From Desulfatibacillum sp. (GTDB lineage Bacteria; Desulfobacterota; Desulfobacteria; Desulfobacterales; Desulfatibacillaceae), in contig JAEINP010000005.1 in the NCBI GenBank assembly GCA_016342355.1, forward strand, positions 62,001 to 126,000: 64,000 nt of DNA, read 5' to 3'. The translations under genes and the position numbers were made by a program. Below the pieces are notes generated by a model. It was not told the origin of the DNA. It searched no databases and saw only the letters and a program-made list of their open reading frames with translations. Positions 1 to 64,000 of this stretch are shown here, piece after piece; positions within the stretch are counted from its first letter, which is position 1, and every line of letters starts with the position of its first letter.

Positions 1-2
1 GA

Positions 3-452
3 TCCATGGAAACGGAATTGGCTGAGGTGAGGGCTGAAGTCGCCGGATTGCCCAGGCCCAGGGTTTTTTTGTGCGTGGGAAGAACCCCCGGTGGGCTTTC
101 CAGTGTTTTTACCTGTTCCAAAACAAGCTTTGTCAGCCAGGTTCTAAACATTGCTGGAGGAGATAATGTTTTTGCCGACATTCCCACAGCCTATCCGGAA
201 ATATCCAAGGAAAGCCTCATGCGCCAAGCTCCTGACATCATATTGGAAATGCGTCCGGCAGAAGACCTTTCCCCCTCGCAAATCGAACGTCTGCTGAGGG
301 AGTGGGATGCTTTACGGACTCTTCCCGCAGTAAAAAACAAACGGGTGTACGTGATGACCCAGGATTATCTCCTGGTGCCCGGACCCAGGGTAGGACAGGC
401 TGCCCGGGCCATTGCCCGGACAATCCATTCTGCATCGGCCCAAGGGGAGTGA
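3..452 (+). CDS. ABC transporter substrate-binding protein, BtuF/FecB type (5' truncated by window edge)
   Basis: This is the C-terminal half of a class III periplasmic binding protein of the kind that feeds cobalamin, heme or iron-siderophore importers. The reading frame is open to the left edge, so the true start lies outside the window. Segments seen are a VFLCVGRTPGG strand, an AGGDNVFAD turn and a PEISKESLMRQAPDIILE helix, which is the usual layout of the C-terminal lobe in BtuF and FhuD relatives. Its stop codon overlaps the ATG of the ATPase gene by one base, and the ATPase is followed by a FecCD permease, so the three form one transporter operon. The ligand cannot be read from the sequence; cobalamin or an iron chelate are the likely choices. 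Confidence 0.8.
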   Translation, partial: SMETELAEVRAEVAGLPRPRVFLCVGRTPGGLSSVFTCSKTSFVSQVLNIAGGDNVFADIPTAYPEISKESLMRQAPDIILEMRPAEDLSPSQIERLLREWDALRTLPAVKNKRVYVMTQDYLLVPGPRVGQAARAIARTIHSASAQGE

Positions 453-1273
453 TGGCTATCATGGCGCAAGACCTCCTTAAACTCAGCAAGGTAACCTTTC
501 GGTACCCGGACAACCCGTGGAAGCTGGACCAATGCTCCCTATCCTTGAAGGCCGGGGAAATCAAGGCAATCATAGGCCCCAACGGGTCCGGCAAAAGTAC
601 CTTGCTTAAGCTGGCGGCCCATGTGATTAAACCCGGATCAGGAACCATCTTCCTGGACGGCAGGGAAATAACCACCATCTCCAATCGCCAACGCGCCCGG
701 GTCCTGGGATACCTGCCACAGCATGTACAGACCCATTTGGACTATACCGTGGGGGAAGTGGTCTCCATGGGGCGGTTCGCCAGGCTAAGGGGGGCAGGAT
801 TTTTGGACGCAGGAGATCTTGCCATTGTGGAAAAATGCCTGGAACAAACCCGAACCAGTCATTTGAAAGACCGCTCCTTTTCCAACCTGTCGGGCGGAGA
901 AAGGCAGCGGGTGGTTTTGGCCTCTGTCCTGGCCCAGGAACCCAGGGTCCTGTTGTTGGACGAACCCACCAGCGCCATGGACATGCACCACGAGGTGAGT
1001 TTTTTCCACTTGTTGACCGGTCTGGTGCGGGAAGGCATGGCCGTGGGGGTGGTCACCCACGATTTGAACATCGCCTCGGTATTCGCCCACGCCCTGACTT
1101 TGATGCATGACGGCGTGATCGTGGAGGAAGGACCTCCCAAGCAGATAATCACCGCAAAGGTTCTACGGGAAGCCTATGGCCCGGGGATCGAGGTGGTGGA
1201 GCATCCCACCATGGACACTCCAATGGTCTTTCCATCCCCGAAAGAATCCATGGGAAGCAGGGAGAATTCATGA
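452..1273 (+). CDS. ABC transporter ATP-binding protein (cobalamin/iron-chelate importer family)
   Basis: A 273-residue cytoplasmic ATPase that would power the FecCD permease encoded next. It shows Walker A (GPNGSGKST), a Q-loop region (GYLPQHV), the ABC signature (LSGGERQR), Walker B (VLLLDEP) and the switch histidine (VTHDLN). The frame stays open further upstream, but ATG 452 is chosen because it overlaps the binding-protein stop (TGATG) and sits just after an AAGGGGAG ribosome site at 442-449; an in-frame ATG at 461 is also possible. The 3' end overlaps the permease start by four bases (ATGA). The family resembles BtuD, FecE and HmuV; the substrate is undetermined. Confidence 0.9.
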   Translation: MAIMAQDLLKLSKVTFRYPDNPWKLDQCSLSLKAGEIKAIIGPNGSGKSTLLKLAAHVIKPGSGTIFLDGREITTISNRQRARVLGYLPQHVQTHLDYTVGEVVSMGRFARLRGAGFLDAGDLAIVEKCLEQTRTSHLKDRSFSNLSGGERQRVVLASVLAQEPRVLLLDEPTSAMDMHHEVSFFHLLTGLVREGMAVGVVTHDLNIASVFAHALTLMHDGVIVEEGPPKQIITAKVLREAYGPGIEVVEHPTMDTPMVFPSPKESMGSRENS

Positions 1274-2280
1274 CCAAAATCCTTACTCCTCAACGTTTTT
1301 GGGCCATCATGGCAGCCTATGGTATAGGCGCGGCGGTCATTTTCATTACGGCCCCTTTTGTGGGGGGAGAGCATTTGAACATGGGCCAAGTCCTGAACAG
1401 CCTGGTCCATGGAACACCCAGCGTTGATGCGGATATTTTTCTGTATCATCGTCTGCCCAGGGTATTGTTGGGTTTTTTTGTAGGCGGGACATTAGGCGTG
1501 GTTGGAGCGGCGCTTCAGGTGGTTCTGAAAAACGTATTGGCCGAGCCCTACATCCTTGGTATTGCCGGGGGCGGGGCCGTGGGGGCTGTGGCGGCTATTT
1601 CCATACCTGGTTTGTTCTTTCATTTCGGCCCGTTTACCTCGATCCAATTCCTGAGCCTGGCAGGCTGCCTGTTTTGTATTGGCGGTTTGTATTGGCTGGC
1701 CCAGCGGCCATCGGGAATCTCAATGAATACCATTCTTTTGGCCGGAGTGACCTTTAATATTCTTTGCAGCGCGGCGATTTTATTGATACGTTATCTGGTG
1801 AACCCCCATCAATTGGTGGCGATGGACCGATGGATGATGGGAGGGCTGGACGTTGTGGGCTACGGGGATCTTATTTCCTTGCTCCCCTTTCTCATACCCG
1901 GACTGGTTATGGTGTTCATCCAGGCAAATTCCCTGAATCAGCTTGCCTTTGGAGAGGACATGGCCCACGGAAGGGGAGTGGATGTCCGGAACGTCCAGCG
2001 CATGGTTTTTTTAGGGACCGGCCTTGCCACAGCCGCCGCGGTATCCCTTGCAGGCCCCATCGGCTTTGTGGGGCTGGTCATCCCCCATGCGGTTCGGCGC
2101 TTGTCGGGCTATGATCATCGGGTGGTGCTTCCCGCGTCTTTTTTACTGGGGGGAGGGGTGCTGACCCTGTGCGACCTTGTGGCCCGGACAGCGGTCCATC
2201 CCACGGAAATGCCCGTGGGAATCATTACGGCCATGATTGGCGGGCCTGTTTTTTTAAAGATTTTGTTGGCCCGAAAATAA
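1270..2280 (+). CDS. ABC transporter permease, FecCD/BtuC family
   Basis: A 336-residue polytopic inner-membrane permease with roughly nine or ten hydrophobic helices. It carries the FecCD hallmark region LGIAGGGAVGAV near residues 97-108 and the LAGPIGFVGLVIPH stretch near residue 260, which in BtuC-type permeases lies by the coupling helix contacting the ATPase. It starts inside the ATPase stop (ATGA overlap), which supports translational coupling. The gene order binding protein, ATPase, permease is less common than binding protein, permease, ATPase. Together the three proteins import a large chelate-type ligand. No substrate-defining element such as a riboswitch is visible; the operon promoter lies outside the window. 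Confidence 0.9.
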   Translation: MTKILTPQRFWAIMAAYGIGAAVIFITAPFVGGEHLNMGQVLNSLVHGTPSVDADIFLYHRLPRVLLGFFVGGTLGVVGAALQVVLKNVLAEPYILGIAGGGAVGAVAAISIPGLFFHFGPFTSIQFLSLAGCLFCIGGLYWLAQRPSGISMNTILLAGVTFNILCSAAILLIRYLVNPHQLVAMDRWMMGGLDVVGYGDLISLLPFLIPGLVMVFIQANSLNQLAFGEDMAHGRGVDVRNVQRMVFLGTGLATAAAVSLAGPIGFVGLVIPHAVRRLSGYDHRVVLPASFLLGGGVLTLCDLVARTAVHPTEMPVGIITAMIGGPVFLKILLARK

Positions 2281-2380
2281 CAATTATACTGGCGGTATCA
2301 GAGTTGTTTATTGTAGCGGAGCGAGAGTTGGGGGATGTTGTTCCGTACCTGTTCTAATCACTGAGGAGGAGACTGAAAAC

Positions 2381-4777
2381 ATGAAGAGGTTATTGATTTT
2401 TGCTTTATTGCTTTTGTTTGTTGGGGCAGGCCAGGCAGCAGCCACCTGGGAATACGGGACCCTTCCGGCCCTGGACCCCGCGCCCGATAATTGGAACGCA
2501 TCCATGGTGTTTGTACAAAACGACGTGATTACCAATACCCTTTTACTGTATTCCAGTGGTGGGGACATTTATGGATGGGACCCGGAGACCGGAGTGTCGG
2601 AGCAGGTTGTCAATCCTAATATTAGTAAAACCTCCTCCAATGCCATGGGTCCGGCTGGTTTGGTCCTTTCTTATGACCAAACCAGTTTATATTTTCATGA
2701 CAACGGATATCCCACCAAGTATATTTTTCAGTATGACTTTGTGGTAACCCCAACCGCTACGACATATTTTACAAACAAAATAACCTGCGAGGGTTCCATT
2801 TATGGACTGGCGGTAAATCCCTGGACTGACAGGCTGTGGTTCACTTCCGGCGACTTTAACGCCGACAATTTTTACTTGTACGAAGTGATGGGATCTCAAA
2901 ACAATATGAAGGCCATCTTAAGGGCGGAAGTTCCCACCACGCTGGCCAATAGCGGCACCGGCCCCATCATTTTCAAGGGTCCCAACACGGTCCTTTTTGG
3001 CGAAGCCAGTTATGCTGCTGACATGGGGACTTTCCACCTTGTGGACTCTACTTTGGGGAATGTGCTGGACGCCGAATATGTGGACTTTGCCGGCGGCCTG
3101 GCGGATGCTGTATACGGCTACAACAATGAAATCTATGTGGCTACAGGTAATGGCCAAACCGTGGAGCAAGTGCTGAACAAAACGACCGACGAAATTCTTG
3201 CATCCACCCAATCCATCCTGGGCATGGCCTTTGCCGGAAACACCTTTTACCTGGGTGAAACCGATCCCATTTCCGGTACGGTTTCCGCCTCGGTCCTGAG
3301 TGACACCGAAGCCGTGACCCTAGTTACTCCTGAGGAAGGATACCGTTATGCGGCTCTGCCCGCTCTGGATCATGGGGCTCAGTTATGGAACCCTTCTGTG
3401 GCTTATTACGGCCAATCCGTCTACTATGCCGGGACAAACGGAGACGCGGTTGACATCTATGCCTACAGCCCAATATCCGGCACTAATGAGTTGTGGGCGG
3501 ACGTGGATTTCTCGGAAGGAAGTGAAAAGGCTTACGGACCCTCCGCACTGACCGTGGGAGGGGACGGGTATTTGTACTACAACGATTTCGGCAATCCCGC
3601 TCAGTTTTTGTATAGAAAAAATCTTTCGGGCAGTTCCATTGCCACCACACTAGTCCTGACGGATACCATCCAGGGCAGCATCTGGGACATGACATGGAAT
3701 CCATGGAGCGAGTCCCTGTGGATATGCACTGCGGATAGCGCCACGGATACCTTTTATCTGTATGAAATCAAACAGAATTTTAGCGGCATTGAAGGGACCG
3801 GAATTTCCTTTCCCATGGCCCATACCGATGAATTCAGCGGAAACGGCCCCATTATTTTTACCGATGAAAATACTCTGTATTACGGAGAATCCGGATGGAC
3901 CGGGCACGCCTATTTCCATAAGGTGAATGTTAAAACAAAAAAGGTGACAACCGACGCAGTCACCTTTGACGGAGGGCTGAACGCCGCCGTGTACGGATTT
4001 GACAAGGGTATCTTTGTCAGTACAGGGGACGGCAAAGCGGTTTATAAAATTAACCCGAGCACCAATGAAAAAACCCTGGTGGCGGAAACAGCCAATTCCA
4101 TTGGCGACATGACTTTTGACGGTTCCTCCCTGGTTTTATCCGGGGACGATCTTTTGACCATTTGGAAACCCTTGCTTTCCGGCGTTCCTGACAGCCAGGT
4201 TCCCGGTTCTGCGCATGTTTTGGCCCAAACAGATTTTTGCGTGGTGACCGACGAAGATGGGCCTGACGTTGTGGGAATTCAGGGAGGGGCAAAAACTACC
4301 ATTGAATCTTTCAAATTCATTGATCCCACCACCATTGATCTGCCTGCCGGAGGACCATACAACCTGCGATACGGCTTGTTGGATTTCAGGGCCAAGGTGT
4401 CTGAAGTGGGCGGAACCGCCACCATTTGGATAAGGTTTTCGGAAAACCTGGAGGAAAACCGGGAATGGTGGAAACTTGACCCCCTCAAGGGATGGTACAA
4501 ACCTGAAAACGTCTCCTTTTTTGATAGTAGGTCCGCTATCCTAATGATTGTGGATGGGAGCGCCGACGATGGGGACGGCGTGGCTAATGGCTATGTGACG
4601 GACCCCTGCGGCCCCGGTTATCCCAAGCCCAAATCGGAGGTTACAGTCAGCGACGACACCAGCGACTGCTTTGTGCAGACAGCTGGACATACCCATAAAG
4701 GATCGTCGGTTCTGGTAGTTCTTATAGGTCTGGGGCTGGCGGTTTTGTTCAGTGGCCGCAAGGCTATTCGATCCTGA
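2381..4777 (+). CDS. Secreted repeat protein with choice-of-anchor-type C-terminal domain (paralogue of the gene at 9295)
   Basis: A 798-residue exported protein of unknown function. Residues 1-20 form a signal peptide ending QAAA. Two tandem copies of a roughly 300-residue beta-propeller-like unit follow (about 20-330 and 340-640); each has a DIYGW/DIYAY turn, an NPW[ST][DE]xLW motif, a GPIIF strand and a [TS]G[ND]G turn. Next comes a domain resembling choice-of-anchor U (WWKLDPLKGWY, DDGDGVANGYVTDP), then a DCFVQT motif at about 762, a hydrophobic helix at 775-790 and a basic tail. That tail looks like a membrane-anchoring or sorting signal. GAGGAG lies just upstream of the ATG. The same architecture recurs beyond the biotin operon. 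Propeller fold and anchoring are inferred; the ligand or role is unknown. Confidence 0.8.
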   Translation: MKRLLIFALLLLFVGAGQAAATWEYGTLPALDPAPDNWNASMVFVQNDVITNTLLLYSSGGDIYGWDPETGVSEQVVNPNISKTSSNAMGPAGLVLSYDQTSLYFHDNGYPTKYIFQYDFVVTPTATTYFTNKITCEGSIYGLAVNPWTDRLWFTSGDFNADNFYLYEVMGSQNNMKAILRAEVPTTLANSGTGPIIFKGPNTVLFGEASYAADMGTFHLVDSTLGNVLDAEYVDFAGGLADAVYGYNNEIYVATGNGQTVEQVLNKTTDEILASTQSILGMAFAGNTFYLGETDPISGTVSASVLSDTEAVTLVTPEEGYRYAALPALDHGAQLWNPSVAYYGQSVYYAGTNGDAVDIYAYSPISGTNELWADVDFSEGSEKAYGPSALTVGGDGYLYYNDFGNPAQFLYRKNLSGSSIATTLVLTDTIQGSIWDMTWNPWSESLWICTADSATDTFYLYEIKQNFSGIEGTGISFPMAHTDEFSGNGPIIFTDENTLYYGESGWTGHAYFHKVNVKTKKVTTDAVTFDGGLNAAVYGFDKGIFVSTGDGKAVYKINPSTNEKTLVAETANSIGDMTFDGSSLVLSGDDLLTIWKPLLSGVPDSQVPGSAHVLAQTDFCVVTDEDGPDVVGIQGGAKTTIESFKFIDPTTIDLPAGGPYNLRYGLLDFRAKVSEVGGTATIWIRFSENLEENREWWKLDPLKGWYKPENVSFFDSRSAILMIVDGSADDGDGVANGYVTDPCGPGYPKPKSEVTVSDDTSDCFVQTAGHTHKGSSVLVVLIGLGLAVLFSGRKAIRS

Positions 4778-4830
4778 ATTATTCGATAGGGTAATCCAAC
4801 CCCGTCGACACAATGAGTAACATGAAAAAC

Positions 4831-4871
4831 CGGGGAAGAGCTTGATCCAGAGGCTCTTCCCCGCTTTTTTT
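4831..4871 (+). terminator. Rho-independent terminator
   Basis: A perfect 11-bp stem (4831-4841 with 4853-4863) with an 11-base loop, followed by C and seven T. It lies 54 bases past the stop of the repeat-protein gene and separates it from the biotin operon. Confidence 0.9.
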
Positions 4872-4958
4872 AGGGCACACGGTTTTGTGCTTCAACCATA
4901 CTACTGTCGCTATTCTACTAAAAATTTTCAGTTTATCTTCCAAATTGTGAATTCCCTG

Positions 4959-4987
4959 TTGACTCGTTTTCGTGGATTCGTTAACCT
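4959..4987 (+). promoter_or_regulatory. Candidate sigma-70 promoter of the biotin operon
   Basis: TTGACT at 4959-4964 and TAACCT at 4982-4987, separated by 17 bases. The -10 element falls inside the left arm of the BirA-like operator, so repressor binding would block RNA polymerase. The -10 is a weak match, as is common for repressor-overlapped promoters. Confidence 0.5.
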
Positions 4988-5009
4988 TGCAAATATTTTG
5001 GTTAACGAA
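4977..5009. promoter_or_regulatory. BirA-like biotin operator
   Basis: A perfect inverted repeat with 10-base arms: TTCGTTAACC (4977-4986) and GGTTAACGAA (5000-5009), with a 13-base AT-rich spacer. Known BirA sites have the form TTGTWAACC, a spacer of about 14-16, then GGTTWACAA. This site keeps the GTTAACC/GGTTAAC core and sits between the candidate -10 and the bioA start. Biotinoyl-AMP-bound BirA is therefore the expected repressor. The birA gene itself is not in the window. Confidence 0.8.
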
Positions 5010-5027
5010 AGGGGCGCAAGCACGAAA

Positions 5028-6320
5028 ATGCAGGAGCACATCAGGGAATTTCTCGCCTATGACCGGGACCACATTTGGCACCCATACACCTCCATGACCA
5101 ACCCTTTGCCTGTTTACCATGCCATATCGGCCCATGGGGTCCGCATCCGGCTGGCTGACGGCCAGGAACTTATAGACGGCATGGCTTCATGGTGGTGCGC
5201 CATCCACGGCTACAATCATCCTGTTTTGAATGATGCGGCTAAAGGCCAGATCGACCGCATGTCCCATGTGATGTTTGGCGGACTGACCCACGGTCCGGCG
5301 GTGGAGCTCTCCCGACTTTTAGTGGACTTGACTCCCAAGGGGTTGGAAAAGGTTTTTCTGTGCGATTCGGGCAGCGTATCCGTGGAGGTGGCCATGAAAA
5401 TGGCTCTCCAGTATTGGTATTCCAAATGCCGACCGGAAAAATGCCGGTTTGTAACCATACGAAACGGATACCACGGGGATACCTTTGGCGCCATGAGCGT
5501 ATGCGATCCGGTGACAGGCATGCACGGAATTTTTGAGGGGTTCATGGCCAGGAATCTTTTTGCGGACGCACCCCGGGTGGGTTTTGATACACTCTGGGAT
5601 GAATCCGACCTGAGCAGCCTGAAAACAATCCTGGAAGCCCATGCCAACGAAATTGCAGCAATCATAATAGAGCCTGTTGTCCAGGGGGCAGGGGGGATGC
5701 GGTTTTACAATCCCCAATATGTGGCGCAGGTGCGGGAACTGGCGGACGAACATGGAATCCTGTTCATCGCCGATGAAATCGCCACCGGCTTTGGTCGTAC
5801 AGGAAAGATGTTCGCCTGCGAGCATGCAGGCGTTTCTCCCGACATTATGTGTGTGGGCAAGGCACTGACAGGGGGCTGCATGACTCTGGGGGCCACTCTG
5901 ACCACTGCTGAGGTTGCCCGAGTCATCAGTGCGGGCAGTTCCGGGGTGTTCATGCATGGACCCACGTTTATGGGCAATCCCCTGGCTTGCGCAGTTGCCG
6001 TGGCAAGCATTCAGCTTCTCCTGGAATCAGGGTGGGAGGAAAAAATACGGGCCATGGAGGCGGGCATGAAACGGGGGCTGGACCCCTGTCGATCATTGCC
6101 CCATGTGGCGGATGTGCGGGTTTTGGGAGGGATTGGTGTGGTGGAAACCAAGCGCCCAATGGACGTTGGGTCCCTACAGGGGGAGTTTGTTAAACGAGGC
6201 GTGTGGATCAGGCCGTTCGGAAAACTTGTTTACATTATGCCTCCCTACATTATTTCAGAAAACGACTTGGATCGCCTTTGTGCAGTCCTTTGCGAGGTTT
6301 TGTCTCAATGCAATTCCTGA
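5028..6320 (+). CDS. bioA: Adenosylmethionine-8-amino-7-oxononanoate aminotransferase
   Basis: BioA uses S-adenosylmethionine as amino donor to convert 8-amino-7-oxononanoate (KAPA) to 7,8-diaminopelargonate in biotin synthesis; it is a cytoplasmic fold-type I PLP enzyme. The 430-residue product begins with the family-typical [12 protein letters not shown] segment and contains [16 protein letters not shown], the cofactor-binding [15 protein letters not shown] and the Schiff-base lysine in VGKALTGG. The frame is open back to 4842, but that would run through the terminator, promoter and operator; ATG 5028 with an upstream AAAGGGG (5008-5014) matches the family N-terminus. First gene of bioAFDB; its 3' end overlaps the likely bioF start. 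Confidence 0.95.
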
Positions 6321-7522
6321 ATATGGAAAGGCCCCGGGATATTCCCGGACCAATGGCCTTCGACAAATACGCCTTTATCCGGGAAGCCCTTGAAAAACGA
6401 AAATCCGGGCATCTTTTACGCACCTTGCGCCCTCTGACGCCGGTTTCTGAAATAGAGGTCAATATGGGCGGCCGGATAATGGTGAATTTCTGCTCAAATG
6501 ACTACTTGGGCTTGTCCAAGCATCCCAGGTTAATCCAGGGTGCAGTGGATCATGCCCGGAAATTTGGGGCAGGAGCTACCGCGTCCAGGCTGGTGTGCGG
6601 CAGTTTTGTCAACACCCACGCCCTGGAGGAAAAACTGGCTGCATTGAAGAAAACCGAACGGGCTTTGGTGCTCAATTCCGGGTTTCAGGCCAATTCTACG
6701 CTGATTCCCGCCCTGGCGGACAAAAACACCCTGATCATTTCGGATCAACTCAATCACAACAGCATTGTTCAGGGAACAAGGTTAGCCAGGTGTTCCGTAG
6801 CAGTATCGCCTCATAATGATATGGCTGCACTGCGTCGTATCCTGGAAGAATCAAGGGGGCGTTATAGCCGGGTGCTTATTGTCACGGAAAGCGTATTTTC
6901 CATGGACGGGGATCGGGCGGACATCGACGTTTTGGTGGAGTTGTCCCGGGAATTTTCCGCCCTTTTAATGGTGGACGAAGCTCATGCCACCGGAGTTCTG
7001 GGAGAGGCAGGCATGGGCCTCTGCGCCGGAAAGGGCGTGGACCTGGTTATGGGCACATTTGGCAAGGCGTTGGGGTCCTTTGGGGCCTATGTCGCCTGTT
7101 CCCGGGACATGGCCGAATACCTGGTCAATCATTGCGCCGGGCTGATTTTTTCCACGGCATTGCCCCCGACAGTGATTGGTGCTGTAGACGCGGCCCTGGA
7201 CCTTGTACCCGCCATGGACCGGGAAAGATGCGAACTCCAGGAAAAAGCGGAATTCCTGCGCTGCCAGATCCGTCAGGCAGGCTTTGAAACCGGGAATTCC
7301 ACCACCCAGATCATTCCGGTGATGGTGGGATCGGAGGAAAAAACCATGGCGCTTTCCGCCTATCTGGAGCAGAACGGCATCCTGGCGTCCGGCATTCGCC
7401 CCCCAACAGTTCCGGCTGGTATGGCCCGCATCCGCATTGCCTTGTCCGCGGCCCACACTTGGGAGCACATCCGGCGTCTGGCTTCGCTCCTTTTGACCTG
7501 GAAGGAGTCAAACCCGTCATGA
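6308..7522 (+). CDS. bioF: 8-amino-7-oxononanoate synthase
   Basis: BioF condenses pimeloyl-ACP or pimeloyl-CoA with L-alanine, releasing CO2, to give KAPA, the substrate of BioA. This PLP enzyme of the alpha-oxoamine synthase family shows [38 protein letters not shown] and the lysine-containing [13 protein letters not shown]. Start choice is uncertain: ATG 6308 overlaps the bioA stop by 13 bases and has GAGG at 6293-6296; ATG 6323 and ATG 6353 ([13 protein letters not shown]) are alternatives, the last being closest to the usual family N-terminus. The four-base overlap with bioD (ATGA) points to translational coupling. Confidence 0.93.
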
Positions 7523-8145
7523 AGACCATGAGTATTTTTGTAACAGGAACCGATACGGACGTGGGAAAGACCCTGGTTTCAGCGATGCTCATGGCAGGCC
7601 TGGAGGATGCCCATTATTGGAAGCCCGTCCAAAGCGGCTCGGACCAGGGTACGGACGCCCAATGGATTGGACAAATGACCGGGCTTTCCCAGGACCGTTT
7701 TCTGCCGGAAACCCATCTCCTGAAAGCCTACCTGTCTCCCCATGCAGCAGCCAGCCCGGAGGGGGTAAGGATCAGCCTGGACGATTTTCAGATCCCCTTG
7801 AACAACGGTCCTCTGATTGTGGAAGGGGCGGGGGGCGTGATGGTTCCACTCAATGAAAAGGACCTGATGCTTGATTTGATGAAAACCCTGTCCCTGCCTG
7901 TGCTTCTGGTGGCCCGAAGCGCTCTGGGGACCATCAATCATACCCTTTTGACCCTGGACGCCCTGCGACAGCAAGGCCTGGATGTCCTGGGCGTGGTGAT
8001 GAACGGTCCTAAAAACCCTTCCAACAAGGAAGCCATTGAGCATTACGGAAAAACCAGGGTTGTTTTGGAACTTGAACCCATAGGGGAAATCAACCGGGTT
8101 GTGCTGACCCGTCTTTTTGAGGAAATGAAAAAATTATGGATTTGA
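7519..8145 (+). CDS. bioD: Dethiobiotin synthetase
   Basis: BioD closes the ureido ring of dethiobiotin from diaminopelargonate, CO2 and ATP. The 208-residue product has the family P-loop FVTGTDTDVGKT near residue 6, the KPVQSG substrate loop and the VEGAGGVMVPL motif. ATG 7519 overlaps the bioF stop and lies after GAAGGAG (7501-7507). The reading frame is open further upstream, but inside bioF, so the longer form is rejected. The 3' end overlaps the bioB start by 10 bases. Confidence 0.95.
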   Translation: MKTMSIFVTGTDTDVGKTLVSAMLMAGLEDAHYWKPVQSGSDQGTDAQWIGQMTGLSQDRFLPETHLLKAYLSPHAAASPEGVRISLDDFQIPLNNGPLIVEGAGGVMVPLNEKDLMLDLMKTLSLPVLLVARSALGTINHTLLTLDALRQQGLDVLGVVMNGPKNPSNKEAIEHYGKTRVVLELEPIGEINRVVLTRLFEEMKKLWI

Positions 8146-9125
8146 GAAAATGCCTGGACCTGGCGGACGCCATCATTGCCGGAAGTCCGGCGGACGATGC
8201 AATCCTTGAAGAACTTGCCTGCATGCCCGAACAAAATGTTTTTGATATATTGCCGGGAGCCCATGCCATTCGCCAACATTTTTTTGGCGCCCGGGTCCAT
8301 CTGTGCTGCATTGCCAATGGCAAATCCGGCAAATGCAGCGAGGATTGCGCCTTTTGTTCCCAGTCAGCACATGCCAAGACCAATGCCCCGATTTACCCGC
8401 TCATGGGCCTGGACCAGATACGCCAGGGGGCTGTTTATGCCCGGGAAAATGGAATTCACCGGTATTCCCTGGTCACCAGCGGGGGGCGCTTGCCCAAAAG
8501 CGAGGTGCAGGTTGTGTCGGAATCTTTTTCCCGTATGGCAGAAACGGGGGTGGATTTCTGCGCCTCCCTGGGAACACTGGATGCGCGGGATTTTTCCATC
8601 TTAAAGCAGGCGGGAGTGACCCGGTATCATCATAATCTGGAAACCGCCGAAAGCCATTTCTCAAAAATTTGTACCACACATACTTATGGAGACCGCGTTC
8701 GGACTGTCATGGAAGCAAAAATGGCAGGCATGAGCGTGTGCTCCGGGGGCCTTTTCGGGATTGGGGAGACCGATTTGCAGGTTTTGGAATTGGGACTGGC
8801 CTTGCGGAATTTGGACGTGGATTCGGTTCCGGTAAATTTTTTAATTTCCATTCCCGGCACCCGATTAGGGCGCAGCCCTGGCGTATCTCCCCTCCGTTGC
8901 CTGAAAATTATAGCATTATTACGGTATGTTTTAGGAGATAAGGAGATCGTGATTTGCGGAGGCAGAACAGCTAACCTGGGCGAACTCCATCCCCTGGTGT
9001 TCTACGCGGGAGCCTCGGGGATCATGACGGGTAACTATCTCACCGCACCGGGGCGAAATCCCGGAGAGGATCAAACCATGATCAGTGCTTTGGGGCTTAC
9101 AACCTCTGCAAGCCCTTTTTTTTAA
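8136..9125 (+). CDS. bioB: Biotin synthase (radical SAM)
   Basis: BioB inserts sulfur into dethiobiotin, using a radical-SAM 4Fe-4S cluster and an auxiliary 2Fe-2S cluster as sulfur donor. The 329-residue protein has the radical-SAM motif CSEDCAFC near residue 68, YSLVTSGG, the YHHNLETA segment typical of BioB and a GGRTANLG region toward the C-terminus. It overlaps bioD by 10 bases and ends the operon. No bioC, bioH, bioG or bioZ is present here, so the pimelate moiety must come from genes elsewhere. Confidence 0.96.
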   Translation: MDLRKCLDLADAIIAGSPADDAILEELACMPEQNVFDILPGAHAIRQHFFGARVHLCCIANGKSGKCSEDCAFCSQSAHAKTNAPIYPLMGLDQIRQGAVYARENGIHRYSLVTSGGRLPKSEVQVVSESFSRMAETGVDFCASLGTLDARDFSILKQAGVTRYHHNLETAESHFSKICTTHTYGDRVRTVMEAKMAGMSVCSGGLFGIGETDLQVLELGLALRNLDVDSVPVNFLISIPGTRLGRSPGVSPLRCLKIIALLRYVLGDKEIVICGGRTANLGELHPLVFYAGASGIMTGNYLTAPGRNPGEDQTMISALGLTTSASPFF

Positions 9126-9294
9126 CTGGGTGATTCCTAACGATTTGCTCCTGGGAAAATTGTGTGATAAGAAAATGCAATCCATAGGGTGAATTGGCGT
9201 GGGTCCTTTACCTGCCCAAAACAACCCGGGTACACATCAGGTACATATTCGTCAATCCGACGAAAGAATCCAACACGCGTGACAAGGAGGGGGT

Positions 9295-11742
9295 ATGGGT
9301 ATGCGCAAGAGGATTATTAGGCTGATTGGGGCGGGCCTGTTTGCGGTCCTGACCCTGTTTGGCGCCATGCCGGCTTTATCGGCGATCACGCCCGAGGTCG
9401 AGGACTATACGGCCCATAGCGATATAGCTGCGCCGGACCCTGTTCCCATGCAAGGCCTTGGTTCCTTTGTGATTTATAACAATTACCTGATTTATATAGC
9501 CAATGACAGCGATATTTACGGCTATGACATGGAAACAGGCAATACCAGGTTGGTTTGCAACACAGCCGCTTTAACGGACCAGGACAAAGCCATTGGCGGG
9601 CTATTTATCTCCAGGGAAGGGTATTTGTTTTTTCACTTGAATACCACGAACCTTTACCGCGTTAACCTGGCCTCGGAATGGCCACGGGATTACGTTCTCT
9701 ACAAAACCAGTTGCAGTGGCAACATCAAGGTCATTACGCAAAATCCATGGACCGGTTCCATATGGTTTGCCACAGTGTCTGGGGACAATACATATCTATA
9801 TGAGCTTCTTCCCGACCTGGCGTCCCTCAGGAAGCAAATGGTATTTAACCGACCGCATTACGGAACTCAGGGACCATTAATCTGGCAGGGACCTCGGGCG
9901 CTGCTTTGTGGGGAGCAGGTGGCAAGCTCATCCAAGGTATCAACCACCGTCAGTTATTTTCATCTCCTGGACCCCAAATACCCAGGCTCCAACGAGACAA
10001 AGAAAATTATAGACGAAAATTATGTTGAGTTTCCAGGCGGCATTACCGGGGCTGCCCGGGCTTGGGACAACGTCATTTATGCGGCCTCGGGCGATGGGCA
10101 GGCCATTTATCGTCTGGACTGGGAAAAGAAAACCCTGGTGGCCAGTGCGGACCGGCCATTAAAATCCTTGGTTTTTGACGGGACGACTCTTTACGCCAGC
10201 CTGTCCGCTCTTGATGTGAGCAGAAAAGCCCAGGGCGACGTGAGCTTTGATGCCCTGGAAAAGGAAGCCTCCACCCAAAGACTGGCTTTGTCAGGGGACT
10301 ATGAGTCCTTTTGTATGGGTGGGTTGGATCCTTCGGCCGCCTATGACTTCATGGCAGTGCAGGACCGTCAGCTTTATTATACGGCCGGGGATGGAAACAT
10401 TTATGCCTATAACCTGGATACAACCAGCACAGACAAACTGGCGTTGAAGGATTCAGAAGGAAATCCCCTTTCCGGCGTGTTTCCCACGGGACTGGTATCG
10501 ACCATCAATCACAAACTATATTTTCTGGACGCCAATGAAGACCCACGGGAAACACTTTATGAATATGACTTTTTGAATAATACCGATAAGCTAACTAGTG
10601 TTATAACCGGCTGCGTGGGTATTCCGGCTGTTTTGGTTGAACATCCCGAGACCGCGGAGCTTTATGTGGCTTCCTATGAGGACGGGGGCGAAAGGATGTA
10701 CCTGAGCAAGCTGGTGGCGGGGGGCGATATCATCATTCCCACTCTGGTTATGGATTTTGACAGATTTCATAGCGGGGAAAACGGGCCGGTCATCTTCACG
10801 GGTTCCCAAACCGTTCTATACGGCGAAAATACGGATACCCATGGATATCTGCACAAATTGGATATTAAGTCCGGCTCTGTGGCTGCCGACTTTTTGGTCT
10901 GGGACAATCGAATCAAGGGTCTTAGCTATGGGCCATACAATTCCATATACATGATCGACGGAGATGGCTCCGGGCTTTACCAGTTACAAAACACCACCCC
11001 CATTTCGGTGGCCACCACCCTGGTAGGATCGGCAGCAGGCTTGTGTTATGACGGCAACTCCCTGATCCTTTCCCAGCAGGGTTTTGGAAAAGACCCTGAT
11101 GGGTATGGTTTATACCGTGTGTGGGAGCCGCCTCAGTTTGGAATACTGGCGGAGCAGGAATGCACCAAAGACGATGCTTCCGACTATGCCGACATGACCG
11201 TGAGCACCAATGACGGCAAGGCGACCATAGGCCTTCAGGGCGGTACGGATGTCGCGGTGGAGTATTTGAAGGCTCTTGATGATGAATTTCTGGAAAGCCT
11301 GCCTTCCCATCCCTATCTTCCCCTGGGCGCCGTGGATTTCCGTCTGGCTTTTGACGATGGGATTATTACAGGTACGGTAACGGTTCATTTTTCCCAAGCC
11401 TTAACGGGCGGCGCATTCTGGTGGAAATATGACGCAGCCAGGGGCTGGTACAAGTATCCCAACACAACCCTTTCCGCTGACCGTAAAAGCATGGAAATCA
11501 TGTTCGTCGATGGGGGAGAGGGAGACGCGGATGGCATCCAAAATGGATACATCCTGGACCCGGGAGGTCCTGGACAGGCTTCGGATAACAACGGAAAAAA
11601 GATTTACGGTGAGTTTACTGAAGACTGTTTTGTAAGGGAAAGCCGAAATTTTTCGGCAGCCAGATTCTTTTCCGGCTTGTTTCTAATAAGCCTGGTGTCT
11701 CTATTCCTGTTGGTCATCCGCCTGCGAAAACCTGTCTATTAG
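9295..11742 (+). CDS. Secreted repeat protein with choice-of-anchor-type C-terminal domain (paralogue of the gene at 2381)
   Basis: An 815-residue protein of unknown function, with the architecture of the protein upstream of the biotin operon. It has a signal peptide (residues 1-30, ending PALSA), two propeller-like repeat units, a choice-of-anchor U-like domain (FWWKYDAARGWYKYP, DADGIQNGYILDPGGPG), a DCFVRES motif at 777, a hydrophobic helix at 791-808 and an RLRK tail. Shared motifs include DIYGYD, NPWTGSIWF and GPVIFTG. AAGGAGG at 9284-9290 is only four bases from ATG 9295 but ten from ATG 9301, so translation may start at 9301 (MRKRII). It is probably anchored in an envelope membrane and outward-facing. 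Function unknown. Confidence 0.8.
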   Translation: MGMRKRIIRLIGAGLFAVLTLFGAMPALSAITPEVEDYTAHSDIAAPDPVPMQGLGSFVIYNNYLIYIANDSDIYGYDMETGNTRLVCNTAALTDQDKAIGGLFISREGYLFFHLNTTNLYRVNLASEWPRDYVLYKTSCSGNIKVITQNPWTGSIWFATVSGDNTYLYELLPDLASLRKQMVFNRPHYGTQGPLIWQGPRALLCGEQVASSSKVSTTVSYFHLLDPKYPGSNETKKIIDENYVEFPGGITGAARAWDNVIYAASGDGQAIYRLDWEKKTLVASADRPLKSLVFDGTTLYASLSALDVSRKAQGDVSFDALEKEASTQRLALSGDYESFCMGGLDPSAAYDFMAVQDRQLYYTAGDGNIYAYNLDTTSTDKLALKDSEGNPLSGVFPTGLVSTINHKLYFLDANEDPRETLYEYDFLNNTDKLTSVITGCVGIPAVLVEHPETAELYVASYEDGGERMYLSKLVAGGDIIIPTLVMDFDRFHSGENGPVIFTGSQTVLYGENTDTHGYLHKLDIKSGSVAADFLVWDNRIKGLSYGPYNSIYMIDGDGSGLYQLQNTTPISVATTLVGSAAGLCYDGNSLILSQQGFGKDPDGYGLYRVWEPPQFGILAEQECTKDDASDYADMTVSTNDGKATIGLQGGTDVAVEYLKALDDEFLESLPSHPYLPLGAVDFRLAFDDGIITGTVTVHFSQALTGGAFWWKYDAARGWYKYPNTTLSADRKSMEIMFVDGGEGDADGIQNGYILDPGGPGQASDNNGKKIYGEFTEDCFVRESRNFSAARFFSGLFLISLVSLFLLVIRLRKPVY

Positions 11743-11752
11743 CGAAATCCCC

Positions 11753-11787
11753 ACCCTTGCCGGATCATTAAATGGTCCGGCAAGGGT
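11753..11787 (+). terminator. Terminator-like hairpin
   Basis: A perfect 12-bp GC-rich stem (11753-11764 with 11776-11787) lies 10 bases past the stop of the repeat-protein gene. The following TATTTCC is only a weak U-tract, so termination efficiency is uncertain. Confidence 0.65.
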
Positions 11788-11836
11788 TATTTCCCCTCTC
11801 CAAACCCATAAAAAGCCCCAAGTCCTGCGCCTGCTA

Positions 11837-11865
11837 TTGACACCCTGCCTTGTTGGATTTACATA
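11837..11865 (+). promoter_or_regulatory. Candidate sigma-70 promoter of the DUF2760/Hsp70 cluster
   Basis: TTGACA at 11837-11842, 17 bases, then TACATA at 11860-11865, about 70 bases before the DUF2760 start. I see no heat-shock (sigma-32) type element such as CTTGAA...CCCCAT. Overlapping AT-rich alternatives for the -10 exist (TATACT at 11864). Confidence 0.4.
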
Positions 11866-11933
11866 TACTCTTTTGCCATAAAGGCCGCTGTGGAAGGCCT
11901 TGAACTAACGGTTACAATCAAGGAGTCAAAAAA

Positions 11934-12689
11934 ATGAATTGGATGAAGCGGTTTTCACGCCGTTCCTTTTGGTGGATATTGTTCTGGAATACCCTTTTAT
12001 GCGCTGCCGTGCTGGTTCCTGCCTGGATTGGCCTGGATATTCTCATGGGATTAGGCGGCGAAGTAGCGAAGATTCAGCCCGAGGCAAACGCCTCGGCCCG
12101 TTTGGCTGAATTACTTGGCTTTTTGGAAGGGTTCAGGTTGTACGCAGTGGGCGTTATCTATGCTGTTTTTTTCCTGTTTTCGCTGATTCTTTGGCTTTGT
12201 GTGCGTGGAAGCGCTAAAAAGGCTGCCTTGGTGGCTGCAGAACCCAAAAAAGTTGAAAAACCCAAGGACGAAACCGACGAAAAAAGCGCCCGTCAAAAAG
12301 CCATGGACGATCAACGCAGGGCCTTACTGCTTTTTTCCCTGCTTCAGCGTGAAGGCAGACTCATGGACTTTTTTGCGGAAGACCTTAGCTTGTATGAAGA
12401 TGATCAAATCGGCGCGGCAGCCCGGGGAGTCCAGGAAAGCTGCAAAAAGCTCATTGAAAAGCATTTTAATCCCATGCCGGTTCTGGATCACGAAGAAGGA
12501 GGGCCCATTATCGTGGAGGACAATTTTGACCCCGCCGCCATAAAGCTCATCGGTAACGTTTCGGGCAAGCCTCCTTTTAAGGGAATCCTTCGGCACAGAG
12601 GATGGCGCGCCGGGCGTTTTGAAATGCCTACGCTCATTGCCCAGGGGGATCCCAGGTTAATCTCCCCTGCTGAAGTGGAAATCGAATAA
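11934..12689 (+). CDS. DUF2760 domain membrane protein
   Basis: A 251-residue protein with two N-terminal transmembrane helices (about 12-33 and 69-90), a charged Lys/Glu-rich linker (91-120) and a cytoplasmic domain (125-251). The domain matches my recollection of DUF2760, a domain known mainly from Deltaproteobacteria (LLLFSLLQREGRLMDF, EDLSLYEDDQIGAAAR, FKGILRHRGWRA). DUF2760 genes typically lie beside Hsp70-like genes, as here. The biochemical function is unknown. AAGGAG at 11920-11925 precedes the ATG. The position just before two Hsp70 genes suggests that it tethers or regulates these chaperones at the inner membrane; that is inference. Confidence 0.8.
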   Translation: MNWMKRFSRRSFWWILFWNTLLCAAVLVPAWIGLDILMGLGGEVAKIQPEANASARLAELLGFLEGFRLYAVGVIYAVFFLFSLILWLCVRGSAKKAALVAAEPKKVEKPKDETDEKSARQKAMDDQRRALLLFSLLQREGRLMDFFAEDLSLYEDDQIGAAARGVQESCKKLIEKHFNPMPVLDHEEGGPIIVEDNFDPAAIKLIGNVSGKPPFKGILRHRGWRAGRFEMPTLIAQGDPRLISPAEVEIE

Positions 12690-12737
12690 TTGTACAATTT
12701 TATAATATATTTAATATGATACGGAGCAAAACTAATA

Positions 12738-14540
12738 GTGCCTGACCCAACGTACATTATTGGCATCGACCTGGGGACGACCAACAGCGTCGTCTCCTAC
12801 GTCCCGATTGGTGTGGAGGAAGGTAAACACCCGGATATCCGTTTGTTCAAGGTTCCCCAACTGGTCGCCCCCGGAACCCTGGATAACCTGGAAACCCTGC
12901 CTTCCTTTTTACTTTTGCCTGGCCCTCATGACGTGCCTGCCGAAGGACTGAAACTGCCCTGGCACCCAAGCGCCACCCAGGCCGTGGGAGCTTTTGCCAG
13001 GGATCGGGGTGCGGAGCTTCCCCATCGCCTGATTTCTTCCTCCAAGAGTTGGCTATGCCAGGCCGGCGCTGGAAGGAAAAACCCCATTCTACCTTGGGGT
13101 TCCAAGGACGAGGATATTGCCAAACTCTCCCCCGTGGAGGCGAGCGCAGCCATTCTTTCCCATATCAAGGCCTCGTGGAATTTCGTCATGGCCCAAGAGG
13201 ACCCCTCCCTGCGTCTGGAGAATCAGGAAATTTTCCTTACCGTACCGGCCTCCTTTGACGCCGTGGCTCGAGAACTTACAGCCCAGGCTGCAAGGCTCGC
13301 CGGGCTCGAGGGGGCCACCCTGTTGGAAGAACCCCAGGCAGCCTTTTACGCCTGGATTTGGGCCAGTGCGGGCAAATGGCGGGAACGGGTCAAGCTAGGG
13401 GACTTGGTTCTGGTTTGCGATCTTGGCGGCGGCACCACCGACTTCAGCCTTATTCAAGTCAATGAAGAGGACGGGGGGCTCGTACTGGAACGGGTTGCTG
13501 TGGGCGATCACCTGCTGGTAGGCGGCGACAACATGGACCTCACCCTGGCCCATATGGTAGCTGGAAAGGTCGCCAAATCCGGTAAAAAACTGGATACCTG
13601 GCAAATGCGGGGTTTGTGGCAAAGCTGCCGTAAGGCAAAAGAAGGGCTGCTTTCGGGACAGGGGCCTGAATCCGTGCCCGTGACCATCCTGGGCAGGGGC
13701 AGCGGGCTTATTGCTGGAACCATCCGTTCCGAACTGGTGAACCAGGAGGTCCGGGATATCCTGACAGACGGTTTTTTCCCCATCGTTCCCAAAGATGCCG
13801 CGCCAGCCACTCAGGGCAAGGCAGGCATGCGGGAAATGGGCTTGGTGTATGCCTCTGACCCGGCTATAAGCAAACATCTTGCGGGATTCCTTGCCCGGTC
13901 AGGTGAAAAAATGCCCACGGCGGTTTTGTTCAACGGCGGGGTCATGAAATCCACCCATTTCCGAACCCGGGTGCTGGACCTGCTAAATTCCTGGTCCGGC
14001 GGGCAGCCGGACGGAGTGCGGGAACTTGCCGGGGCTGACTTTGACCTGGCCGTAGCCCGGGGCGCCGCCTACTATGGCCTGGCCCGCAGGGGCAGTGCAG
14101 TCCGCATCAAAGGCGGCCTGGGTAAGTCCTATTATATAGGTGTGGAAGCAGCCATGCCAGCCGTGCCCGGCATGCCCATTCCCATGAAAGCCTTGTGTGT
14201 GGCTCCTTTTGGTATGGAGGAAGGCACCGAGGCCGACCTTAAAGGAGAAGAATTCGGGATTATTGTGGGCGAGTCGGTCCAATTTGAATTCTTAGGGTCG
14301 TCCGTGCGCCATGAAGACGAGGTAGGAACCGTGGTGGATGACTGGGAACAGGACATCGAACCCATCACTCTGGTGGAAACCATTTTGGAAGATGACGACA
14401 AAGGCGCTGTGCTTCCTGTGCGCATCCATGTAAGCGTGACCGAGGTGGGCACCCTGGAGCTTTGGTGTGTTTCCACCCTGGACGACCGCCGGTGGAAGCT
14501 GGAATTTGACGTGCGGGAAAAAGAAGAATTTTCGGTCTGA
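12738..14540 (+). CDS. Hsp70 family protein (600 aa, divergent)
   Basis: A divergent DnaK relative. It has the ATPase motifs IIGIDLGTTNSVVSYV (phosphate 1), LVCDLGGGTTDFSLI (phosphate 2) and AVLFNGGVMKS (adenosine site), followed by a short beta domain. It appears to lack the long helical lid and the EEVD-like tail of canonical DnaK. Start is GTG 12738 with GGAG 11 bases upstream. The product is cytoplasmic with no signal peptide. It follows the DUF2760 gene and precedes a second, longer Hsp70 with the same motif variants. No dnaJ or grpE is nearby, so it is not the housekeeping chaperone; client and co-chaperone are unknown. Confidence 0.9.
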   Translation: MPDPTYIIGIDLGTTNSVVSYVPIGVEEGKHPDIRLFKVPQLVAPGTLDNLETLPSFLLLPGPHDVPAEGLKLPWHPSATQAVGAFARDRGAELPHRLISSSKSWLCQAGAGRKNPILPWGSKDEDIAKLSPVEASAAILSHIKASWNFVMAQEDPSLRLENQEIFLTVPASFDAVARELTAQAARLAGLEGATLLEEPQAAFYAWIWASAGKWRERVKLGDLVLVCDLGGGTTDFSLIQVNEEDGGLVLERVAVGDHLLVGGDNMDLTLAHMVAGKVAKSGKKLDTWQMRGLWQSCRKAKEGLLSGQGPESVPVTILGRGSGLIAGTIRSELVNQEVRDILTDGFFPIVPKDAAPATQGKAGMREMGLVYASDPAISKHLAGFLARSGEKMPTAVLFNGGVMKSTHFRTRVLDLLNSWSGGQPDGVRELAGADFDLAVARGAAYYGLARRGSAVRIKGGLGKSYYIGVEAAMPAVPGMPIPMKALCVAPFGMEEGTEADLKGEEFGIIVGESVQFEFLGSSVRHEDEVGTVVDDWEQDIEPITLVETILEDDDKGAVLPVRIHVSVTEVGTLELWCVSTLDDRRWKLEFDVREKEEFSV

Positions 14541-14576
14541 AGCTGTTTATCAGCGAGGCCAGGGAGATAGATAGTC

Positions 14577-17348
14577 TTGGATATAAACGAAGGCCAGATC
14601 ATCGTAGGCATAGACCTGGGAACCACCAACTCGGCCCTTTCCTATGTGGATTTGAACGGGAAGAATACGGCGTCCAAAATCAAAATGTTCCGGACGCCCC
14701 AGGTTTTCGCACCGGGCGAATTGGCGCGGCTTCCTGTGTTGCCGTCTTTTTTGTATCTGCCCGGGCAATACGATGTGGACAGGGACAATTTAAAACTCCC
14801 CTGGATTGACGAAGAAATCGGCATTGTGGGAACTTTTGCCCGAGAACAGGGCTCAAAAGTGCCTGGCAGGCTGGTGTCATCGGCGAAAAGCTGGTTGTGT
14901 CATTCCAAGGTGGACCGCACTGCGCCCATTTTACCCTGGAATGCGGACAAGGAGGTTCAAAAGGTCTCTCCTGTTTTCGCCAGCGCGTCCTACCTCAAGC
15001 ATCTGCGCATCGCCTGGAACCATCAGGCCAAGGGGGTGGACGAGCAATTCCTTGAAAACCAGTTTGTAATTATTACTGTCCCGGCATCTTTTGATGAAGT
15101 GGCCCGGGATTTCACCATGGAGGCGGCCCGTTCCGCAGGCATAGGCGAAGTCACTCTGCTGGAGGAACCCCTGGCAGCCTTTTACTCCTGGCTGGTATTC
15201 CATGAAAATGATTGGGAAAACTTCGTCAAGCCCGGAGAACTAATCTTGGCCGTGGACGTGGGCGGCGGCACCACGGACTTTACCCTCATCACTTTGCGCG
15301 AGGTGGAGGGAACTCCCCGGTTTGAGCGAATCGCCGTAGGCGACCATCTGATTTTAGGCGGCGACAACATGGATCTTGCCCTGGCTCGCAAAACCGAGGC
15401 CAGCTTTAAAAAAGCCCCTTCCCAGTCCTTGAACGCCAACCGCTGGCAGGCCTTGTGCCACCAATGCAGACAGGCCAAGGAGGCGATCCTGGGCTGTGAG
15501 GCGGACAAGAAAACCGTTACCCTCATGGGGGAGGGCCGAGGCCTTATCGCCAACACTTTGTCAGCAACCCTTAACCGCGAACAGGTGGAAGAAATCATTC
15601 TGGACGGCTTTTTTCCAGTTGTGGACAGCCAAACCCAGGCGCCTGCAACCCGGAAAGGCGGGATAACCGAGTTTGGCCTACCTTATGAACAGGATCCTGC
15701 CGTTACCCGGCACATGTGCCGTTTTTTGGAACGCCACGCTCAAAGCGTTAAGGACATGCTGGGCAAGGAAGTCCCTTTTCCCGATCTTGTACTTTTTAAT
15801 GGCGGTAGTCTGAAACCTCAAATAATTCAGACCCGTATTCGCGAAGCTGTCAAGCATTGGTTTAAGGAAGGCCGGCTTCCCGGAGTGCTGGAAAACCCGG
15901 ATCTTGACCTTGCCGTGGCCCGAGGAGCAGCCTATTACGGCCTGGTAAAATCCGGGCTGGGTGTGCGGGTGGGAAGCGGCAGCGCCAGAGGGTATTACTT
16001 GGCGGTTTCAGGTGGAGACGGGGATAATGGCAAAGGCCAGGCTTTGTGTTTGTTGGAGCGCGGCGTCGAAGAGGGCACCCGCATTAACTTGTCCCAGCGT
16101 CAGTTCCAGGTATTGGCCAACCAGCCTGTCAGTTTTCAGGTTTACAGTTCCAGCTACCGGAGCGGAGATAAAGCAGGAGACCTGATCCCTATAGACGATA
16201 CCTTGACCCTGCTGCCGCCCATCAACACGGTGATCCAGTTTGGCAAAAAGGGGGCGCAAACCCAGATTCCCGTGGAAATCGAAGCCCATTACACAGAGGT
16301 GGGCAGTCTGAGCTTGTGGTGCAAATCCGTAAATACGGATCACAAGTGGCGACTTCAGTTCCAGATTCGCAAGCAGGAATCCGCCCCCCAGGTTGCTGAC
16401 ACACAGGTGTTTGAAGAGTCTGTCGTGGAAGAGGTTTTTGCCCGGATTGAGGAAGTATTCAGTAAAAAAACGGGAGATTTGCCCCCAGAGCGCCTTTCCA
16501 ATGTCCTTGCCGAAATCGTGGAACTTCCCAAGGACAAATGGCCCTTATCCCTGGTGCGCCGGATTGCCGATGCTCTTTTGAAAATGCAGCAGCAGGCCAG
16601 GGACCATGGGCCGGATTATGAAGCAAGATGGCTGAACCTCATGGGGTTCTGCCTCCGTCCCGGTTTTGGCGATGCTCTGGATGAATACCGCATGCGCTCC
16701 CTGTGGAGCCTGTATAAAAAAGGGCCGGTGCATCCCAAGAATCCCCAAGTCATACTGGAATGGTGGGTGCTGTGGCGCAGGGCCGCAGGCGGGCTGACCG
16801 CCGGACAGCAGCGGCAGGTTTTTCAGGACTTAATGCCTGTGCTTAAAAACAGCAAAGGCTCCAAACAAAAAATTCCGCCCCAGCAGCGGCTGGAAATGTG
16901 GATGCTCCTGGCCAACCTGGAACGTCTTCATATCAAGGACAAGCTGGAATGCGGCAAGGTCCTCATGGACGAACTGCATCCGAAAAGGGTCAAACCCCAG
17001 CATTGGTGGTCTTTGTCCAGAATTGGCTCGCGGGAATTGCTGTACGGTCCGCTGGATCGGGTAGTATACTCCAAGGAGGCAGCCACTTGGATAAACAAGA
17101 TATTGCAGGTGGAATGGAGCAATCCCAAGCCTGTATGCCAAGCTCTGGCTCATCTGGCAAGGATGACCGGAGACATCAAACGAGATGTGGAAGAGGAAGA
17201 CCGGGCCAGGGTCATCGATTGGATGAAGGCTCAGGGTGCATCCAAATCCATGATCAAGATGGTCGCAAAGGTGGTGGTCATGGACAGACAGGAAGAGGAC
17301 TCCATGTTCGGGGAGGCTCTGCCCGCAGGTATAGTGTTGCGGGATTGA
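14577..17348 (+). CDS. Hsp70 family protein with long C-terminal extension (DUF3731-like)
   Basis: A 923-residue Hsp70 paralogue of the preceding gene: VGIDLGTTNSALSYVD, AVDVGGGTTDFTLI and LVLFNGGSLKP mark the nucleotide-binding domain. A beta-rich segment ends near residue 600 (VGSLSLWCKSVNTDHKWRL, parallel to VGTLELWCVSTLDDRRW in the first protein). The last 320 residues are an alpha-helical extension rich in Trp, Arg and Leu, probably DUF3731. No ATG fits the N-terminus; TTG 14577 with AGGGAG at 14561-14566 is the best start. It lies 36 bases after the first Hsp70 gene in the same operon. Tandem Hsp70s of unequal length suggest a heteromeric machine, which is inference. Confidence 0.9.
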   Translation: MDINEGQIIVGIDLGTTNSALSYVDLNGKNTASKIKMFRTPQVFAPGELARLPVLPSFLYLPGQYDVDRDNLKLPWIDEEIGIVGTFAREQGSKVPGRLVSSAKSWLCHSKVDRTAPILPWNADKEVQKVSPVFASASYLKHLRIAWNHQAKGVDEQFLENQFVIITVPASFDEVARDFTMEAARSAGIGEVTLLEEPLAAFYSWLVFHENDWENFVKPGELILAVDVGGGTTDFTLITLREVEGTPRFERIAVGDHLILGGDNMDLALARKTEASFKKAPSQSLNANRWQALCHQCRQAKEAILGCEADKKTVTLMGEGRGLIANTLSATLNREQVEEIILDGFFPVVDSQTQAPATRKGGITEFGLPYEQDPAVTRHMCRFLERHAQSVKDMLGKEVPFPDLVLFNGGSLKPQIIQTRIREAVKHWFKEGRLPGVLENPDLDLAVARGAAYYGLVKSGLGVRVGSGSARGYYLAVSGGDGDNGKGQALCLLERGVEEGTRINLSQRQFQVLANQPVSFQVYSSSYRSGDKAGDLIPIDDTLTLLPPINTVIQFGKKGAQTQIPVEIEAHYTEVGSLSLWCKSVNTDHKWRLQFQIRKQESAPQVADTQVFEESVVEEVFARIEEVFSKKTGDLPPERLSNVLAEIVELPKDKWPLSLVRRIADALLKMQQQARDHGPDYEARWLNLMGFCLRPGFGDALDEYRMRSLWSLYKKGPVHPKNPQVILEWWVLWRRAAGGLTAGQQRQVFQDLMPVLKNSKGSKQKIPPQQRLEMWMLLANLERLHIKDKLECGKVLMDELHPKRVKPQHWWSLSRIGSRELLYGPLDRVVYSKEAATWINKILQVEWSNPKPVCQALAHLARMTGDIKRDVEEEDRARVIDWMKAQGASKSMIKMVAKVVVMDRQEEDSMFGEALPAGIVLRD

Positions 17349-17387
17349 TCCCGTATTAACCGCCCAAAAAATGGCCGGGAGAAAATC

Positions 17388-17855
17388 ATGCGCGTGGGAT
17401 ACGGATACGATGTGCATCGTCTGGTGGATGGCAGGCCCCTGGTTTTGGGAGGGGTGACCATCCCGTTTGAAAAGGGCCTGAAAGGGCATTCCGACGCGGA
17501 TGTTTTGCTCCACGCAGTATGCGATGCCCTGCTGGGGGCTGCGGCTATGGGGGACATCGGCATGCATTTTCCTGATTCCGATCCCCAATTCAAAGGCATT
17601 GCAAGCACACGCCTTTTGGAGGAGACGGGCCGGAAAATTGCTGAAAGCGGATTTAGAATTATAAATATTGACGCGACCCTGGTGGCCGAGGCGCCCAAAA
17701 TCGGCCCCTATAGACAGGAAATGGTTTCCGTGATAGCCAAATGCCTGTGCCTGGAGCATAAGCAGGTGAACGTAAAGGCCACCACTACGGAAGGCCTGGG
17801 AATCACCGGCAGACAGGAAGGCATGGCCGCCGCCTGTGTGGCCGCCCTGGAATAA
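17388..17855 (+). CDS. ispF: 2-C-methyl-D-erythritol 2,4-cyclodiphosphate synthase
   Basis: IspF cyclises CDP-methylerythritol 2-phosphate to MEcPP in the MEP isoprenoid pathway and acts as a homotrimer with divalent metal. The 155-residue length is normal. The metal ligands Asp8, His10 and His42 are present (GYGYDVH, GHSDADVLLHAVCDALLGA), as are FPDSDPQFKG and the C-terminal ATTTEGLGITGRQEG. GGGAG is just upstream of the ATG. It is followed by cysS after 22 bases, a neighbourhood often seen in bacteria (ispD/ispF/cysS). Confidence 0.97.
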   Translation: MRVGYGYDVHRLVDGRPLVLGGVTIPFEKGLKGHSDADVLLHAVCDALLGAAAMGDIGMHFPDSDPQFKGIASTRLLEETGRKIAESGFRIINIDATLVAEAPKIGPYRQEMVSVIAKCLCLEHKQVNVKATTTEGLGITGRQEGMAAACVAALE

Positions 17856-17877
17856 CGGAAGGCAAGGAGAATAATTC

Positions 17878-19302
17878 ATGGCATTGACCCTGTACAACAC
17901 CCTGACCCGGCAAAAGGAAACATTCGAATCTCTGAAACCCGGACGCGTTAGCATGTACGTGTGCGGCCCCACTGTCTATGATTCCAGTCATATAGGGCAT
18001 GCCAGGTCCGCCGTTGTTTTCGACATCGTGTTCAGGTATCTGCAGGAAGTGGGTTACGAGGTCACTTATGTCAGGAACTTTACGGACGTGGACGACAAGA
18101 TTATCCAACGGGCCAAGGAACGGAACATGGACACCCAGGCCCTTTCGGAAATGTACATCAAGGAATTCCATGACGACATGGATGCCTTGGCCGTACTTCG
18201 GCCCACCGCCGAACCCCGGGCCACGGAGTTTATCAAGGAAATTGTGGAAGTCACCTCCATGCTGGTGGACAAAGGCCATGCCTATGTGATGGATGGGGAT
18301 GTGTATTTTGATGTCCGATCCTTCGAGTCCTACGGAAAACTTTCCGGCCGCAAGCTGGAGGACATGGAAGCAGGCGCTAGGGTCAAGGTGGACGACCGCA
18401 AGAAAGATCCCTTTGACTTTGCCCTGTGGAAGGCGAAAAAGCCCGGCGAACCTTCCTGGGAAAGCCCTTGGGGAAAAGGACGGCCTGGCTGGCACATTGA
18501 GTGCTCGGCCATGAGTTGGTCCCGCCTGGGCGAAACCTTTGACATCCACGGGGGAGGGCAGGACCTAATTTTTCCCCATCACGAAAACGAGGTGGCCCAG
18601 TCCGAAGCTGCCTTTGGCAAGCAATTTGTCCGGTACTGGATGCATAACGGGTTTGTGAACATTAATTCGGAAAAAATGTCCAAATCCCTGAATAATTTCC
18701 TTATAGTCCGGGAAATCCTGGAACAATTCCATCCCGAGGCTGTGCGCCTTTTTCTTTTGTCCAAGCATTATCGAAGCCCTGTGGATTTTTCGGAACAGGC
18801 CATGAAGGAAGCCGCCAGCGGCCTGGACAGGGTGTACGCCTCCATGGATAGAATCCAGGAAACTGTTGGCTGCCTGCAATTTGAGCACGAGGCCAGCGGC
18901 CATTGGACCCGTTTTTGCGCGGCCATGGACGATGATTTCAATACGGCTGGAGCCTTGGGCATCCTGTTCGAGGCGGTCCGGGACGCAAACCGTTTGCTGG
19001 ACGGTGACATGGCCGGAGACGATAACGCCCGGGTCCAGGAGTGCGGAGCGGCTATTTTGAAAATGGGGCATGTTCTGGGCATGTTCCAGGAAGATCCAAA
19101 GATCTATTTTGAAAACAAAAAGGAAAAAGCCGCCCAGGAAGGTGGTTTTGACCAATCCATGGTGGACGATCTGGTTGCTCAACGCGCCCAAGCCCGCAAG
19201 GATAAGAATTGGGCCGAGGCCGACGCCATCCGCAAGCAGTTGACGGAAATGGGCATCGCCATAGAAGACACTCCTGAAGGGACTATCTGGAAGATGGCGT
19301 AA
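17878..19302 (+). CDS. cysS: Cysteinyl-tRNA synthetase
   Basis: This enzyme charges tRNA-Cys with cysteine in the cytoplasm. The 474-residue class I synthetase has the HIGH box (SHIGHARS) with the adjacent zinc-ligand cysteine (YVCGPTVYD), further zinc ligands in WHIECSAMS and HHENEVAQSE, and KMSKSLNN as the KMSKS loop. AAGGAG lies upstream of the ATG. It is co-directional with ispF and uvrB, with uvrB starting 7 bases after the stop. Confidence 0.97.
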   Translation: MALTLYNTLTRQKETFESLKPGRVSMYVCGPTVYDSSHIGHARSAVVFDIVFRYLQEVGYEVTYVRNFTDVDDKIIQRAKERNMDTQALSEMYIKEFHDDMDALAVLRPTAEPRATEFIKEIVEVTSMLVDKGHAYVMDGDVYFDVRSFESYGKLSGRKLEDMEAGARVKVDDRKKDPFDFALWKAKKPGEPSWESPWGKGRPGWHIECSAMSWSRLGETFDIHGGGQDLIFPHHENEVAQSEAAFGKQFVRYWMHNGFVNINSEKMSKSLNNFLIVREILEQFHPEAVRLFLLSKHYRSPVDFSEQAMKEAASGLDRVYASMDRIQETVGCLQFEHEASGHWTRFCAAMDDDFNTAGALGILFEAVRDANRLLDGDMAGDDNARVQECGAAILKMGHVLGMFQEDPKIYFENKKEKAAQEGGFDQSMVDDLVAQRAQARKDKNWAEADAIRKQLTEMGIAIEDTPEGTIWKMA

Positions 19303-19309
19303 ATAAAAA

Positions 19310-21316
19310 ATGGATAGCGAAGAGTTTACCGCATTTAAGGTCGTATCCCCCTTCGAACCCAAGGGGGATCAGCCCCAGGCCATAGAATTCCTGGCCAAAG
19401 GGGTCATGGAGAACAAGGCCCATCAGGTGCTGTTGGGCGTGACGGGCTCGGGCAAGACCTTCACAATGGCCCATGTGATCGCCAAATGTGGCAAGCCCAC
19501 TTTGGTCCTGGCGCCCAACAAGACCCTTGCGGCCCAGCTTTATAATGAATTCAAGCTGTTATTTCCTGAAAACGCGGTGGAGTATTTTGTTTCCTATTAT
19601 GACTATTACCAGCCCGAAGCTTACCTGCCCAACAGCGACACCTACATAGAAAAAGACTCCCAGATCAACGAAATGATCGACAAGCTGCGCCATGCGGCCA
19701 CCGTGGCCGTGCTCACCCGGCGGGATGTGATCATCGTGGCAAGCGTGTCGTGCATCTATGGCCTGGGCGCCCCCGAGGACTATATCGCCATGCGCCTGGA
19801 TCTCTCCGTGGGCATGGAGCTCTCCCGGGAAAAACTCCTCAAGGACCTGGTGGCCATGCTTTACGAACGCAATGACATGGATTTTCACCGGGGCGTTTTT
19901 CGGGTGCGGGGAGATAGGGTGGAAATTTACCCGGCCTATTGGGATGACCAGGCCATCCGGGTGGAGTTTTTCGGGGACGAGGTGGATTCCATTTCGGAAA
20001 TCGACCCCCTGCGGGGCGTCGTGTTGAAAAAGCTCCAACGCACCATGATCTATCCGGCCAGCCACTATGTCACCTCCAAGGAAACCCTGAAAAGAGCCAT
20101 GGGGGCTATCAAGGATGAATTGAAGGATCGGGTGGCTCATTTTCGGGACACCAACCAGTTGATCGAGGCCCAACGCATCTTGGAGCGGACGGATTACGAC
20201 CTGGAAATGATGCACGAACTGGGCTATTGCACGGGCATTGAAAACTACGCCCGCCACCTGACCGGCCGCAATGTGGGAGAGCCCCCGCCCACGCTCATTG
20301 ATTTTTTTCCCAAAGATTTCCTCATGTTCATCGACGAAAGCCACATGGGCGTGCCCCAGATACGGGGCATGTACCGGGGAGACCGTTCCCGTAAGGAAAC
20401 CCTGGTGCAGTTCGGGTTTCGTTTGCCTTCGGCACTGGACAACCGGCCCATGCAGTTCGAGGAATTCGCCCAAAAGGTGAAGCAACTGGTTTATGTATCC
20501 GCCACCCCGGCGGATTATGAACTGGAAATGGCCGACGGCGCCGTGGCCGAACAGATTGTTCGACCCACGGGCCTCATGGACCCGGTGATCGTTGTCAGGC
20601 CCGCTGCCAATCAGGTGGATGACCTCCTGGAGGAAATCCGGGTTCGGGTGGAAAAAAACGAACGGGTTCTAATTACCACCCTCACCAAACGCATGTCCGA
20701 GGATCTTTGCGATTATTACGAAGGCCTGGGCGTGGCGGTCCGGTATCTCCATTCCGACATCAAGACTATGGAGCGCATGGAAATCATCCGGGATTTACGC
20801 CTGGGCGAATTCGACGTGCTCATAGGCATCAACCTGCTGCGGGAAGGCCTGGATATTCCCGAGGTCTCTCTGGTGGCTATCCTGGACGCGGACAAGGAAG
20901 GCTTTCTCCGGTCGGAACGCTCCCTGATCCAGACCTGCGGCAGGGCTGCCCGTAACGTGAACGGCCAGGTTATCCTGTATGGGGACAAAATCACCCGATC
21001 CATGAAATGCGCCATGGATGAAAGCTCCCGCCGCCGTACGGTGCAGGAAGCCTATAACAAGGCCAACGGCATCACGCCCGAAACCATTAAAAAGGACATT
21101 GGCTCCATTTTCGGGTCCATCTACGAGGCCGATTATGTGACCGTGGATGTGGATACGGATGAACCCAGCGTTTCCACAGGCTCCAAGGACCTGGACCGCC
21201 TCATCGTCATGCTGGAAAAGGAAATGCTGGAGGCCGCCAAGGAGCTTGCCTTTGAAAAAGCCGCCGAAATCCGCGACCAGATCAAGCAGTTGAAACGCCA
21301 GGATTTGGGTATTTGA
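19310..21316 (+). CDS. uvrB: UvrABC excinuclease subunit B
   Basis: UvrB is the damage-verifying helicase-like subunit of nucleotide excision repair: it is loaded by UvrA and recruits UvrC. The 668-residue protein shows Walker A ([11 protein letters not shown]), the beta-hairpin region [12 protein letters not shown] that inserts between strands, the DESH helicase motif ([11 protein letters not shown]) and [24 protein letters not shown]-terminal UVR motif ([16 protein letters not shown]), which binds UvrC, closes the protein. The start follows cysS closely and has no strong ribosome site, so coupling to cysS translation is plausible. uvrC lies 5 kb downstream past sbcCD. Confidence 0.98.
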
Positions 21317-21322
21317 AATAGA

Positions 21323-24300
21323 TCAGGCAGTTCTCACACTGTGGCAACCCGGCCCGGACAGGGTGCTGCGGCCCGAGTTTTCCGGGCTGACCTGTATCTG
21401 GCACGGAATGCAGTCTTTGAGGGCCTGCACATGGGAGATGACCCCTATAATCTTACCGTCCTGTTGCAGGCTTGACAGAGCGGAGAGGGCGGTTTCCAGT
21501 GTTTCTTCGTCCAGTGTGCCAAACCCTTCGTCCAGGAACAGGGAATCCACCCGGATGTTTCGGCTGGCCATACCTGACAAGCCCAGAGCCAGGGCAAGGC
21601 TGACAATAAAGCTCTCGCCTCCGGAAAGGTTCTGTGTGGAACGCACTTCGCCTGCCTGGTAATTGTCGATGACGTTCAAATCCAGGGGGGAGTCCTGATC
21701 CCGAATCAACAGGTAGCGGTCGCTCATGGTTTGTAGGTGTTTGTTGGCGTGGGACACCATGATTTCAAAAGTAAGGCCCTGGGCGAAGTTGCGGAATTTC
21801 TTGCCGTCCGCCGATCCGATGAGGTTGTAAAGCCTTTCCCACTTGGCGCATTCGGCTTTTTGAGCCTTGATTTCTTTTAATAGGTCTTTTTGCCGATAGA
21901 TCTGTCTGTCGTGCTCGGAAAGTTTTTCGGTGATTCCTCCGATTTTTTCCTGGATTGCTTTGGTATCGTTTAAAAATGCGGCGTCCTGATCCTTTAGCGA
22001 AACCATATCCTGGTCTGTCTTGTTCCGGTTTTTTTCCTCTTCCAGGGCCTGGGTTTGCTTTTCCATGAGGGCGGCCAGACGGGTTCCTTCCTGGTCAAGG
22101 CTGTTTTTCAGGTCTTCCAGGCTTTTCAGATCCTCCTTGGAAAGCAGAGCTGCAGCATAGGCGTCTTCGTTAACAAAACCCGAGGCGGAAAGATTTTTCA
22201 GAAATGATGCGCCAACCTTTTCCAGTGTTACGGCGCCGTCTTTCAGGCTTAGGGAAAGCTCGGTCAAACGGTCTTCCAGGGATTTTTGTTCGGATTGCAG
22301 TTCTTTGCATTTTTTTTGCGCGGCTTCCACCTTATCCGTTGCCTCCTGGACAGCCCCGGCCAATGCCTCTTCCTCCTGATCAGGATCTTTGGCGCCGTAT
22401 AGTTTTTTCCTCTCATCTTTCATGGCGTTGAGCTTGCCAAGTTGATCGATTTTTTCCTGTGTCGCTGATTCCAGTTCCTTGTCGCCGCTTTCCAGGAGCT
22501 TGAGAGAGGATTGATGTTCTGACTCAAGTTTGTCCAGTTTTCTGGAAAGATCCTGCTTCGCCTCAAAGCAATCCTCATATTCTTTCAAACGGGTCTTCAG
22601 GTCTTTTATTACAGATGGGATATTCTTTGCAGAAAGCTCGTACTTTCCATAAGGCTCAATGCTATTTTGCAATTCCAGGCGGGAGTTTTCCAGAACGTTC
22701 AGAGCAAAGTCCGACGCCTCTTGTGCGCCATGTTCGTTTTTCTTTAAGTTTTCAAGGTTTTGCATGGCCAGTTCTGCATTTTTGCGAGTTTCCTGGACTT
22801 TATCCTTTGCCTCCATAAATTGTTGCGTCAGTTTTTCCAGGGCGTCTTTTTTATGTTTGGCCTTGCTGATTACGTCATTGCAGGATTCAAGCTCCTTATC
22901 GCAATGCCCTTTTTCTTCATCAACGGATTTCATGGCGCCGGAAAGGTCCAAAGGCAGTTTAAGGCTTTCCAGTTCTTCCATTATGGAATTCTGCTCTTTT
23001 TCCAAATCCTTTTTATGTTCTTTAAGATTGGATTGCAGCCCCTTTATTTCGGATTCCAGAGCGGTTTGCTCATTAGAGGTCTTTGTCCAGGTCTTTTCCA
23101 TTGCCTTGAGATTTTTTCGGCCCTGTTTTAGCTCCTCGCCGGTTTTATCCGCCGGGATGTTTCCCTGTGCATAAGGGTGCTCCAGGGCTCCACAAAGGGG
23201 GCAGGGGGCGCCGTCCGTCAATTTTTTTCTTTCTTTCTCCAGGTCATGCACCCGGCAGGCGAGGAAATGCTTTTCTTCCAGATGGGAGACCAGGGCTTCC
23301 TGGGCGGATTTTTTATCTTCCAGGGTTTTTGCGGCAAGATTCAGTTCCGGTAGCTGTTTCAGGCGTTCTCCCAAGGATTTTTCCTCGGTCCGGATATTTT
23401 TTTCGAATTCGTCGGCTCGTTTGCAGAAAGAAAACAACTGGGTCAGCTTTCCCAATCGAACCGTTAGACGGGATTTCTCCTCGGTCCAGTTGTCCCAGGT
23501 TTTGCCTTGAAGGATTTTGTCCAATTCACCCTTGCGGGCTGCAAGACTTTGCTCCGACTTTTTCGAATGCTGTTCTTCCGACTTCAGTTTTGTATGCAAT
23601 TCCTCGGCGTTGCTCTTGGCCTTGGTGACCGCCGCCTTGGTTTTAGTCAGGTTTTTCTTTTTGTCCGCGTGGTCTTTGTCGGCTTCCTTAAAGCGCCCGG
23701 TAAGCTGTTCAATGCCGGTCAGGCTTTTTCCAAGGGATTGGCACTCTTTGTTATCCTGGATAAATTGGTCTTTTTCGCGGATTTTTTCTTTGGCGGCCCG
23801 GATTTGATCCTGGGTCTTTACTATTTCCTTTTCTTTTTCCGATACAGCGGCTCGCCTATCTTCAAGGCTCTTTTCAGCCTTGGCCAAGTCTCTCCCGGCG
23901 CTTTTAAGCCGGTCGTCAATAATTCGCACCTGCTTTACGATCTTGGCCTCGGCCTCCTGTTTTTCCTTGATCTCTTTCAAAGATATTCCGGCAGTTTCCT
24001 CCCTGGAACTCCATTCCTTGAGCCCTTCTTTTGCCAAGGTAAGTTTATTTTCAAAGGAAGCATGATCCTCCAGCCACTTTTTCTGCTGTATTTTCTGCCG
24101 CTTAAGGTCATTATATTCCGGTTCCAGATCGTGCGCCTTTTTTCCAGTCTTGAGTTTTTCAAGGTCAGGCTGGACATTGGCTTCCTTTTGTTCAAAGGCG
24201 GCTTTATCTTTTTTCAAAGTTTCCAGTTCGTTGGAAAGTTTTTCCAGGTTTACCAGCCAAGCGATTTTTTCTCGCACCTTGTCCGATTGTGCGGAAAGCT

Positions 24301-25000
24301 CCTGAGCTTTTTGCTCATGGCCGATGCGCTCATTTTTCAGATTCAGGATTTCCTCGTCGGACAATAAACGGACTTCCCCCAAACGTTCGTCCAGTCGGGT
24401 TTTTACGTTTTGCTCCTCCTTTTTCCGCTCGTGCACCGCTATTGAAATGCTGGTGTATATTTCCGTACCGGTAATTTGTTGCAAAAGCTCTGATCGTTCG
24501 TCGGATTTTTCCTGCAAAAAGGCCGCAAAATCGCCCTGAGCAAGCAAAATGGACCGGGTGAATCGTTTGAAATTCATGCCTGTGACGGCTTCCACGCAGG
24601 AGACAACCTGACTGGGTTTGGATTCGATGATCTCTTTCGAATCCGCATTGACCAGTTCATGCTTATAGGGTTGCAACTTACCGATCGCCTTTTTTCCCGC
24701 CCTGTGCTGGCTCCAATGACATCGGTAGAGTCCTGAGTTTGTCTGGAACTCCACTTCGGAAAAGCATTCCCCTGTTTGCCGGGTCATAATTTCGTTTGAA
24801 GAACTGGTAATGGACTGGAGCCTGGGGGTTTGGCCGTACAGGGCCAGGCAAATGGCGTCCAAAATGGTGGTTTTGCCAGCGCCCGTGGGGCCGGTGATGG
24901 TGAATATGCCGGAAGACACATATTCGGGCGAAGTAAAGTCTATTAGCCATTCCCCGGGCAGGGAGTTCAAGTTTCTGAAGCGCAACCGTAAAATCCGCAT
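21323..25000 (-). CDS. sbcC: Exonuclease SbcC (Rad50-like SMC ATPase)
   Basis: SbcC is the ATPase subunit of the SbcCD nuclease, which opens hairpins and processes double-strand break ends. The 1225-residue protein has an N-terminal Walker A (GPTGAGKTTILDAI, about 37-50), two long Lys/Glu-rich coiled-coil arms and the zinc hook CPLC in the middle. The C-terminal head carries the signature LSGGESFIVSLALALG and the Walker B FLDEGFGTLDEE. It starts 11 bases after the sbcD stop, so the two are one operon. It converges with uvrB, with 6 bases between the stops and no terminator visible in the gap. Confidence 0.97.
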   Translation of the reverse strand: MRILRLRFRNLNSLPGEWLIDFTSPEYVSSGIFTITGPTGAGKTTILDAICLALYGQTPRLQSITSSSNEIMTRQTGECFSEVEFQTNSGLYRCHWSQHRAGKKAIGKLQPYKHELVNADSKEIIESKPSQVVSCVEAVTGMNFKRFTRSILLAQGDFAAFLQEKSDERSELLQQITGTEIYTSISIAVHERKKEEQNVKTRLDERLGEVRLLSDEEILNLKNERIGHEQKAQELSAQSDKVREKIAWLVNLEKLSNELETLKKDKAAFEQKEANVQPDLEKLKTGKKAHDLEPEYNDLKRQKIQQKKWLEDHASFENKLTLAKEGLKEWSSREETAGISLKEIKEKQEAEAKIVKQVRIIDDRLKSAGRDLAKAEKSLEDRRAAVSEKEKEIVKTQDQIRAAKEKIREKDQFIQDNKECQSLGKSLTGIEQLTGRFKEADKDHADKKKNLTKTKAAVTKAKSNAEELHTKLKSEEQHSKKSEQSLAARKGELDKILQGKTWDNWTEEKSRLTVRLGKLTQLFSFCKRADEFEKNIRTEEKSLGERLKQLPELNLAAKTLEDKKSAQEALVSHLEEKHFLACRVHDLEKERKKLTDGAPCPLCGALEHPYAQGNIPADKTGEELKQGRKNLKAMEKTWTKTSNEQTALESEIKGLQSNLKEHKKDLEKEQNSIMEELESLKLPLDLSGAMKSVDEEKGHCDKELESCNDVISKAKHKKDALEKLTQQFMEAKDKVQETRKNAELAMQNLENLKKNEHGAQEASDFALNVLENSRLELQNSIEPYGKYELSAKNIPSVIKDLKTRLKEYEDCFEAKQDLSRKLDKLESEHQSSLKLLESGDKELESATQEKIDQLGKLNAMKDERKKLYGAKDPDQEEEALAGAVQEATDKVEAAQKKCKELQSEQKSLEDRLTELSLSLKDGAVTLEKVGASFLKNLSASGFVNEDAYAAALLSKEDLKSLEDLKNSLDQEGTRLAALMEKQTQALEEEKNRNKTDQDMVSLKDQDAAFLNDTKAIQEKIGGITEKLSEHDRQIYRQKDLLKEIKAQKAECAKWERLYNLIGSADGKKFRNFAQGLTFEIMVSHANKHLQTMSDRYLLIRDQDSPLDLNVIDNYQAGEVRSTQNLSGGESFIVSLALALGLSGMASRNIRVDSLFLDEGFGTLDEETLETALSALSSLQQDGKIIGVISHVQALKDCIPCQIQVSPENSGRSTLSGPGCHSVRTA

Positions 25001-25011
25001 GAATATGGTTC

Positions 25012-26241
25012 CTATTCCGCCTGGACATCCTGCTCATTAAGGGAGGCAAGGACTTCCCTGAAAGCGCCCAAAAGCTCCGGGCGATGGATTTCAGGTACTT
25101 CTTTGGCCTCCATGCACCTGACAAAGACATCTTCCTCGCTGAGGTCGTTCAATGTTTCCGTGGGAGCTTCCTGGCCCAATATCCTGAAAACCATCCCGGA
25201 ATTCCCCGTGCGGATAATTTCCATGCCCGTTCCTTCAATCAGGGATTTCACCGTCTCCTGCAGAAGGCCCGTGCCGACATCCTCAAAGCATTCAATTTCC
25301 AGCCAAGCGTTACTGCCTGTTTCTTTCAGCCGGGTAATAACCTGGATCAAATTATCCAGGTTTCCGCGAATTCGTTGTAATTCCTGGAAGCGGGGCACGG
25401 GCAACTCCCGGATTTCAAGCCGGGTTTCTTCAAAATCCACTTCCAGGACGATTTTTTGGTGATTTGCCTCGCCAAAACTCATGGGCAGGGGAGAACCCGA
25501 ATAGCGAAAGTGGTCCAGGCCTCCGGCTTTTTGGGGAATATGCAAATGCCCCAGGGCAAGATAGTCAATCTCCGAGGGAAAAATGTCCGCGCCCACATGG
25601 CCCAGGCTTCCCACATAAAGATCCCTGACCCCGTCTTCTTTTATGGTGTCGCCGCCTGCCGTGAACAAATGCCCCATGGCCACAATGGGAAGGGGATGGC
25701 TCTGGGAGTCCCTCAGGGATACTGCTGCCCGGCAGACCTGGTTATAGTGTTTCTTCACGCCCATGACCAATTTCTGAGCCTTATCTTCCATGGACTCCCC
25801 GGCTTCTGATAGCCGAATATCCCGGTCTCTCAGATAAGGCACCGCGCATACAATTAACTCCGGCTGTCCCTTGGCATCTTTCAGCACCAATACTTCGTCT
25901 TCAGAACTGGCGCCCACGCCTCCCACCACATGAATGTTCTGATGACGAAGCAAGGTTTTGGGAGCGTCCAGAAAGGTGGGGGAATCGTGATTGCCTGCGG
26001 TGATCACCACATGGCGGCAATCCGAACGAAAAACCTGGCTTAAAAATTGGTAATACAACTCCTGCGCCCGGTTACTGGGTGTTCCGGTATCGAAGATGTC
26101 CCCGGAGACCAGCAAGGCGTCTATGGAATGCTCCCGGATGGTCATCATGAGCCAATCCAGGAATCCTTTGAATTCATCGTATCGCTTGCGTCCGTACAAC
26201 GATCGTCCAAGGTGCCAGTCCGAAGTGTGGAGCAGTTTCAT
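25012..26241 (-). CDS. sbcD: Exonuclease SbcD (Mre11-like nuclease)
   Basis: SbcD is the manganese-dependent nuclease subunit that partners SbcC. The 409-residue protein has the calcineurin-type phosphoesterase motifs in order: HTSDWHLGR, SGDIFDTG, GNHDSP, MGHLFTAG and LGHLHIPQ, which supply the two-metal centre. A C-terminal capping domain follows. AGGAGA lies upstream of the ATG on the minus strand. First gene of the sbcDC operon. Confidence 0.97.
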   Translation of the reverse strand: MKLLHTSDWHLGRSLYGRKRYDEFKGFLDWLMMTIREHSIDALLVSGDIFDTGTPSNRAQELYYQFLSQVFRSDCRHVVITAGNHDSPTFLDAPKTLLRHQNIHVVGGVGASSEDEVLVLKDAKGQPELIVCAVPYLRDRDIRLSEAGESMEDKAQKLVMGVKKHYNQVCRAAVSLRDSQSHPLPIVAMGHLFTAGGDTIKEDGVRDLYVGSLGHVGADIFPSEIDYLALGHLHIPQKAGGLDHFRYSGSPLPMSFGEANHQKIVLEVDFEETRLEIRELPVPRFQELQRIRGNLDNLIQVITRLKETGSNAWLEIECFEDVGTGLLQETVKSLIEGTGMEIIRTGNSGMVFRILGQEAPTETLNDLSEEDVFVRCMEAKEVPEIHRPELLGAFREVLASLNEQDVQAE

Positions 26242-26443
26242 CCGTATTTTCTCCTAATATTTTTTCAGACCACCCATGGGAATTATATTCAGGGCGTTGG
26301 GAGGGATATTTTACAGACTATTTGATAGAAAGCAACGGAACTGTCTCTCGATGATAACCCGTTCAACCGAACACCTGAAAATGTACCTGCATAATTTGAA
26401 GAAATCCTTATACCAAAACCGGTTGCATGAAAAGCCGGAATTC

Positions 26444-26472
26444 TTGCAGCATTGGGCGACGCATGCTACAAT
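26444..26472 (+). promoter_or_regulatory. Candidate promoter of uvrC
   Basis: TTGCAG at 26444-26449, 17 bases, then TACAAT at 26467-26472, about 60 bases before the uvrC start. It lies in the 290-base gap between the divergent sbcD and uvrC genes, in which I see no convincing gene. No LexA-box-like palindrome (CTGT...ACAG) was noticed. Confidence 0.5.
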
Positions 26473-26531
26473 CTCTATTATTGCCGCAATATTCCAGGGA
26501 CTCAATATTGGTGTAGGGAGGCTGCTGACCT

Positions 26532-28349
26532 GTGTCTGACATAGAAAAAAAACTGGCTACCTTATCCAATGGGCCGGGCGTGTATCTGATGAAGGATGCG
26601 TCCGGGGAGATCATCTATGTGGGTAAGGCCCGGTGCCTGAAAAAGCGGGTGTCGTCCTATTTTATGGAAAAAGCCCGGAGGGATATGAAAACCGGCATTT
26701 TGGTGAAGAAAATCGTCAGTTTCGACACCATTCTGGTGACCACGGAAAAGGAAGCCCTGATCCTGGAAGCCAACCTCATCAGAAAGCACAAACCCCGGTA
26801 CAATATTCTCCTGAAGGACGGAAAACGCTTTCCCTCCCTGCGCATTGACGTGCGCACCTCCTATCCCCGGCTGGAGGTGATCCGCAAGGTCAAGAAGGAC
26901 GGCGCCATTTATTTTGGGCCTTTTTCAGCCACCGGCAAGCTGAAAAGCACTCTCAAGATCATCAACAAGACCTTTCAGCTACGCAAATGCAAGCACAAGG
27001 AGCCGCCCAAGCGGTCCCGGCCCTGCCTGAACTACCAGATGGGCCAGTGTTTAGGGCCGTGTTGCATGGAAGTGGACAGGAATCAGTATCTGGACATGGT
27101 GAACGAGGTCATCCTGTTTTTAAAAGGCCGGACCCCGGATCTGGTGCGAAAAATCCAGGAGCAGATGAATATCGCCTCCCAACGACAGGAATACGAACGG
27201 GCGGGCAGGCTGCGGGACCGGATGTTCGCCATACAGGCCACGGTGGAGCGGCAGGTGGCCGTGACCACGGATTTTGTGGATCGGGACGTTTTGGGGATCG
27301 TCCGGGAGCCGGAGGGTTCGGCCATTTCCGTATTATACATCCGGGGCGGTTTTTTGCTGGGGTCCCGTAATTACAGTTTTGACGAAGTGTTGGGAACCGA
27401 GTCGGAAAGCATCCAGGAATTCCTGCGTCAGTATTATGATAAGGACCGGTTTATACCGGACGAGGTGCTCGTTCCCTGCTCTCTGGAAATCATGGAGTTA
27501 ATGGAGCAATGGCTCTCGGAAACTGCGGAAAAGCGGGTCACCCTTCACTGGCCCCAACGAGGCGAGAAAACCCGACTCATTGAAATGGCTAACGAAAACG
27601 CCCGGGAATCCCTCAAAGAGCGGCTTTCGTCGGAAAGTGTGTTTAAGTTTTTGTTGGAGAGGCTGCAAAAGCGTCTGCGTATGGATCGGCTGGCCCAGCG
27701 CATCGAATGTTTTGACATTTCACACACAGGCGGAAACCAGACCGTGGCCTCTATGGTGGTTTTTGAAGACGGCAAGGAAGCCAAGTCCGAATACCGAACC
27801 TTCAATATTGACACCCTGGACCACCCGGACGATTACGCGGCCATGCACGATGTTTTGACCCGCCGCTTTTCTCCGGACAAGGATTGGCCCAGGCCGGACA
27901 TCCTGCTGATCGACGGGGGCAAGGGTCAGCTTTCCATTACGGTTTCGGTCTTGGAAAACCTGGGAGTCATGGGTGATTTCGAGGTATTGGGCATCGCCAA
28001 AAAGGATGAGGCCAAAAAGGAAACCATGGACAAGATTTACCGGCCCGGCCAGGCCAATCCGGTGATTTTCGGCAGGGATGGGGATTTATTGCTGTTTTTG
28101 CAGAGAATCCGGGACGAGGCCCATCGTTTCGCCATCACCACCCATAGGAAAAAACGGGGCAAGACCATACGGAAATCCGCTTTGGACGGTATTCCCGGAA
28201 TAGGGGAAAAGCGGAAGACGGATTTGCTAAGGCATTTTGGCAGCGTCAAGCGGCTGCGGGAAGCCTCACCGGAGGAAATCGCCAAAGTGCCGGGCATCGG
28301 CGTCAAGGCGGCTGAAAACCTTTTGGAAGCCCTTTCCACCCGTTTATAA
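26532..28349 (+). CDS. uvrC: UvrABC excinuclease subunit C
   Basis: UvrC makes both incisions flanking a lesion in nucleotide excision repair. The 605-residue protein has an N-terminal GIY-YIG nuclease (GPGVYLMKD, IIYVGKA), a cysteine-rich patch (CKHKEPPKRSRPCLNYQMGQCLGPC region, about 155-180), a UVR motif near residue 215, the RNase H-like domain (IECFDISHTGGN, LLIDGGKGQL) and two C-terminal helix-hairpin-helix units (IPGIGEKRK, VPGIGVKAA). The start is GTG 26532 with AGGGAG at 26515-26520. thiD follows after 14 bases. Confidence 0.97.
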   Translation: MSDIEKKLATLSNGPGVYLMKDASGEIIYVGKARCLKKRVSSYFMEKARRDMKTGILVKKIVSFDTILVTTEKEALILEANLIRKHKPRYNILLKDGKRFPSLRIDVRTSYPRLEVIRKVKKDGAIYFGPFSATGKLKSTLKIINKTFQLRKCKHKEPPKRSRPCLNYQMGQCLGPCCMEVDRNQYLDMVNEVILFLKGRTPDLVRKIQEQMNIASQRQEYERAGRLRDRMFAIQATVERQVAVTTDFVDRDVLGIVREPEGSAISVLYIRGGFLLGSRNYSFDEVLGTESESIQEFLRQYYDKDRFIPDEVLVPCSLEIMELMEQWLSETAEKRVTLHWPQRGEKTRLIEMANENARESLKERLSSESVFKFLLERLQKRLRMDRLAQRIECFDISHTGGNQTVASMVVFEDGKEAKSEYRTFNIDTLDHPDDYAAMHDVLTRRFSPDKDWPRPDILLIDGGKGQLSITVSVLENLGVMGDFEVLGIAKKDEAKKETMDKIYRPGQANPVIFGRDGDLLLFLQRIRDEAHRFAITTHRKKRGKTIRKSALDGIPGIGEKRKTDLLRHFGSVKRLREASPEEIAKVPGIGVKAAENLLEALSTRL

Positions 28350-28363
28350 TAAGGTGATAAAAA

Positions 28364-29179
28364 ATGTCTGACTCAGACATACCCATTGTGCTTTCCATCG
28401 CCGGATCCGACTCCGGGGCCGGGGCCGGAATTCAGGCGGATCTGAAAACCCTTACCGCTCTGGGGGTTTATGGAACCACTGCCATCACCGCCATCACGGC
28501 CCAGAACACCCTGGGCGTTTCGGACTGGTGGGAAGTCCCCCCGGACATGGTGGCGGCCCAGATTCGGGCGGTGGTTTCAGATATGGGCGCGGATGCAGTG
28601 AAAACCGGCATGTTGGGCGGGCCGGAAACCGTCCGGGTGGTTGCCCGGGAGATTCGGGAACTGGGGCTAAAGAACGTGGTCGTGGACCCGGTGATGAAGG
28701 CCAAGGGCGGAAAGGCGCTGTTGTTGCCCGAATCCCGGAAAGTTTTGGTGGAGGATCTTTTTCCCCTGGCCAGGGTGGTTACCCCCAACCTGGATGAAGC
28801 GTCAGAATTACTGGGCCGGGTTGTCAATGATTTGTCGCTGATGAAAGAGGCCGCCAGGGCCATCCACGGAATGGGGGCGGATTTTGTGGTGGTCAAGGGG
28901 GGCCATCTGGACGGGGAGCCCTATGACCTGTTGTTTGACGGCAGGGATTTTTTTGAGTTTTCAGGCAAACGTTTTTCCACGCCTCATTCCCACGGAACCG
29001 GATGCACCTTTGCTTCGGCCATAGCCGCGGGGCTGGCGCACGGAATGGAAGTCAGGGAGGCGGTGTTCCGGGCCAAGGAGTTCATAACCCGGGCCATCAG
29101 ACATGGTTTGCCCTTGGGTAAAGGACATGGGCCCGTGAATCATTTTCCTGATTTGTTAGGAGAGGGGGAATATAAATAA
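28364..29179 (+). CDS. thiD: Hydroxymethylpyrimidine/phosphomethylpyrimidine kinase
   Basis: ThiD phosphorylates hydroxymethylpyrimidine (HMP) and HMP phosphate in thiamine synthesis and salvage. The 271-residue ribokinase-fold protein has the N-terminal SIAGSDSGAGAGIQADLKT motif, TAITAITAQNT, VKTGMLG, VVDPVMKAKGG and the C-terminal anion hole HSHGTGCTFASAIAAGLA. AAGGTG precedes the ATG. It probably shares a transcript with uvrC. Its stop lies 2 bases from the stop of the convergent regulatory gene. Confidence 0.95.
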   Translation: MSDSDIPIVLSIAGSDSGAGAGIQADLKTLTALGVYGTTAITAITAQNTLGVSDWWEVPPDMVAAQIRAVVSDMGADAVKTGMLGGPETVRVVAREIRELGLKNVVVDPVMKAKGGKALLLPESRKVLVEDLFPLARVVTPNLDEASELLGRVVNDLSLMKEAARAIHGMGADFVVVKGGHLDGEPYDLLFDGRDFFEFSGKRFSTPHSHGTGCTFASAIAAGLAHGMEVREAVFRAKEFITRAIRHGLPLGKGHGPVNHFPDLLGEGEYK

Positions 29180-29181
29180 AA

Positions 29182-30753
29182 TCAACGGACTGCAATAGAG
29201 CCCGGCCCTTGGGTCCTGGCATCGTTAATGGCTTTTGTGGCTCGTTCCATCCATTCTTTGGATGTTTCCGGCGCGCCTCCCGTATGTTCGCTAATTCCGG
29301 CGGAAATGATCAGGCTGATTGTTTTTCCAAACCAGTCAAAAGGGTTTTGCTCCAGGCAATCAGATACGGCGCGGCACCATTCCACAGCCTGGGCTTTATT
29401 TCTTCCGGGTAAAAGGACTGTAAACTGGTTTCCCTGGATTCGGGAAGGCAAGTCTTCCCGGGAGGCTTGTTTTCTGAGTTGTTTCCCCAGAAGGGAAATG
29501 GCTTGATTCAACGCTTTGGCCCCAAATTTTTCCTGAATGTAATTCCCATTTTCCAAATAAACGACGCTGATGCAGGAGGTGCGGTTCATTTTTTCAGACC
29601 GGGGAATTTCCTTTTCAATGGCGCGGTTTATGATGAGGTTGGTGACAAGGTTTGTGAGGTCGTCTTTTAAGGCCACTTGTTTTAATTGTTTTTGGGAATT
29701 TTCGGCCTTATCCCGAAAGTAGGCCACTTCGCAGGCCTGGGTCAAGCCCTGAAGGCATTCCGAATCGGATGCCCATGCAGGAATCACCCCATCCACCCGG
29801 ACATCATTCACAATCCTGTATGCCATGGGCAGGCGCCCCAACTCAGCCACCAGGACTACGGTTTTTTCCTCTTGTTTGGCGTTATTTACCCATGCTTCCC
29901 AGTCATGCTCCGGGGAGAATTCGGCAAGAACCAAGTCTGTTTCGGGGGGGATTGATTTTTCCAACGCCCTGGCAAGGGAGATTTTATCATAAGGCTCCAG
30001 GACCTTGGAAAGGTGGACGAGTTTCCGGGAATCCGTTCCTGCAAACAAAATGTTCAGGGACCGTGCATCATTTTCAAATGGGCTGTCGCATACCCAGTAG
30101 TCATGACGCAAATCCTGGAGTTTTTTTATGATATTGGCAATTTTATCGCCGGATTCGTCAACCCGCTCAATATACCGTAAAATCTTTTCCAAGTCGCCCC
30201 GGTTCATATTCACCAATTCAATATGGCCGAGGAGGCTGGTCAGAGGCTGATTGACCTCATGGGCTTCCACTCCAATCATACTGATGATGTGTCCCAGCCT
30301 GCGGGCCATTTCCCTGTCTTCCCTGTACAGATTGAACTGGGCATGGGATCTTTCCATGTCCATTATGAGGGAATGCTTTTCCATGGCATGGGCAAAGAGC
30401 AATTCCAGGCTTATGGTATTGGCCTGGTTTTTGTGCATGCGACTGCAGACTCCGGGTTCGGGCTGATTTTGTGTGGTATCGTCATCCAGGAGCGCCAGGG
30501 GGATACTATGGATTCTGGCCAGAATTTTTTCCTCGGAAGAGGGGGGGTGATCCAGAAGAATGGCCCGGGATGGGTATCTGGCGAAAAGAACGCCAGCTTC
30601 TTCCGGAGTCCCGGTCAATCCGGAGCATTCCACCACAGTGGATCTTTCCAGCATGCGGACCAGGGATTCACCCAGGTTATGGTTTTTTGCCAGGATGATG
30701 ATTTTATGCATTTGAGCAGGCGTATGAGAAGCCGTTTGATAGGCGCCGGCCAT
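29182..30753 (-). CDS. Degenerate signalling protein: receiver-like, HisKA-like, receiver-like, GGDEF-like
   Basis: A 523-residue soluble protein that reads as a patchwork of signalling domains. A receiver-like alpha/beta domain spans about 16-125, followed by a histidine-kinase dimerisation-like segment (about 150-215; H165 in EAHEVNQPLTSLLGH) with no ATPase domain after it. A second receiver-like domain (233-345) and a GGDEF-like domain (360-520) beginning DDLTNLVTNLIINRAIE complete it. In the last domain the GGDEF loop appears to be QGNQF (440-444), so cyclase activity is not expected. GGGAGG is upstream of the ATG. It may be a scaffold or a nucleotide/phosphate sensor. The domain reading is moderate; the overall role is unknown. 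Confidence 0.75.
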   Translation of the reverse strand: MAGAYQTASHTPAQMHKIIILAKNHNLGESLVRMLERSTVVECSGLTGTPEEAGVLFARYPSRAILLDHPPSSEEKILARIHSIPLALLDDDTTQNQPEPGVCSRMHKNQANTISLELLFAHAMEKHSLIMDMERSHAQFNLYREDREMARRLGHIISMIGVEAHEVNQPLTSLLGHIELVNMNRGDLEKILRYIERVDESGDKIANIIKKLQDLRHDYWVCDSPFENDARSLNILFAGTDSRKLVHLSKVLEPYDKISLARALEKSIPPETDLVLAEFSPEHDWEAWVNNAKQEEKTVVLVAELGRLPMAYRIVNDVRVDGVIPAWASDSECLQGLTQACEVAYFRDKAENSQKQLKQVALKDDLTNLVTNLIINRAIEKEIPRSEKMNRTSCISVVYLENGNYIQEKFGAKALNQAISLLGKQLRKQASREDLPSRIQGNQFTVLLPGRNKAQAVEWCRAVSDCLEQNPFDWFGKTISLIISAGISEHTGGAPETSKEWMERATKAINDARTQGPGSIAVR

Positions 30754-31189
30754 GTAGACAACCTCCCTTAGAGAATCGGTTCTGGAATACAGTAGTTATT
30801 GTATGCAAAAACTATCCCAAAATGAATGAGATTAGATTTCCATTGACTGTCTGAGCGTAAAAAACCAGGATAATATGGTACAAAACGTGATTCAAAGTAC
30901 CAGAAACCTCATGGTGCAACAAGGCTTTTCGTATGTCAGCATGCTTTGACTTGACAGCGCGCCTGAAAAAGGGGAATTTATACGTTAGCGAACAATTAAT
31001 TGCGTTCCCTTTTTTTGCAGTGTTTCTCAGGCGGGAGGAGGTTTGGAGGCCTTGAGTATCAATGGCTGGAATATATCCGTCCACTGGCAATCCGCCAAGG
31101 AGTGAGCGCCATCCAGTACAATAACCATCTGACCGATACATTATGCCAGGCTCCCTTTAACCAGTCAAATCATCAGCGGAGGACAAGTA
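30754..31189. other. Intergenic region between divergent genes
   Basis: 436 bases between two divergently transcribed genes. It must hold both promoters, but I could not fix convincing -35/-10 pairs. A CAATTAATTG palindrome followed by CGTTCCCTTTTTTT (around 30990-31017) is the only marked element. Small ORFs on both strands show no recognisable product. Confidence 0.4.
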
Positions 31190-32164
31190 ATGATTGAAAC
31201 CAAACTCACCAAGTTGCTGGGCATCAAGTACCCTATCGTAGGCGGAACCATGATGTGGATTACCACGGCTGATTTTGTGGCGGCCATTTCCAATGCAGGC
31301 GGCCTGGGTATTCTGGCTTCTGCCGTATATCCTTCCCGGGAAGAATTTGAAGTTGCCATAGACAGCATTCAGAAGCAGACCGACAAGCCCTTTGCAGTGA
31401 ATATCAACCTGTTCCCGGCCATGCGCGCTATCGACAATAATGAGTATGTGGATGTGATGGTCGACAGGGGGGTAAAGGTCGTGGAAACATCGGGCCATTC
31501 CGCTCCTGAAGAACTGTGCAAACGCTTTAAGGATGCAGGCATGACCTGGATCCACAAATGCGTGGGCGTAAAATACGCACTCAAGGTGCAGAAAATGGGC
31601 GCTGACATGGTGACCGTGGTGGGCTATGAAAACGGGGGCGCCACGGGCCGGTTGGACATATGCACCATGGTGCTGGTTCCCACAGTGGTGGACGCGGTGG
31701 ATGTACCTGTGATCGGCGGCGGCGGAATTTCGGACGGCAGGGGCATTGCCGCCATTCTGGCCCTGGGCGCTGAAGGTGTGATCATGGGCACCCGGATCAT
31801 GGCCACCATGGAATGTCCCATCCATGACAACCTTAAACAGGCCCTTGTGGGCGCTTCGGAATTGGATACCATGCTTATCATGCGCAGCATCAATGCCACC
31901 CATCGGGTGTGGGTCAATGACGCCGCAAAAAAATGCCATGACCTGGAAGAGGCCAAGGCTTCTTTTGAAGAGCTTTATGAAGTCATCAAGGGCGACAACG
32001 CCAAAAAGATGTACGACGACGGCGACCTGGATGTGGGTATTGTTTCCTGCGGTCAGGGCGTAGGCCTGACTCATGACGTTCCCACGGTGGCGGTGTTGTT
32101 CGACAGGATCATGAAAGAAGCTGAGGAGCGCATTTCCGCCCTATCCGGACAGATTGTCCGCTAA
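31190..32164 (+). CDS. Nitronate monooxygenase/FabK-family flavin oxidoreductase lacking the usual catalytic histidine
   Basis: A 324-residue TIM-barrel FMN enzyme of the 2-nitropropane dioxygenase/FabK superfamily. It has the N-terminal PIVGGTMMWIT, the FMN phosphate site VIGGGGISDGRGIAAILALGAEGVIMGTR (split about 188-216) and FAVNINLF. In typical members the EAGGH motif supplies the catalytic histidine; here the corresponding stretch is GYENGGATG with Ala151 in that place. Nitronate oxidation or FabK-type enoyl reduction may therefore be altered. It sits 67 bases upstream of a dienoyl-CoA isomerase gene, hinting at an acyl-CoA or enoyl substrate. Substrate undetermined. Confidence 0.85.
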   Translation: MIETKLTKLLGIKYPIVGGTMMWITTADFVAAISNAGGLGILASAVYPSREEFEVAIDSIQKQTDKPFAVNINLFPAMRAIDNNEYVDVMVDRGVKVVETSGHSAPEELCKRFKDAGMTWIHKCVGVKYALKVQKMGADMVTVVGYENGGATGRLDICTMVLVPTVVDAVDVPVIGGGGISDGRGIAAILALGAEGVIMGTRIMATMECPIHDNLKQALVGASELDTMLIMRSINATHRVWVNDAAKKCHDLEEAKASFEELYEVIKGDNAKKMYDDGDLDVGIVSCGQGVGLTHDVPTVAVLFDRIMKEAEERISALSGQIVR

Positions 32165-32231
32165 GTTCCCCAAAGGGCGTATGCTTGGTCATCGACCTTG
32201 TTTTTGCGTCTTGCAAGATAGGAGATATTGA

Positions 32232-33038
32232 ATGAGCGACGATATTTTGAAAGTGGAAAAGGAAGGGCACATCGCGTGGCTGGTGCTCAATAATCCCCAA
32301 AAACGCAACATCATGGGGCACGCTTTTTTTTACGGATTGATTAAAATTTTCAAAGAGTTGGATGAAGACCCGGATGTTCGGGTGGTGGTCATTCGGGCTG
32401 AGGGTAAATCATTTACCGCGGGCCTGGACCTTATGGAAGCCGCCAGTTCACTCAGCGGTGGCTCCGGGGCGGATATCAGGGAAAATCTGCGTAAGCATGT
32501 CCTGGATTTACAGGAAAGCATGAATGTCATAGAACAATGCCGCAAACCGGTTATCGCAGCGGCCTACAGCCATTGTATTGGCGGCGGTATTGACATGCTG
32601 AGCGCCTGTGACATCCGTATTTGCACCAAGGATACTGTTTTTAGCATAAGGGAGACCCGCATTGCCATCATCGCCGACTTGGGCACCTTGCAGCGCATGC
32701 CCACCCTTATCGGCCATGGAAGGTTTCGTGAACTGGCATTGACCGGCCGGGATTTTTCAGGCCAGGAAGCCCTGGACATGGGTTTTGTCACCCATCTATG
32801 CGAAGACCAGGAGGCTCTTATAGCCAAGGCCAGGGAACTGGCCAATGAAATCGCAGGCCTGGCCCCTTTGACAGTCCAGGGGGTCAAGGATGTTATCCTC
32901 CATGGCCGGGATAACGGGGTTTATCAGGGCCTGCGTTATGTGGCCCAAAAGAATGCGGCCCAACTACCCTCCGAAGATGTGGTGGAAGCGGTAACCGCCT
33001 TCATGGAAAAACGCAAGCCCGTTTTCAAAGGCAAATAG
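32232..33038 (+). CDS. Crotonase-fold delta3,5-delta2,4-dienoyl-CoA isomerase-like protein
   Basis: A 268-residue member of the enoyl-CoA hydratase/isomerase superfamily. Oxyanion-hole segments are FTAGLDLMEAAS and HCIGGGIDM. Residues Asp121, Glu141 and Asp149 have exactly the spacing (+20, +28) of the three acidic residues of mammalian ECH1, and the context SACDIRICTKD...ADLGTLQRMP is strongly ECH1-like. The enzyme would therefore shift double bonds of unsaturated acyl-CoAs with odd-position bonds. The start has AGGAGAT at 32219-32225. A strong terminator follows, ending the two-gene unit with the flavoprotein. Confidence 0.88.
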   Translation: MSDDILKVEKEGHIAWLVLNNPQKRNIMGHAFFYGLIKIFKELDEDPDVRVVVIRAEGKSFTAGLDLMEAASSLSGGSGADIRENLRKHVLDLQESMNVIEQCRKPVIAAAYSHCIGGGIDMLSACDIRICTKDTVFSIRETRIAIIADLGTLQRMPTLIGHGRFRELALTGRDFSGQEALDMGFVTHLCEDQEALIAKARELANEIAGLAPLTVQGVKDVILHGRDNGVYQGLRYVAQKNAAQLPSEDVVEAVTAFMEKRKPVFKGK

Positions 33039-33093
33039 CCAATATTCCAACCTGATTTTTCCCATAGTAAATCAGTCTGGAAATGGAGTTTTT

Positions 33094-33135
33094 AGCAGGC
33101 GCAGAAAGAGTTCTTTCTGCGCCTGCTTTTTTTTT
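33094..33135 (+). terminator. Strong rho-independent terminator
   Basis: A perfect 16-bp stem (33094-33109 with 33112-33127), a very tight turn and a run of nine T. It lies 56 bases past the isomerase stop. Confidence 0.95.
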
Positions 33136-33330
33136 GGTCACTTTTTGAATGTGGTTTTAACGTTCCCTGTTGCGTATCAGCACAGTTTCCATTCACCTGC
33201 AAAAGACTTCCAATATATTCAAGTAACCATAACTCTGGACCGTATTGATTTCCATAGTATTTCAATCGACAGGGCTACCTGCTTTCCGGTTTTAAGACAA
33301 TGCCGTTAGGATGTGCTTTGTTGTTTTTCC
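33136..33330. other. Intergenic spacer
   Basis: Together with the terminator and promoter elements on either side this makes a 362-base gap (33039-33400). The stretch itself is AT-rich, and I see no gene or structured RNA in it. Confidence 0.4.
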
Positions 33331-33346
33331 AGGCATAAAGTTTGCA
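33331..33346 (+). promoter_or_regulatory. Candidate sigma-54 promoter (-24/-12)
   Basis: AGGCAT at 33331-33336 and TTTGCA at 33341-33346 give the obligatory GG-N10-GC spacing and a TTGCA -12 element, about 55 bases before the start of the binding-protein gene. The same bases contain TAAAGTTT (33336-33343), identical to the sigma-28 -35 element, but no good sigma-28 -10 follows at the right distance. The sigma-54 reading is preferred. Confidence 0.45.
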
Positions 33347-33400
33347 TAAACAGTGATTTCAAATGTGCAGCGCAACCTTTATATTGCGGAGGAATAATTC

Positions 33401-34186
33401 ATGAAAAGAAATGTATTGAACCTGCTTTTTATGGTCCTGCTTGTCCTTTCCCTGGTTTTTACAGGAAACGCCCTGGCCGGAGACAAAAATACACGCCTCA
33501 CCACACTGGAATGGCCTCCTTATATTAGTCAAAACATTGACAGCCCAGGGTACTTGGCGGAAGTGGTCAAGGGTGCATTTAGTGAGGTGGGATACAGTAA
33601 CGCCAATTTTATTTTTCTTGAGTGGACCGAAGCAGTGCGCCTTGCCCAGGCCGGGAAAGCGGATGCGTCTTTTCCCGAATACTTTTCCACCGACCGAGAG
33701 AAGGACTTTGAATTCAGCGATGCCATGCCTGGCGGCGCGTTGGCCCTTGCCAAACTCAAAGGAAGTAATGTGACCTACACGGGACAGGTTCAGGATCTCA
33801 AACCATACAAGCTGGGGGTAGTGGCAGGTTATATAAACACGGAAGCCATAGATTCCGCAGATTTTATAACCAAGGTGGAATCTGAAGACGACTCCGTGAA
33901 TCTAAAGAATCTCATTGCAAAAAAAGTGGATGTGATCGTCATAGACAGGTTGGTGGCAGATATGCTTTTGCAGGGGACGTTTTTTTCCCGTTTTGCCGAC
34001 AAAGTGGATTTTTTGGAACCTATTTTAGAAGTGAAACCCTTGTTCCTGGCCTTTTCGAAAAACAGTCCCAACATGCCTGGAGTCAAGGAGGATTTCAACA
34101 AGGGTCTATCGGCATTGAACGCCAGTGGGAAGCTGGATGCTATTTTAAAGAAATATGGTCTGGAAGGAAAAGTAGGGACAGAATAA
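33401..34186 (+). CDS. Periplasmic solute-binding protein (SBP_bac_3 type)
   Basis: A 261-residue protein with a signal peptide (residues 1-26, ending GNALA) and a type II periplasmic binding fold of the polar amino acid family: TTLEWPPYISQ, AEVVKGAFSEVGY, FPEYFSTDREKDFEFSDAMPG, and a C-terminal FNKGLSALNASGKLDAILKKYGL helix. A cluster 3 protein would bind an amino acid or similar small solute. No permease or ATPase gene is adjacent; instead a chemoreceptor follows after about 100 bases. It may therefore serve sensing rather than transport. GGAGGA precedes the ATG. Confidence 0.88.
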   Translation: MKRNVLNLLFMVLLVLSLVFTGNALAGDKNTRLTTLEWPPYISQNIDSPGYLAEVVKGAFSEVGYSNANFIFLEWTEAVRLAQAGKADASFPEYFSTDREKDFEFSDAMPGGALALAKLKGSNVTYTGQVQDLKPYKLGVVAGYINTEAIDSADFITKVESEDDSVNLKNLIAKKVDVIVIDRLVADMLLQGTFFSRFADKVDFLEPILEVKPLFLAFSKNSPNMPGVKEDFNKGLSALNASGKLDAILKKYGLEGKVGTE

Positions 34187-34283
34187 TACTTCATGCTTAA
34201 ATCAGCGGTTATGTGTTTGGTTTTAAACCCGGCTGCAACAAGAGTTCATGCCACAGCCAAAATAGGATTATGAGGATTTGAGA

Positions 34284-36473
34284 ATGAAAATCAAGAGTAT
34301 TCAACTGAAGATAGCTTTGTCAGCAGGCCTGTGCATTTTCTTTCTTGCTGGAGTGATCGTGGCCTTTTTCGGTTACAACATGCAAGTCACCGCTATTCAG
34401 GACAGGAAAGATGCCGTAGAAAGGGGTGTTAGTGATGTTGGGGTGGTCGGAGACCAGATCGCGGTAAAAGTCCAGGCGGATCTTAATCATGCCATGAGTT
34501 TGGCCCGTTCTCTGGCCCAAATCCTGACAGGTGTGAAAGACCCTGAAAAACCCCTGAAAATCTACCGCGACGAAACCAGCTCCATTCTCAAGACCATACT
34601 GATAAACAATCCGAAATTGTTAGGCGTGTATACGGCGTGGGAGCCGGATGCCTTTGACGGCCTGGATGATCTGTATACAGGTACCGAGGGACATGATCAA
34701 ACAGGACGGTATATTCCCTATTGGTACAGAACCGAGGCTGGAGAAGCAGCTTTGGAACCCCTGGTAAGCTATGATGTGGATGGTGACGGGGATTATTACC
34801 AACTACCCAAAAAACTGGGCCATGAATGCCTTATTGAGCCCTATTTGTATGAAATCGCCGGCAAGCAGGTTTTGCTTACCTCGCTGGTGGTGCCTATTAT
34901 TGTGGATGGTGTTTTTTACGGCATTGCCGGTGTGGACCTAAAACTAGACACCCTCCAGGTGACTGTGGATGATGTGGAAAACATATATGGTGGGACTGGC
35001 TGGATTTCTCTTGTAAGCAACAGCGGTTCTCTGGTTGGCGTGACCAACAAACCCGGACTGGCTGGTAAACATATGAAGGAAATTCATAAGGATTGGGAAG
35101 AGGATTATGGTTTTGTCAAAGATGGAATCCGGGAAGTGTCAGATGACGAAGGAAATATTGCCGGGTTCATCCCCATTAATATAGGTCAGACCGGAACGCC
35201 TTGGAGCGTGAATGTAAATGTCCCGGAGCAAGTCGTGACAGCCAAGGCCGATGCAAAAATGGCCCAGGACAGAAAAAAGCTCCTGCAAATCGTAGGTATT
35301 AGCCTGGGTTTGACCCTGGCGGCCCTTGTCCTTATGTGGTGGGTTTCCGCCCGCATCGCCCGTCCCATTCGCAAAGCCTCGTCTTTGATGGACCGGATTT
35401 CCGTAGGCGACCTCAGCGCCAAGGCGGAAATCCAGGGCTATGACGAAGTGGCGGCCATGGGAGCGTCTATTGACAGCTTCATTGACAATATGCGTGCCTT
35501 CCTGGCTTTGCTGAAAGAAGTGGCCAACGGCAATCTTACGGTCAGGTTTCCCTTTCGGGATGAAAAGGACTCCATTACTCCTGTTGCTCAGCAGATGGTG
35601 GACGCCCTGCATACCCTTGCCAGCGAGGTGAATACGGCAGCCGAGCAGGTACACGCCGGCTCCAACCAGATTTCATCCGCCAGTCAGTCATTGTCCCAAG
35701 GCGCAACCGAGCAGGCGGCCTCCTTGGAGGAAATCACCGCGTCCATGTCGGAAATCGCCAATCAGGCCAAGGGGAATGCGGAAAACGCCAGAGAAGCCAA
35801 CACTATCGCCCATTCCGTCCGGGAATCCGGAGAAAAAGGCAATGAACAAATGAGCGTCATGGTTCACTCCATGGACGGCATAGAGAAGGCCAGCAAAGAC
35901 ATTTCCAAAATCATCAAGGTAATTGATGACATTGCCTTCCAAACCAACTTGTTGGCCCTCAATGCCGCAGTGGAAGCAGCCAGGGCGGGCAAGCATGGCA
36001 AGGGATTTGCCGTGGTGGCCCAGGAAGTGCGGGCTTTGGCCTCCCGTAGCGCCAAGGCTGCGGCGGAAACCTCGGTGCTGATTGAGGATTCCATTAAGCG
36101 GGTGGCCAACGGGTCTGAGGTCGCCAACCAGACCGAAGAAATCATCCGGGAAATTCTGGAAGGAATTCAGAAAGTGACCAACCTGGCTGGTGAAATTGCG
36201 GAAGCCTCCAATGAACAGGCCCAGGGGGCATCCCAAATCAACCAGGCCCTTGGTCAGATTGACTCCGTGACTCAGCAAAACACGGCCAATGCCGAGGAAA
36301 CCGCATCTTCCGCCCAGGAACTTTCTGCCCAGGCCTCCACCTTAAAGGCCCAAATAGGCAGGTTCCAGGTGAGTGATGTGCGCCAAGCTCGGCCAGCGGG
36401 TCCTGTTCGCGTGGAGAGCCGTACTCCTAAATATGTTCCCATGCTTGAAGCCGCAGATGATTCCTGGGGCTAA
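34284..36473 (+). CDS. Methyl-accepting chemotaxis protein with periplasmic Cache-type sensor
   Basis: A 729-residue chemoreceptor. TM1 is at about 10-30 and a large periplasmic double-Cache-like sensor at about 35-325 ([45 protein letters not shown]). TM2 is at about 333-353, followed by HAMP segments and a long coiled-coil signalling domain. The conserved hairpin tip is [21 protein letters not shown]. No CheR-binding pentapeptide is seen at the C-terminus. ATG 34284 is preferred over TTG 34278 because TGAGG (34271-34275) is eight bases upstream. It signals to CheA/CheW encoded elsewhere; its pairing with a binding protein suggests small-molecule taxis. Confidence 0.95.
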
Positions 36474-36484
36474 AGAGACTATTT

Positions 36485-36526
36485 AACCGGCCCTGTGAGG
36501 TTCAACCCATGCAGGGCCGGTTTTTA
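36485..36526 (+). terminator. Rho-independent terminator
   Basis: A perfect 11-bp stem (36485-36495 with 36512-36522) with a TTTTTATT tail, immediately after the chemoreceptor stop. Confidence 0.93.
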
Positions 36527-36856
36527 TTCCTCCGCCATATGTTTTCTATAACGCACCTATCCCTGGTTTTGTTGTACACACTCATCTCCATTCATGCCCC
36601 TTTTTCTGTGAGAAGCCCCTTGTTCGTTTTCGGGAGAAAGAGGTTGCGCGGGCACTGCCTCCCATGTAATATGTCCGATTGAACCCAGGACTTTAAGGGT
36701 AAGATACGGCAGGCTTGGGAGCGTATCGGAAATTTTTGGACAGTCTCGTGGTTTAGCGAAACATGCCCAAAGGGTTTTCCAGGCCCTTTGAATTTGTCTG
36801 CAGAATGCATGAAATTAAAGAGTGATTAACCGCAAGCACAGCAAAATGGAAAAATT
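36527..36856. other. Intergenic spacer
   Basis: 330 bases between a terminator and the next gene. It should hold the promoter of the six-gene module that follows, but no clear -35/-10 pair or structured element was found. A 72-codon minus-strand ORF here has no recognisable features. Confidence 0.4.
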
Positions 36857-37429
36857 ATGAAACCCTGGTTAATAGTAGGCGGTTTATTTGCAGCTGGTTT
36901 GATCCTGGCTTATGCCGTGGGTAAAACCCTTGTGATTGCTTTGGTGGGAGGTATTTCGGGCGGGGCGGTAGGCGCTTTGATCGCCTATTTCCTCCTGCAA
37001 CGAGATAAACAATCGGCAGCGCCCGCGCCGGAACCCCAATCTCCCGTGGATCCCACCATCCCCCTGTTGGAAAGTCTGGTAGGGCTCAATGTGGCAATCC
37101 GGGAACAAGCCCTGCCTTTGCAGGCCTTGGAAACCACGGAACGGGTCATCGATAAGTTGAGGGAATTATTGCCTGAAATGAACGAAAACTACCGGGGTAA
37201 CGATCTCACCTGGGAGGTAAACCGGTCTGCCGAGGATTATCTGGTGCGTGTCGTCAAGCCATACATGGCTTTGAACTCCGGAGACAGGCAAGATCGCATG
37301 GAGGAATTCCTCCAGGGGTTAAGCAGCCTGGAAACCGCCCTGGACGAGGTGCTGGATGTGGTTCGAAACCACAAACAGGGAGAATTTTCCGTTAAGGCTA
37401 AATTTCTCAACGCCCGTTTTGCCAGGTAA
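36857..37429 (+). CDS. Small membrane protein of unknown function, first gene of the DUF350/DUF4178 module
   Basis: A 190-residue protein with two close N-terminal hydrophobic helices (about 4-22 and 25-47, Gly/Ala-rich), a Pro-rich linker (53-67) and a cytoplasmic helical domain that is mostly coiled-coil-like. I do not recognise the family. It begins a co-directional run of six genes reaching the aminopropyltransferase, with 58 bases before the next gene. Inferred role: an inner-membrane component of that module. The ribosome site is weak. Confidence 0.7.
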   Translation: MKPWLIVGGLFAAGLILAYAVGKTLVIALVGGISGGAVGALIAYFLLQRDKQSAAPAPEPQSPVDPTIPLLESLVGLNVAIREQALPLQALETTERVIDKLRELLPEMNENYRGNDLTWEVNRSAEDYLVRVVKPYMALNSGDRQDRMEEFLQGLSSLETALDEVLDVVRNHKQGEFSVKAKFLNARFAR

Positions 37430-37487
37430 CATAAATGGAAAGCAACTTTTCGGATTTCGGAATCAAGAACCAATACGAGGTTGAATA

Positions 37488-38114
37488 ATGGACAATGCCA
37501 CCAGAAGAAGGCTGGACTCCCAGTTTGCCGCTGCCAGGTCCCTGAACCCGGAAAAGGTTATCCCGGCCAACGACCGGTATAAATATACTGTGGAGGATGT
37601 GGGCCAGGGCGATTTCATCCGGCTTGAAAACAAGTCCTATGTGGTCCGGGAAATTGGACTCTACCACGAAACCGGCGAAGATTTTCGCAAAAAAACAGGC
37701 GATAAGTGGACCGAACTCAGGCTTTTTTGTATTGAAGACGGGCAGACAGTCCATATTGAGTGGGAAAAGGACGACGAGGTGGAAGCCCATGTGACGGAAA
37801 GAGCCTTGGACTTCTCCCAGATTAAGGATGATGGGGGTGATGACCTGGATGAGGATGACATGGACAATCTTGCCGAAGAGGAAGACACCATCTTTTTTGA
37901 TAACAAGGCCTTTGAATATGACGATGACTACGCGGCCCTGTATGAAAGGGAAGGGCAGTCGCCTGAAAAAGTCTATTTTTACGATTTCCTTTCCAGAGAC
38001 AAAAAATGCATTACGGTTGAAGAATGGGGCTCAGGCAGCGGGAAGGAAGAGTACCAGTTGTTCCTGAGCCGGAAAATCAACCCGGATTCCATAGAGGTGG
38101 TAGCCAAATCCTGA
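37488..38114 (+). CDS. DUF4178 domain protein
   Basis: A 208-residue acidic soluble protein. The first 130 residues match the DUF4178 pattern as I remember it (VGDFI/GQGDFIRLENKSYVVREIGLY split across the N-terminus, KWTELRLF, DGQTVHIEWEKDDE). The rest is Asp/Glu-rich (residues 114-135). DUF4178 proteins commonly lie beside DUF350 membrane proteins and spermidine-synthase-like enzymes, as they do here. Function unknown. Its TGA overlaps the ATG of the next gene by one base, so translation is probably coupled. Confidence 0.75.
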   Translation: MDNATRRRLDSQFAAARSLNPEKVIPANDRYKYTVEDVGQGDFIRLENKSYVVREIGLYHETGEDFRKKTGDKWTELRLFCIEDGQTVHIEWEKDDEVEAHVTERALDFSQIKDDGGDDLDEDDMDNLAEEEDTIFFDNKAFEYDDDYAALYEREGQSPEKVYFYDFLSRDKKCITVEEWGSGSGKEEYQLFLSRKINPDSIEVVAKS

Positions 38115-38698
38115 TGGATTCAAAGCAATCACCATATGTGGATATGTCCGCCGCCGAATTGCGCCTGACCCTCCTGGCAGGGCCTGTGGATGCCTCCCGG
38201 TTTCATGTGCTGGAGGCTCAAACAGTGAATATTGAAGGCTTGGAGGTGGAAGCTCGGATTATCGGCGCCAGCCACTGGGTTACCTTGAGAATGGCGGATT
38301 TGTGCATTCACGAGTTGTTTTCCTGTCACCAAATGAAAGACGAAACAGCCCTGTTGCAATACGGCCCTCTGGGGCAGGTTTCAGGCCCCGTGGACCTGCT
38401 GCTGTTCGGAAAACTGAACTATACTTTTAATTCCAGAGTGATGAGTCTGTGCGTTCCTGATGCAGAGGCCAGGGAAATCCGGGAATCCGCCCTTTTAGCT
38501 GGAGACAGGGAAGGGCACATGGGCCTTATCCAGGAATTCCCAAGCCAGGAAGGCCTGCCTGCCCCTCAGACTATTGTGTGGGCATGTCTGGAGCCCGGGG
38601 CATTTAAAATGGCCACCATTCATTCCTATCCCAATGAAGGCAGTCTGGTTATCACCCGGACAAGGGTCTTTACGGATATAGCCGGGAAGGTGTCATAA
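38114..38698 (+). CDS. DUF2617-like protein
   Basis: A 194-residue soluble protein. The stretch LTLLAGPVDASRFHVLEAQT, WVTLRMADLCIHELFSC and VSGPVDLLLFGKLNYTFNSRV resembles DUF2617, a small family found with DUF4178 and membrane-fused aminopropyltransferases. This assignment is from memory and moderate. ATG 38114 overlaps the DUF4178 stop (TGATG); the frame is open further upstream but inside that gene. The lipoprotein gene starts 2 bases after its stop. Function unknown. Confidence 0.7.
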   Translation: MDSKQSPYVDMSAAELRLTLLAGPVDASRFHVLEAQTVNIEGLEVEARIIGASHWVTLRMADLCIHELFSCHQMKDETALLQYGPLGQVSGPVDLLLFGKLNYTFNSRVMSLCVPDAEAREIRESALLAGDREGHMGLIQEFPSQEGLPAPQTIVWACLEPGAFKMATIHSYPNEGSLVITRTRVFTDIAGKVS

Positions 38699-38700
38699 TT

Positions 38701-40272
38701 ATGAAATTCAGGGTTTTATTTATAATACTTTTGGTATTGTCCCTTACCTTGACAGGCTGCGGGCTGCCCAAAGACCTCAAAAAGGAGGCGGAGACCCAGA
38801 ATCAGCAGATCATGGATCAGGCAATGAAGATCAGGGAACGAAAAGTTGCCTTTGAATCCTTTACGAAATCCAATGAATTCAGTAAATTTGCCTCTTATGC
38901 GGAACGGGAACACTGGGGGGAATACTTTAAAGAAGCCCAGACCTTGTTGAATAAGTCCAAGACAGCCTATGACCAGGAAGTGGCTCCCATTGTGAAAAAC
39001 AACAAAAAGGATCAGGTCGGAGAGCTTACCGTGGCATTAGCCAAGGTACGGGCCTTTTTGCGCACATCCAATGAGTTTACGGAAAAGGTGGACAAGCGCA
39101 TTGCCTTTTTAAAAGAGACCATGGCCAATGCAGGCGCCATGGTGCAAAAGGCCGAAGATGATTTCAGCGCTCTCAATACCCGCATTGAACAATCTTCCAT
39201 TATTCTGGAAAAAGCCAAGGCCGACTATCCCCAAAAGGCGGAGGATATAAATAACCGGTTTGCGCCCATAAAGAAACTGGCGGAAGAAACCGACACCGCC
39301 ATGGACAAAGCCCGCAATCAATTAAAAAAGCACACCACAGAGGCGGACGCGGATTATGCGGTGTTGGGGGACTCGTGCACAGCCATTGGCCGGAATCTGT
39401 CCACTGAACAAAGTGCGTGTGCGGCTCTGGAAAAACGGACTGGTCAGTTGTACCACAGCTATTCCAAAGTCCTGAACGACATGCGGGTGGACTATTTCGC
39501 CACAGTGGGCCGCACCTCCTGGGACAACAACGCAGAATACGATAGAGACAATGACTATATATACCCCAGTAGGCAGGTGGACGAGGACACTTACGAGCTG
39601 TTGGCCGCCCTACCGGAGAACACGCTCCTGGCCGGTTACCGGGGCAATGTGTATCCCGCCATCGATAAAATCGCCTGGGCTTCCCTGAAAATCAATCCCA
39701 CGGAGAATATGTCGTCTTGGGATGACGAGGCCCAGTTCTGGCTTTCAGACCTGGACGCTAAATTCTATCATAAATACATTATGTTGGAGGATGGCGTAAA
39801 GAAGGAAACCGACTGGGTTCCCGTGGACGAGGATTTATTCGACCAATATGAAGAAGCCTTGGGTATGACCATTCTTTCCAAGCCTTACGGCATGTACGAG
39901 GATGAAATTCTGTCCCAGGCAACTCCTCCGGGAATGGCCTATGTAGACAACCCCAAATACGGGGAATGGCAGCAGGATTCGTCCGGGCGCAGCTTCTGGC
40001 ATTGGTACGGACAGTACGCATTTTTCCGGACCATTATGGGGGGCGGCTATTATTATCGGGGCGATTATGATCGTTGGAACAGGAATTACCGGGGCAGGCA
40101 GCCCTATTACGGAACCGGAAGCAATACCTACGGAACCAATTCTCCATATGGTCGCAAACATTATTCCGGCTCCTACTATGGGAAGAGCGGCGGTTTTTCC
40201 ACCCAAAGCCCCACGGTAAGGGGCAGCGGAGCAGCGGCTCGGGGCGGTGGTCCCGGGGGCGCTGGAAAATAA
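38701..40272 (+). CDS. Lipoprotein with coiled coil and Gly/Tyr/Arg-rich tail
   Basis: A 523-residue lipoprotein: signal peptide with lipobox LTGC and lipidated Cys20. Residues 25-240 are helical and coiled-coil-like, rich in Lys, Glu and Ala. A globular part follows (about 250-430, with repeated Trp/Asp/Tyr clusters such as WDDEAQFWLSDLDAKFY). The last 90 residues are low-complexity Gly, Tyr, Arg and Ser (GGGYYYRGDYDRWNRNYRGR), likely disordered. I do not recognise the family. Position between DUF2617-like and DUF350 genes suggests an envelope-facing part of the same module. Confidence 0.75.
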   Translation: MKFRVLFIILLVLSLTLTGCGLPKDLKKEAETQNQQIMDQAMKIRERKVAFESFTKSNEFSKFASYAEREHWGEYFKEAQTLLNKSKTAYDQEVAPIVKNNKKDQVGELTVALAKVRAFLRTSNEFTEKVDKRIAFLKETMANAGAMVQKAEDDFSALNTRIEQSSIILEKAKADYPQKAEDINNRFAPIKKLAEETDTAMDKARNQLKKHTTEADADYAVLGDSCTAIGRNLSTEQSACAALEKRTGQLYHSYSKVLNDMRVDYFATVGRTSWDNNAEYDRDNDYIYPSRQVDEDTYELLAALPENTLLAGYRGNVYPAIDKIAWASLKINPTENMSSWDDEAQFWLSDLDAKFYHKYIMLEDGVKKETDWVPVDEDLFDQYEEALGMTILSKPYGMYEDEILSQATPPGMAYVDNPKYGEWQQDSSGRSFWHWYGQYAFFRTIMGGGYYYRGDYDRWNRNYRGRQPYYGTGSNTYGTNSPYGRKHYSGSYYGKSGGFSTQSPTVRGSGAAARGGGPGGAGK

Positions 40273-40326
40273 AAAAATCACGGGCGTTATTTTTTAAACG
40301 CAACGTTTACCGGGAGGCTTAGTGGC

Positions 40327-41169
40327 ATGACGCAGGAACTCATACTTACAGGACATGGATTTGTTTATGCCGGTATTGTGATGGCCTATGTGGTGATCGC
40401 CAAAAAATTGATGGACTGGCGCACCAAGGACATGGATGATGACTATGAAATCGAGGAAAACAGCAATGCCGCAGTAGGCCTGCAAAGGGCTGGTCTGTAC
40501 CTGGGAATTGCTCTGGGGATGACAGGCGCTTTAGCCGGAGGCTCTCATGGGTTTACCAGGGATGTCGTGGCCCTGGCCTGGGAAGGGGCTTTGATTGTCG
40601 TGCTCCTGTTTATTTCCAGGGAATTATGCGACCGGATTATTCTTAAAGGCATAGACAATGATGCCGAGGCCGCCAATGCCAATACCGCTGTGGGTTTTGC
40701 GGAAATGGGGGTATATATTTCCTCGGGCCTGATCCTGGCCGGGGCCTTTGCAGGGGAGGGGGGCGGGCTTCTTAGCGCCCTGGTGTTTTTTGTTTTAGGG
40801 CAATTGTCCCTTATAATCCTTTATTATATATACGAAACAGCCACACCCTTTAATATCCGGGATGAAATCCAGGCAGGAAACGCAGCCGCAGGGCTCAACG
40901 CGGCCGGTATGATGGTGGCTTTGGGGATTATTCTCAAATCCAGCATATCAGGCCCGGCCATGGGATGGGCGCGGGATCTTTCGGCGTTTGGCGTCAACGC
41001 AGCAGCCGGGCTGCTTATGCTGTTCATATTCCGGTTTATTATTGATTGGTTGTTGCTTCCCAGTACAGATTATGAAACCGAAATCAAACGGGACCGAAAT
41101 CTGGCGGCTATGGCTCTTACCGAAGGAGTTTTATTGGCTATGGCTGTCATTATTGCAGCGGTTCTGTAG
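40327..41169 (+). CDS. DUF350 (YjfL-type) integral membrane protein
   Basis: A 280-residue polytopic protein with about eight hydrophobic helices arranged as repeated DUF350 units. Each repeat has an N-A-A-x-G or N-T-A-V-G motif before a helix (NSNAAVGLQRAGLYLG, NANTAVGFAEMGVYIS, GNAAAGLNAAGMMVA) and acidic/basic residues in the loops. DUF350 proteins (E. coli YjfL) are found in envelope-stress clusters next to polyamine-related enzymes; no activity is firmly established as far as I know. GGGAGG lies 8-10 bases before the ATG. The aminopropyltransferase gene follows. Confidence 0.85.
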   Translation: MTQELILTGHGFVYAGIVMAYVVIAKKLMDWRTKDMDDDYEIEENSNAAVGLQRAGLYLGIALGMTGALAGGSHGFTRDVVALAWEGALIVVLLFISRELCDRIILKGIDNDAEAANANTAVGFAEMGVYISSGLILAGAFAGEGGGLLSALVFFVLGQLSLIILYYIYETATPFNIRDEIQAGNAAAGLNAAGMMVALGIILKSSISGPAMGWARDLSAFGVNAAAGLLMLFIFRFIIDWLLLPSTDYETEIKRDRNLAAMALTEGVLLAMAVIIAAVL

Positions 41170-41208
41170 ATAACCATGACCGCATCATTTGCACAGGGAG
41201 GCAACCAC

Positions 41209-42888
41209 ATGGGGAAAATCCGCCCCCGTTTCGCCTCCTTTCTGCTGGGGTTCAGCATGTTCGCCACCGGGGCGAGCGGGCTGGTTTTCGAGTACATCCT
41301 CAGTACTGTTTCCACCTATATCCTGGGTAATTCCATTGAGCAGTTCAGCATCACCATCGCCCTGATGCTGCTCATGATGGGCATCGCCGGGTATGCCCAG
41401 AAGTTCATGTCCGACCGGCATCTCATCGAAAAATTTATTGTACTGGAAATCACCCTGGCCCTGTTGGGGGGGTATGCTCCCATAGCCATTTACGCATCTT
41501 TTGGCTTTGTGCCCGACCATTTCATGGTCATCAATTATTTTTTCGTCATGTCCATCGGGTTTCTCATCGGGTTTGAAATCCCCCTGGTTTTGCGGATCAA
41601 TGAAATATATTCCGATACCCTGGGCGCCAATATCGCCGGTGTGGTGGGACCGGATTATGTTGGCGCCTTTATGGGCGCTTTGGTCTGGACCTTTTTTCTG
41701 CTCAAGGTGTTCCCATTGACGGAAATCAGTTTTCTGGTGGGTGGAACCAATTTTATAATCGCAGCCATAACATTCATGTATTTCATGAAATATGGACTTG
41801 TAAAGCATAGATTTATTTGTATTTTTGCCATTATAATTTCCGCTATGATCCTGGTTTTCGGGTACGCCAATAACCGGGGCTGGAATCTGAACCTGGAACA
41901 AAAACTCTACGACTCCAAAATCGTGTTTTCGCAAACCACCAAATACCAACGCCTAGTCCTGACCCATGACGCGCCCCTGGACGAATACCGTTTTTATATT
42001 AACGGCAACCTCCAGTTTTCCAGCCGGGATCAGGCGATTTATCACGAACAACTGGTGCATCCGGTATTCGCGTTGGCCAGGGGTGTTAAAAATATACTGA
42101 TTTTGGGGGGAGGGGATGGTCTGGTCCTGCGCGAGGTCCTGAAATATCCCGAAGTAAACAGTGTGATGTTGGTGGACCTGGACCCGGACATGGTGAGTGT
42201 CTGTTCCACTAACCCTGTTCTCACCCAACTCAATAATCATGCCTTTGATAACGCCAGGGTACTCGCCCAAGGCTCCCGGGCTGTTTCCGGCGAGGGTCTG
42301 GCCAGGGTTTTTCAAGAGACGGACAGGATCATGCCCAAAGGGGAACATGAGACCCAGAAAATTGCCACCGTGGAAATCATGAACGTGGATGCGGACCGCT
42401 TCCTGGATCAGGTACAGGGCCGATGGGATGTGGTCCTGATTGATTTTCCCGATCCGTCCTCTGTGGAGCTTGCCAAACTCTATTCCCGGGAGTTCTACCG
42501 CAAACTATCCAGGGTTTTGGCCCCAGGAGCGATGATCACGGTCCAGGCCACGTCGCCTTATCATGCAAAGGAATCCTTCCTCTGTATTCTTCGGACTATG
42601 GAATCTGCGGGATATTCGACCTTGCCATACCACGACAATGTTCCCTCCTTTGGAGATTGGGGGTGGATCATGGCCTGGAAGCCTAGTATATCTTCCGATT
42701 CTGTAAATGGAAAGATAGGGCGCATCAAAGAATTCAGTGTGGCCACTTCCTATCTGACCCCCGAGGTTTTCCGGGCTTCCTTGTCGTTCGGCAAAGGCAT
42801 GCTGGATACCCGGGAAACCAGAGTCAACACCCTCATGCAGCCCGCCCTGCTGACCTATTACCAGGATGATAGCTGGAAATCAGAGTAA
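41209..42888 (+). CDS. Membrane-fused spermidine synthase-like aminopropyltransferase
   Basis: A 559-residue fusion. The first 210 residues contain about seven transmembrane helices (SFLLGFSMFATGASGLVFEY, IALMLLMMGIAGYA). The rest is a spermidine synthase-fold domain with the nucleotide-binding motif LILGGGDGLVLREVLKYP, the acidic residues of VDLDPDMV and DVVLIDFPDPSS in the position of the DxxDP aminopropyl acceptor loop. It would transfer an aminopropyl-type group from decarboxylated SAM, or another SAM-derived group, at the membrane; substrate unknown. ATG 41209 is chosen over 41176 because GGGAGG (41196-41201) is seven bases upstream. Last gene of the module; converges with a minus-strand methyltransferase. 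Confidence 0.88.
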   Translation: MGKIRPRFASFLLGFSMFATGASGLVFEYILSTVSTYILGNSIEQFSITIALMLLMMGIAGYAQKFMSDRHLIEKFIVLEITLALLGGYAPIAIYASFGFVPDHFMVINYFFVMSIGFLIGFEIPLVLRINEIYSDTLGANIAGVVGPDYVGAFMGALVWTFFLLKVFPLTEISFLVGGTNFIIAAITFMYFMKYGLVKHRFICIFAIIISAMILVFGYANNRGWNLNLEQKLYDSKIVFSQTTKYQRLVLTHDAPLDEYRFYINGNLQFSSRDQAIYHEQLVHPVFALARGVKNILILGGGDGLVLREVLKYPEVNSVMLVDLDPDMVSVCSTNPVLTQLNNHAFDNARVLAQGSRAVSGEGLARVFQETDRIMPKGEHETQKIATVEIMNVDADRFLDQVQGRWDVVLIDFPDPSSVELAKLYSREFYRKLSRVLAPGAMITVQATSPYHAKESFLCILRTMESAGYSTLPYHDNVPSFGDWGWIMAWKPSISSDSVNGKIGRIKEFSVATSYLTPEVFRASLSFGKGMLDTRETRVNTLMQPALLTYYQDDSWKSE

Positions 42889-42899
42889 TACGGCCACCC

Positions 42900-43454
42900 T
42901 TATTTTTCGACTTGATACAAGTAAATGGGATCATGGTTCATGGCGCCCTTGGGCTTGATAACGGAGTAGGGGGTCCAGCCGGGCAGGGGAAAGTTGGCGG
43001 AGGCCACCCTGGCCCCTGGCTTGAGTTCCAGGGCCAGTTTTTGGGACAAGTCGCGCATTACATCGGGAAAAAGATAGCAAAAAACATAATCGGCGTCGGT
43101 GAGGTTGGCTCGGAAGAAATCGGAAGCCTTGATTTTCGCCCGGGGCATAAACAGGTTTCGAATCTTTGCGGTAAGCAGGGCCAGTGGATTCAGATCGTAT
43201 CCCACAGCCCGAACACGATACCGTTTTACCGCCCCTGCCACCACCCTGCCGTCCCCGCATCCCAGGTCTAAGAACAAGGAATCCTTTTCCATGGGCATGG
43301 CGTCCAGAAAGGCCCTGACCCTGGCCTGGGGCGTAGTCACAAACAAGGCGCCCCGGGTTTTGGAAAGAACCAGGGCGGTGCACAGCACATAAATGATTTT
43401 CAGGGCGAAAAGCCCCCCCAGCAAAGCCAGGGGGGCCAAAATCCAAAGGGGCAT
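42900..43454 (-). CDS. FAM173-like SAM-dependent methyltransferase with N-terminal membrane anchor
   Basis: A 184-residue protein with one N-terminal hydrophobic helix (about 4-30), then a Rossmann methyltransferase domain: LFLDLGCGDGRVV (SAM site), VGYDLNPLAL (acidic residue after strand 2), FRANLTDADYVFCYLFPDVM. This pattern resembles the FAM173/ATPSC-KMT protein lysine methyltransferases, which are membrane-anchored. The bacterial substrate is unknown. It is 38 bases downstream of the CrtC/AttH-like gene on the same strand and probably co-transcribed. It converges with the aminopropyltransferase, 11 bases apart. Confidence 0.8.
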   Translation of the reverse strand: MPLWILAPLALLGGLFALKIIYVLCTALVLSKTRGALFVTTPQARVRAFLDAMPMEKDSLFLDLGCGDGRVVAGAVKRYRVRAVGYDLNPLALLTAKIRNLFMPRAKIKASDFFRANLTDADYVFCYLFPDVMRDLSQKLALELKPGARVASANFPLPGWTPYSVIKPKGAMNHDPIYLYQVEK

Positions 43455-43492
43455 GCGTGGCTCCTATTATAGCGGAATGGCCAAAGGCCAAG

Positions 43493-44491
43493 CTATACCA
43501 TAATTTGCACCCCATGGTCCCTTTTATCCGTCAGGATTTCAAAGGCGGCCCGATTTTGAGTGAACAGCCGTTCCTGGACGCCGTCCTTTGTGTTCAGGTT
43601 CACCTCGCACCAGGCGATTTTTGTATTGAGGCAGTGTTTCACCCCTCCGGGAGGATTATAGTAGGTCAGGCCCACAAAATCTTCGATGGATGCCTTAATG
43701 CTGCCCTGGATGGAGAAGTCCCGATTCTTTGAAGAAAAATCCCAGGTAAAATAGTCAAACCGCCCTTTGGCCTTCAGGCTTTGGGGTATGGTATTGAGGG
43801 CGTATTCCTGGCCTTTGTGGCGAAGCACGATGACGGTCATGTAGGGGGTCCATACAGGGCCGAACTTCAGACGAGCGGTTGCCAACTCCAAAAAGGTGTC
43901 GGCGCTGTTGTCGAACCCCGCCACCTGGCCCCAGGCATAAAGGTCGGTATGTTTTGTGCCCCAATTGTGATTCTGGCTCCCTATCCACTTGTCTATCACC
44001 CATTCCAGCCCGTTCACCACAATGCTCCCGGAAAAAGAGGCAAAGGGCAGGGGTACGCAGGCCTTGGCCTTTGGAAGGCCTGTCTCGTAGAGTTTTTCAT
44101 TTAAAAGCAGCAGGGGAGGGGTGTGGCCGGAATACTTCAGGTCCCATGCTATTTCATTGTCTCCGGTTTTTGCGGCGCCTTTTAAGGATTTGGAATCCAG
44201 TGTGCAGTCCCCGATGGAGGCCTTCAGGCCTTTGGCTGCAAACTGTGTCTGGGAAATAGGCGTCTCATTTTTTACAGCCACGTGTTTTCCGGTTTCCTTG
44301 TCAAACATCATGGCCCAAACTTCTCCGATGGCCCGTTCCGGTTCTCCGTGGGGTGAAAAAACAGTGTACCTGATCCAAAAAGCCTGGGGCTTTTGGGGAT
44401 GGTTGGCGCGTAAAAAATAGCTTTCGTAATGTCCCTGGTTTTGTCCCAAAATAAATCGGGTCCGATTGGTTTCCTCCCTGCTTTGTTTCAT
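43493..44491 (-). CDS. CrtC/AttH-like lipocalin-type protein
   Basis: A 332-residue soluble, beta-rich protein. The motif IGSQNHNWGTKHTDLYAWGQV (split around residue 174) is typical of the carotenoid 1,2-hydratase/AttH superfamily, whose members have a lipocalin-like double-domain fold. The family binds or hydrates hydrophobic lipids, but no carotenoid genes are nearby, so the name of the substrate should not be transferred. The start at 44491 is chosen over 44518 because a GGGGGG ribosome site lies eight bases before it on the minus strand. Possibly acts with the membrane methyltransferase downstream. Confidence 0.75.
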   Translation of the reverse strand: MKQSREETNRTRFILGQNQGHYESYFLRANHPQKPQAFWIRYTVFSPHGEPERAIGEVWAMMFDKETGKHVAVKNETPISQTQFAAKGLKASIGDCTLDSKSLKGAAKTGDNEIAWDLKYSGHTPPLLLLNEKLYETGLPKAKACVPLPFASFSGSIVVNGLEWVIDKWIGSQNHNWGTKHTDLYAWGQVAGFDNSADTFLELATARLKFGPVWTPYMTVIVLRHKGQEYALNTIPQSLKAKGRFDYFTWDFSSKNRDFSIQGSIKASIEDFVGLTYYNPPGGVKHCLNTKIAWCEVNLNTKDGVQERLFTQNRAAFEILTDKRDHGVQIMV

Positions 44492-44838
44492 TGCAATATC
44501 CCCCCTTGGTTTTTTCAAAAGAGCTTATCCGTGGCGTGTTTGCTTCAATATATTTCCACGGATGTTAAAATTAAGCGCCTATAAATTAAGAGGCTATGTT
44601 TGTAAACGTATCAGACTTATTTTCCCGGGAGCCCTGGAGGTTTGCCTTGGGTTCCTGATCTTGGAAATTCTATATATCATAGCCCATGGCCCCGTAAAGG
44701 CAATCTTTTTCTGTTTGAAGGATCTGTGCGGGATGGTTCATTTTGGTTACTTTTTTACTGCAATATGCAAAAATAAGTCTGTTTTACCGGCGGCTGTCAA
44801 AAAACGCCGAATGCGCACCAGTCATGTCCATAATCAAC
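44492..44838. other. Intergenic spacer
   Basis: Part of a 430-base gap between two minus-strand genes. It contains the presumed promoter of the CrtC/AttH-like gene. A 135-codon plus-strand ORF covers the gap, but its composition is not protein-like and it runs across the terminator, so it is not called. Confidence 0.4.
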
Positions 44839-44894
44839 AAAAAAACCCCGTTCACAGGACCTTTGGGGGATAACCCAGGGTTCTGCTAACGGGG
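44839..44894 (-). terminator. Rho-independent terminator (minus strand)
   Basis: On the minus strand a CCCCGTT/AACGGGG outer stem and an inner stem with one wobble pair (44855-44861 with 44880-44886 approximately) are followed by seven T. It lies 28 bases past the stop of the acyl-CoA synthetase gene. Confidence 0.85.
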
Positions 44895-44921
44895 TATGGT
44901 ATTCTCATCAATTGCAGCAGA

Positions 44922-46511
44922 CTACTTGCCCGTATTTTCAAACTCCCTGCGTAAATCAGATTTTTTAATTTTACCCAAAGCGGTCATGGGCAGGTCCTGG
45001 CGAAACACGATTTGCTTGGGAACCTTGTAATCGGCAAGGCTTTGGATGCAAAAGGATCTGAGTTCATCTTCGGAAGTTGCACTTCCCGGGCTGGGCACCA
45101 CATAGTAGCGCCCCACCTCTCCGTATACGGGATCGGGAATGCCAATGCCCGCCACCATATCCACTGAAGGGTGTGTGGAAAGAATATCTTCCACTTCCAC
45201 GGGAAAGACATTCAGGCCTTCCTGGATATACATTTCCGTGCGACGTCCCATAAGGATTATAAAGCCTTCTTCGTCCTTGTAGGCCATGTCGCCGGTGCGC
45301 AGCCAGCCGTTTTGATCAAAGGTTTTGAAGGTTTCTTCGGGCATATCAAAATACCCCGTAACCACGCAATTCCCTTTTAACCAAATTTCTCCGGTTTCAT
45401 TGACAGGGCTTTCCCGGCCATCCATGCCCACTATTTTGACATCGAAGCCCGGAAGGGGCTTGCCAATAGTTTGGCCCACATTGGTGTAGTGGCAGTTCCA
45501 CGGAGTCATAATGGCTCCGCCTGACGATTCGCTCAATCCGTATAAATTCATGATTGTGGAGTCGGGATAGGCCTGATGCAGGCGTTCCACCAGGTCTGGT
45601 TCTGCATTGGATCCACCGGTGATGACCACACGCAGGCTGGAAGTTTCCATTCTTTCAAAGCCCTCGTGGGCCATGAGCATATGGTGCATGGTGGGAAATC
45701 CGCCCAGAATGGTGGGGTGGTGCTCGGCGGCCTGGCTCAATACTTCTTCGGGCAGGAAAACCGGAATGAGAATGGTCGCCGCCCTGGCCAAAAGCATGGA
45801 GGCCATGCCAATGGTAATACCCCCCACATGGGAAAAGGGCGAGGTGAGCAGCAGGATATCCTTGGAAGTGACCCGGATGTGGTTGGTTTGGGCGCGCGCA
45901 GCAGCTATCATGCTTTTGTGGGTGATGGCGGCAGCCTTGGGTTGGCCGGTTGTGCCGGAGGTGAAGGCGAACATAATTTCATCTTCCGGTTCTACCCGGG
46001 CCATGGCCTCTGACAGCAAGTCCTGGTCAACCTCATCTTCCATAAGGGATTCCAGGCTTTTGGATCCTTTAAAGCCTTCTCCCCCAATGAAGTATTGAAA
46101 AGTCAGCCCGGGAAGTTTTTCCCTGTTATTCTCAAACAATGCGGCGTAGTCTGTATCCCCGATATTCTTCAGGCTAACAATAGCTTTGGGTCTGCTTTTT
46201 TGAATAAGCCTGAGCAATTCCGGAGCAGGATGCCGGGGGCTTAATCCTACAACAGACGCTCCAATTCTGGCGGCGGCAAAAAAAGCCACCATCCATTCAG
46301 GCTGATTCAGGGCGATAATCCCAATGCGGTCACCCCTGCGGATTCCGTCCTTTAAAAAACCACAGGCAAGCCTGTCGGACAAATCGCCCATTTCCTTAAA
46401 GGTGATTTCCCTACCATAAAAATAATAGGCCGGGTCATCTGGTGAAATTGTCACGGCATCCATTAAAACCTGACCCATTAAATTAGCTTGCGAAATACCA
46501 TCCATAACCAT
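44922..46511 (-). CDS. Acyl-CoA synthetase (AMP-forming)
   Basis: A 529-residue adenylate-forming enzyme that activates a carboxylic acid to its CoA thioester using ATP. Motifs are FAFTSGTTGQPKAA (P-loop), NLYGLSESSGG (A5), WLRTGDMAYKDEEGFIILMGRR (hinge region) and the catalytic lysine in LPMTALGKIKKSDLR. The usual GGxNIxPxEVE motif is here QEGLNVFPVEVE. Closest in layout to long-chain fatty acid or long-chain-like CoA ligases; chain length cannot be read. Two ATGs (46511, 46505) follow a GAGGGAG site. A monocistronic unit ended by a terminator. Confidence 0.92.
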   Translation of the reverse strand: MVMDGISQANLMGQVLMDAVTISPDDPAYYFYGREITFKEMGDLSDRLACGFLKDGIRRGDRIGIIALNQPEWMVAFFAAARIGASVVGLSPRHPAPELLRLIQKSRPKAIVSLKNIGDTDYAALFENNREKLPGLTFQYFIGGEGFKGSKSLESLMEDEVDQDLLSEAMARVEPEDEIMFAFTSGTTGQPKAAAITHKSMIAAARAQTNHIRVTSKDILLLTSPFSHVGGITIGMASMLLARAATILIPVFLPEEVLSQAAEHHPTILGGFPTMHHMLMAHEGFERMETSSLRVVITGGSNAEPDLVERLHQAYPDSTIMNLYGLSESSGGAIMTPWNCHYTNVGQTIGKPLPGFDVKIVGMDGRESPVNETGEIWLKGNCVVTGYFDMPEETFKTFDQNGWLRTGDMAYKDEEGFIILMGRRTEMYIQEGLNVFPVEVEDILSTHPSVDMVAGIGIPDPVYGEVGRYYVVPSPGSATSEDELRSFCIQSLADYKVPKQIVFRQDLPMTALGKIKKSDLRREFENTGK

Positions 46512-46957
46512 ACTCCCTCAATATACCATCCCGGGAAACCGGTGAGTTGTTTGTCCGAACAAAATACCCCGGGCACAACCATCACATTTCCAAGAAGAAA
46601 CGAACCATTTTTTTTTATAGTACGGCTCCCGCGGTGAATCTCTGCGTTATGGAACCCTTTGGGCACTGCGCCCGTTTTTATAATACGCCTAAGATTAGCA
46701 GAAATCCCGGAGCAGTCAACCTATGCTTAAACTAGCAGGGAGCGTGCCATGACAAATCAGCATTACCCCACGGGGAATATATACGATTGACCATTGGGAT
46801 CGGTCAAGGATAAGTTTTTAAAATAACAAATTATACGATCTGAAAAAATAAGTACTCAAAAATTTTGTTGAGGTAAAACCTAACGCCTTGCCACGCAAAA
46901 AAATCAAGTAAACGAGGCACTATGCAACATGATGTGAAAAAATTCCTCCTAATCACC
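46512..46957. other. AT-rich intergenic region with an inverted repeat
   Basis: 516 bases separate the synthetase start from the previous minus-strand gene (to 47027). The region is distinctly AT-rich, especially 46800-46920. It has an inverted repeat TTGACC (46787-46792), nine bases, GGTCAA (46802-46807), which could be an operator. No tRNA, RNA gene or convincing ORF was found. Confidence 0.4.
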
Positions 46958-46991
46958 TAAAACAAAGCCGGGCCTTTTTCCTCGGCCCGGC
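46958..46991 (-). terminator. Rho-independent terminator (minus strand)
   Basis: A perfect 8-bp GC stem (46984-46991 with 46967-46974 on the opposite side) followed on the minus strand by TTTGTTTTA. It lies 36 bases past the stop of the fumarylacetoacetate hydrolase-family gene. Confidence 0.85.
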
Positions 46992-47027
46992 CTGCATCCA
47001 ATTGAGAACCCATCCTTCCTGAAAACA

Positions 47028-47864
47028 TTATTCAGCCACAAAAACGTTTTCCAGTTCTCCGATGCCCTTAATACGGCATATTACCGTGTCTCCAGCATTG
47101 AGTACGATGGGGGGATCCCGGAAGATCCCCACCCCGGAAGGCGTGCCTGTGGATATGACGTCCCCCGCTTCCAAGGTGATATCCTGGCTGATGTATTCGA
47201 TGATGGTGGGGATGTCGAAAATCAGGTCACTGGTGTTGCCCTGCTGCATAACTTCGCCGTTCACCAGGGCTTCCAATTTAATATTATTGATATCCTCCAC
47301 CTCGTCCAGGGTGACCAGGGCAGGCCCCATGGGGGCGAAGGTGTCGAAGGATTTCCCCCTAAACCACTGTTTGTCCCCAAACTGGGCTTCCCGACCGGAC
47401 ACATCGTTTAAAATCATGAGGCCTGCCACATGGTCCAGGGCGTTTTTCCTGGAGATGCGTTTTCCTTTTTTGCCTATGACTACGGCCAGCTCCACTTCCC
47501 AGTCCACTTGGCCGGAATGGGCGGGCATGAGCACGGGATCAGTGGGACCGTTTACAGTGTTGGGGGTCTTGCAAAAGAGCAGCGGGGCAGAGGGGACGGA
47601 CATACCACCTTCCTTGGCATGCTCCGCATAATTTTTACCTAAGCAGATAATTTTGGAAGGATTGGTAATGGGAGGGCCAAGCCTTACATCCATGGTTTCC
47701 CCTGCGTCCTTGCAATCCCTCAGTTTATCCACCCAGCCCTGTTCAAAGAATTCTCTGCCAATATCAGGAATATCCTGGAACTGCTTTTTGAGGTCCACAA
47801 TGCGCCCGTATTTTTCCAAGCCGGGTTTTTCCTTGCCTTTTTCGCCGAATCTAACCAGTCTCAT
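47028..47864 (-). CDS. Fumarylacetoacetate hydrolase family protein
   Basis: A 278-residue cytoplasmic enzyme of the FAH superfamily: hydrolases, decarboxylases and isomerases acting on beta-keto or acylpyruvate substrates with a divalent metal. The motif ICLGKNYAEHA, the metal-ligand region WEVELAVVIGKKGKRIS and GREAQFGDKQWFRGKSFDTFAPMGP are characteristic, and GDVISTGTPSGVG closes the site. The exact reaction is undetermined; acylpyruvase or oxaloacetate decarboxylase/tautomerase activity would fit. It starts three bases after a small ORF that overlaps pcm, so it probably belongs to that operon. Confidence 0.9.
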   Translation of the reverse strand: MRLVRFGEKGKEKPGLEKYGRIVDLKKQFQDIPDIGREFFEQGWVDKLRDCKDAGETMDVRLGPPITNPSKIICLGKNYAEHAKEGGMSVPSAPLLFCKTPNTVNGPTDPVLMPAHSGQVDWEVELAVVIGKKGKRISRKNALDHVAGLMILNDVSGREAQFGDKQWFRGKSFDTFAPMGPALVTLDEVEDINNIKLEALVNGEVMQQGNTSDLIFDIPTIIEYISQDITLEAGDVISTGTPSGVGIFRDPPIVLNAGDTVICRIKGIGELENVFVAE

Positions 47865-47867
47865 TAT

Positions 47868-47990
47868 TTATCCTTTAATTAAAGGTTTATCGTCTTCAAA
47901 GCTAATATCCCAGGGAAAATCATATCTCACCAGGAACTCTCGTGCAATCCGGAAAGATGACCCTTTAAGAAATGCTTGATGGGCTATCAA
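47868..47990 (-). CDS. Possible 40-residue protein between pcm and the FAH-family gene
   Basis: A short frame starting at TTG 47990, whose first bases overlap the pcm stop (TTGA, four bases), with GGAG just upstream, and ending three bases before the next start. The peptide has a mixed, protein-like composition (core FRIAREFLVRYDFPWDISFE). The frame fills the gap exactly and is tightly joined to both neighbours, which favours translation. I do not recognise it, and it may simply be a leader that couples translation of the neighbours. Confidence 0.35.
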   Translation of the reverse strand: MIAHQAFLKGSSFRIAREFLVRYDFPWDISFEDDKPLIKG

Positions 47991-48715
47991 TACACTCCGC
48001 CGTTTTCCTTGGTCATGGGTACAAAGCGCACGGGAATAATTTTTTCTTCCCTAATCACACCGTCAGTCTTGGTGAGCAAAACCAGGTTTTGATTCTGGGC
48101 TTCTCCAACGGGTATGACCATCCTGCCTCCCTCGGCCAATTCATCCACCAGGGGCTGGGGGATTTCCGTGGGCGCACAGGTGACGATAATGGCGTCAAAG
48201 GGGCTATATTGGGGCCAGCCTTTATATCCGTCCCCAATTTTTACATGCACGTTGTCATAGTGGAGGCTTTTTAGGGTTTCCCGGGCTCTGATTCCCAAGG
48301 GCTCCACGATTTCAATGGTGAACACCCGGGCTGCCAATTCCCCCAGGACCGCAGCCTGATAACCCGAGCCTGTGCCAATTTCCAAAACTTTTTCAGTGCC
48401 TTTCAGTTCCAGTACCTGAGTCATAAGAGCCACGATATAGGGCTGGGAAATCGTCTGGCCCTCCCCAATGGGTAAGGGATAGTCATTGTAGGCTTGGTCC
48501 CTGTATTCTTCGGGAACAAAAAGGTGCCTTTTTACGGTTTTAAGGGCCTGGAGCACCCGGACGTCATCCACGCCTCGTTTTTCCATCTGACTATACACCA
48601 TCTGTCCACGCAGTTTTTCATAGTCACTTTCAGTTTTACCTTCTTCGGCAAGACAACTGGGGGTTAGAAATACGCCCCAGACCAGGAGCATAGCCGCCAA
48701 AATTTTTATGTCCAT
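47987..48715 (-). CDS. pcm: Protein-L-isoaspartate O-methyltransferase with signal peptide
   Basis: PCMT methylates abnormal L-isoaspartyl residues to start their repair. The 242-residue protein has the family block VPEEYRDQAYNDYPLPIGEGQTISQP, the SAM site VLEIGTGSGYQAAVLGELA (split) and DAIIVTCAPTEIPQPL. Unusually, residues 1-22 form a signal peptide (MDIKILAAMLLVWGVFLTPSC), which predicts export to the periplasm. ATG 48715 follows AAAGGAGG on the minus strand; the longer frame to 48763 is rejected. First gene of the minus-strand unit with the small ORF and the FAH-family gene. Confidence 0.9.
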   Translation of the reverse strand: MDIKILAAMLLVWGVFLTPSCLAEEGKTESDYEKLRGQMVYSQMEKRGVDDVRVLQALKTVKRHLFVPEEYRDQAYNDYPLPIGEGQTISQPYIVALMTQVLELKGTEKVLEIGTGSGYQAAVLGELAARVFTIEIVEPLGIRARETLKSLHYDNVHVKIGDGYKGWPQYSPFDAIIVTCAPTEIPQPLVDELAEGGRMVIPVGEAQNQNLVLLTKTDGVIREEKIIPVRFVPMTKENGGVY

Positions 48716-48831
48716 GGTACATCCTCCTTTGGTATCGTTATGGCATTGACTGTTAAAAGCCAATATGCTTATATGGAATATCGTATCTTAATGCGCCTTG
48801 CTCTTCTCCTTTGACTTCCTATGGAGGAATC

Positions 48832-50277
48832 ATGGATTTTTTGCAACCCCCCTACGGGCTTTTTGCTCCGGATGTTGACCTTGTGGTCAATCTGCCGGCT
48901 TTGGGCAAACTCCGGGAAAAGTTTCCCTCCTATATATTCAGAGCTGAAAAAGCCCAGGCAATGGCCCGAAAATTCGCCATAAATCACATTTTACCGCGTT
49001 CTCTGGAAACTGACAAGAAATGCAGCCAGGATCCCACATATTTTGATTGGGACCTATGGCATGCTGCCAACCGGGCAAAGTTCACCGTGGCCTGCCTTCC
49101 GGAAAAATTGGGCGGCCTGGGATGGAGCGCCCTGGATAATGCCGCAGCCCTGGAGGAATTCACCAGCGCCTGCATGGCCAGCACGGCGAATTTTGTCTTT
49201 AATGTTTTTGGCTTGTTGGGCTCCATGGTGGAATGCAAAACCGGCATTGTGCTGGACATGGTAAAAAAAATGGCCAAAGCCCAACAGGAAGACAAACCCC
49301 TGTTTTACTCCTGGGCTATCACCGAGCCGGGAGCAGGCACGGACATGGAAGATGCTTGCGCCATGCAAACCATGCGGCCTTCCTGCCATGCCCAAAGGGT
49401 TCCAGGCGGTTACAGTTTGAGCGGAGTAAAATGTTTTATCACTAATGGCAGCATGGCCCATTATGTGATTGTGAACATGCCCACGGACCAGGAAAGGCCC
49501 CTGGAAACCATGGCCACCTTTCATGTGCCTACTAACGCCAAAGGCTTTTTCGTGGGCCGGGTGGAACGTAAATGCGGCCAAAAAGCCAGCCAGACCGCGG
49601 AAATTTTTTTCGATAAAGTATTTGTGCCTGAAAAGGAGATGTGGGAACCCCCGGGAAAAGGGTTTGACCACACTCGGGAGATCCTTTCCATCACCCGGGG
49701 GCTGGTGGGCATCAGCGCCATGGGAATCGCCCGAGGCGCTTTGGAGCGATGCATCCGATATGCCGCCAACAAAAAGACCGCCAATGGCCGTCTCATCGAC
49801 CAGGACTGGGTAAGGTTCGCCATTGCCGACATGCTCAAGGATTTGCACATGGTCCGGGCGGCTGGGTACAATTTCGCCATTGCCCTGGATACCTTCCATG
49901 TCTGGAAAATTTTTGATACAGCCGTTGTGAAGGGGGCCACTTTGTTGCCCGGTAAAATCCTTATGGCCGACTCCCTGGCCGCCCTGGCAAATAACCAATT
50001 GGCCAATGAGGCCGGAACCCGGTTCAAGAAAAAGATCGTCACCAATGAGGTTCTGGATTCCTTTGTCAAACACGGCTCGGCCCTGAAGGCAGCCGGGTCC
50101 GATCTGGCCATGAAAGTCAGTTCCCGGGTTTTGGACATCGTGGGTCTGGATGGCATGGCCCGGGAATTCGGCATGGAAAAATGTTTCCGGGACGCCAAGG
50201 TCACCCAGATTTACGAGGGGTCCAATCAGGCCAATCTTTGGGATTTTTTTCATGAGGAAGTGGGCAGGCTGGTGTAA
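48832..50277 (+). CDS. Acyl-CoA dehydrogenase, catalytic-type subunit
   Basis: A 481-residue flavoprotein, longer than the usual 380-400. It shows the ACAD signatures YSWAITEPGAGTDM and GGYSLSGVKCFITNGS, and a C-terminal QIYEGSNQ with Glu462 at the place of the catalytic base of medium/short-chain dehydrogenases. It would oxidise an acyl-CoA to the enoyl-CoA, passing electrons to ETF. ATG 48832 with GGAGG just upstream is preferred over TTG 48811. The next gene, 22 bases on, encodes a second ACAD that lacks this Glu, suggesting a heteromeric enzyme. Substrate unknown. Confidence 0.92.
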   Translation: MDFLQPPYGLFAPDVDLVVNLPALGKLREKFPSYIFRAEKAQAMARKFAINHILPRSLETDKKCSQDPTYFDWDLWHAANRAKFTVACLPEKLGGLGWSALDNAAALEEFTSACMASTANFVFNVFGLLGSMVECKTGIVLDMVKKMAKAQQEDKPLFYSWAITEPGAGTDMEDACAMQTMRPSCHAQRVPGGYSLSGVKCFITNGSMAHYVIVNMPTDQERPLETMATFHVPTNAKGFFVGRVERKCGQKASQTAEIFFDKVFVPEKEMWEPPGKGFDHTREILSITRGLVGISAMGIARGALERCIRYAANKKTANGRLIDQDWVRFAIADMLKDLHMVRAAGYNFAIALDTFHVWKIFDTAVVKGATLLPGKILMADSLAALANNQLANEAGTRFKKKIVTNEVLDSFVKHGSALKAAGSDLAMKVSSRVLDIVGLDGMAREFGMEKCFRDAKVTQIYEGSNQANLWDFFHEEVGRLV

Positions 50278-50299
50278 TGCTTTTCAGGAGGCGGCAGGC

Positions 50300-51394
50300 A
50301 TGAGTATTCCAAAAGAATATTTTGAAGTGGTGCGGGAAACCGGAAAATTCGCCAAAAGGGAGTTTGGAGAGCATGCACTGGATTGGGATTTGAATCCCGA
50401 CCCATCCCATATAACAAGTCTTTGGATAAAAAGCCTTGGCCTGGATCTTCCTGTTTTAACCATCCCGGAGGAATTCAGCGGCGTGGGGTATGGCCCGGTT
50501 TGCCAAGCCCTGGTGGTGGACGCAATGGCCAGCCGGTGTCCTGGCGTAGCCTCTGTATTTGTGCATCATTTTGCCGGACTTTTTCCAGTGCAATTTGCAA
50601 ACAAGGACCAACAGACTGAACTCTGGGGCGCAGCCACAGGAAAGGCGGGCAGGGGTATCGCCGGGGTGGTGTTTGACCATGACGGAGCACTATCCATTAA
50701 ACCCAGCGGAAACGGTTTTATACTTAACGGCACTTCCTCCCTGACCGCCAATGCCCAGTACGCGGACTGGGCAAGTGTTTTCACCAGCGACCAAAAGGGT
50801 AACCCCATTTGTTTTGTTGTGGATAATAGAAGTCCCGGCGTATCTTTGGGCCCCAACCCCGAACTTCCCGGCCTGAAAATCAATCCTTTCCATTCCCTGG
50901 TGTTCAAGGACGTGGCTGTTCCAGCTCATGCTATCTTATGCAACCCGGAAAAATCCGCCCAACTGATGGAACAAACCCGGGATTTACTTCATGTCCTGAC
51001 TGCGGCCACGGCTCTGGGGGCAGCCCGCACAGCCTATGAAAAAGCTCTGGCCTATGCCCGGGAAAGATACCAGTTCGGCAAAATGATTATTGAGCATCAG
51101 GAAATCCGCCGCATGATAGGGGCCATGCGCATGAAACTGGATGCGGCCACTGCCAACCTCTACGAATATTTTGAGGAAAACCCAGGTCCATTGTCGCGAG
51201 CTGACCGAAAGGCGTCGCTGGTGAAGGCATTTTGTACGGATGCGGCCTTTGACATCATCGTGGATGCAATCCAGGTCCATGGAGGCTACGGCTATATGCA
51301 CGAACAAGGGCTGGAAAAACTCATGCGTGATGCGAAGGTGCTTCAGGTCTTGGGCGGGTCCAATCCACAGCTATTGGTTGAAGCAATGGAATAG
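50300..51394 (+). CDS. Acyl-CoA dehydrogenase subunit lacking the catalytic glutamate
   Basis: A 364-residue ACAD-fold protein with FNLNGTSSLTANAQYADW-like FAD/substrate loops (NGTSSLTANAQYAD), YARERYQFGKMIIEHQ and IQVHGGYGYMHEQGLEKLMRDAKV. At the position of the catalytic Glu it has Gly352 (QVLGGSNPQ), and the alternative site used by isovaleryl-CoA dehydrogenase is a Leu. It is therefore probably the partner of the subunit encoded just upstream, as in alpha2beta2 ACADs where only one chain carries the base. AGGAGG (50286-50291) precedes ATG 50300; the longer frame to 50150 overlaps the upstream gene. Confidence 0.9.
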   Translation: MSIPKEYFEVVRETGKFAKREFGEHALDWDLNPDPSHITSLWIKSLGLDLPVLTIPEEFSGVGYGPVCQALVVDAMASRCPGVASVFVHHFAGLFPVQFANKDQQTELWGAATGKAGRGIAGVVFDHDGALSIKPSGNGFILNGTSSLTANAQYADWASVFTSDQKGNPICFVVDNRSPGVSLGPNPELPGLKINPFHSLVFKDVAVPAHAILCNPEKSAQLMEQTRDLLHVLTAATALGAARTAYEKALAYARERYQFGKMIIEHQEIRRMIGAMRMKLDAATANLYEYFEENPGPLSRADRKASLVKAFCTDAAFDIIVDAIQVHGGYGYMHEQGLEKLMRDAKVLQVLGGSNPQLLVEAME

Positions 51395-51435
51395 GTTGTT
51401 CACAAATAGTGCTAAGAATACAGTGGGTTGCAATG

Positions 51436-51465
51436 ATAAGGGGGAGCTAAAAAGCTCCCCCTTAT
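51436..51465. terminator. Bidirectional terminator hairpin
   Basis: A perfect 13-bp stem (51436-51448 with 51453-51465) with an AAAA loop, between the convergent ACAD and mdh genes. The plus side has an AT-rich tail (TTGAAATATATTT); the minus side has a weak U-tract. Confidence 0.75.
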
Positions 51466-51485
51466 TGAAATATATTTACTCGATA

Positions 51486-52850
<1,365 letters not shown>

Positions 52851-53747
52851 ATGTCTGCATCCCACTTATTGGTGGACCAATACATGAACTTTTTGTTGGT
52901 GGAAAAGGGCTTGGCCCAGAACACCCTGGAAGCCTACAGCAAAGACCTGGATGTGTTTGTGGGATTTCTGGAAGAGAATAAGGTCAATGACCTGCGGGAA
53001 GCGGACACGCTTGTTATAGTGCAGCATTTAATCAAGCTCCGGTCTTTGGGATTGGGCGCCAGAACCCGGGCCAGGCATCTGGTGGCCATTCGGGGGCTGT
53101 TTTCCTTCTTGGAGCAGGAAAAAGTCATTAAACACAATCCGGCCAAGCTGGTGGATCTGCCCAAGTCGGGCATGCGTCTTCCCGACGTGATTTCCGTAGG
53201 AGAAATCGAAACGCTGTTGGAGGCGCCCAATGAAATGGACGTACTGGGCGCCAGGGATCGGGCCATGCTGGAGTTGGCATATGCTTCGGGGCTTAGGGTG
53301 TCGGAACTGATTCATGTAAGGGTTCAGGATATCCATTTGGATGCCGGATTTGTGCGGGTTATGGGAAAGGGCTCCAAGGAGAGGATTGTTCCCATGGGCA
53401 GACAGGCCAGGGAGAAAATTCAGTCTTACATGGAAAACGACCGGCCCATTCTTTTAAAGGGCAAACCCGGGGAGTATTTGTTCGTGGTAAGGGGAGGGCG
53501 TCCCATGACCCGCCAATCCTTCTGGAAGCTGATGAAGAAATATGCCTTAAAGGCCGGAATAGCCAAGAACATCACTCCCCATACCCTGCGTCATTCCTTT
53601 GCCAGCCACTTGCTGGAAGGAGGGGCGGATTTACGGGTGGTTCAGGAAATGCTGGGTCACGTTGACATTTCCACCACCCAGATATACACACACGTGGCAA
53701 GGGAACGCCTGATCGAAATACACGAACGTTATCATCCCCGGCACTAA
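52851..53747 (+). CDS. xerD: Tyrosine recombinase XerC/XerD
   Basis: A 298-residue site-specific recombinase that resolves chromosome dimers at dif. The N-terminal SAM-like DNA-binding domain (MNFLLVEKGLAQNTLEAYSKDL region) is followed by the catalytic domain with Arg in ASGLRVSELI, Lys in KGSKER, HTLRHSFASHLL, LGHVDISTTQIYTHV with the His/Trp-position His and nucleophile Tyr. Length and order match XerD slightly better than XerC, but the two are hard to separate. It is followed after 38 bases by hisD; no mobile-element genes adjoin it, so a housekeeping role is likely. Confidence 0.9.
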   Translation: MSASHLLVDQYMNFLLVEKGLAQNTLEAYSKDLDVFVGFLEENKVNDLREADTLVIVQHLIKLRSLGLGARTRARHLVAIRGLFSFLEQEKVIKHNPAKLVDLPKSGMRLPDVISVGEIETLLEAPNEMDVLGARDRAMLELAYASGLRVSELIHVRVQDIHLDAGFVRVMGKGSKERIVPMGRQAREKIQSYMENDRPILLKGKPGEYLFVVRGGRPMTRQSFWKLMKKYALKAGIAKNITPHTLRHSFASHLLEGGADLRVVQEMLGHVDISTTQIYTHVARERLIEIHERYHPRH

Positions 53748-53785
53748 GGGTAAAAGCCGGGTTCATTTAATTTGCGAGGAAGATT

Positions 53786-55087
53786 ATGAAAATCTACCAG
53801 TACCCTTCCCAGACTGCGGAAAAACGTTTTGCATCCCTGGTGGACCGGGGAGTTTCCTTTCGCACCAAAGACGTGAAAGCTGTTACAAAAATCCTGGACG
53901 ACGTGCGGAAAAACGGGGACCAGGCGGTCGTGGATTATTCCAACCGTTTTGACGCGGGCGGCATGTCTGTGGAATCCATGCGGGTGACCGATGAGGAAAT
54001 GGAAACGGCCCTGGCTCAGGTGGAGCCGGACTTTCAAAAGGCCATGGAAAGGGCGCACCGCAACGTGGCGGATTTTCACCGCAGACAGCTTCCAAAATCA
54101 TGGATCACCACGGACAGGCCGGGTACGGTCCTGGGCCAGATGATCCGGCCTGTGGACGCAGCCGGGGTTTATGTGCCGGGAGGGCAGGGGGGCAGCACGC
54201 CGTTGGTGTCGTCCGTAATTATGGGCGGCGTTCCCGCCAAGATCGCCGGAGTGGAAAGAATTTGCATGGTCACGCCTCCCAGGGCGGACGGAACCGTTCA
54301 TCCCTATTTACTGGCGGCCGCAAAGCTCACGGGGATTGACGAGGTTTTCAAGATAGGAAGCGCCTGGGCCATTGCCGCCATGGCTTATGGCACGGAAAGT
54401 ATAAAAGCCGTGGACGTGATCGTAGGGCCGGGCAATATTTATGTGACCATCGCCAAGAGTCTGGTTGCGGGTACGGTGGGTATTGATATGATCGCCGGGC
54501 CCAGCGAGGTGTTGGTGATCGCCGACCATACCGCTAACCCGGACTGCGTGGCTGCGGATCTTTTATCCCAGGCCGAGCACGATCCCATGGCCAGTTCCAT
54601 CCTGGTCACTACGAAAAAGAAAATCGCCTTGGATACCCGGAAGGCTCTGTTTGAAAGGATCGCCAAGCTATCCCGCCGGGAAATCGCCGAAGCCTCGGTC
54701 AAGAAAAACTGCATGGCCTTTGTGGTGGATAACCTGGATATTGCCGCAGACCTGGCCAACGCCATCGCCCCGGAGCATCTGGAATTGCTGGTGGAAGATC
54801 CTTTCGCCTATTTTCCCAAGATCAAGCACGCCGGAGCCATGTTCCTGGGCCAGTACACGCCCGAACCGGTGGGGGATTATGTGGCAGGCCCCAACCATGT
54901 ATTGCCCACCCAGGGCACAGGGCGTTTTTCATCCGCGTTGAATGTGGATAACTTTTTGAAGAAAACCAGCCTGTTGTATTATTCCAAGGAAACCTTTGAG
55001 GAAGAAGCGCCGGATATCATCCGCCTTGCCGAGGTGGAAGGCCTCACCGCCCATGCGGAATCGGTAAGGGCCAGGTTAAAGAAATAA
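53786..55087 (+). CDS. hisD: Histidinol dehydrogenase
   Basis: Carries out the last two steps of histidine synthesis, oxidising L-histidinol to L-histidine with two NAD. The 433-residue zinc enzyme shows YVPGGQGGSTPLVSSV, VDVIVGPGNIYVTIAKS, GIDMIAGPSEVLVIAD, LLSQAEHDPMA and GPNHVLPTQGTGRF, which includes zinc and base residues. GAGGAAG precedes the ATG. Probably co-transcribed with the recombinase gene; no other his genes are in the window. Confidence 0.97.
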   Translation: MKIYQYPSQTAEKRFASLVDRGVSFRTKDVKAVTKILDDVRKNGDQAVVDYSNRFDAGGMSVESMRVTDEEMETALAQVEPDFQKAMERAHRNVADFHRRQLPKSWITTDRPGTVLGQMIRPVDAAGVYVPGGQGGSTPLVSSVIMGGVPAKIAGVERICMVTPPRADGTVHPYLLAAAKLTGIDEVFKIGSAWAIAAMAYGTESIKAVDVIVGPGNIYVTIAKSLVAGTVGIDMIAGPSEVLVIADHTANPDCVAADLLSQAEHDPMASSILVTTKKKIALDTRKALFERIAKLSRREIAEASVKKNCMAFVVDNLDIAADLANAIAPEHLELLVEDPFAYFPKIKHAGAMFLGQYTPEPVGDYVAGPNHVLPTQGTGRFSSALNVDNFLKKTSLLYYSKETFEEEAPDIIRLAEVEGLTAHAESVRARLKK

Positions 55088-55576
55088 GGTTTCAATTACC
55101 TGAATTTGCCTGCACTCCCAAGCAGGAGCATGGGAGCGAGATGAATGATCTTATGCTGTGGTGGAGGTTTTCCCTACACGCTTCCGCCCAAATGCCTTGC
55201 AAGATTGCGGATGGGTGTCATTTTTTCCTTGGAAGTCAAGGCGAATCCGCAACAGATATCGCTGCGACCGCCCATGTATTTGGCGCCGCTATGGACCACG
55301 ATATCAACACCCAGAGCAAGGGACATCTGGTTCATGGACGTGGCGAATGTATTATCTATCAATGTAAATATCTGATAAATATATAAATAATAGTCGTTTT
55401 GGGGCATGCTCTGCATAATTATAGCGGTTCATGATTCAGATTGACAATCATAGGGGGCGGGAGTAGCTAATGGAAAGAGTTTCAAACAAAAGGTTGTTCA
55501 GTGCAAGCGTCTGAATATCTACAATATTCGGATGGTTCTCTAAGGAATACAGAGACTTTAACCAGGAGGGTAATCA
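55088..55576. other. Degenerate region after hisD
   Basis: 489 bases without an intact gene. It holds a short CTCCCA/TGGGAG hairpin soon after hisD (about 55107-55130, no U-tract), a minus-strand remnant of a PLP lyase gene and the leader of the dockerin-like gene with a TACAAT (55520-55525) that could be a -10. Confidence 0.5.
55174..55365 (-). pseudogene. Remnant of a Cys/Met metabolism PLP-dependent lyase
   Basis: On the minus strand about 63 codons read as the central part of a cystathionine gamma/beta-lyase or O-acetylhomoserine sulfhydrylase: LIDNTFATSMNQ, LALGVDIVVHSGAKYMGG with the PLP lysine, SDICCGFALTSKE, then a stop. Intact members have about 380-430 residues; both the N- and C-terminal thirds are missing, and the flanking sequence is not similar in any frame I tried. 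This is a decayed gene fragment, not a functional enzyme. Confidence 0.75.
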
Positions 55577-56360
55577 ATGCCGCGGAAAATGTTTGTTTTT
55601 GTTTGCATTTTGCCCTGGTCTTTATGCTTCTGATTTTACATTTAATGCGGATGGTAAACTTGATCTTGGGGACGCGGTTAACATCATGCAGGTGGTTTCC
55701 GGCATTCGGTGCGATTCGGAATGGTGCTGCCAACCGGATGACGAGGCGAACGGTATTTACAGTATCTGTAATTATTTTCCTTTGGAGGGCGGCAATTTCT
55801 GGAAATATAATACCGGCGCCCGGGTAATCATTTCCGAGAAAAAGGATTGCAACGGATATACGGGGATTCAGTATGGCACTTCCACCTATGAGTATTCCCT
55901 GTTCATGGACAACGGGAAGAACGGGTTGCTCATGAACGGTTGCGAGTACGAGCAGCCCGAGGGGAATCTCAGAGACATGGGCACTGCCATCAAGGTGGCC
56001 AATGAACAAATGTCGATAGGAGATCAGGTGCAAACCACCTTTGAAGGGGGCGCGATTGTGGTCAACAGCACTTTTCAGGGATTTGAAAACGTGACAGTTC
56101 CTGCGGGAACCTTCAACGCCCTCAAACTCAGGCTGGATATTGACGACGAGGGAGGCGGAGGAACCAAATGCGATTCCTTTGTTGTGACTCTGTGGCTTGC
56201 CAAAGGGATCGGCCCTGTCAAGATTGCCAGGACCAATCCCGTGCCTGCCAATTGCCTGGGATGCGTGTTTCTTTGTAATCCAGAAAATAGCCTGACCATT
56301 TTGAATACCTCCGCAATTCTCACCCGGGCGGCCATCAACGGACAAGTCTATCCTCAATAG
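55577..56360 (+). CDS. Secreted protein with single dockerin-like repeat, apparent frameshift in the signal peptide
   Basis: A protein of about 260 residues of unknown function. The open frame from TTG 55593 encodes FAFCPGLYA, then a calcium-binding repeat resembling a dockerin or EF-hand (FNADGKLDLGDAVNIMQVVSGI), then a Cys-rich beta domain. The only good ribosome site (AGGAGGG, 55564-55570) serves ATG 55577, whose frame gives MPRKMFVFVCILPW and stops at 55631. Removing one T from the T5 run at 55596-55600 joins the two into a normal signal peptide. The gene is thus frameshifted, phase-variable or affected by a sequence error. No cohesin is seen nearby. Confidence 0.65.
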
Positions 56361-56387
56361 ATTTCAATTTTAAAATGTTTTCGGCAG

Positions 56388-56426
56388 GAATCCTGGGCTG
56401 GTAATGCTGCTTCAGGCCCTGGATTC
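56388..56426 (+). terminator. Possible terminator hairpin
   Basis: GAATCC and GGGC pair with GCCC and GGATTC across one T/T mismatch (56388-56398 with 56416-56426), 27 bases past the stop of the dockerin-like gene. There is no U-tract, so the call is weak. Confidence 0.35.
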
Positions 56427-56601
56427 TGAAGAGCCCCCAGCTACATTTCATTGCGTTCACCTAACAAAACGGTTTCGATTTCACCTGTGCGATATTCTGC
56501 AATACCGGCTAAGGTATATATTCCATTGACCTAAACCTTCATTTTTGACAAATAATGTGGATGGAATCCAAACACGCCTTAAGATCATCTGTGGAAATGC
56601 C

Positions 56602-57972
56602 ATGAGCATACGAAGGGAAGAGGATAGCCTGGGCGCCGTGATGGTGGACCGGGAGGCTTATTATGGTCCCCAGACCCAAAGGGCGATGGATAATTTTCCC
56701 ATAAGTTCCATTCGTTTTCCTTATCCTTGCATATTGGCCATAGTAATGGTCAAAAGGTTGGCAGCCAAGGCGCACCTGGAACTGGGTTTGCTGGACCCGA
56801 AAATCGCCGGGGCAATTATGCAGGCGGCCCGAGAGGTGGAATCCGGGTCTTTGGCGGACCAGTTTGTGGTGGACGTATTCCAGACAGGGTCCGGCACCTC
56901 GTCCCACATGAACGTGAACGAGGTTTTGGCAGGCCGGGCCAACGAAATCCTCACGGGGGTCCGGGGCGGCAAGCATCCCGTCCATCCCAACGATCATGTC
57001 AATATGGGGCAGTCCTCCAATGATGTGGTCCCCACGGCCACACATATGGCCTGTTTAAAAAACCTGGACAACCAACTGATTCCCGGTCTGAAAATTCTGC
57101 ATACGAGTCTGGAAAGACAGGCCAAGGCCTTTTATCCGGTTCAAAAAACCGGACGCACCCATTTTATGGACGCCTTGCCCGTGAAGCTGGGCCAGGAGTT
57201 TTCGGGATATGCCAGGCAGGTGGAGCTCTCCATGGAGCGTATTCTGGGAGTGTATTCCAGGCTGGGAGAGCTTGCTCTGGGCGGTTCTGCTGTGGGGACC
57301 GGCGTGAATGTTCACCCGGATATGGCACGGCGGGTGATAACCCAACTGGCAGAGGAAACCGGTTTGCCGTTTACCATTGCGAAAAACCGTTTTGAAGCCA
57401 TGGGTTCCAGGGACGCTTTGGTGGAGACTTCCGGCAACCTCAAGACTATTGCTGTAAGCCTGATGAAAATCGCCTCGGACATCCGGTTACTGTCCAGCGG
57501 TCCCCGCTGCGGAATAGGGGAGATTCGGCTTCCGGCCCTTCAGCCCGGGTCGTCTATTATGCCGGGCAAGATCAACCCGGTAATTCCGGAGGTGGTTTTA
57601 CAAGTGGGCGCTCATGTGATTGGGAACGATGCCGCCGTGTCTGTGTGCGGGCACATGGGGAGCCTGGAGTTGAACACCATGATTCCTGTCATGGCCCACA
57701 ATGTGCTGGAAAGCATAAAGTTATTGGCGACTGCGTCGCGGGTGTTTGGAGAGAAATGTATTGACGGCATTGAGGCGAACACGGCAAGATGTGAGGCCAA
57801 TCTTGATAAAAGCATCGCCTTGGCCACTTTTTTAGCTCCGGATATAGGATATGACAAAGCCGCCTTGCTTGCCAAGGAGGCTTTTGAAACCGGTAAAACC
57901 ATCAGGGAATTAGCCCTGGAAAAGGGACTTCTATCGCCCAAAGAGTGGAAAGATCTCTTGGAAGGATTATGA
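56602..57972 (+). CDS. fumC: Class II fumarate hydratase
   Basis: Interconverts fumarate and malate in the citric acid cycle. The 456-residue protein of the fumarase/aspartase superfamily has GSGTSSHMNVNEV, NMGQSSNDVVPTA (QSSND as in fumarases rather than the QSTND of aspartases), GRTHFMDALPVKLGQEFSG and the signature GSSIMPGKINPV with the catalytic serine loop. Start 56602 (MSIRREEDSLG) matches the family N-terminus; TTG 56545 or GTG 56557 would add residues of no known role. The next gene begins three bases after the stop. Aspartase cannot be fully excluded. Confidence 0.9.
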   Translation: MSIRREEDSLGAVMVDREAYYGPQTQRAMDNFPISSIRFPYPCILAIVMVKRLAAKAHLELGLLDPKIAGAIMQAAREVESGSLADQFVVDVFQTGSGTSSHMNVNEVLAGRANEILTGVRGGKHPVHPNDHVNMGQSSNDVVPTATHMACLKNLDNQLIPGLKILHTSLERQAKAFYPVQKTGRTHFMDALPVKLGQEFSGYARQVELSMERILGVYSRLGELALGGSAVGTGVNVHPDMARRVITQLAEETGLPFTIAKNRFEAMGSRDALVETSGNLKTIAVSLMKIASDIRLLSSGPRCGIGEIRLPALQPGSSIMPGKINPVIPEVVLQVGAHVIGNDAAVSVCGHMGSLELNTMIPVMAHNVLESIKLLATASRVFGEKCIDGIEANTARCEANLDKSIALATFLAPDIGYDKAALLAKEAFETGKTIRELALEKGLLSPKEWKDLLEGL

Positions 57973-57975
57973 CTC

Positions 57976-58569
57976 ATGAAAATTCTGGTAATTCTGGCCC
58001 ACCCTGACAAAGAGAGTTTTAATCATGCCATAGCACAGGCCGTGGTGGATCAGTTGGAGTTGAGCGGTCACAAGGCATTTTTTCATGATTTGTATGCAGA
58101 GGGTTTTGATCCGCTACTGCCTGCCTCCGAGTTTTCCAGGGACGCCAAGCTGCCACCTGAAATTGATGCCCATTGCTGGGAGCTATCGCTGGCTGAAGGC
58201 ATTGTTATTGTCCATCCCAACTGGTGGGGGCAACCCCCTGCCATATTAAAGGGATGGATAGACAGGGTGATCCGACCGGACGTTGCCTATCAGTTTATAG
58301 AAGGAGACGGTGGCGAGGGGATTCCCGTGGGGCTTTTGAAAGCTCGGACTGCTGTGGTCTTTAATACTTCCAATACACCCGGGCATCGGGAGGATGAAAT
58401 TTTTGGCGACCCTCTGGAGTCTTTGTGGAAGGACTGTATATTCAAGTTATGCGGCGTGGAATCCTTTTACCGGAAGATGTTTCGTGTTATCGTAACAAGC
58501 ACTGAGGACGAGCGCCAATCCTGGCTGGACGAGGTTCGAAGCATTGTTAAAGAAAATTTTAGTGTTTGA
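57976..58569 (+). CDS. Flavodoxin-fold NAD(P)H oxidoreductase (NQO/KefF/MdaB family)
   Basis: A 197-residue cytoplasmic flavoprotein that transfers two electrons from NAD(P)H to quinones or similar acceptors. The N-terminal ILVILAHPDKESFNHAIA is the FMN/FAD phosphate loop of the Flavodoxin_2 family, and HPNWWGQPPAILKGWIDRV is its second hallmark, with NTSNTPGHRE binding the isoalloxazine region. It starts three bases after fumC and is probably co-transcribed. The acceptor is unknown. Confidence 0.9.
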   Translation: MKILVILAHPDKESFNHAIAQAVVDQLELSGHKAFFHDLYAEGFDPLLPASEFSRDAKLPPEIDAHCWELSLAEGIVIVHPNWWGQPPAILKGWIDRVIRPDVAYQFIEGDGGEGIPVGLLKARTAVVFNTSNTPGHREDEIFGDPLESLWKDCIFKLCGVESFYRKMFRVIVTSTEDERQSWLDEVRSIVKENFSV

Positions 58570-58600
58570 TATAAAATAGTTACAATACAAAATTAAATTA

Positions 58601-59641
58601 TTGCATGAAGTGAATGGGGGGCTTTTGTCAATAAAAACCGCAATACAAGCTGTCGCCTATGAACTTCCGCCCATACGCCTCTCTTCCCAATCTATTGAAG
58701 AACAACTTCATCAGACCATGGACCGTCTGGATATGCCCCAGCGTATTATCGAGGGATTGACAGGCATCCGGGAAAGGCGCTTATGGAACCCTGGAACCCT
58801 GGTAAGCGACTCCGCCACCCTGGCAGCCAGAAAGGTTTTGGAACAGGCTGGAATCAGTCCCCGGGACATTGGCTGCCTCATCAGCACTTCCGTATGCAAG
58901 GATTATGTGGAACCTTCGGTGGCCAGCATGGTCCACGGCAACCTGGGCCTGCCTGAAACATGCCTCAATTTTGATATTTGCAATGCCTGCCTGGGCTTCA
59001 TCAATGGCATGGAAACCATCTCCCTCATGATTCAATCAGGGACCATTGACTGCGGGCTTCTTGTCAATGGAGAAAGCTCCAGGGAACCTATTGAAGCCAC
59101 CATTGAAAGGTTGAATAGTCCTGGCGTCACCGCTGAAACATTCCGGGAAAACTTCGCCACCCTCACATTGGGATCAGGTGCTGCGGCTATGCTTCTATGC
59201 AGGGAGGATCTTGCCACAAGCGGCCACATTATCAACGGTGGGGTAAGCCTTGCCGCCACACAGCATTGCAGGCTATGCCTGGGACAAAAAGATGGCATGA
59301 CGGCGGACGCCCCCAGCGTGATGAAACACGGAGTTGAGTTGGCAAAACGCACATGGGAAAAGGCCAGCCAATGTCTGGACAACTGGACCGATTCCACCAT
59401 AGACGCCTATATTCCCCATCAGGTAAGCGCCCGCAACACCACAGTATTATCCAGGACTTTGGGGCTGGATTTGGAGAAGATGTATTTGAATTACCCCTTG
59501 CTTGGCAATATCGGGCCTGCGGCCATACCCATCACTTTGGCCATGGCCCAGGAAGTGGGAAGAGTAAAATCCGGGGATCATGTGGCCTTGCTGGGAATCG
59601 GGAGCGGACTCAATTGTTCCATGATGAGCCTTACCTGGTGA
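58601..59641 (+). CDS. 3-oxoacyl-ACP synthase III (KAS III)-like protein
   Basis: A thiolase-fold condensing enzyme of the FabH/OleA type, about 340 residues. The catalytic triad reads Cys130 (NACLGF), His273 (IPHQVSARN) and Asn303 (GNIGPAAIP), numbered from TTG 58601. It would condense an acyl-CoA or acyl-ACP with malonyl-ACP or another acyl unit. GNIGPAAIP replaces the NTSAAS seen in FabH, so it may belong to a side branch. The start is uncertain: TTG 58601, GTG 58610 or TTG 58625 (the last after GGGGGG). No other fatty acid synthesis gene adjoins it. Confidence 0.85.
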   Translation: MHEVNGGLLSIKTAIQAVAYELPPIRLSSQSIEEQLHQTMDRLDMPQRIIEGLTGIRERRLWNPGTLVSDSATLAARKVLEQAGISPRDIGCLISTSVCKDYVEPSVASMVHGNLGLPETCLNFDICNACLGFINGMETISLMIQSGTIDCGLLVNGESSREPIEATIERLNSPGVTAETFRENFATLTLGSGAAAMLLCREDLATSGHIINGGVSLAATQHCRLCLGQKDGMTADAPSVMKHGVELAKRTWEKASQCLDNWTDSTIDAYIPHQVSARNTTVLSRTLGLDLEKMYLNYPLLGNIGPAAIPITLAMAQEVGRVKSGDHVALLGIGSGLNCSMMSLTW

Positions 59642-59791
59642 TTTTTCGGCCACGGATTGCCTTTGACGGGACAATAGTGGTATTCATAATACGGGTTATA
59701 GACAAGGGAGTGAATGCTTGGGAATAATCAGGTATTCTATTCCTTAAACGCAACCAGGAACTTTTTTCAAAATGCTGGAGACAGGGTCGTT

Positions 59792-60484
59792 ATGAAACTT
59801 TCGGTTGTAATTCCGGTGTACAATGAAATTGATACCCTCCGGGAACTCCTGGACGCGGTTTTTGCCGTGGAACTGGACCTGGAAAAAGAGATCATTGCCG
59901 TGGATGATTGTTCCACAGATGGGACAACTGATCTGCTCGTAAAGTTAAGCGAGGAGTTGGGCATTAAAGTCCAGTATCATAAAATCAACCAGGGCAAAGG
60001 CGCAGCCCTTAGAACCGGTTTTAATGCTTCCACTGGTGATATTATCATCATTCAGGACGCAGATCTGGAATACGACCCCAACGAATACTCCAAACTCCTG
60101 GCGCCCATTATTAAAGGAAAGGCGGACGTGGTGTATGGCTCCCGCTTTATCGGAGGCGAGTCTCACAGGGTCCTGTATTTCTGGCACTCAATAGGCAATA
60201 AATTCCTGACCCTTCTGTCCAACATGTTCACCAATCTCAACCTCACGGACATGGAGGTCTGTTACAAGGTGTTCACCAAGGACGTTCTTTCCAAATTGAC
60301 GGTTTGTGAAGACCGGTTTGGATTTGAGCCGGAAATTACTGCCAAGGTGTCCCGGTTGGGTTGCCGAATTTACGAGGTGGGCATTTCCTACTCAGGCCGT
60401 ACCTATTCAGAAGGCAAAAAGATAGGTTGGAAAGATGGAATCAGAGCCATTTGGTGTATCCTCAAGTACAATCTTTTTACCTGA
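59792..60484 (+). CDS. Family 2 glycosyltransferase (DPM1-like)
   Basis: A 230-residue cytosolic GT-A glycosyltransferase resembling dolichol- or polyprenyl-phosphate mannosyl/glucosyl synthases. It has [33 protein letters not shown] and the DxD in [14 protein letters not shown], which binds the nucleotide sugar and metal. There is no C-terminal membrane anchor. ATG 59792 matches the family N-terminus; the frame extends to 59714. The product would make a lipid-linked sugar, which the polytopic proteins nearby could use. Confidence 0.9.
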
Positions 60485-60494
60485 AAGCCATATC

Positions 60495-62147
60495 ATGAAA
60501 AAAGACAAAGCGGCATCGCTGCTCATTGGCCTGGGCTTTTTGGCATATCTTGCGCCTGTGCTGATTCTGTGCGCCACCCCGCCCTTTGCCAGGGACGCCT
60601 TGATTCATCATTTGGCCATCCCCAAAATATGGTTGCGTTCCGGGGGGATGTGCGAAATCCCCTGGGCGCCGTATTCCTACCATCCCATGAACCTGCAGTT
60701 GTTGTATTGGGCCTGCCTTTTTTTCAAGTCTGACATAGCCCCCAAGTTCGTCAACATGGCTTTTGGCCTGGGAACAGGCTTATTGATTTTTTCATATTTA
60801 AGGACAAGGGTTTCCTTGGCCTGGGCCGGATTCGGGTCTTTGTTTTTCCTCACTGTTCCGGTTATTCTCAAGCTCCAGACCACCGTGTACGTGGACTTGG
60901 GCCTGGCTTTTTTTATCAGTGCCAGTGTGCTTGTTTTGTTAAAATGGATGGACCAGGGCTACGGGTTCAACCGGTGGCTTGTGTTGGCCGCCTTTTGCAT
61001 GGGGCTGGCAGTGGGAACCAAGCCCAACGGGCTGCTTGCCTGGGGGCTGGTGTGCATGCTTTTGGTTTTTTTCGCAGCTCGGGATAATGCCCAATCGCAA
61101 TGGAAGGCGATATGGTGGGGCGGACTGTTTTTCCTCATAACCCTGTTAGTGGTAAGCCCCTGGTATATAAAAAATTACCTATTGACAGGGAATCCTTTTT
61201 ATCCCTTGTTTGCATCAGGAAGTTCGGCCTATCCCCTTTTATCCAATGACAAAGTGGGGGCTGATCTCAGCATATTTTATCTCAGGCAACAACTGTACGG
61301 GGAAGGGTTATTGGATTATATCCTGATTCCGGTACGGTTGTTTTTCAGCGGACAGGACGACACTCCCCAATTTTTCGATGGAGTGTTGAATCCCCTTTTA
61401 CTGGTTTTGGCGCCTTTTGCTTTTGGCTTGAAATCCCAAAGAAAACATACTGTTTTCATGGGGCTTTTCTGTCTGCTTTTTCTCATTCTGGCTTTTTTGA
61501 AAAGCGTGCCCAGAGTGCGCTATGTGGTTTGTATAGTCCCGTTCTTAGCCATTATGGCGACCATGGGACTGGTTTACATGCAGACCCTGACTGCCCGTGC
61601 CGGATTAGGAAAAAAAATCTTCCAGGTCTGGTTGCCTGTCCTGATAGCTGTTCTTGGCTTGGGCTATAACGCACGGTATCTGCACACATATTTTCTTAAA
61701 GTTAATCCCATGCCTTATGTGCTGGGACAGGAATCACGGGACACATTCCTGGAAAAGCATGTAGGGGAATACAAAGTGGTCAAGTTCATTAACGAAAATC
61801 TGCCCAAGGATGCCAGGATCATGCTGCTGTATATGGGCAGGCGCGGCTATTATCTGGATCGGGACTATTTTCATTGTAATGTTGGGGGATTGCGGGAAGT
61901 CACTCAAATAGTCCAGGATGTTCTGGATGGAAAATCCTCTGCGGAAAGGCTGCGCTCATATGGAGGGACCCATGTGCTTATGAAAACGGATTTCCTTTTG
62001 AAAGAGGTGGCTCACAAGTATGACCAAGCCCAGGTAGAGCTTTTTGTCGACCGTTTTCAAAAGGAAAATACGTTTCTTTTTCAGGATTTCCCATATGCTG
62101 TTTTAAAAATTGGGAGAGCCCCCGGCCAACCTATGGAAAATAGATAA
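60495..62147 (+). CDS. Polytopic membrane protein, GT-C/ArnT-like
   Basis: A 550-residue integral membrane protein with about 11 hydrophobic helices and a C-terminal periplasmic part of about 130 residues. The first loop (ARDALIHHLAIPKIWLRSGG) has the acidic/His pattern of GT-C mannosyltransferase families (GT39, ArnT), which take sugar from a polyprenyl phosphate. It starts 10 bases after the DPM1-like gene, giving a donor-maker and donor-user pair. Its last 17 bases overlap the convergent neighbour. The exact transfer is unknown. Confidence 0.8.
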   Translation: MKKDKAASLLIGLGFLAYLAPVLILCATPPFARDALIHHLAIPKIWLRSGGMCEIPWAPYSYHPMNLQLLYWACLFFKSDIAPKFVNMAFGLGTGLLIFSYLRTRVSLAWAGFGSLFFLTVPVILKLQTTVYVDLGLAFFISASVLVLLKWMDQGYGFNRWLVLAAFCMGLAVGTKPNGLLAWGLVCMLLVFFAARDNAQSQWKAIWWGGLFFLITLLVVSPWYIKNYLLTGNPFYPLFASGSSAYPLLSNDKVGADLSIFYLRQQLYGEGLLDYILIPVRLFFSGQDDTPQFFDGVLNPLLLVLAPFAFGLKSQRKHTVFMGLFCLLFLILAFLKSVPRVRYVVCIVPFLAIMATMGLVYMQTLTARAGLGKKIFQVWLPVLIAVLGLGYNARYLHTYFLKVNPMPYVLGQESRDTFLEKHVGEYKVVKFINENLPKDARIMLLYMGRRGYYLDRDYFHCNVGGLREVTQIVQDVLDGKSSAERLRSYGGTHVLMKTDFLLKEVAHKYDQAQVELFVDRFQKENTFLFQDFPYAVLKIGRAPGQPMENR

Positions 62148-63684
62148 AATCATCGAGTTGGGGCCTGACAAATCCCGGATTTTTGAATCTGGCGAAAACC
62201 TCCTTGTTAAACGCGTTATCCCGCAAAAAAAGAATCGCCGTGTCGTCCGCATGGAATATTTTCCAAGGCCCGTTTTCATTGGCGACTTTTCGAAAAAAGC
62301 GGGTATTAGGAGCCAGGAGAATATCCCCGGGATATTTTTCCAGACGATTCCAATGGCCAGGGTAGGCAAATGCGATAAAGTGGTCCTGGATTACTGATTC
62401 GGGGTAGGAGGTTCTGAATCGTCCGTCGATGGAAATCTGCATGTTGGGATACAAGTGCCATAGGGCGAATTCCCCCCAGTCAAAGGGAAGAATAAGATTG
62501 CCCTTCACGTTGTTCGCTTTCAAATACCGGACTGCTTGCACGGGATAGTAATTAGGGTCCACCAGAATACGCATATTCGTATTCTGGTATATCCGGACCA
62601 GCTTGTATGATTGAAAAATGCCTGCAGTCGCAAAGGCCATTACCAGAATGCCCAGAGTGAGGGAGGTTATGACCACGTTGGGAAATTTTTTTTTCAGATC
62701 CGCCGCCACTTCTCCAGCCCAATCAACCAACCACGGGGCGGCTATGATGGCGAAAAAGGGCAAGTGCCGTACATGGCGCATGGCTGCGTACATGGTGAAT
62801 AATATGCAAACAGTCTCCCAATGGCGGATTTTTTTTGATTTTGTGACAATGGCGCCCAGAAATAAAAGCATCAGGGCTTTGCCCTGCCAATGGGAAAAAT
62901 CCGTCAAGAACAAAGGCTCCCATTCGCTGATGGGGCGGGGTATGGATAAGGTTTGGACAAAAAAAACCAGCAATTTGTATCCATAGGGATTAACAAGGGG
63001 AGCTGCAAAGGTGAGAATGGTCCAGAACCATAAGTTCTTTATGGAAAAGTTCTTTTTGCCTGTCACCCATTGCATGAGGGTTTCCCATCCTGCGGCCAAA
63101 CCCAATACCACCACGCCCATCAAAAAGCCCCCGTGCAACTGCACCCATAGGATGGTCGCCAAGGGTAGAATAAAGAGGAGGTTTTTCCTCCCTGAAAAAA
63201 ATTCTCTCAGCACCACAACAAAAACACCAAAAAACAGGAAGGAAAACACCTGGGGCCGGACATTAAAACCCGGGGACACAACAAACACGGCCAGGGAGAC
63301 TATAAGGGCGATAGCCACGGGCGGCTGGTTCCGGCTGGCATAAAAAAGCAAGGCCGCCAGGCCCAGGCCAATCAGCAGTTTTCCCATAAGAAGACCGGCG
63401 TCTCCCAGATTGTCGTAGGTAAGCCAAAATAGCAGCTCGGTCAGCCATTCATGGTTGATCCACAAATGGCCAAAGGCGGTAAATGAGTATGGGTCCGTGG
63501 CATGAAGCCCTCCATTTTCCACAAGGGCTTGGCCGAATTTTAGGTGGCCCCACAAGTCCGGGTCTGCCATGACCAGGGAAAAAGAACGCAAAGCGCTTGC
63601 AATTGTCAAAAAATAGGCGGCATATTTAAGCAGCTTGGCCCACGGGGAGGAATTGGAATAAGCAGGATTCAGAAGATTTTCCAT
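62131..63684 (-). CDS. Polytopic membrane protein of unknown function (DPDLWxHL...HEWL family)
   Basis: A 517-residue protein with about 11 transmembrane helices and a C-terminal soluble domain. The first loop has DPDLWGHLKFGQALVENGG and DPYSFTAFG, then INHEWLTELLFW; this pattern is seen in a large uncharacterised family of bacterial membrane proteins, thought to be GT-C-like. It lies convergent to and overlaps (17 bases) the ArnT-like gene, inside a glycosylation-type cluster. I infer a role in glycan or lipid-linked sugar transfer, but no activity can be shown. Confidence 0.75.
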   Translation of the reverse strand: MENLLNPAYSNSSPWAKLLKYAAYFLTIASALRSFSLVMADPDLWGHLKFGQALVENGGLHATDPYSFTAFGHLWINHEWLTELLFWLTYDNLGDAGLLMGKLLIGLGLAALLFYASRNQPPVAIALIVSLAVFVVSPGFNVRPQVFSFLFFGVFVVVLREFFSGRKNLLFILPLATILWVQLHGGFLMGVVVLGLAAGWETLMQWVTGKKNFSIKNLWFWTILTFAAPLVNPYGYKLLVFFVQTLSIPRPISEWEPLFLTDFSHWQGKALMLLFLGAIVTKSKKIRHWETVCILFTMYAAMRHVRHLPFFAIIAAPWLVDWAGEVAADLKKKFPNVVITSLTLGILVMAFATAGIFQSYKLVRIYQNTNMRILVDPNYYPVQAVRYLKANNVKGNLILPFDWGEFALWHLYPNMQISIDGRFRTSYPESVIQDHFIAFAYPGHWNRLEKYPGDILLAPNTRFFRKVANENGPWKIFHADDTAILFLRDNAFNKEVFARFKNPGFVRPQLDDFIYFP

Positions 63685-63779
63685 GGTTGCGGCTCAGCTC
63701 AAAAGAGTTTTAGGGTTGTTGCGCAAGACAATTTTTTTTACTATATCACAATTAATACACTTTAAAAAAGGATTGATCA

Positions 63780-64000
63780 TTGAAGATAGAAATCCCGGCC
63801 ACCAGGTTTATAGCTGTGAGCCTTATTTTGGGGTTGCTTCTGATTGGATTCATGCCTGTTATGTTTAACCAATCCTTTGTCTGGGATGATGAATTAAATA
63901 TCTGCCAAAACAGCCGGATGCTCGCTCCGGATTTGGAAGGCATTTGCGGATTCTGGACGGCGCCGTACATGAACATGTACATCCCAGCCACCTATACGGC
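63780..64000 (+). CDS. TMTC-like membrane O-mannosyltransferase/TPR protein, N-terminal part (cut by window edge)
   Basis: An open frame begins at TTG 63780, after an in-frame stop at 63774-63776 and an AAGGA site, and runs to the right edge. The 73 residues visible have a hydrophobic helix (about 9-28), then FVWDDELNICQNSRML and FWTAPYMNMYIPATYT. This is the first-loop pattern of TMTC-type O-mannosyltransferases, which usually carry C-terminal TPR repeats. It extends the glycosyltransferase cluster. The start codon and full domain content cannot be confirmed within the window. Confidence 0.65.
   Translation, partial: MKIEIPATRFIAVSLILGLLLIGFMPVMFNQSFVWDDELNICQNSRMLAPDLEGICGFWTAPYMNMYIPATYT

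Follow-up and report, generated by a model that had tools for sequence, protein, structure and literature searches.

On what substrate, and on which side of the membrane, does a membrane-fused spermidine-synthase-like enzyme act when it is encoded next to a DUF350 protein and a lipoprotein? The question is raised by positions 36857-42888 of the window, i.e., the whole 64,000-nucleotide stretch of Desulfatibacillum sp. DNA analyzed here (contig JAEINP010000005.1), where the ORF listing contains six co-directional ORFs, all on the plus strand (genes A to F). The six genes are real and lie at the positions first noted, and a chance arrangement is excluded because homologous blocks occur in other genomes. 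Operons of this type and aminopropylation of acceptors other than putrescine are already in print; the predicted outward topology of F, the Lys-ended tails, the intactness of the F residues, and the association with AdoMet decarboxylase are new, by computation only. Gene content and linkage, the conservation of residues and of tails, and the charge pattern were computed directly.

Gene F (41176..42888, plus strand) encodes a membrane-fused aminopropyltransferase of 570 aa. In the family-model search it matches Spermine_synth (3.2e-31) and the polyamine aminopropyltransferase model NF002956 (625.7 bits, against a cut-off of 472). In agreement with the initial annotation, which assigned it to this enzyme class, the donor and catalytic residues of F, whose roles we take from general knowledge, are intact and invariant in 38/38 homologues, and the motifs of F align with those of solved enzymes; aminopropyl transfer is its putative activity. 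The spermidine-synthase-like domain (residues 240-570, 41893..42885, plus strand) follows a membrane part (residues 19-233, 41230..41874, plus strand) that is read as seven helices and carries charged residues invariant among the homologues (E91, E134, R140, and D160). An extra segment (residues 362-397, 42259..42366, plus strand) is present in the subfamily closest to the window. Positive-inside counts put the catalytic domain outside the membrane in all 38 homologues; judged from these charges, the seven helices would place it on the outer face of the inner membrane. That F is simply a conventional spermidine synthase of the cytoplasm, bound to the membrane by happenstance, is highly improbable: its NCBIfam name, polyamine aminopropyltransferase, would suit such an enzyme, whereas the charge pattern argues against it, and an E. 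coli mutant in spermidine synthase is reportedly not complemented by fusions of this kind. That result is attributed to the work of Li et al. in the Biochem J of 2019 on membrane-fused SpdSyn-like proteins, which reportedly proposed a substrate other than putrescine, pointed to the DUF350 neighbor, and assigned neither the acceptor nor the membrane side.

The two genes preceding F are its most faithful companions. Gene E (40327..41169, plus strand, 280 aa) encodes two DUF350 domains (two stretches, 3.9e-47 in the family-model search) and is the only DUF350 gene found in its genome. Gene D (38701..40272, plus strand, 523 aa) encodes a lipoprotein whose signal ends with LTGC (lipobox judged by eye), with a long helical part followed by a beta-rich part and a tail. 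D matched no family in the family-model searches and no fold in Foldseek at E up to 0.001; the rows shown by VIA-align 2 were mainly helical bundles, covering residues 23-252 (best row: Z 11.9, rmsd 28.3, 216 residues, a level common for such folds according to the tool notes). In the 41 loci surveyed, D, E, and F are contiguous in 26/26 loci holding D. D occurs in 35/146 genomes, 34 of which are among the 43 genomes with F; in the remaining one (1/35), F is split in two pieces beside D. D-E-F is a stable conserved core, while the other genes are exchangeable, with TelA, PspA, or SPFH proteins as partners at other loci. The initial annotation had described the six genes as recurring together in envelope or stress-related clusters. 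The clustering holds as regards the membrane-stress neighbors, and D-E-F is not scattered in relatives, nor are the residues of F lost; however, the six-gene block as a single conserved unit was rejected, since the neighbors vary between loci: A and B recur with TelA in other genomes, and DUF2617, encoded by gene C, occurs in 1/245 genera of the phylum sample, the single genus being Desulfatibacillum.

The most informative feature of D is its tail (residues 501-523, 40201..40269, plus strand), which is Gly/Arg-rich, predicted to be disordered, and terminates with Gly-Lys. The C-terminal GK is kept in 25/25 D homologues (29/30 in an overlapping set), and at loci without D, GK or Lys also terminates tail proteins that show no profile relationship to D. 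With loci cut by contig ends left out, an anchored Lys-ended protein is present at 63/67 F loci, and most D-less loci encode such a protein in place of D. The anchors encoded beside F are Lys-ended in 47/62 cases (GK-ended in 38/62), versus 2/35 (0/35) for control anchors. A prediction of the Lys tail was written beforehand, and 23 new loci were then inspected: 21 fit on inspection, ten of which represent one tail-protein family from closely related genomes, and 20 fit by script, a score that includes two loci passing through unrelated ORFs. Four usable loci (L083, L161, L163, and L195) contain F but, under the rules applied, no Lys tail. At L163, F is truncated; at L161, a Lys tail on the opposite strand beside DUF350 was noticed after the fact.

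The pairing of F with a Lys-ended lipoprotein is an indication, though no proof, that a protein tail outside the membrane is decorated by the enzyme. The initial annotation had envisaged a lipid, an envelope polymer, or a small molecule as the target; the protein tail is favored instead. An unlikely alternative is that F aminopropylates the head group of a lipid, or else a small amine, at the outer face, with the Lys-tailed protein as a carrier, sensor, or activator. It would suit a membrane protein with invariant charged membrane residues and predicted outer-face action, and Ravi et al. 2024 (PMC11237479) suggest aminopropylation of other substrates, but it leaves unexplained the last-residue Lys in D and in the unrelated tail proteins. 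Less probable still, the Lys tail might never be covalently altered and might act as a charged anchor or as an end that is recognized, e.g., in polyamine sensing, by a protease, or by a binding partner. The Gly/Arg-rich composition and predicted disorder of the tails, as well as the rhomboid genes that adjoin F at three loci, are consistent with such a role, whereas the tail co-travels with an amine-acting enzyme and D is found only where F occurs.

AdoMet decarboxylase is commoner in genomes with F (29/43) than in those without it (26/103), and its gene, speD, lies inside the module at some loci, in keeping with aminopropyl transfer by F. Counting against such a transfer here, neither Desulfatibacillum genome (both rated 100% complete) contains a recognized AdoMet decarboxylase, in contrast to the genomes considered by Li et al., which reportedly have one. 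A SAM decarboxylase elsewhere in the genome, considered in the initial annotation, did not emerge: the sole PF02675 protein resembles a pyruvoyl ornithine decarboxylase, and PF01536 is absent. The group transferred by F in Desulfatibacillum might be an aminocarboxypropyl or a methyl group, with AdoMet itself or some other donor as its source; an AdoMet decarboxylase would then be unnecessary. This improbable scenario would accommodate both Desulfatibacillum genomes and the 14/43 F genomes without the decarboxylase; however, the donor-pocket residues of F are the same as in genomes with speD, and F is commoner alongside the decarboxylase.

The preferred reading, to which we assign a probability of roughly one third (0.35), is that F aminopropylates the tail Lys of D, a putrescine mimic, within a membrane-stress system of modular design that has D-E-F at its base and of which the present locus would be one version. 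The disordered Gly-Lys tail of D would lie on the same side of the membrane as the F domain; as the Lys side chain constitutes an aminobutyl amine, it could mimic putrescine. F may transfer the aminopropyl group from decarboxylated AdoMet onto this Lys, giving a protein-bound spermidine-like end, with the donor potentially brought across by DUF350 and/or by the helices of F with their invariant charged residues. To judge from the neighboring genes, inner-face partners might link D-E-F to membrane maintenance; at this locus they would be A, DUF4178, and DUF2617, and at other loci A with TelA, PspA, or SPFH proteins. In a general form, held slightly more tentatively, F would act outside the cytoplasm on lipoproteins or on small anchored proteins, converting their C-terminal Lys to a spermidine-like residue, and DUF350 and/or the seven helices would export decarboxylated AdoMet; in E. 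coli-type relatives, the ligation of spermidine to a Gly-Gly terminus would lead to a comparable product. If the terminal Lys is the acceptor, the reaction would amount to an extracytoplasmic protein modification of the polyamine type; polyamine chemistry would be tied to membrane-stress systems, and DUF350 would gain a candidate role.

Known systems resemble the proposed one in part. E. coli yjfIJKLMC contains DUF350, as does the present locus, and in both yjf and ygiBC a polyamine enzyme has as its neighbor a DUF1190 protein whose tail is Gly/Ser-rich. Those enzymes, YjfC and YgiC, are ATP-grasp-type peptide-spermidine ligases, whereas an aminopropyltransferase is encoded here, and the C-termini of YjfM and YgiB are Gly-Gly rather than the Gly-Lys of D; no ATP-grasp match was obtained in any of the six genes, and no DUF1190 match in D. 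Hypusine formation on eIF5A likewise attaches a polyamine-derived group to a protein Lys side chain, but the group is an aminobutyl from spermidine, the lysine is internal, the reaction is cytoplasmic, and the enzyme is unrelated. The PspA-associated second-group operon in the available part of Ravi et al. 2024 (PMC11237479; Shewanella example AAN56744-AAN56747) shares with the present locus a 7TM-fused spermidine-synthase-like protein, DUF350 (8TM there), a lipoprotein (with a Ctha_1186 domain there), and DUF4178. It contains a CesT/Tir-PspA pair, in place of which gene A and DUF2617 are found here (no PspA match above the cut-off among the six genes), and that part of the paper describes neither the Lys tail nor the outward topology.

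The remaining genes are the variable ones. Gene A (36857..37429, plus strand, 190 aa) encodes an N-terminal hydrophobic segment followed by a helical-looking part; no family exceeded the cut-off in the family-model searches (best, a weak PspM match of 19.2 bits against a cut-off of 80), and its homologues adjoin TelA in other genomes. One TelA copy of its own genome lies away from the locus, with no module gene seen by eye among the surrounding ORFs. Gene B (37488..38114, plus strand, 208 aa) encodes DUF4178 (7.7e-18 in the family-model search). Gene C (38114..38698, plus strand, 194 aa) encodes DUF2617 (2.2e-30, same search); its listed ORF begins at 38024, but the likely start is the ATG at 38114, which has one base in common with the stop codon of B. 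A search of plasmids for DUF2617 returned no match. Gene C contains motifs that look like those of AdoMet decarboxylase (ASHW..ELFSC and IHSYPNE), and its AlphaFold model, built from two sequences, is poor (mean pLDDT 40.3). DUF2617 as a hidden AdoMet decarboxylase was rejected, with a probability of just 1.9% in a local profile comparison; among 14 control genomes, C. glutamicum and H. volcanii possess DUF2617 and Spermine_synth and lack PF02675, which is a hint only in favor of that role. The TelA-type module on the Alteromonas mediterranea plasmid pAMCP48-600 (L153) encodes A, DUF4178, D ending with GK, DUF350, and F, as here; unlike the window, it includes speD and TelA, has no DUF2617, and begins with F.

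Positions 36857-42888 of the window are filled by six genes, all on the + strand, as the initial annotation had described: gene A (190 aa, no family), gene B (DUF4178), gene C (DUF2617, start at 38114), gene D (a lipoprotein of 523 aa without a Pfam family), gene E (two DUF350 domains) and gene F (a membrane-fused aminopropyltransferase; NF002956, 625.7 bits). The assembly (G000) comprises 5.26 Mb in 142 contigs. Homologs of F (E up to 1e-40) are present in 43/146 genomes of the order, and 40 F loci from these genomes were compared together with the window. D occurs at 25 of the 41 loci, or 26 when a contig-end fragment in L058 is counted, and at all 26 D, DUF350 and F are consecutive on one strand (with a split DUF350 in L060). 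Among these loci, only the window and that of the second Desulfatibacillum genome (G067) showed the order A-B-C-D-E-F; conservation of the gene block thus holds for D-E-F and not for all six genes, and the initial interpretation, a six-gene module whose membrane aminopropyltransferase could modify a lipid, a polymer or a small molecule, is partly supported. D was found in 35/146 genomes, 34 of them among the 43 with F; in the remaining one (G035), F is split over two reading frames adjoining D and DUF350.

The genes around this core vary. DUF2617 was detected in 2/146 genomes of the order and 2/395 of the phylum, both times in the two Desulfatibacillum genomes. Gene A, TelA and DUF4178 stand before D-E-F in G129 and G092, and after F, together with speD, in G017 (one member each of TelA and speD was verified in Pfam). 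PspA is encoded at two loci; a few others combine SPFH/Band 7 with zinc-ribbon DUF4178 proteins. On an Alteromonas megaplasmid, the consecutive genes are F, speD, A, TelA, DUF4178, D and DUF350; whole module versions including speD are borne by large plasmids of Alteromonas (L153) and Novosphingobium (L160). In L053, L054 and L055, F is adjoined by a gene clustering with a rhomboid protease (Pfam checked for L055 only). Downstream of the module, convergent genes at 42900-44518 encode a small methyltransferase and a second protein whose match to Tocopherol_cycl is weak and below the cut-off.

The C-terminus of D is conserved. Gly-Lys ends 25/25 D homologs, 23/23 sequences of alignment A3 and 29/30 genome matches (the sets overlap), the sole exception being the in-frame fusion of D with DUF350 in G024 (L246:4930-6507), from which the Gly-Lys tail is gone. 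The AlphaFold model of D has a mean pLDDT of 89.1, with residues 501-523 as the only stretch below 50. Loci without D contain other proteins ending in Gly-Lys, 22/23 of which have a hydrophobic stretch of at least 1.6 (1.59 in the remaining one).

Among 72 F loci, D with a Gly-Lys end is found at 33 and a different Gly-Lys tail at 23. Contig ends truncate five of the other 16 (L047, L054, L069, L076, and L186); seven, counted by eye (L158, L159, L160, L162, L197, L198, and L199), have a Lys-ending ORF by DUF350 that fails the G-rich rule, one of them ending in Gly-Lys. A Lys tail is therefore present at 63/67 usable loci, and Gly-Lys in 57. The rules used found none at L083, L161, L163 and L195; DUF350 was not found at L083, L163 and L195 either, and in L161 it lies on the strand opposite to F. 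An ORF on the DUF350 strand of L161 (2768-3586, Burkholderia plasmid), found afterwards and uncounted, has a Gly/Ser-rich tail ending in His-Lys. By the Lys criterion, 47/62 F genes score positive vs 2/35 control genes at least 8.5 kb from F; by the Gly-Lys criterion, 38/62 vs 0/35. Of 407 other genes at the first loci, 58 end in Lys and 12 in Gly-Lys, six of these 12 being the tail proteins themselves. The Lys-tail prediction was put in writing before 23 additional loci of other orders were inspected. The script scored a fit at 20/23, with unrelated ORFs responsible in L191 and L193; by inspection, 21/23 carry a Lys-ended D homolog or tail protein (18 Gly-Lys, three His-Lys). The two misses are L186, where the contig ends, and L195, where neither DUF350 nor D was found near F. 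As ten of the 18 are members of a single tail-protein family of related genomes, these are not independent.

The active site of F appears intact. In an alignment of 38 sequences (37 from the order survey, plus that of the Alteromonas plasmid), no variation is seen at Q280, D285, Y289, H290, E291, GGGDG 311-315, D336, D405, A406, D423, P425-P427, Y436, Q457 and S460, nor at E91, E134, R140 and D160 of the membrane part. Solved aminopropyltransferases align to residues 274-362 and 404-560 (best match, 1.4e-26) and have the invariant catalytic-domain motifs in common; by analogy with spermidine synthases, these residues would bind the donor and catalyze the reaction. Loss of substrate-binding residues in all orthologs would have spoken against the initial annotation; none of the 38 has lost the residues listed here.

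Before residue 233, mean hydropathy delineates three long hydrophobic blocks and a single one; with each long block read as a helix pair, the membrane part would comprise seven helices, the number likewise given by Ravi 2024 (PMC11237479). Mean Lys+Arg per loop alternates from the N-terminus (2.16) through loops 1-2 (0.08), 2-3 (2.42), 3-4 (0.08), 4-5 (2.74) and 5-6 (0.24) to 6-7 (3.05). As the N-terminal side is richer in Lys+Arg in 38/38 sequences, the usual rule would place the catalytic domain, which follows helix 7, outside the membrane. Both this predicted outward topology and the Lys tail merit testing.

E. coli YjfC and YgiC are annotated as peptide-spermidine ligases, reportedly after work by Pederick in 2023, and their neighbors YjfM and YgiB end in Gly-Gly. 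A Gly-Gly tail beside a ligase, as against a Gly-Lys tail beside an aminopropyltransferase, suggests that both enzymes may act on protein tails, the Gly-Gly side of the analogy consisting of two E. coli proteins. Judged by titles, abstract openings or matching passages, no paper found in a search of full-text literature, with most subscription journals and all preprints outside its reach, states that F would aminopropylate a C-terminal Lys. A substrate other than putrescine is said to have been proposed by Li in 2019. The cluster itself is a variant of an already described kind of operon: Ravi 2024 (PMC11237479) presents one with a CesT/Tir-PspA pair, notes that related operons contain DUF2617, and puts forward polyamine monitoring or aminopropylation of other substrates as the task of such systems.

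Whether a SAM decarboxylase exists elsewhere in the genome, as the initial annotation asked, received a negative answer: one PF02675 protein is present, and a search for PF01536 found none. The center of the PF02675 protein (QLIETSLISAHF..Y..C) resembles the C-terminal half of a SpeD-SpeDC fusion and differs from the ESH..HTWPE pattern of other PF02675 proteins. Gln, Thr, Phe and Tyr are marks of pyruvoyl ornithine decarboxylases according to PMC10407285, and the protein is probably of this type. Across the order, 29/43 genomes with F encode an AdoMet decarboxylase of the Ser-His type or of class 2, vs 26/103 without F (Fisher 3.9e-6, relatedness ignored; types sorted by hand, one class 2 match, in G024, being a fragment); when divergent Ser-His variants are excluded, the counts are 25/43 vs 22/103. 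The ornithine-decarboxylase type alone has no link to F (3/43 vs 9/103). Neither AdoMet decarboxylase type was found in 14/43 genomes with F, including both Desulfatibacillum.

Elsewhere in the window's genome, Spermine_synth matches occur in six more open frames (264 to 1049 aa; L002 and L005-L009) besides F. The ornithine-decarboxylase-like gene (L012:9613-13830, contig C35) is followed by GNAT (PF13480), ATP-grasp and PLP-dependent decarboxylase genes, a set that may form a small peptide or polyamine pathway; ORFs in the same order and of similar lengths occur in L150 of G067. On contig C340 of G006 (L245), D and DUF350 stand in a row with a standalone spermidine synthase and a class 2 AdoMet decarboxylase match.
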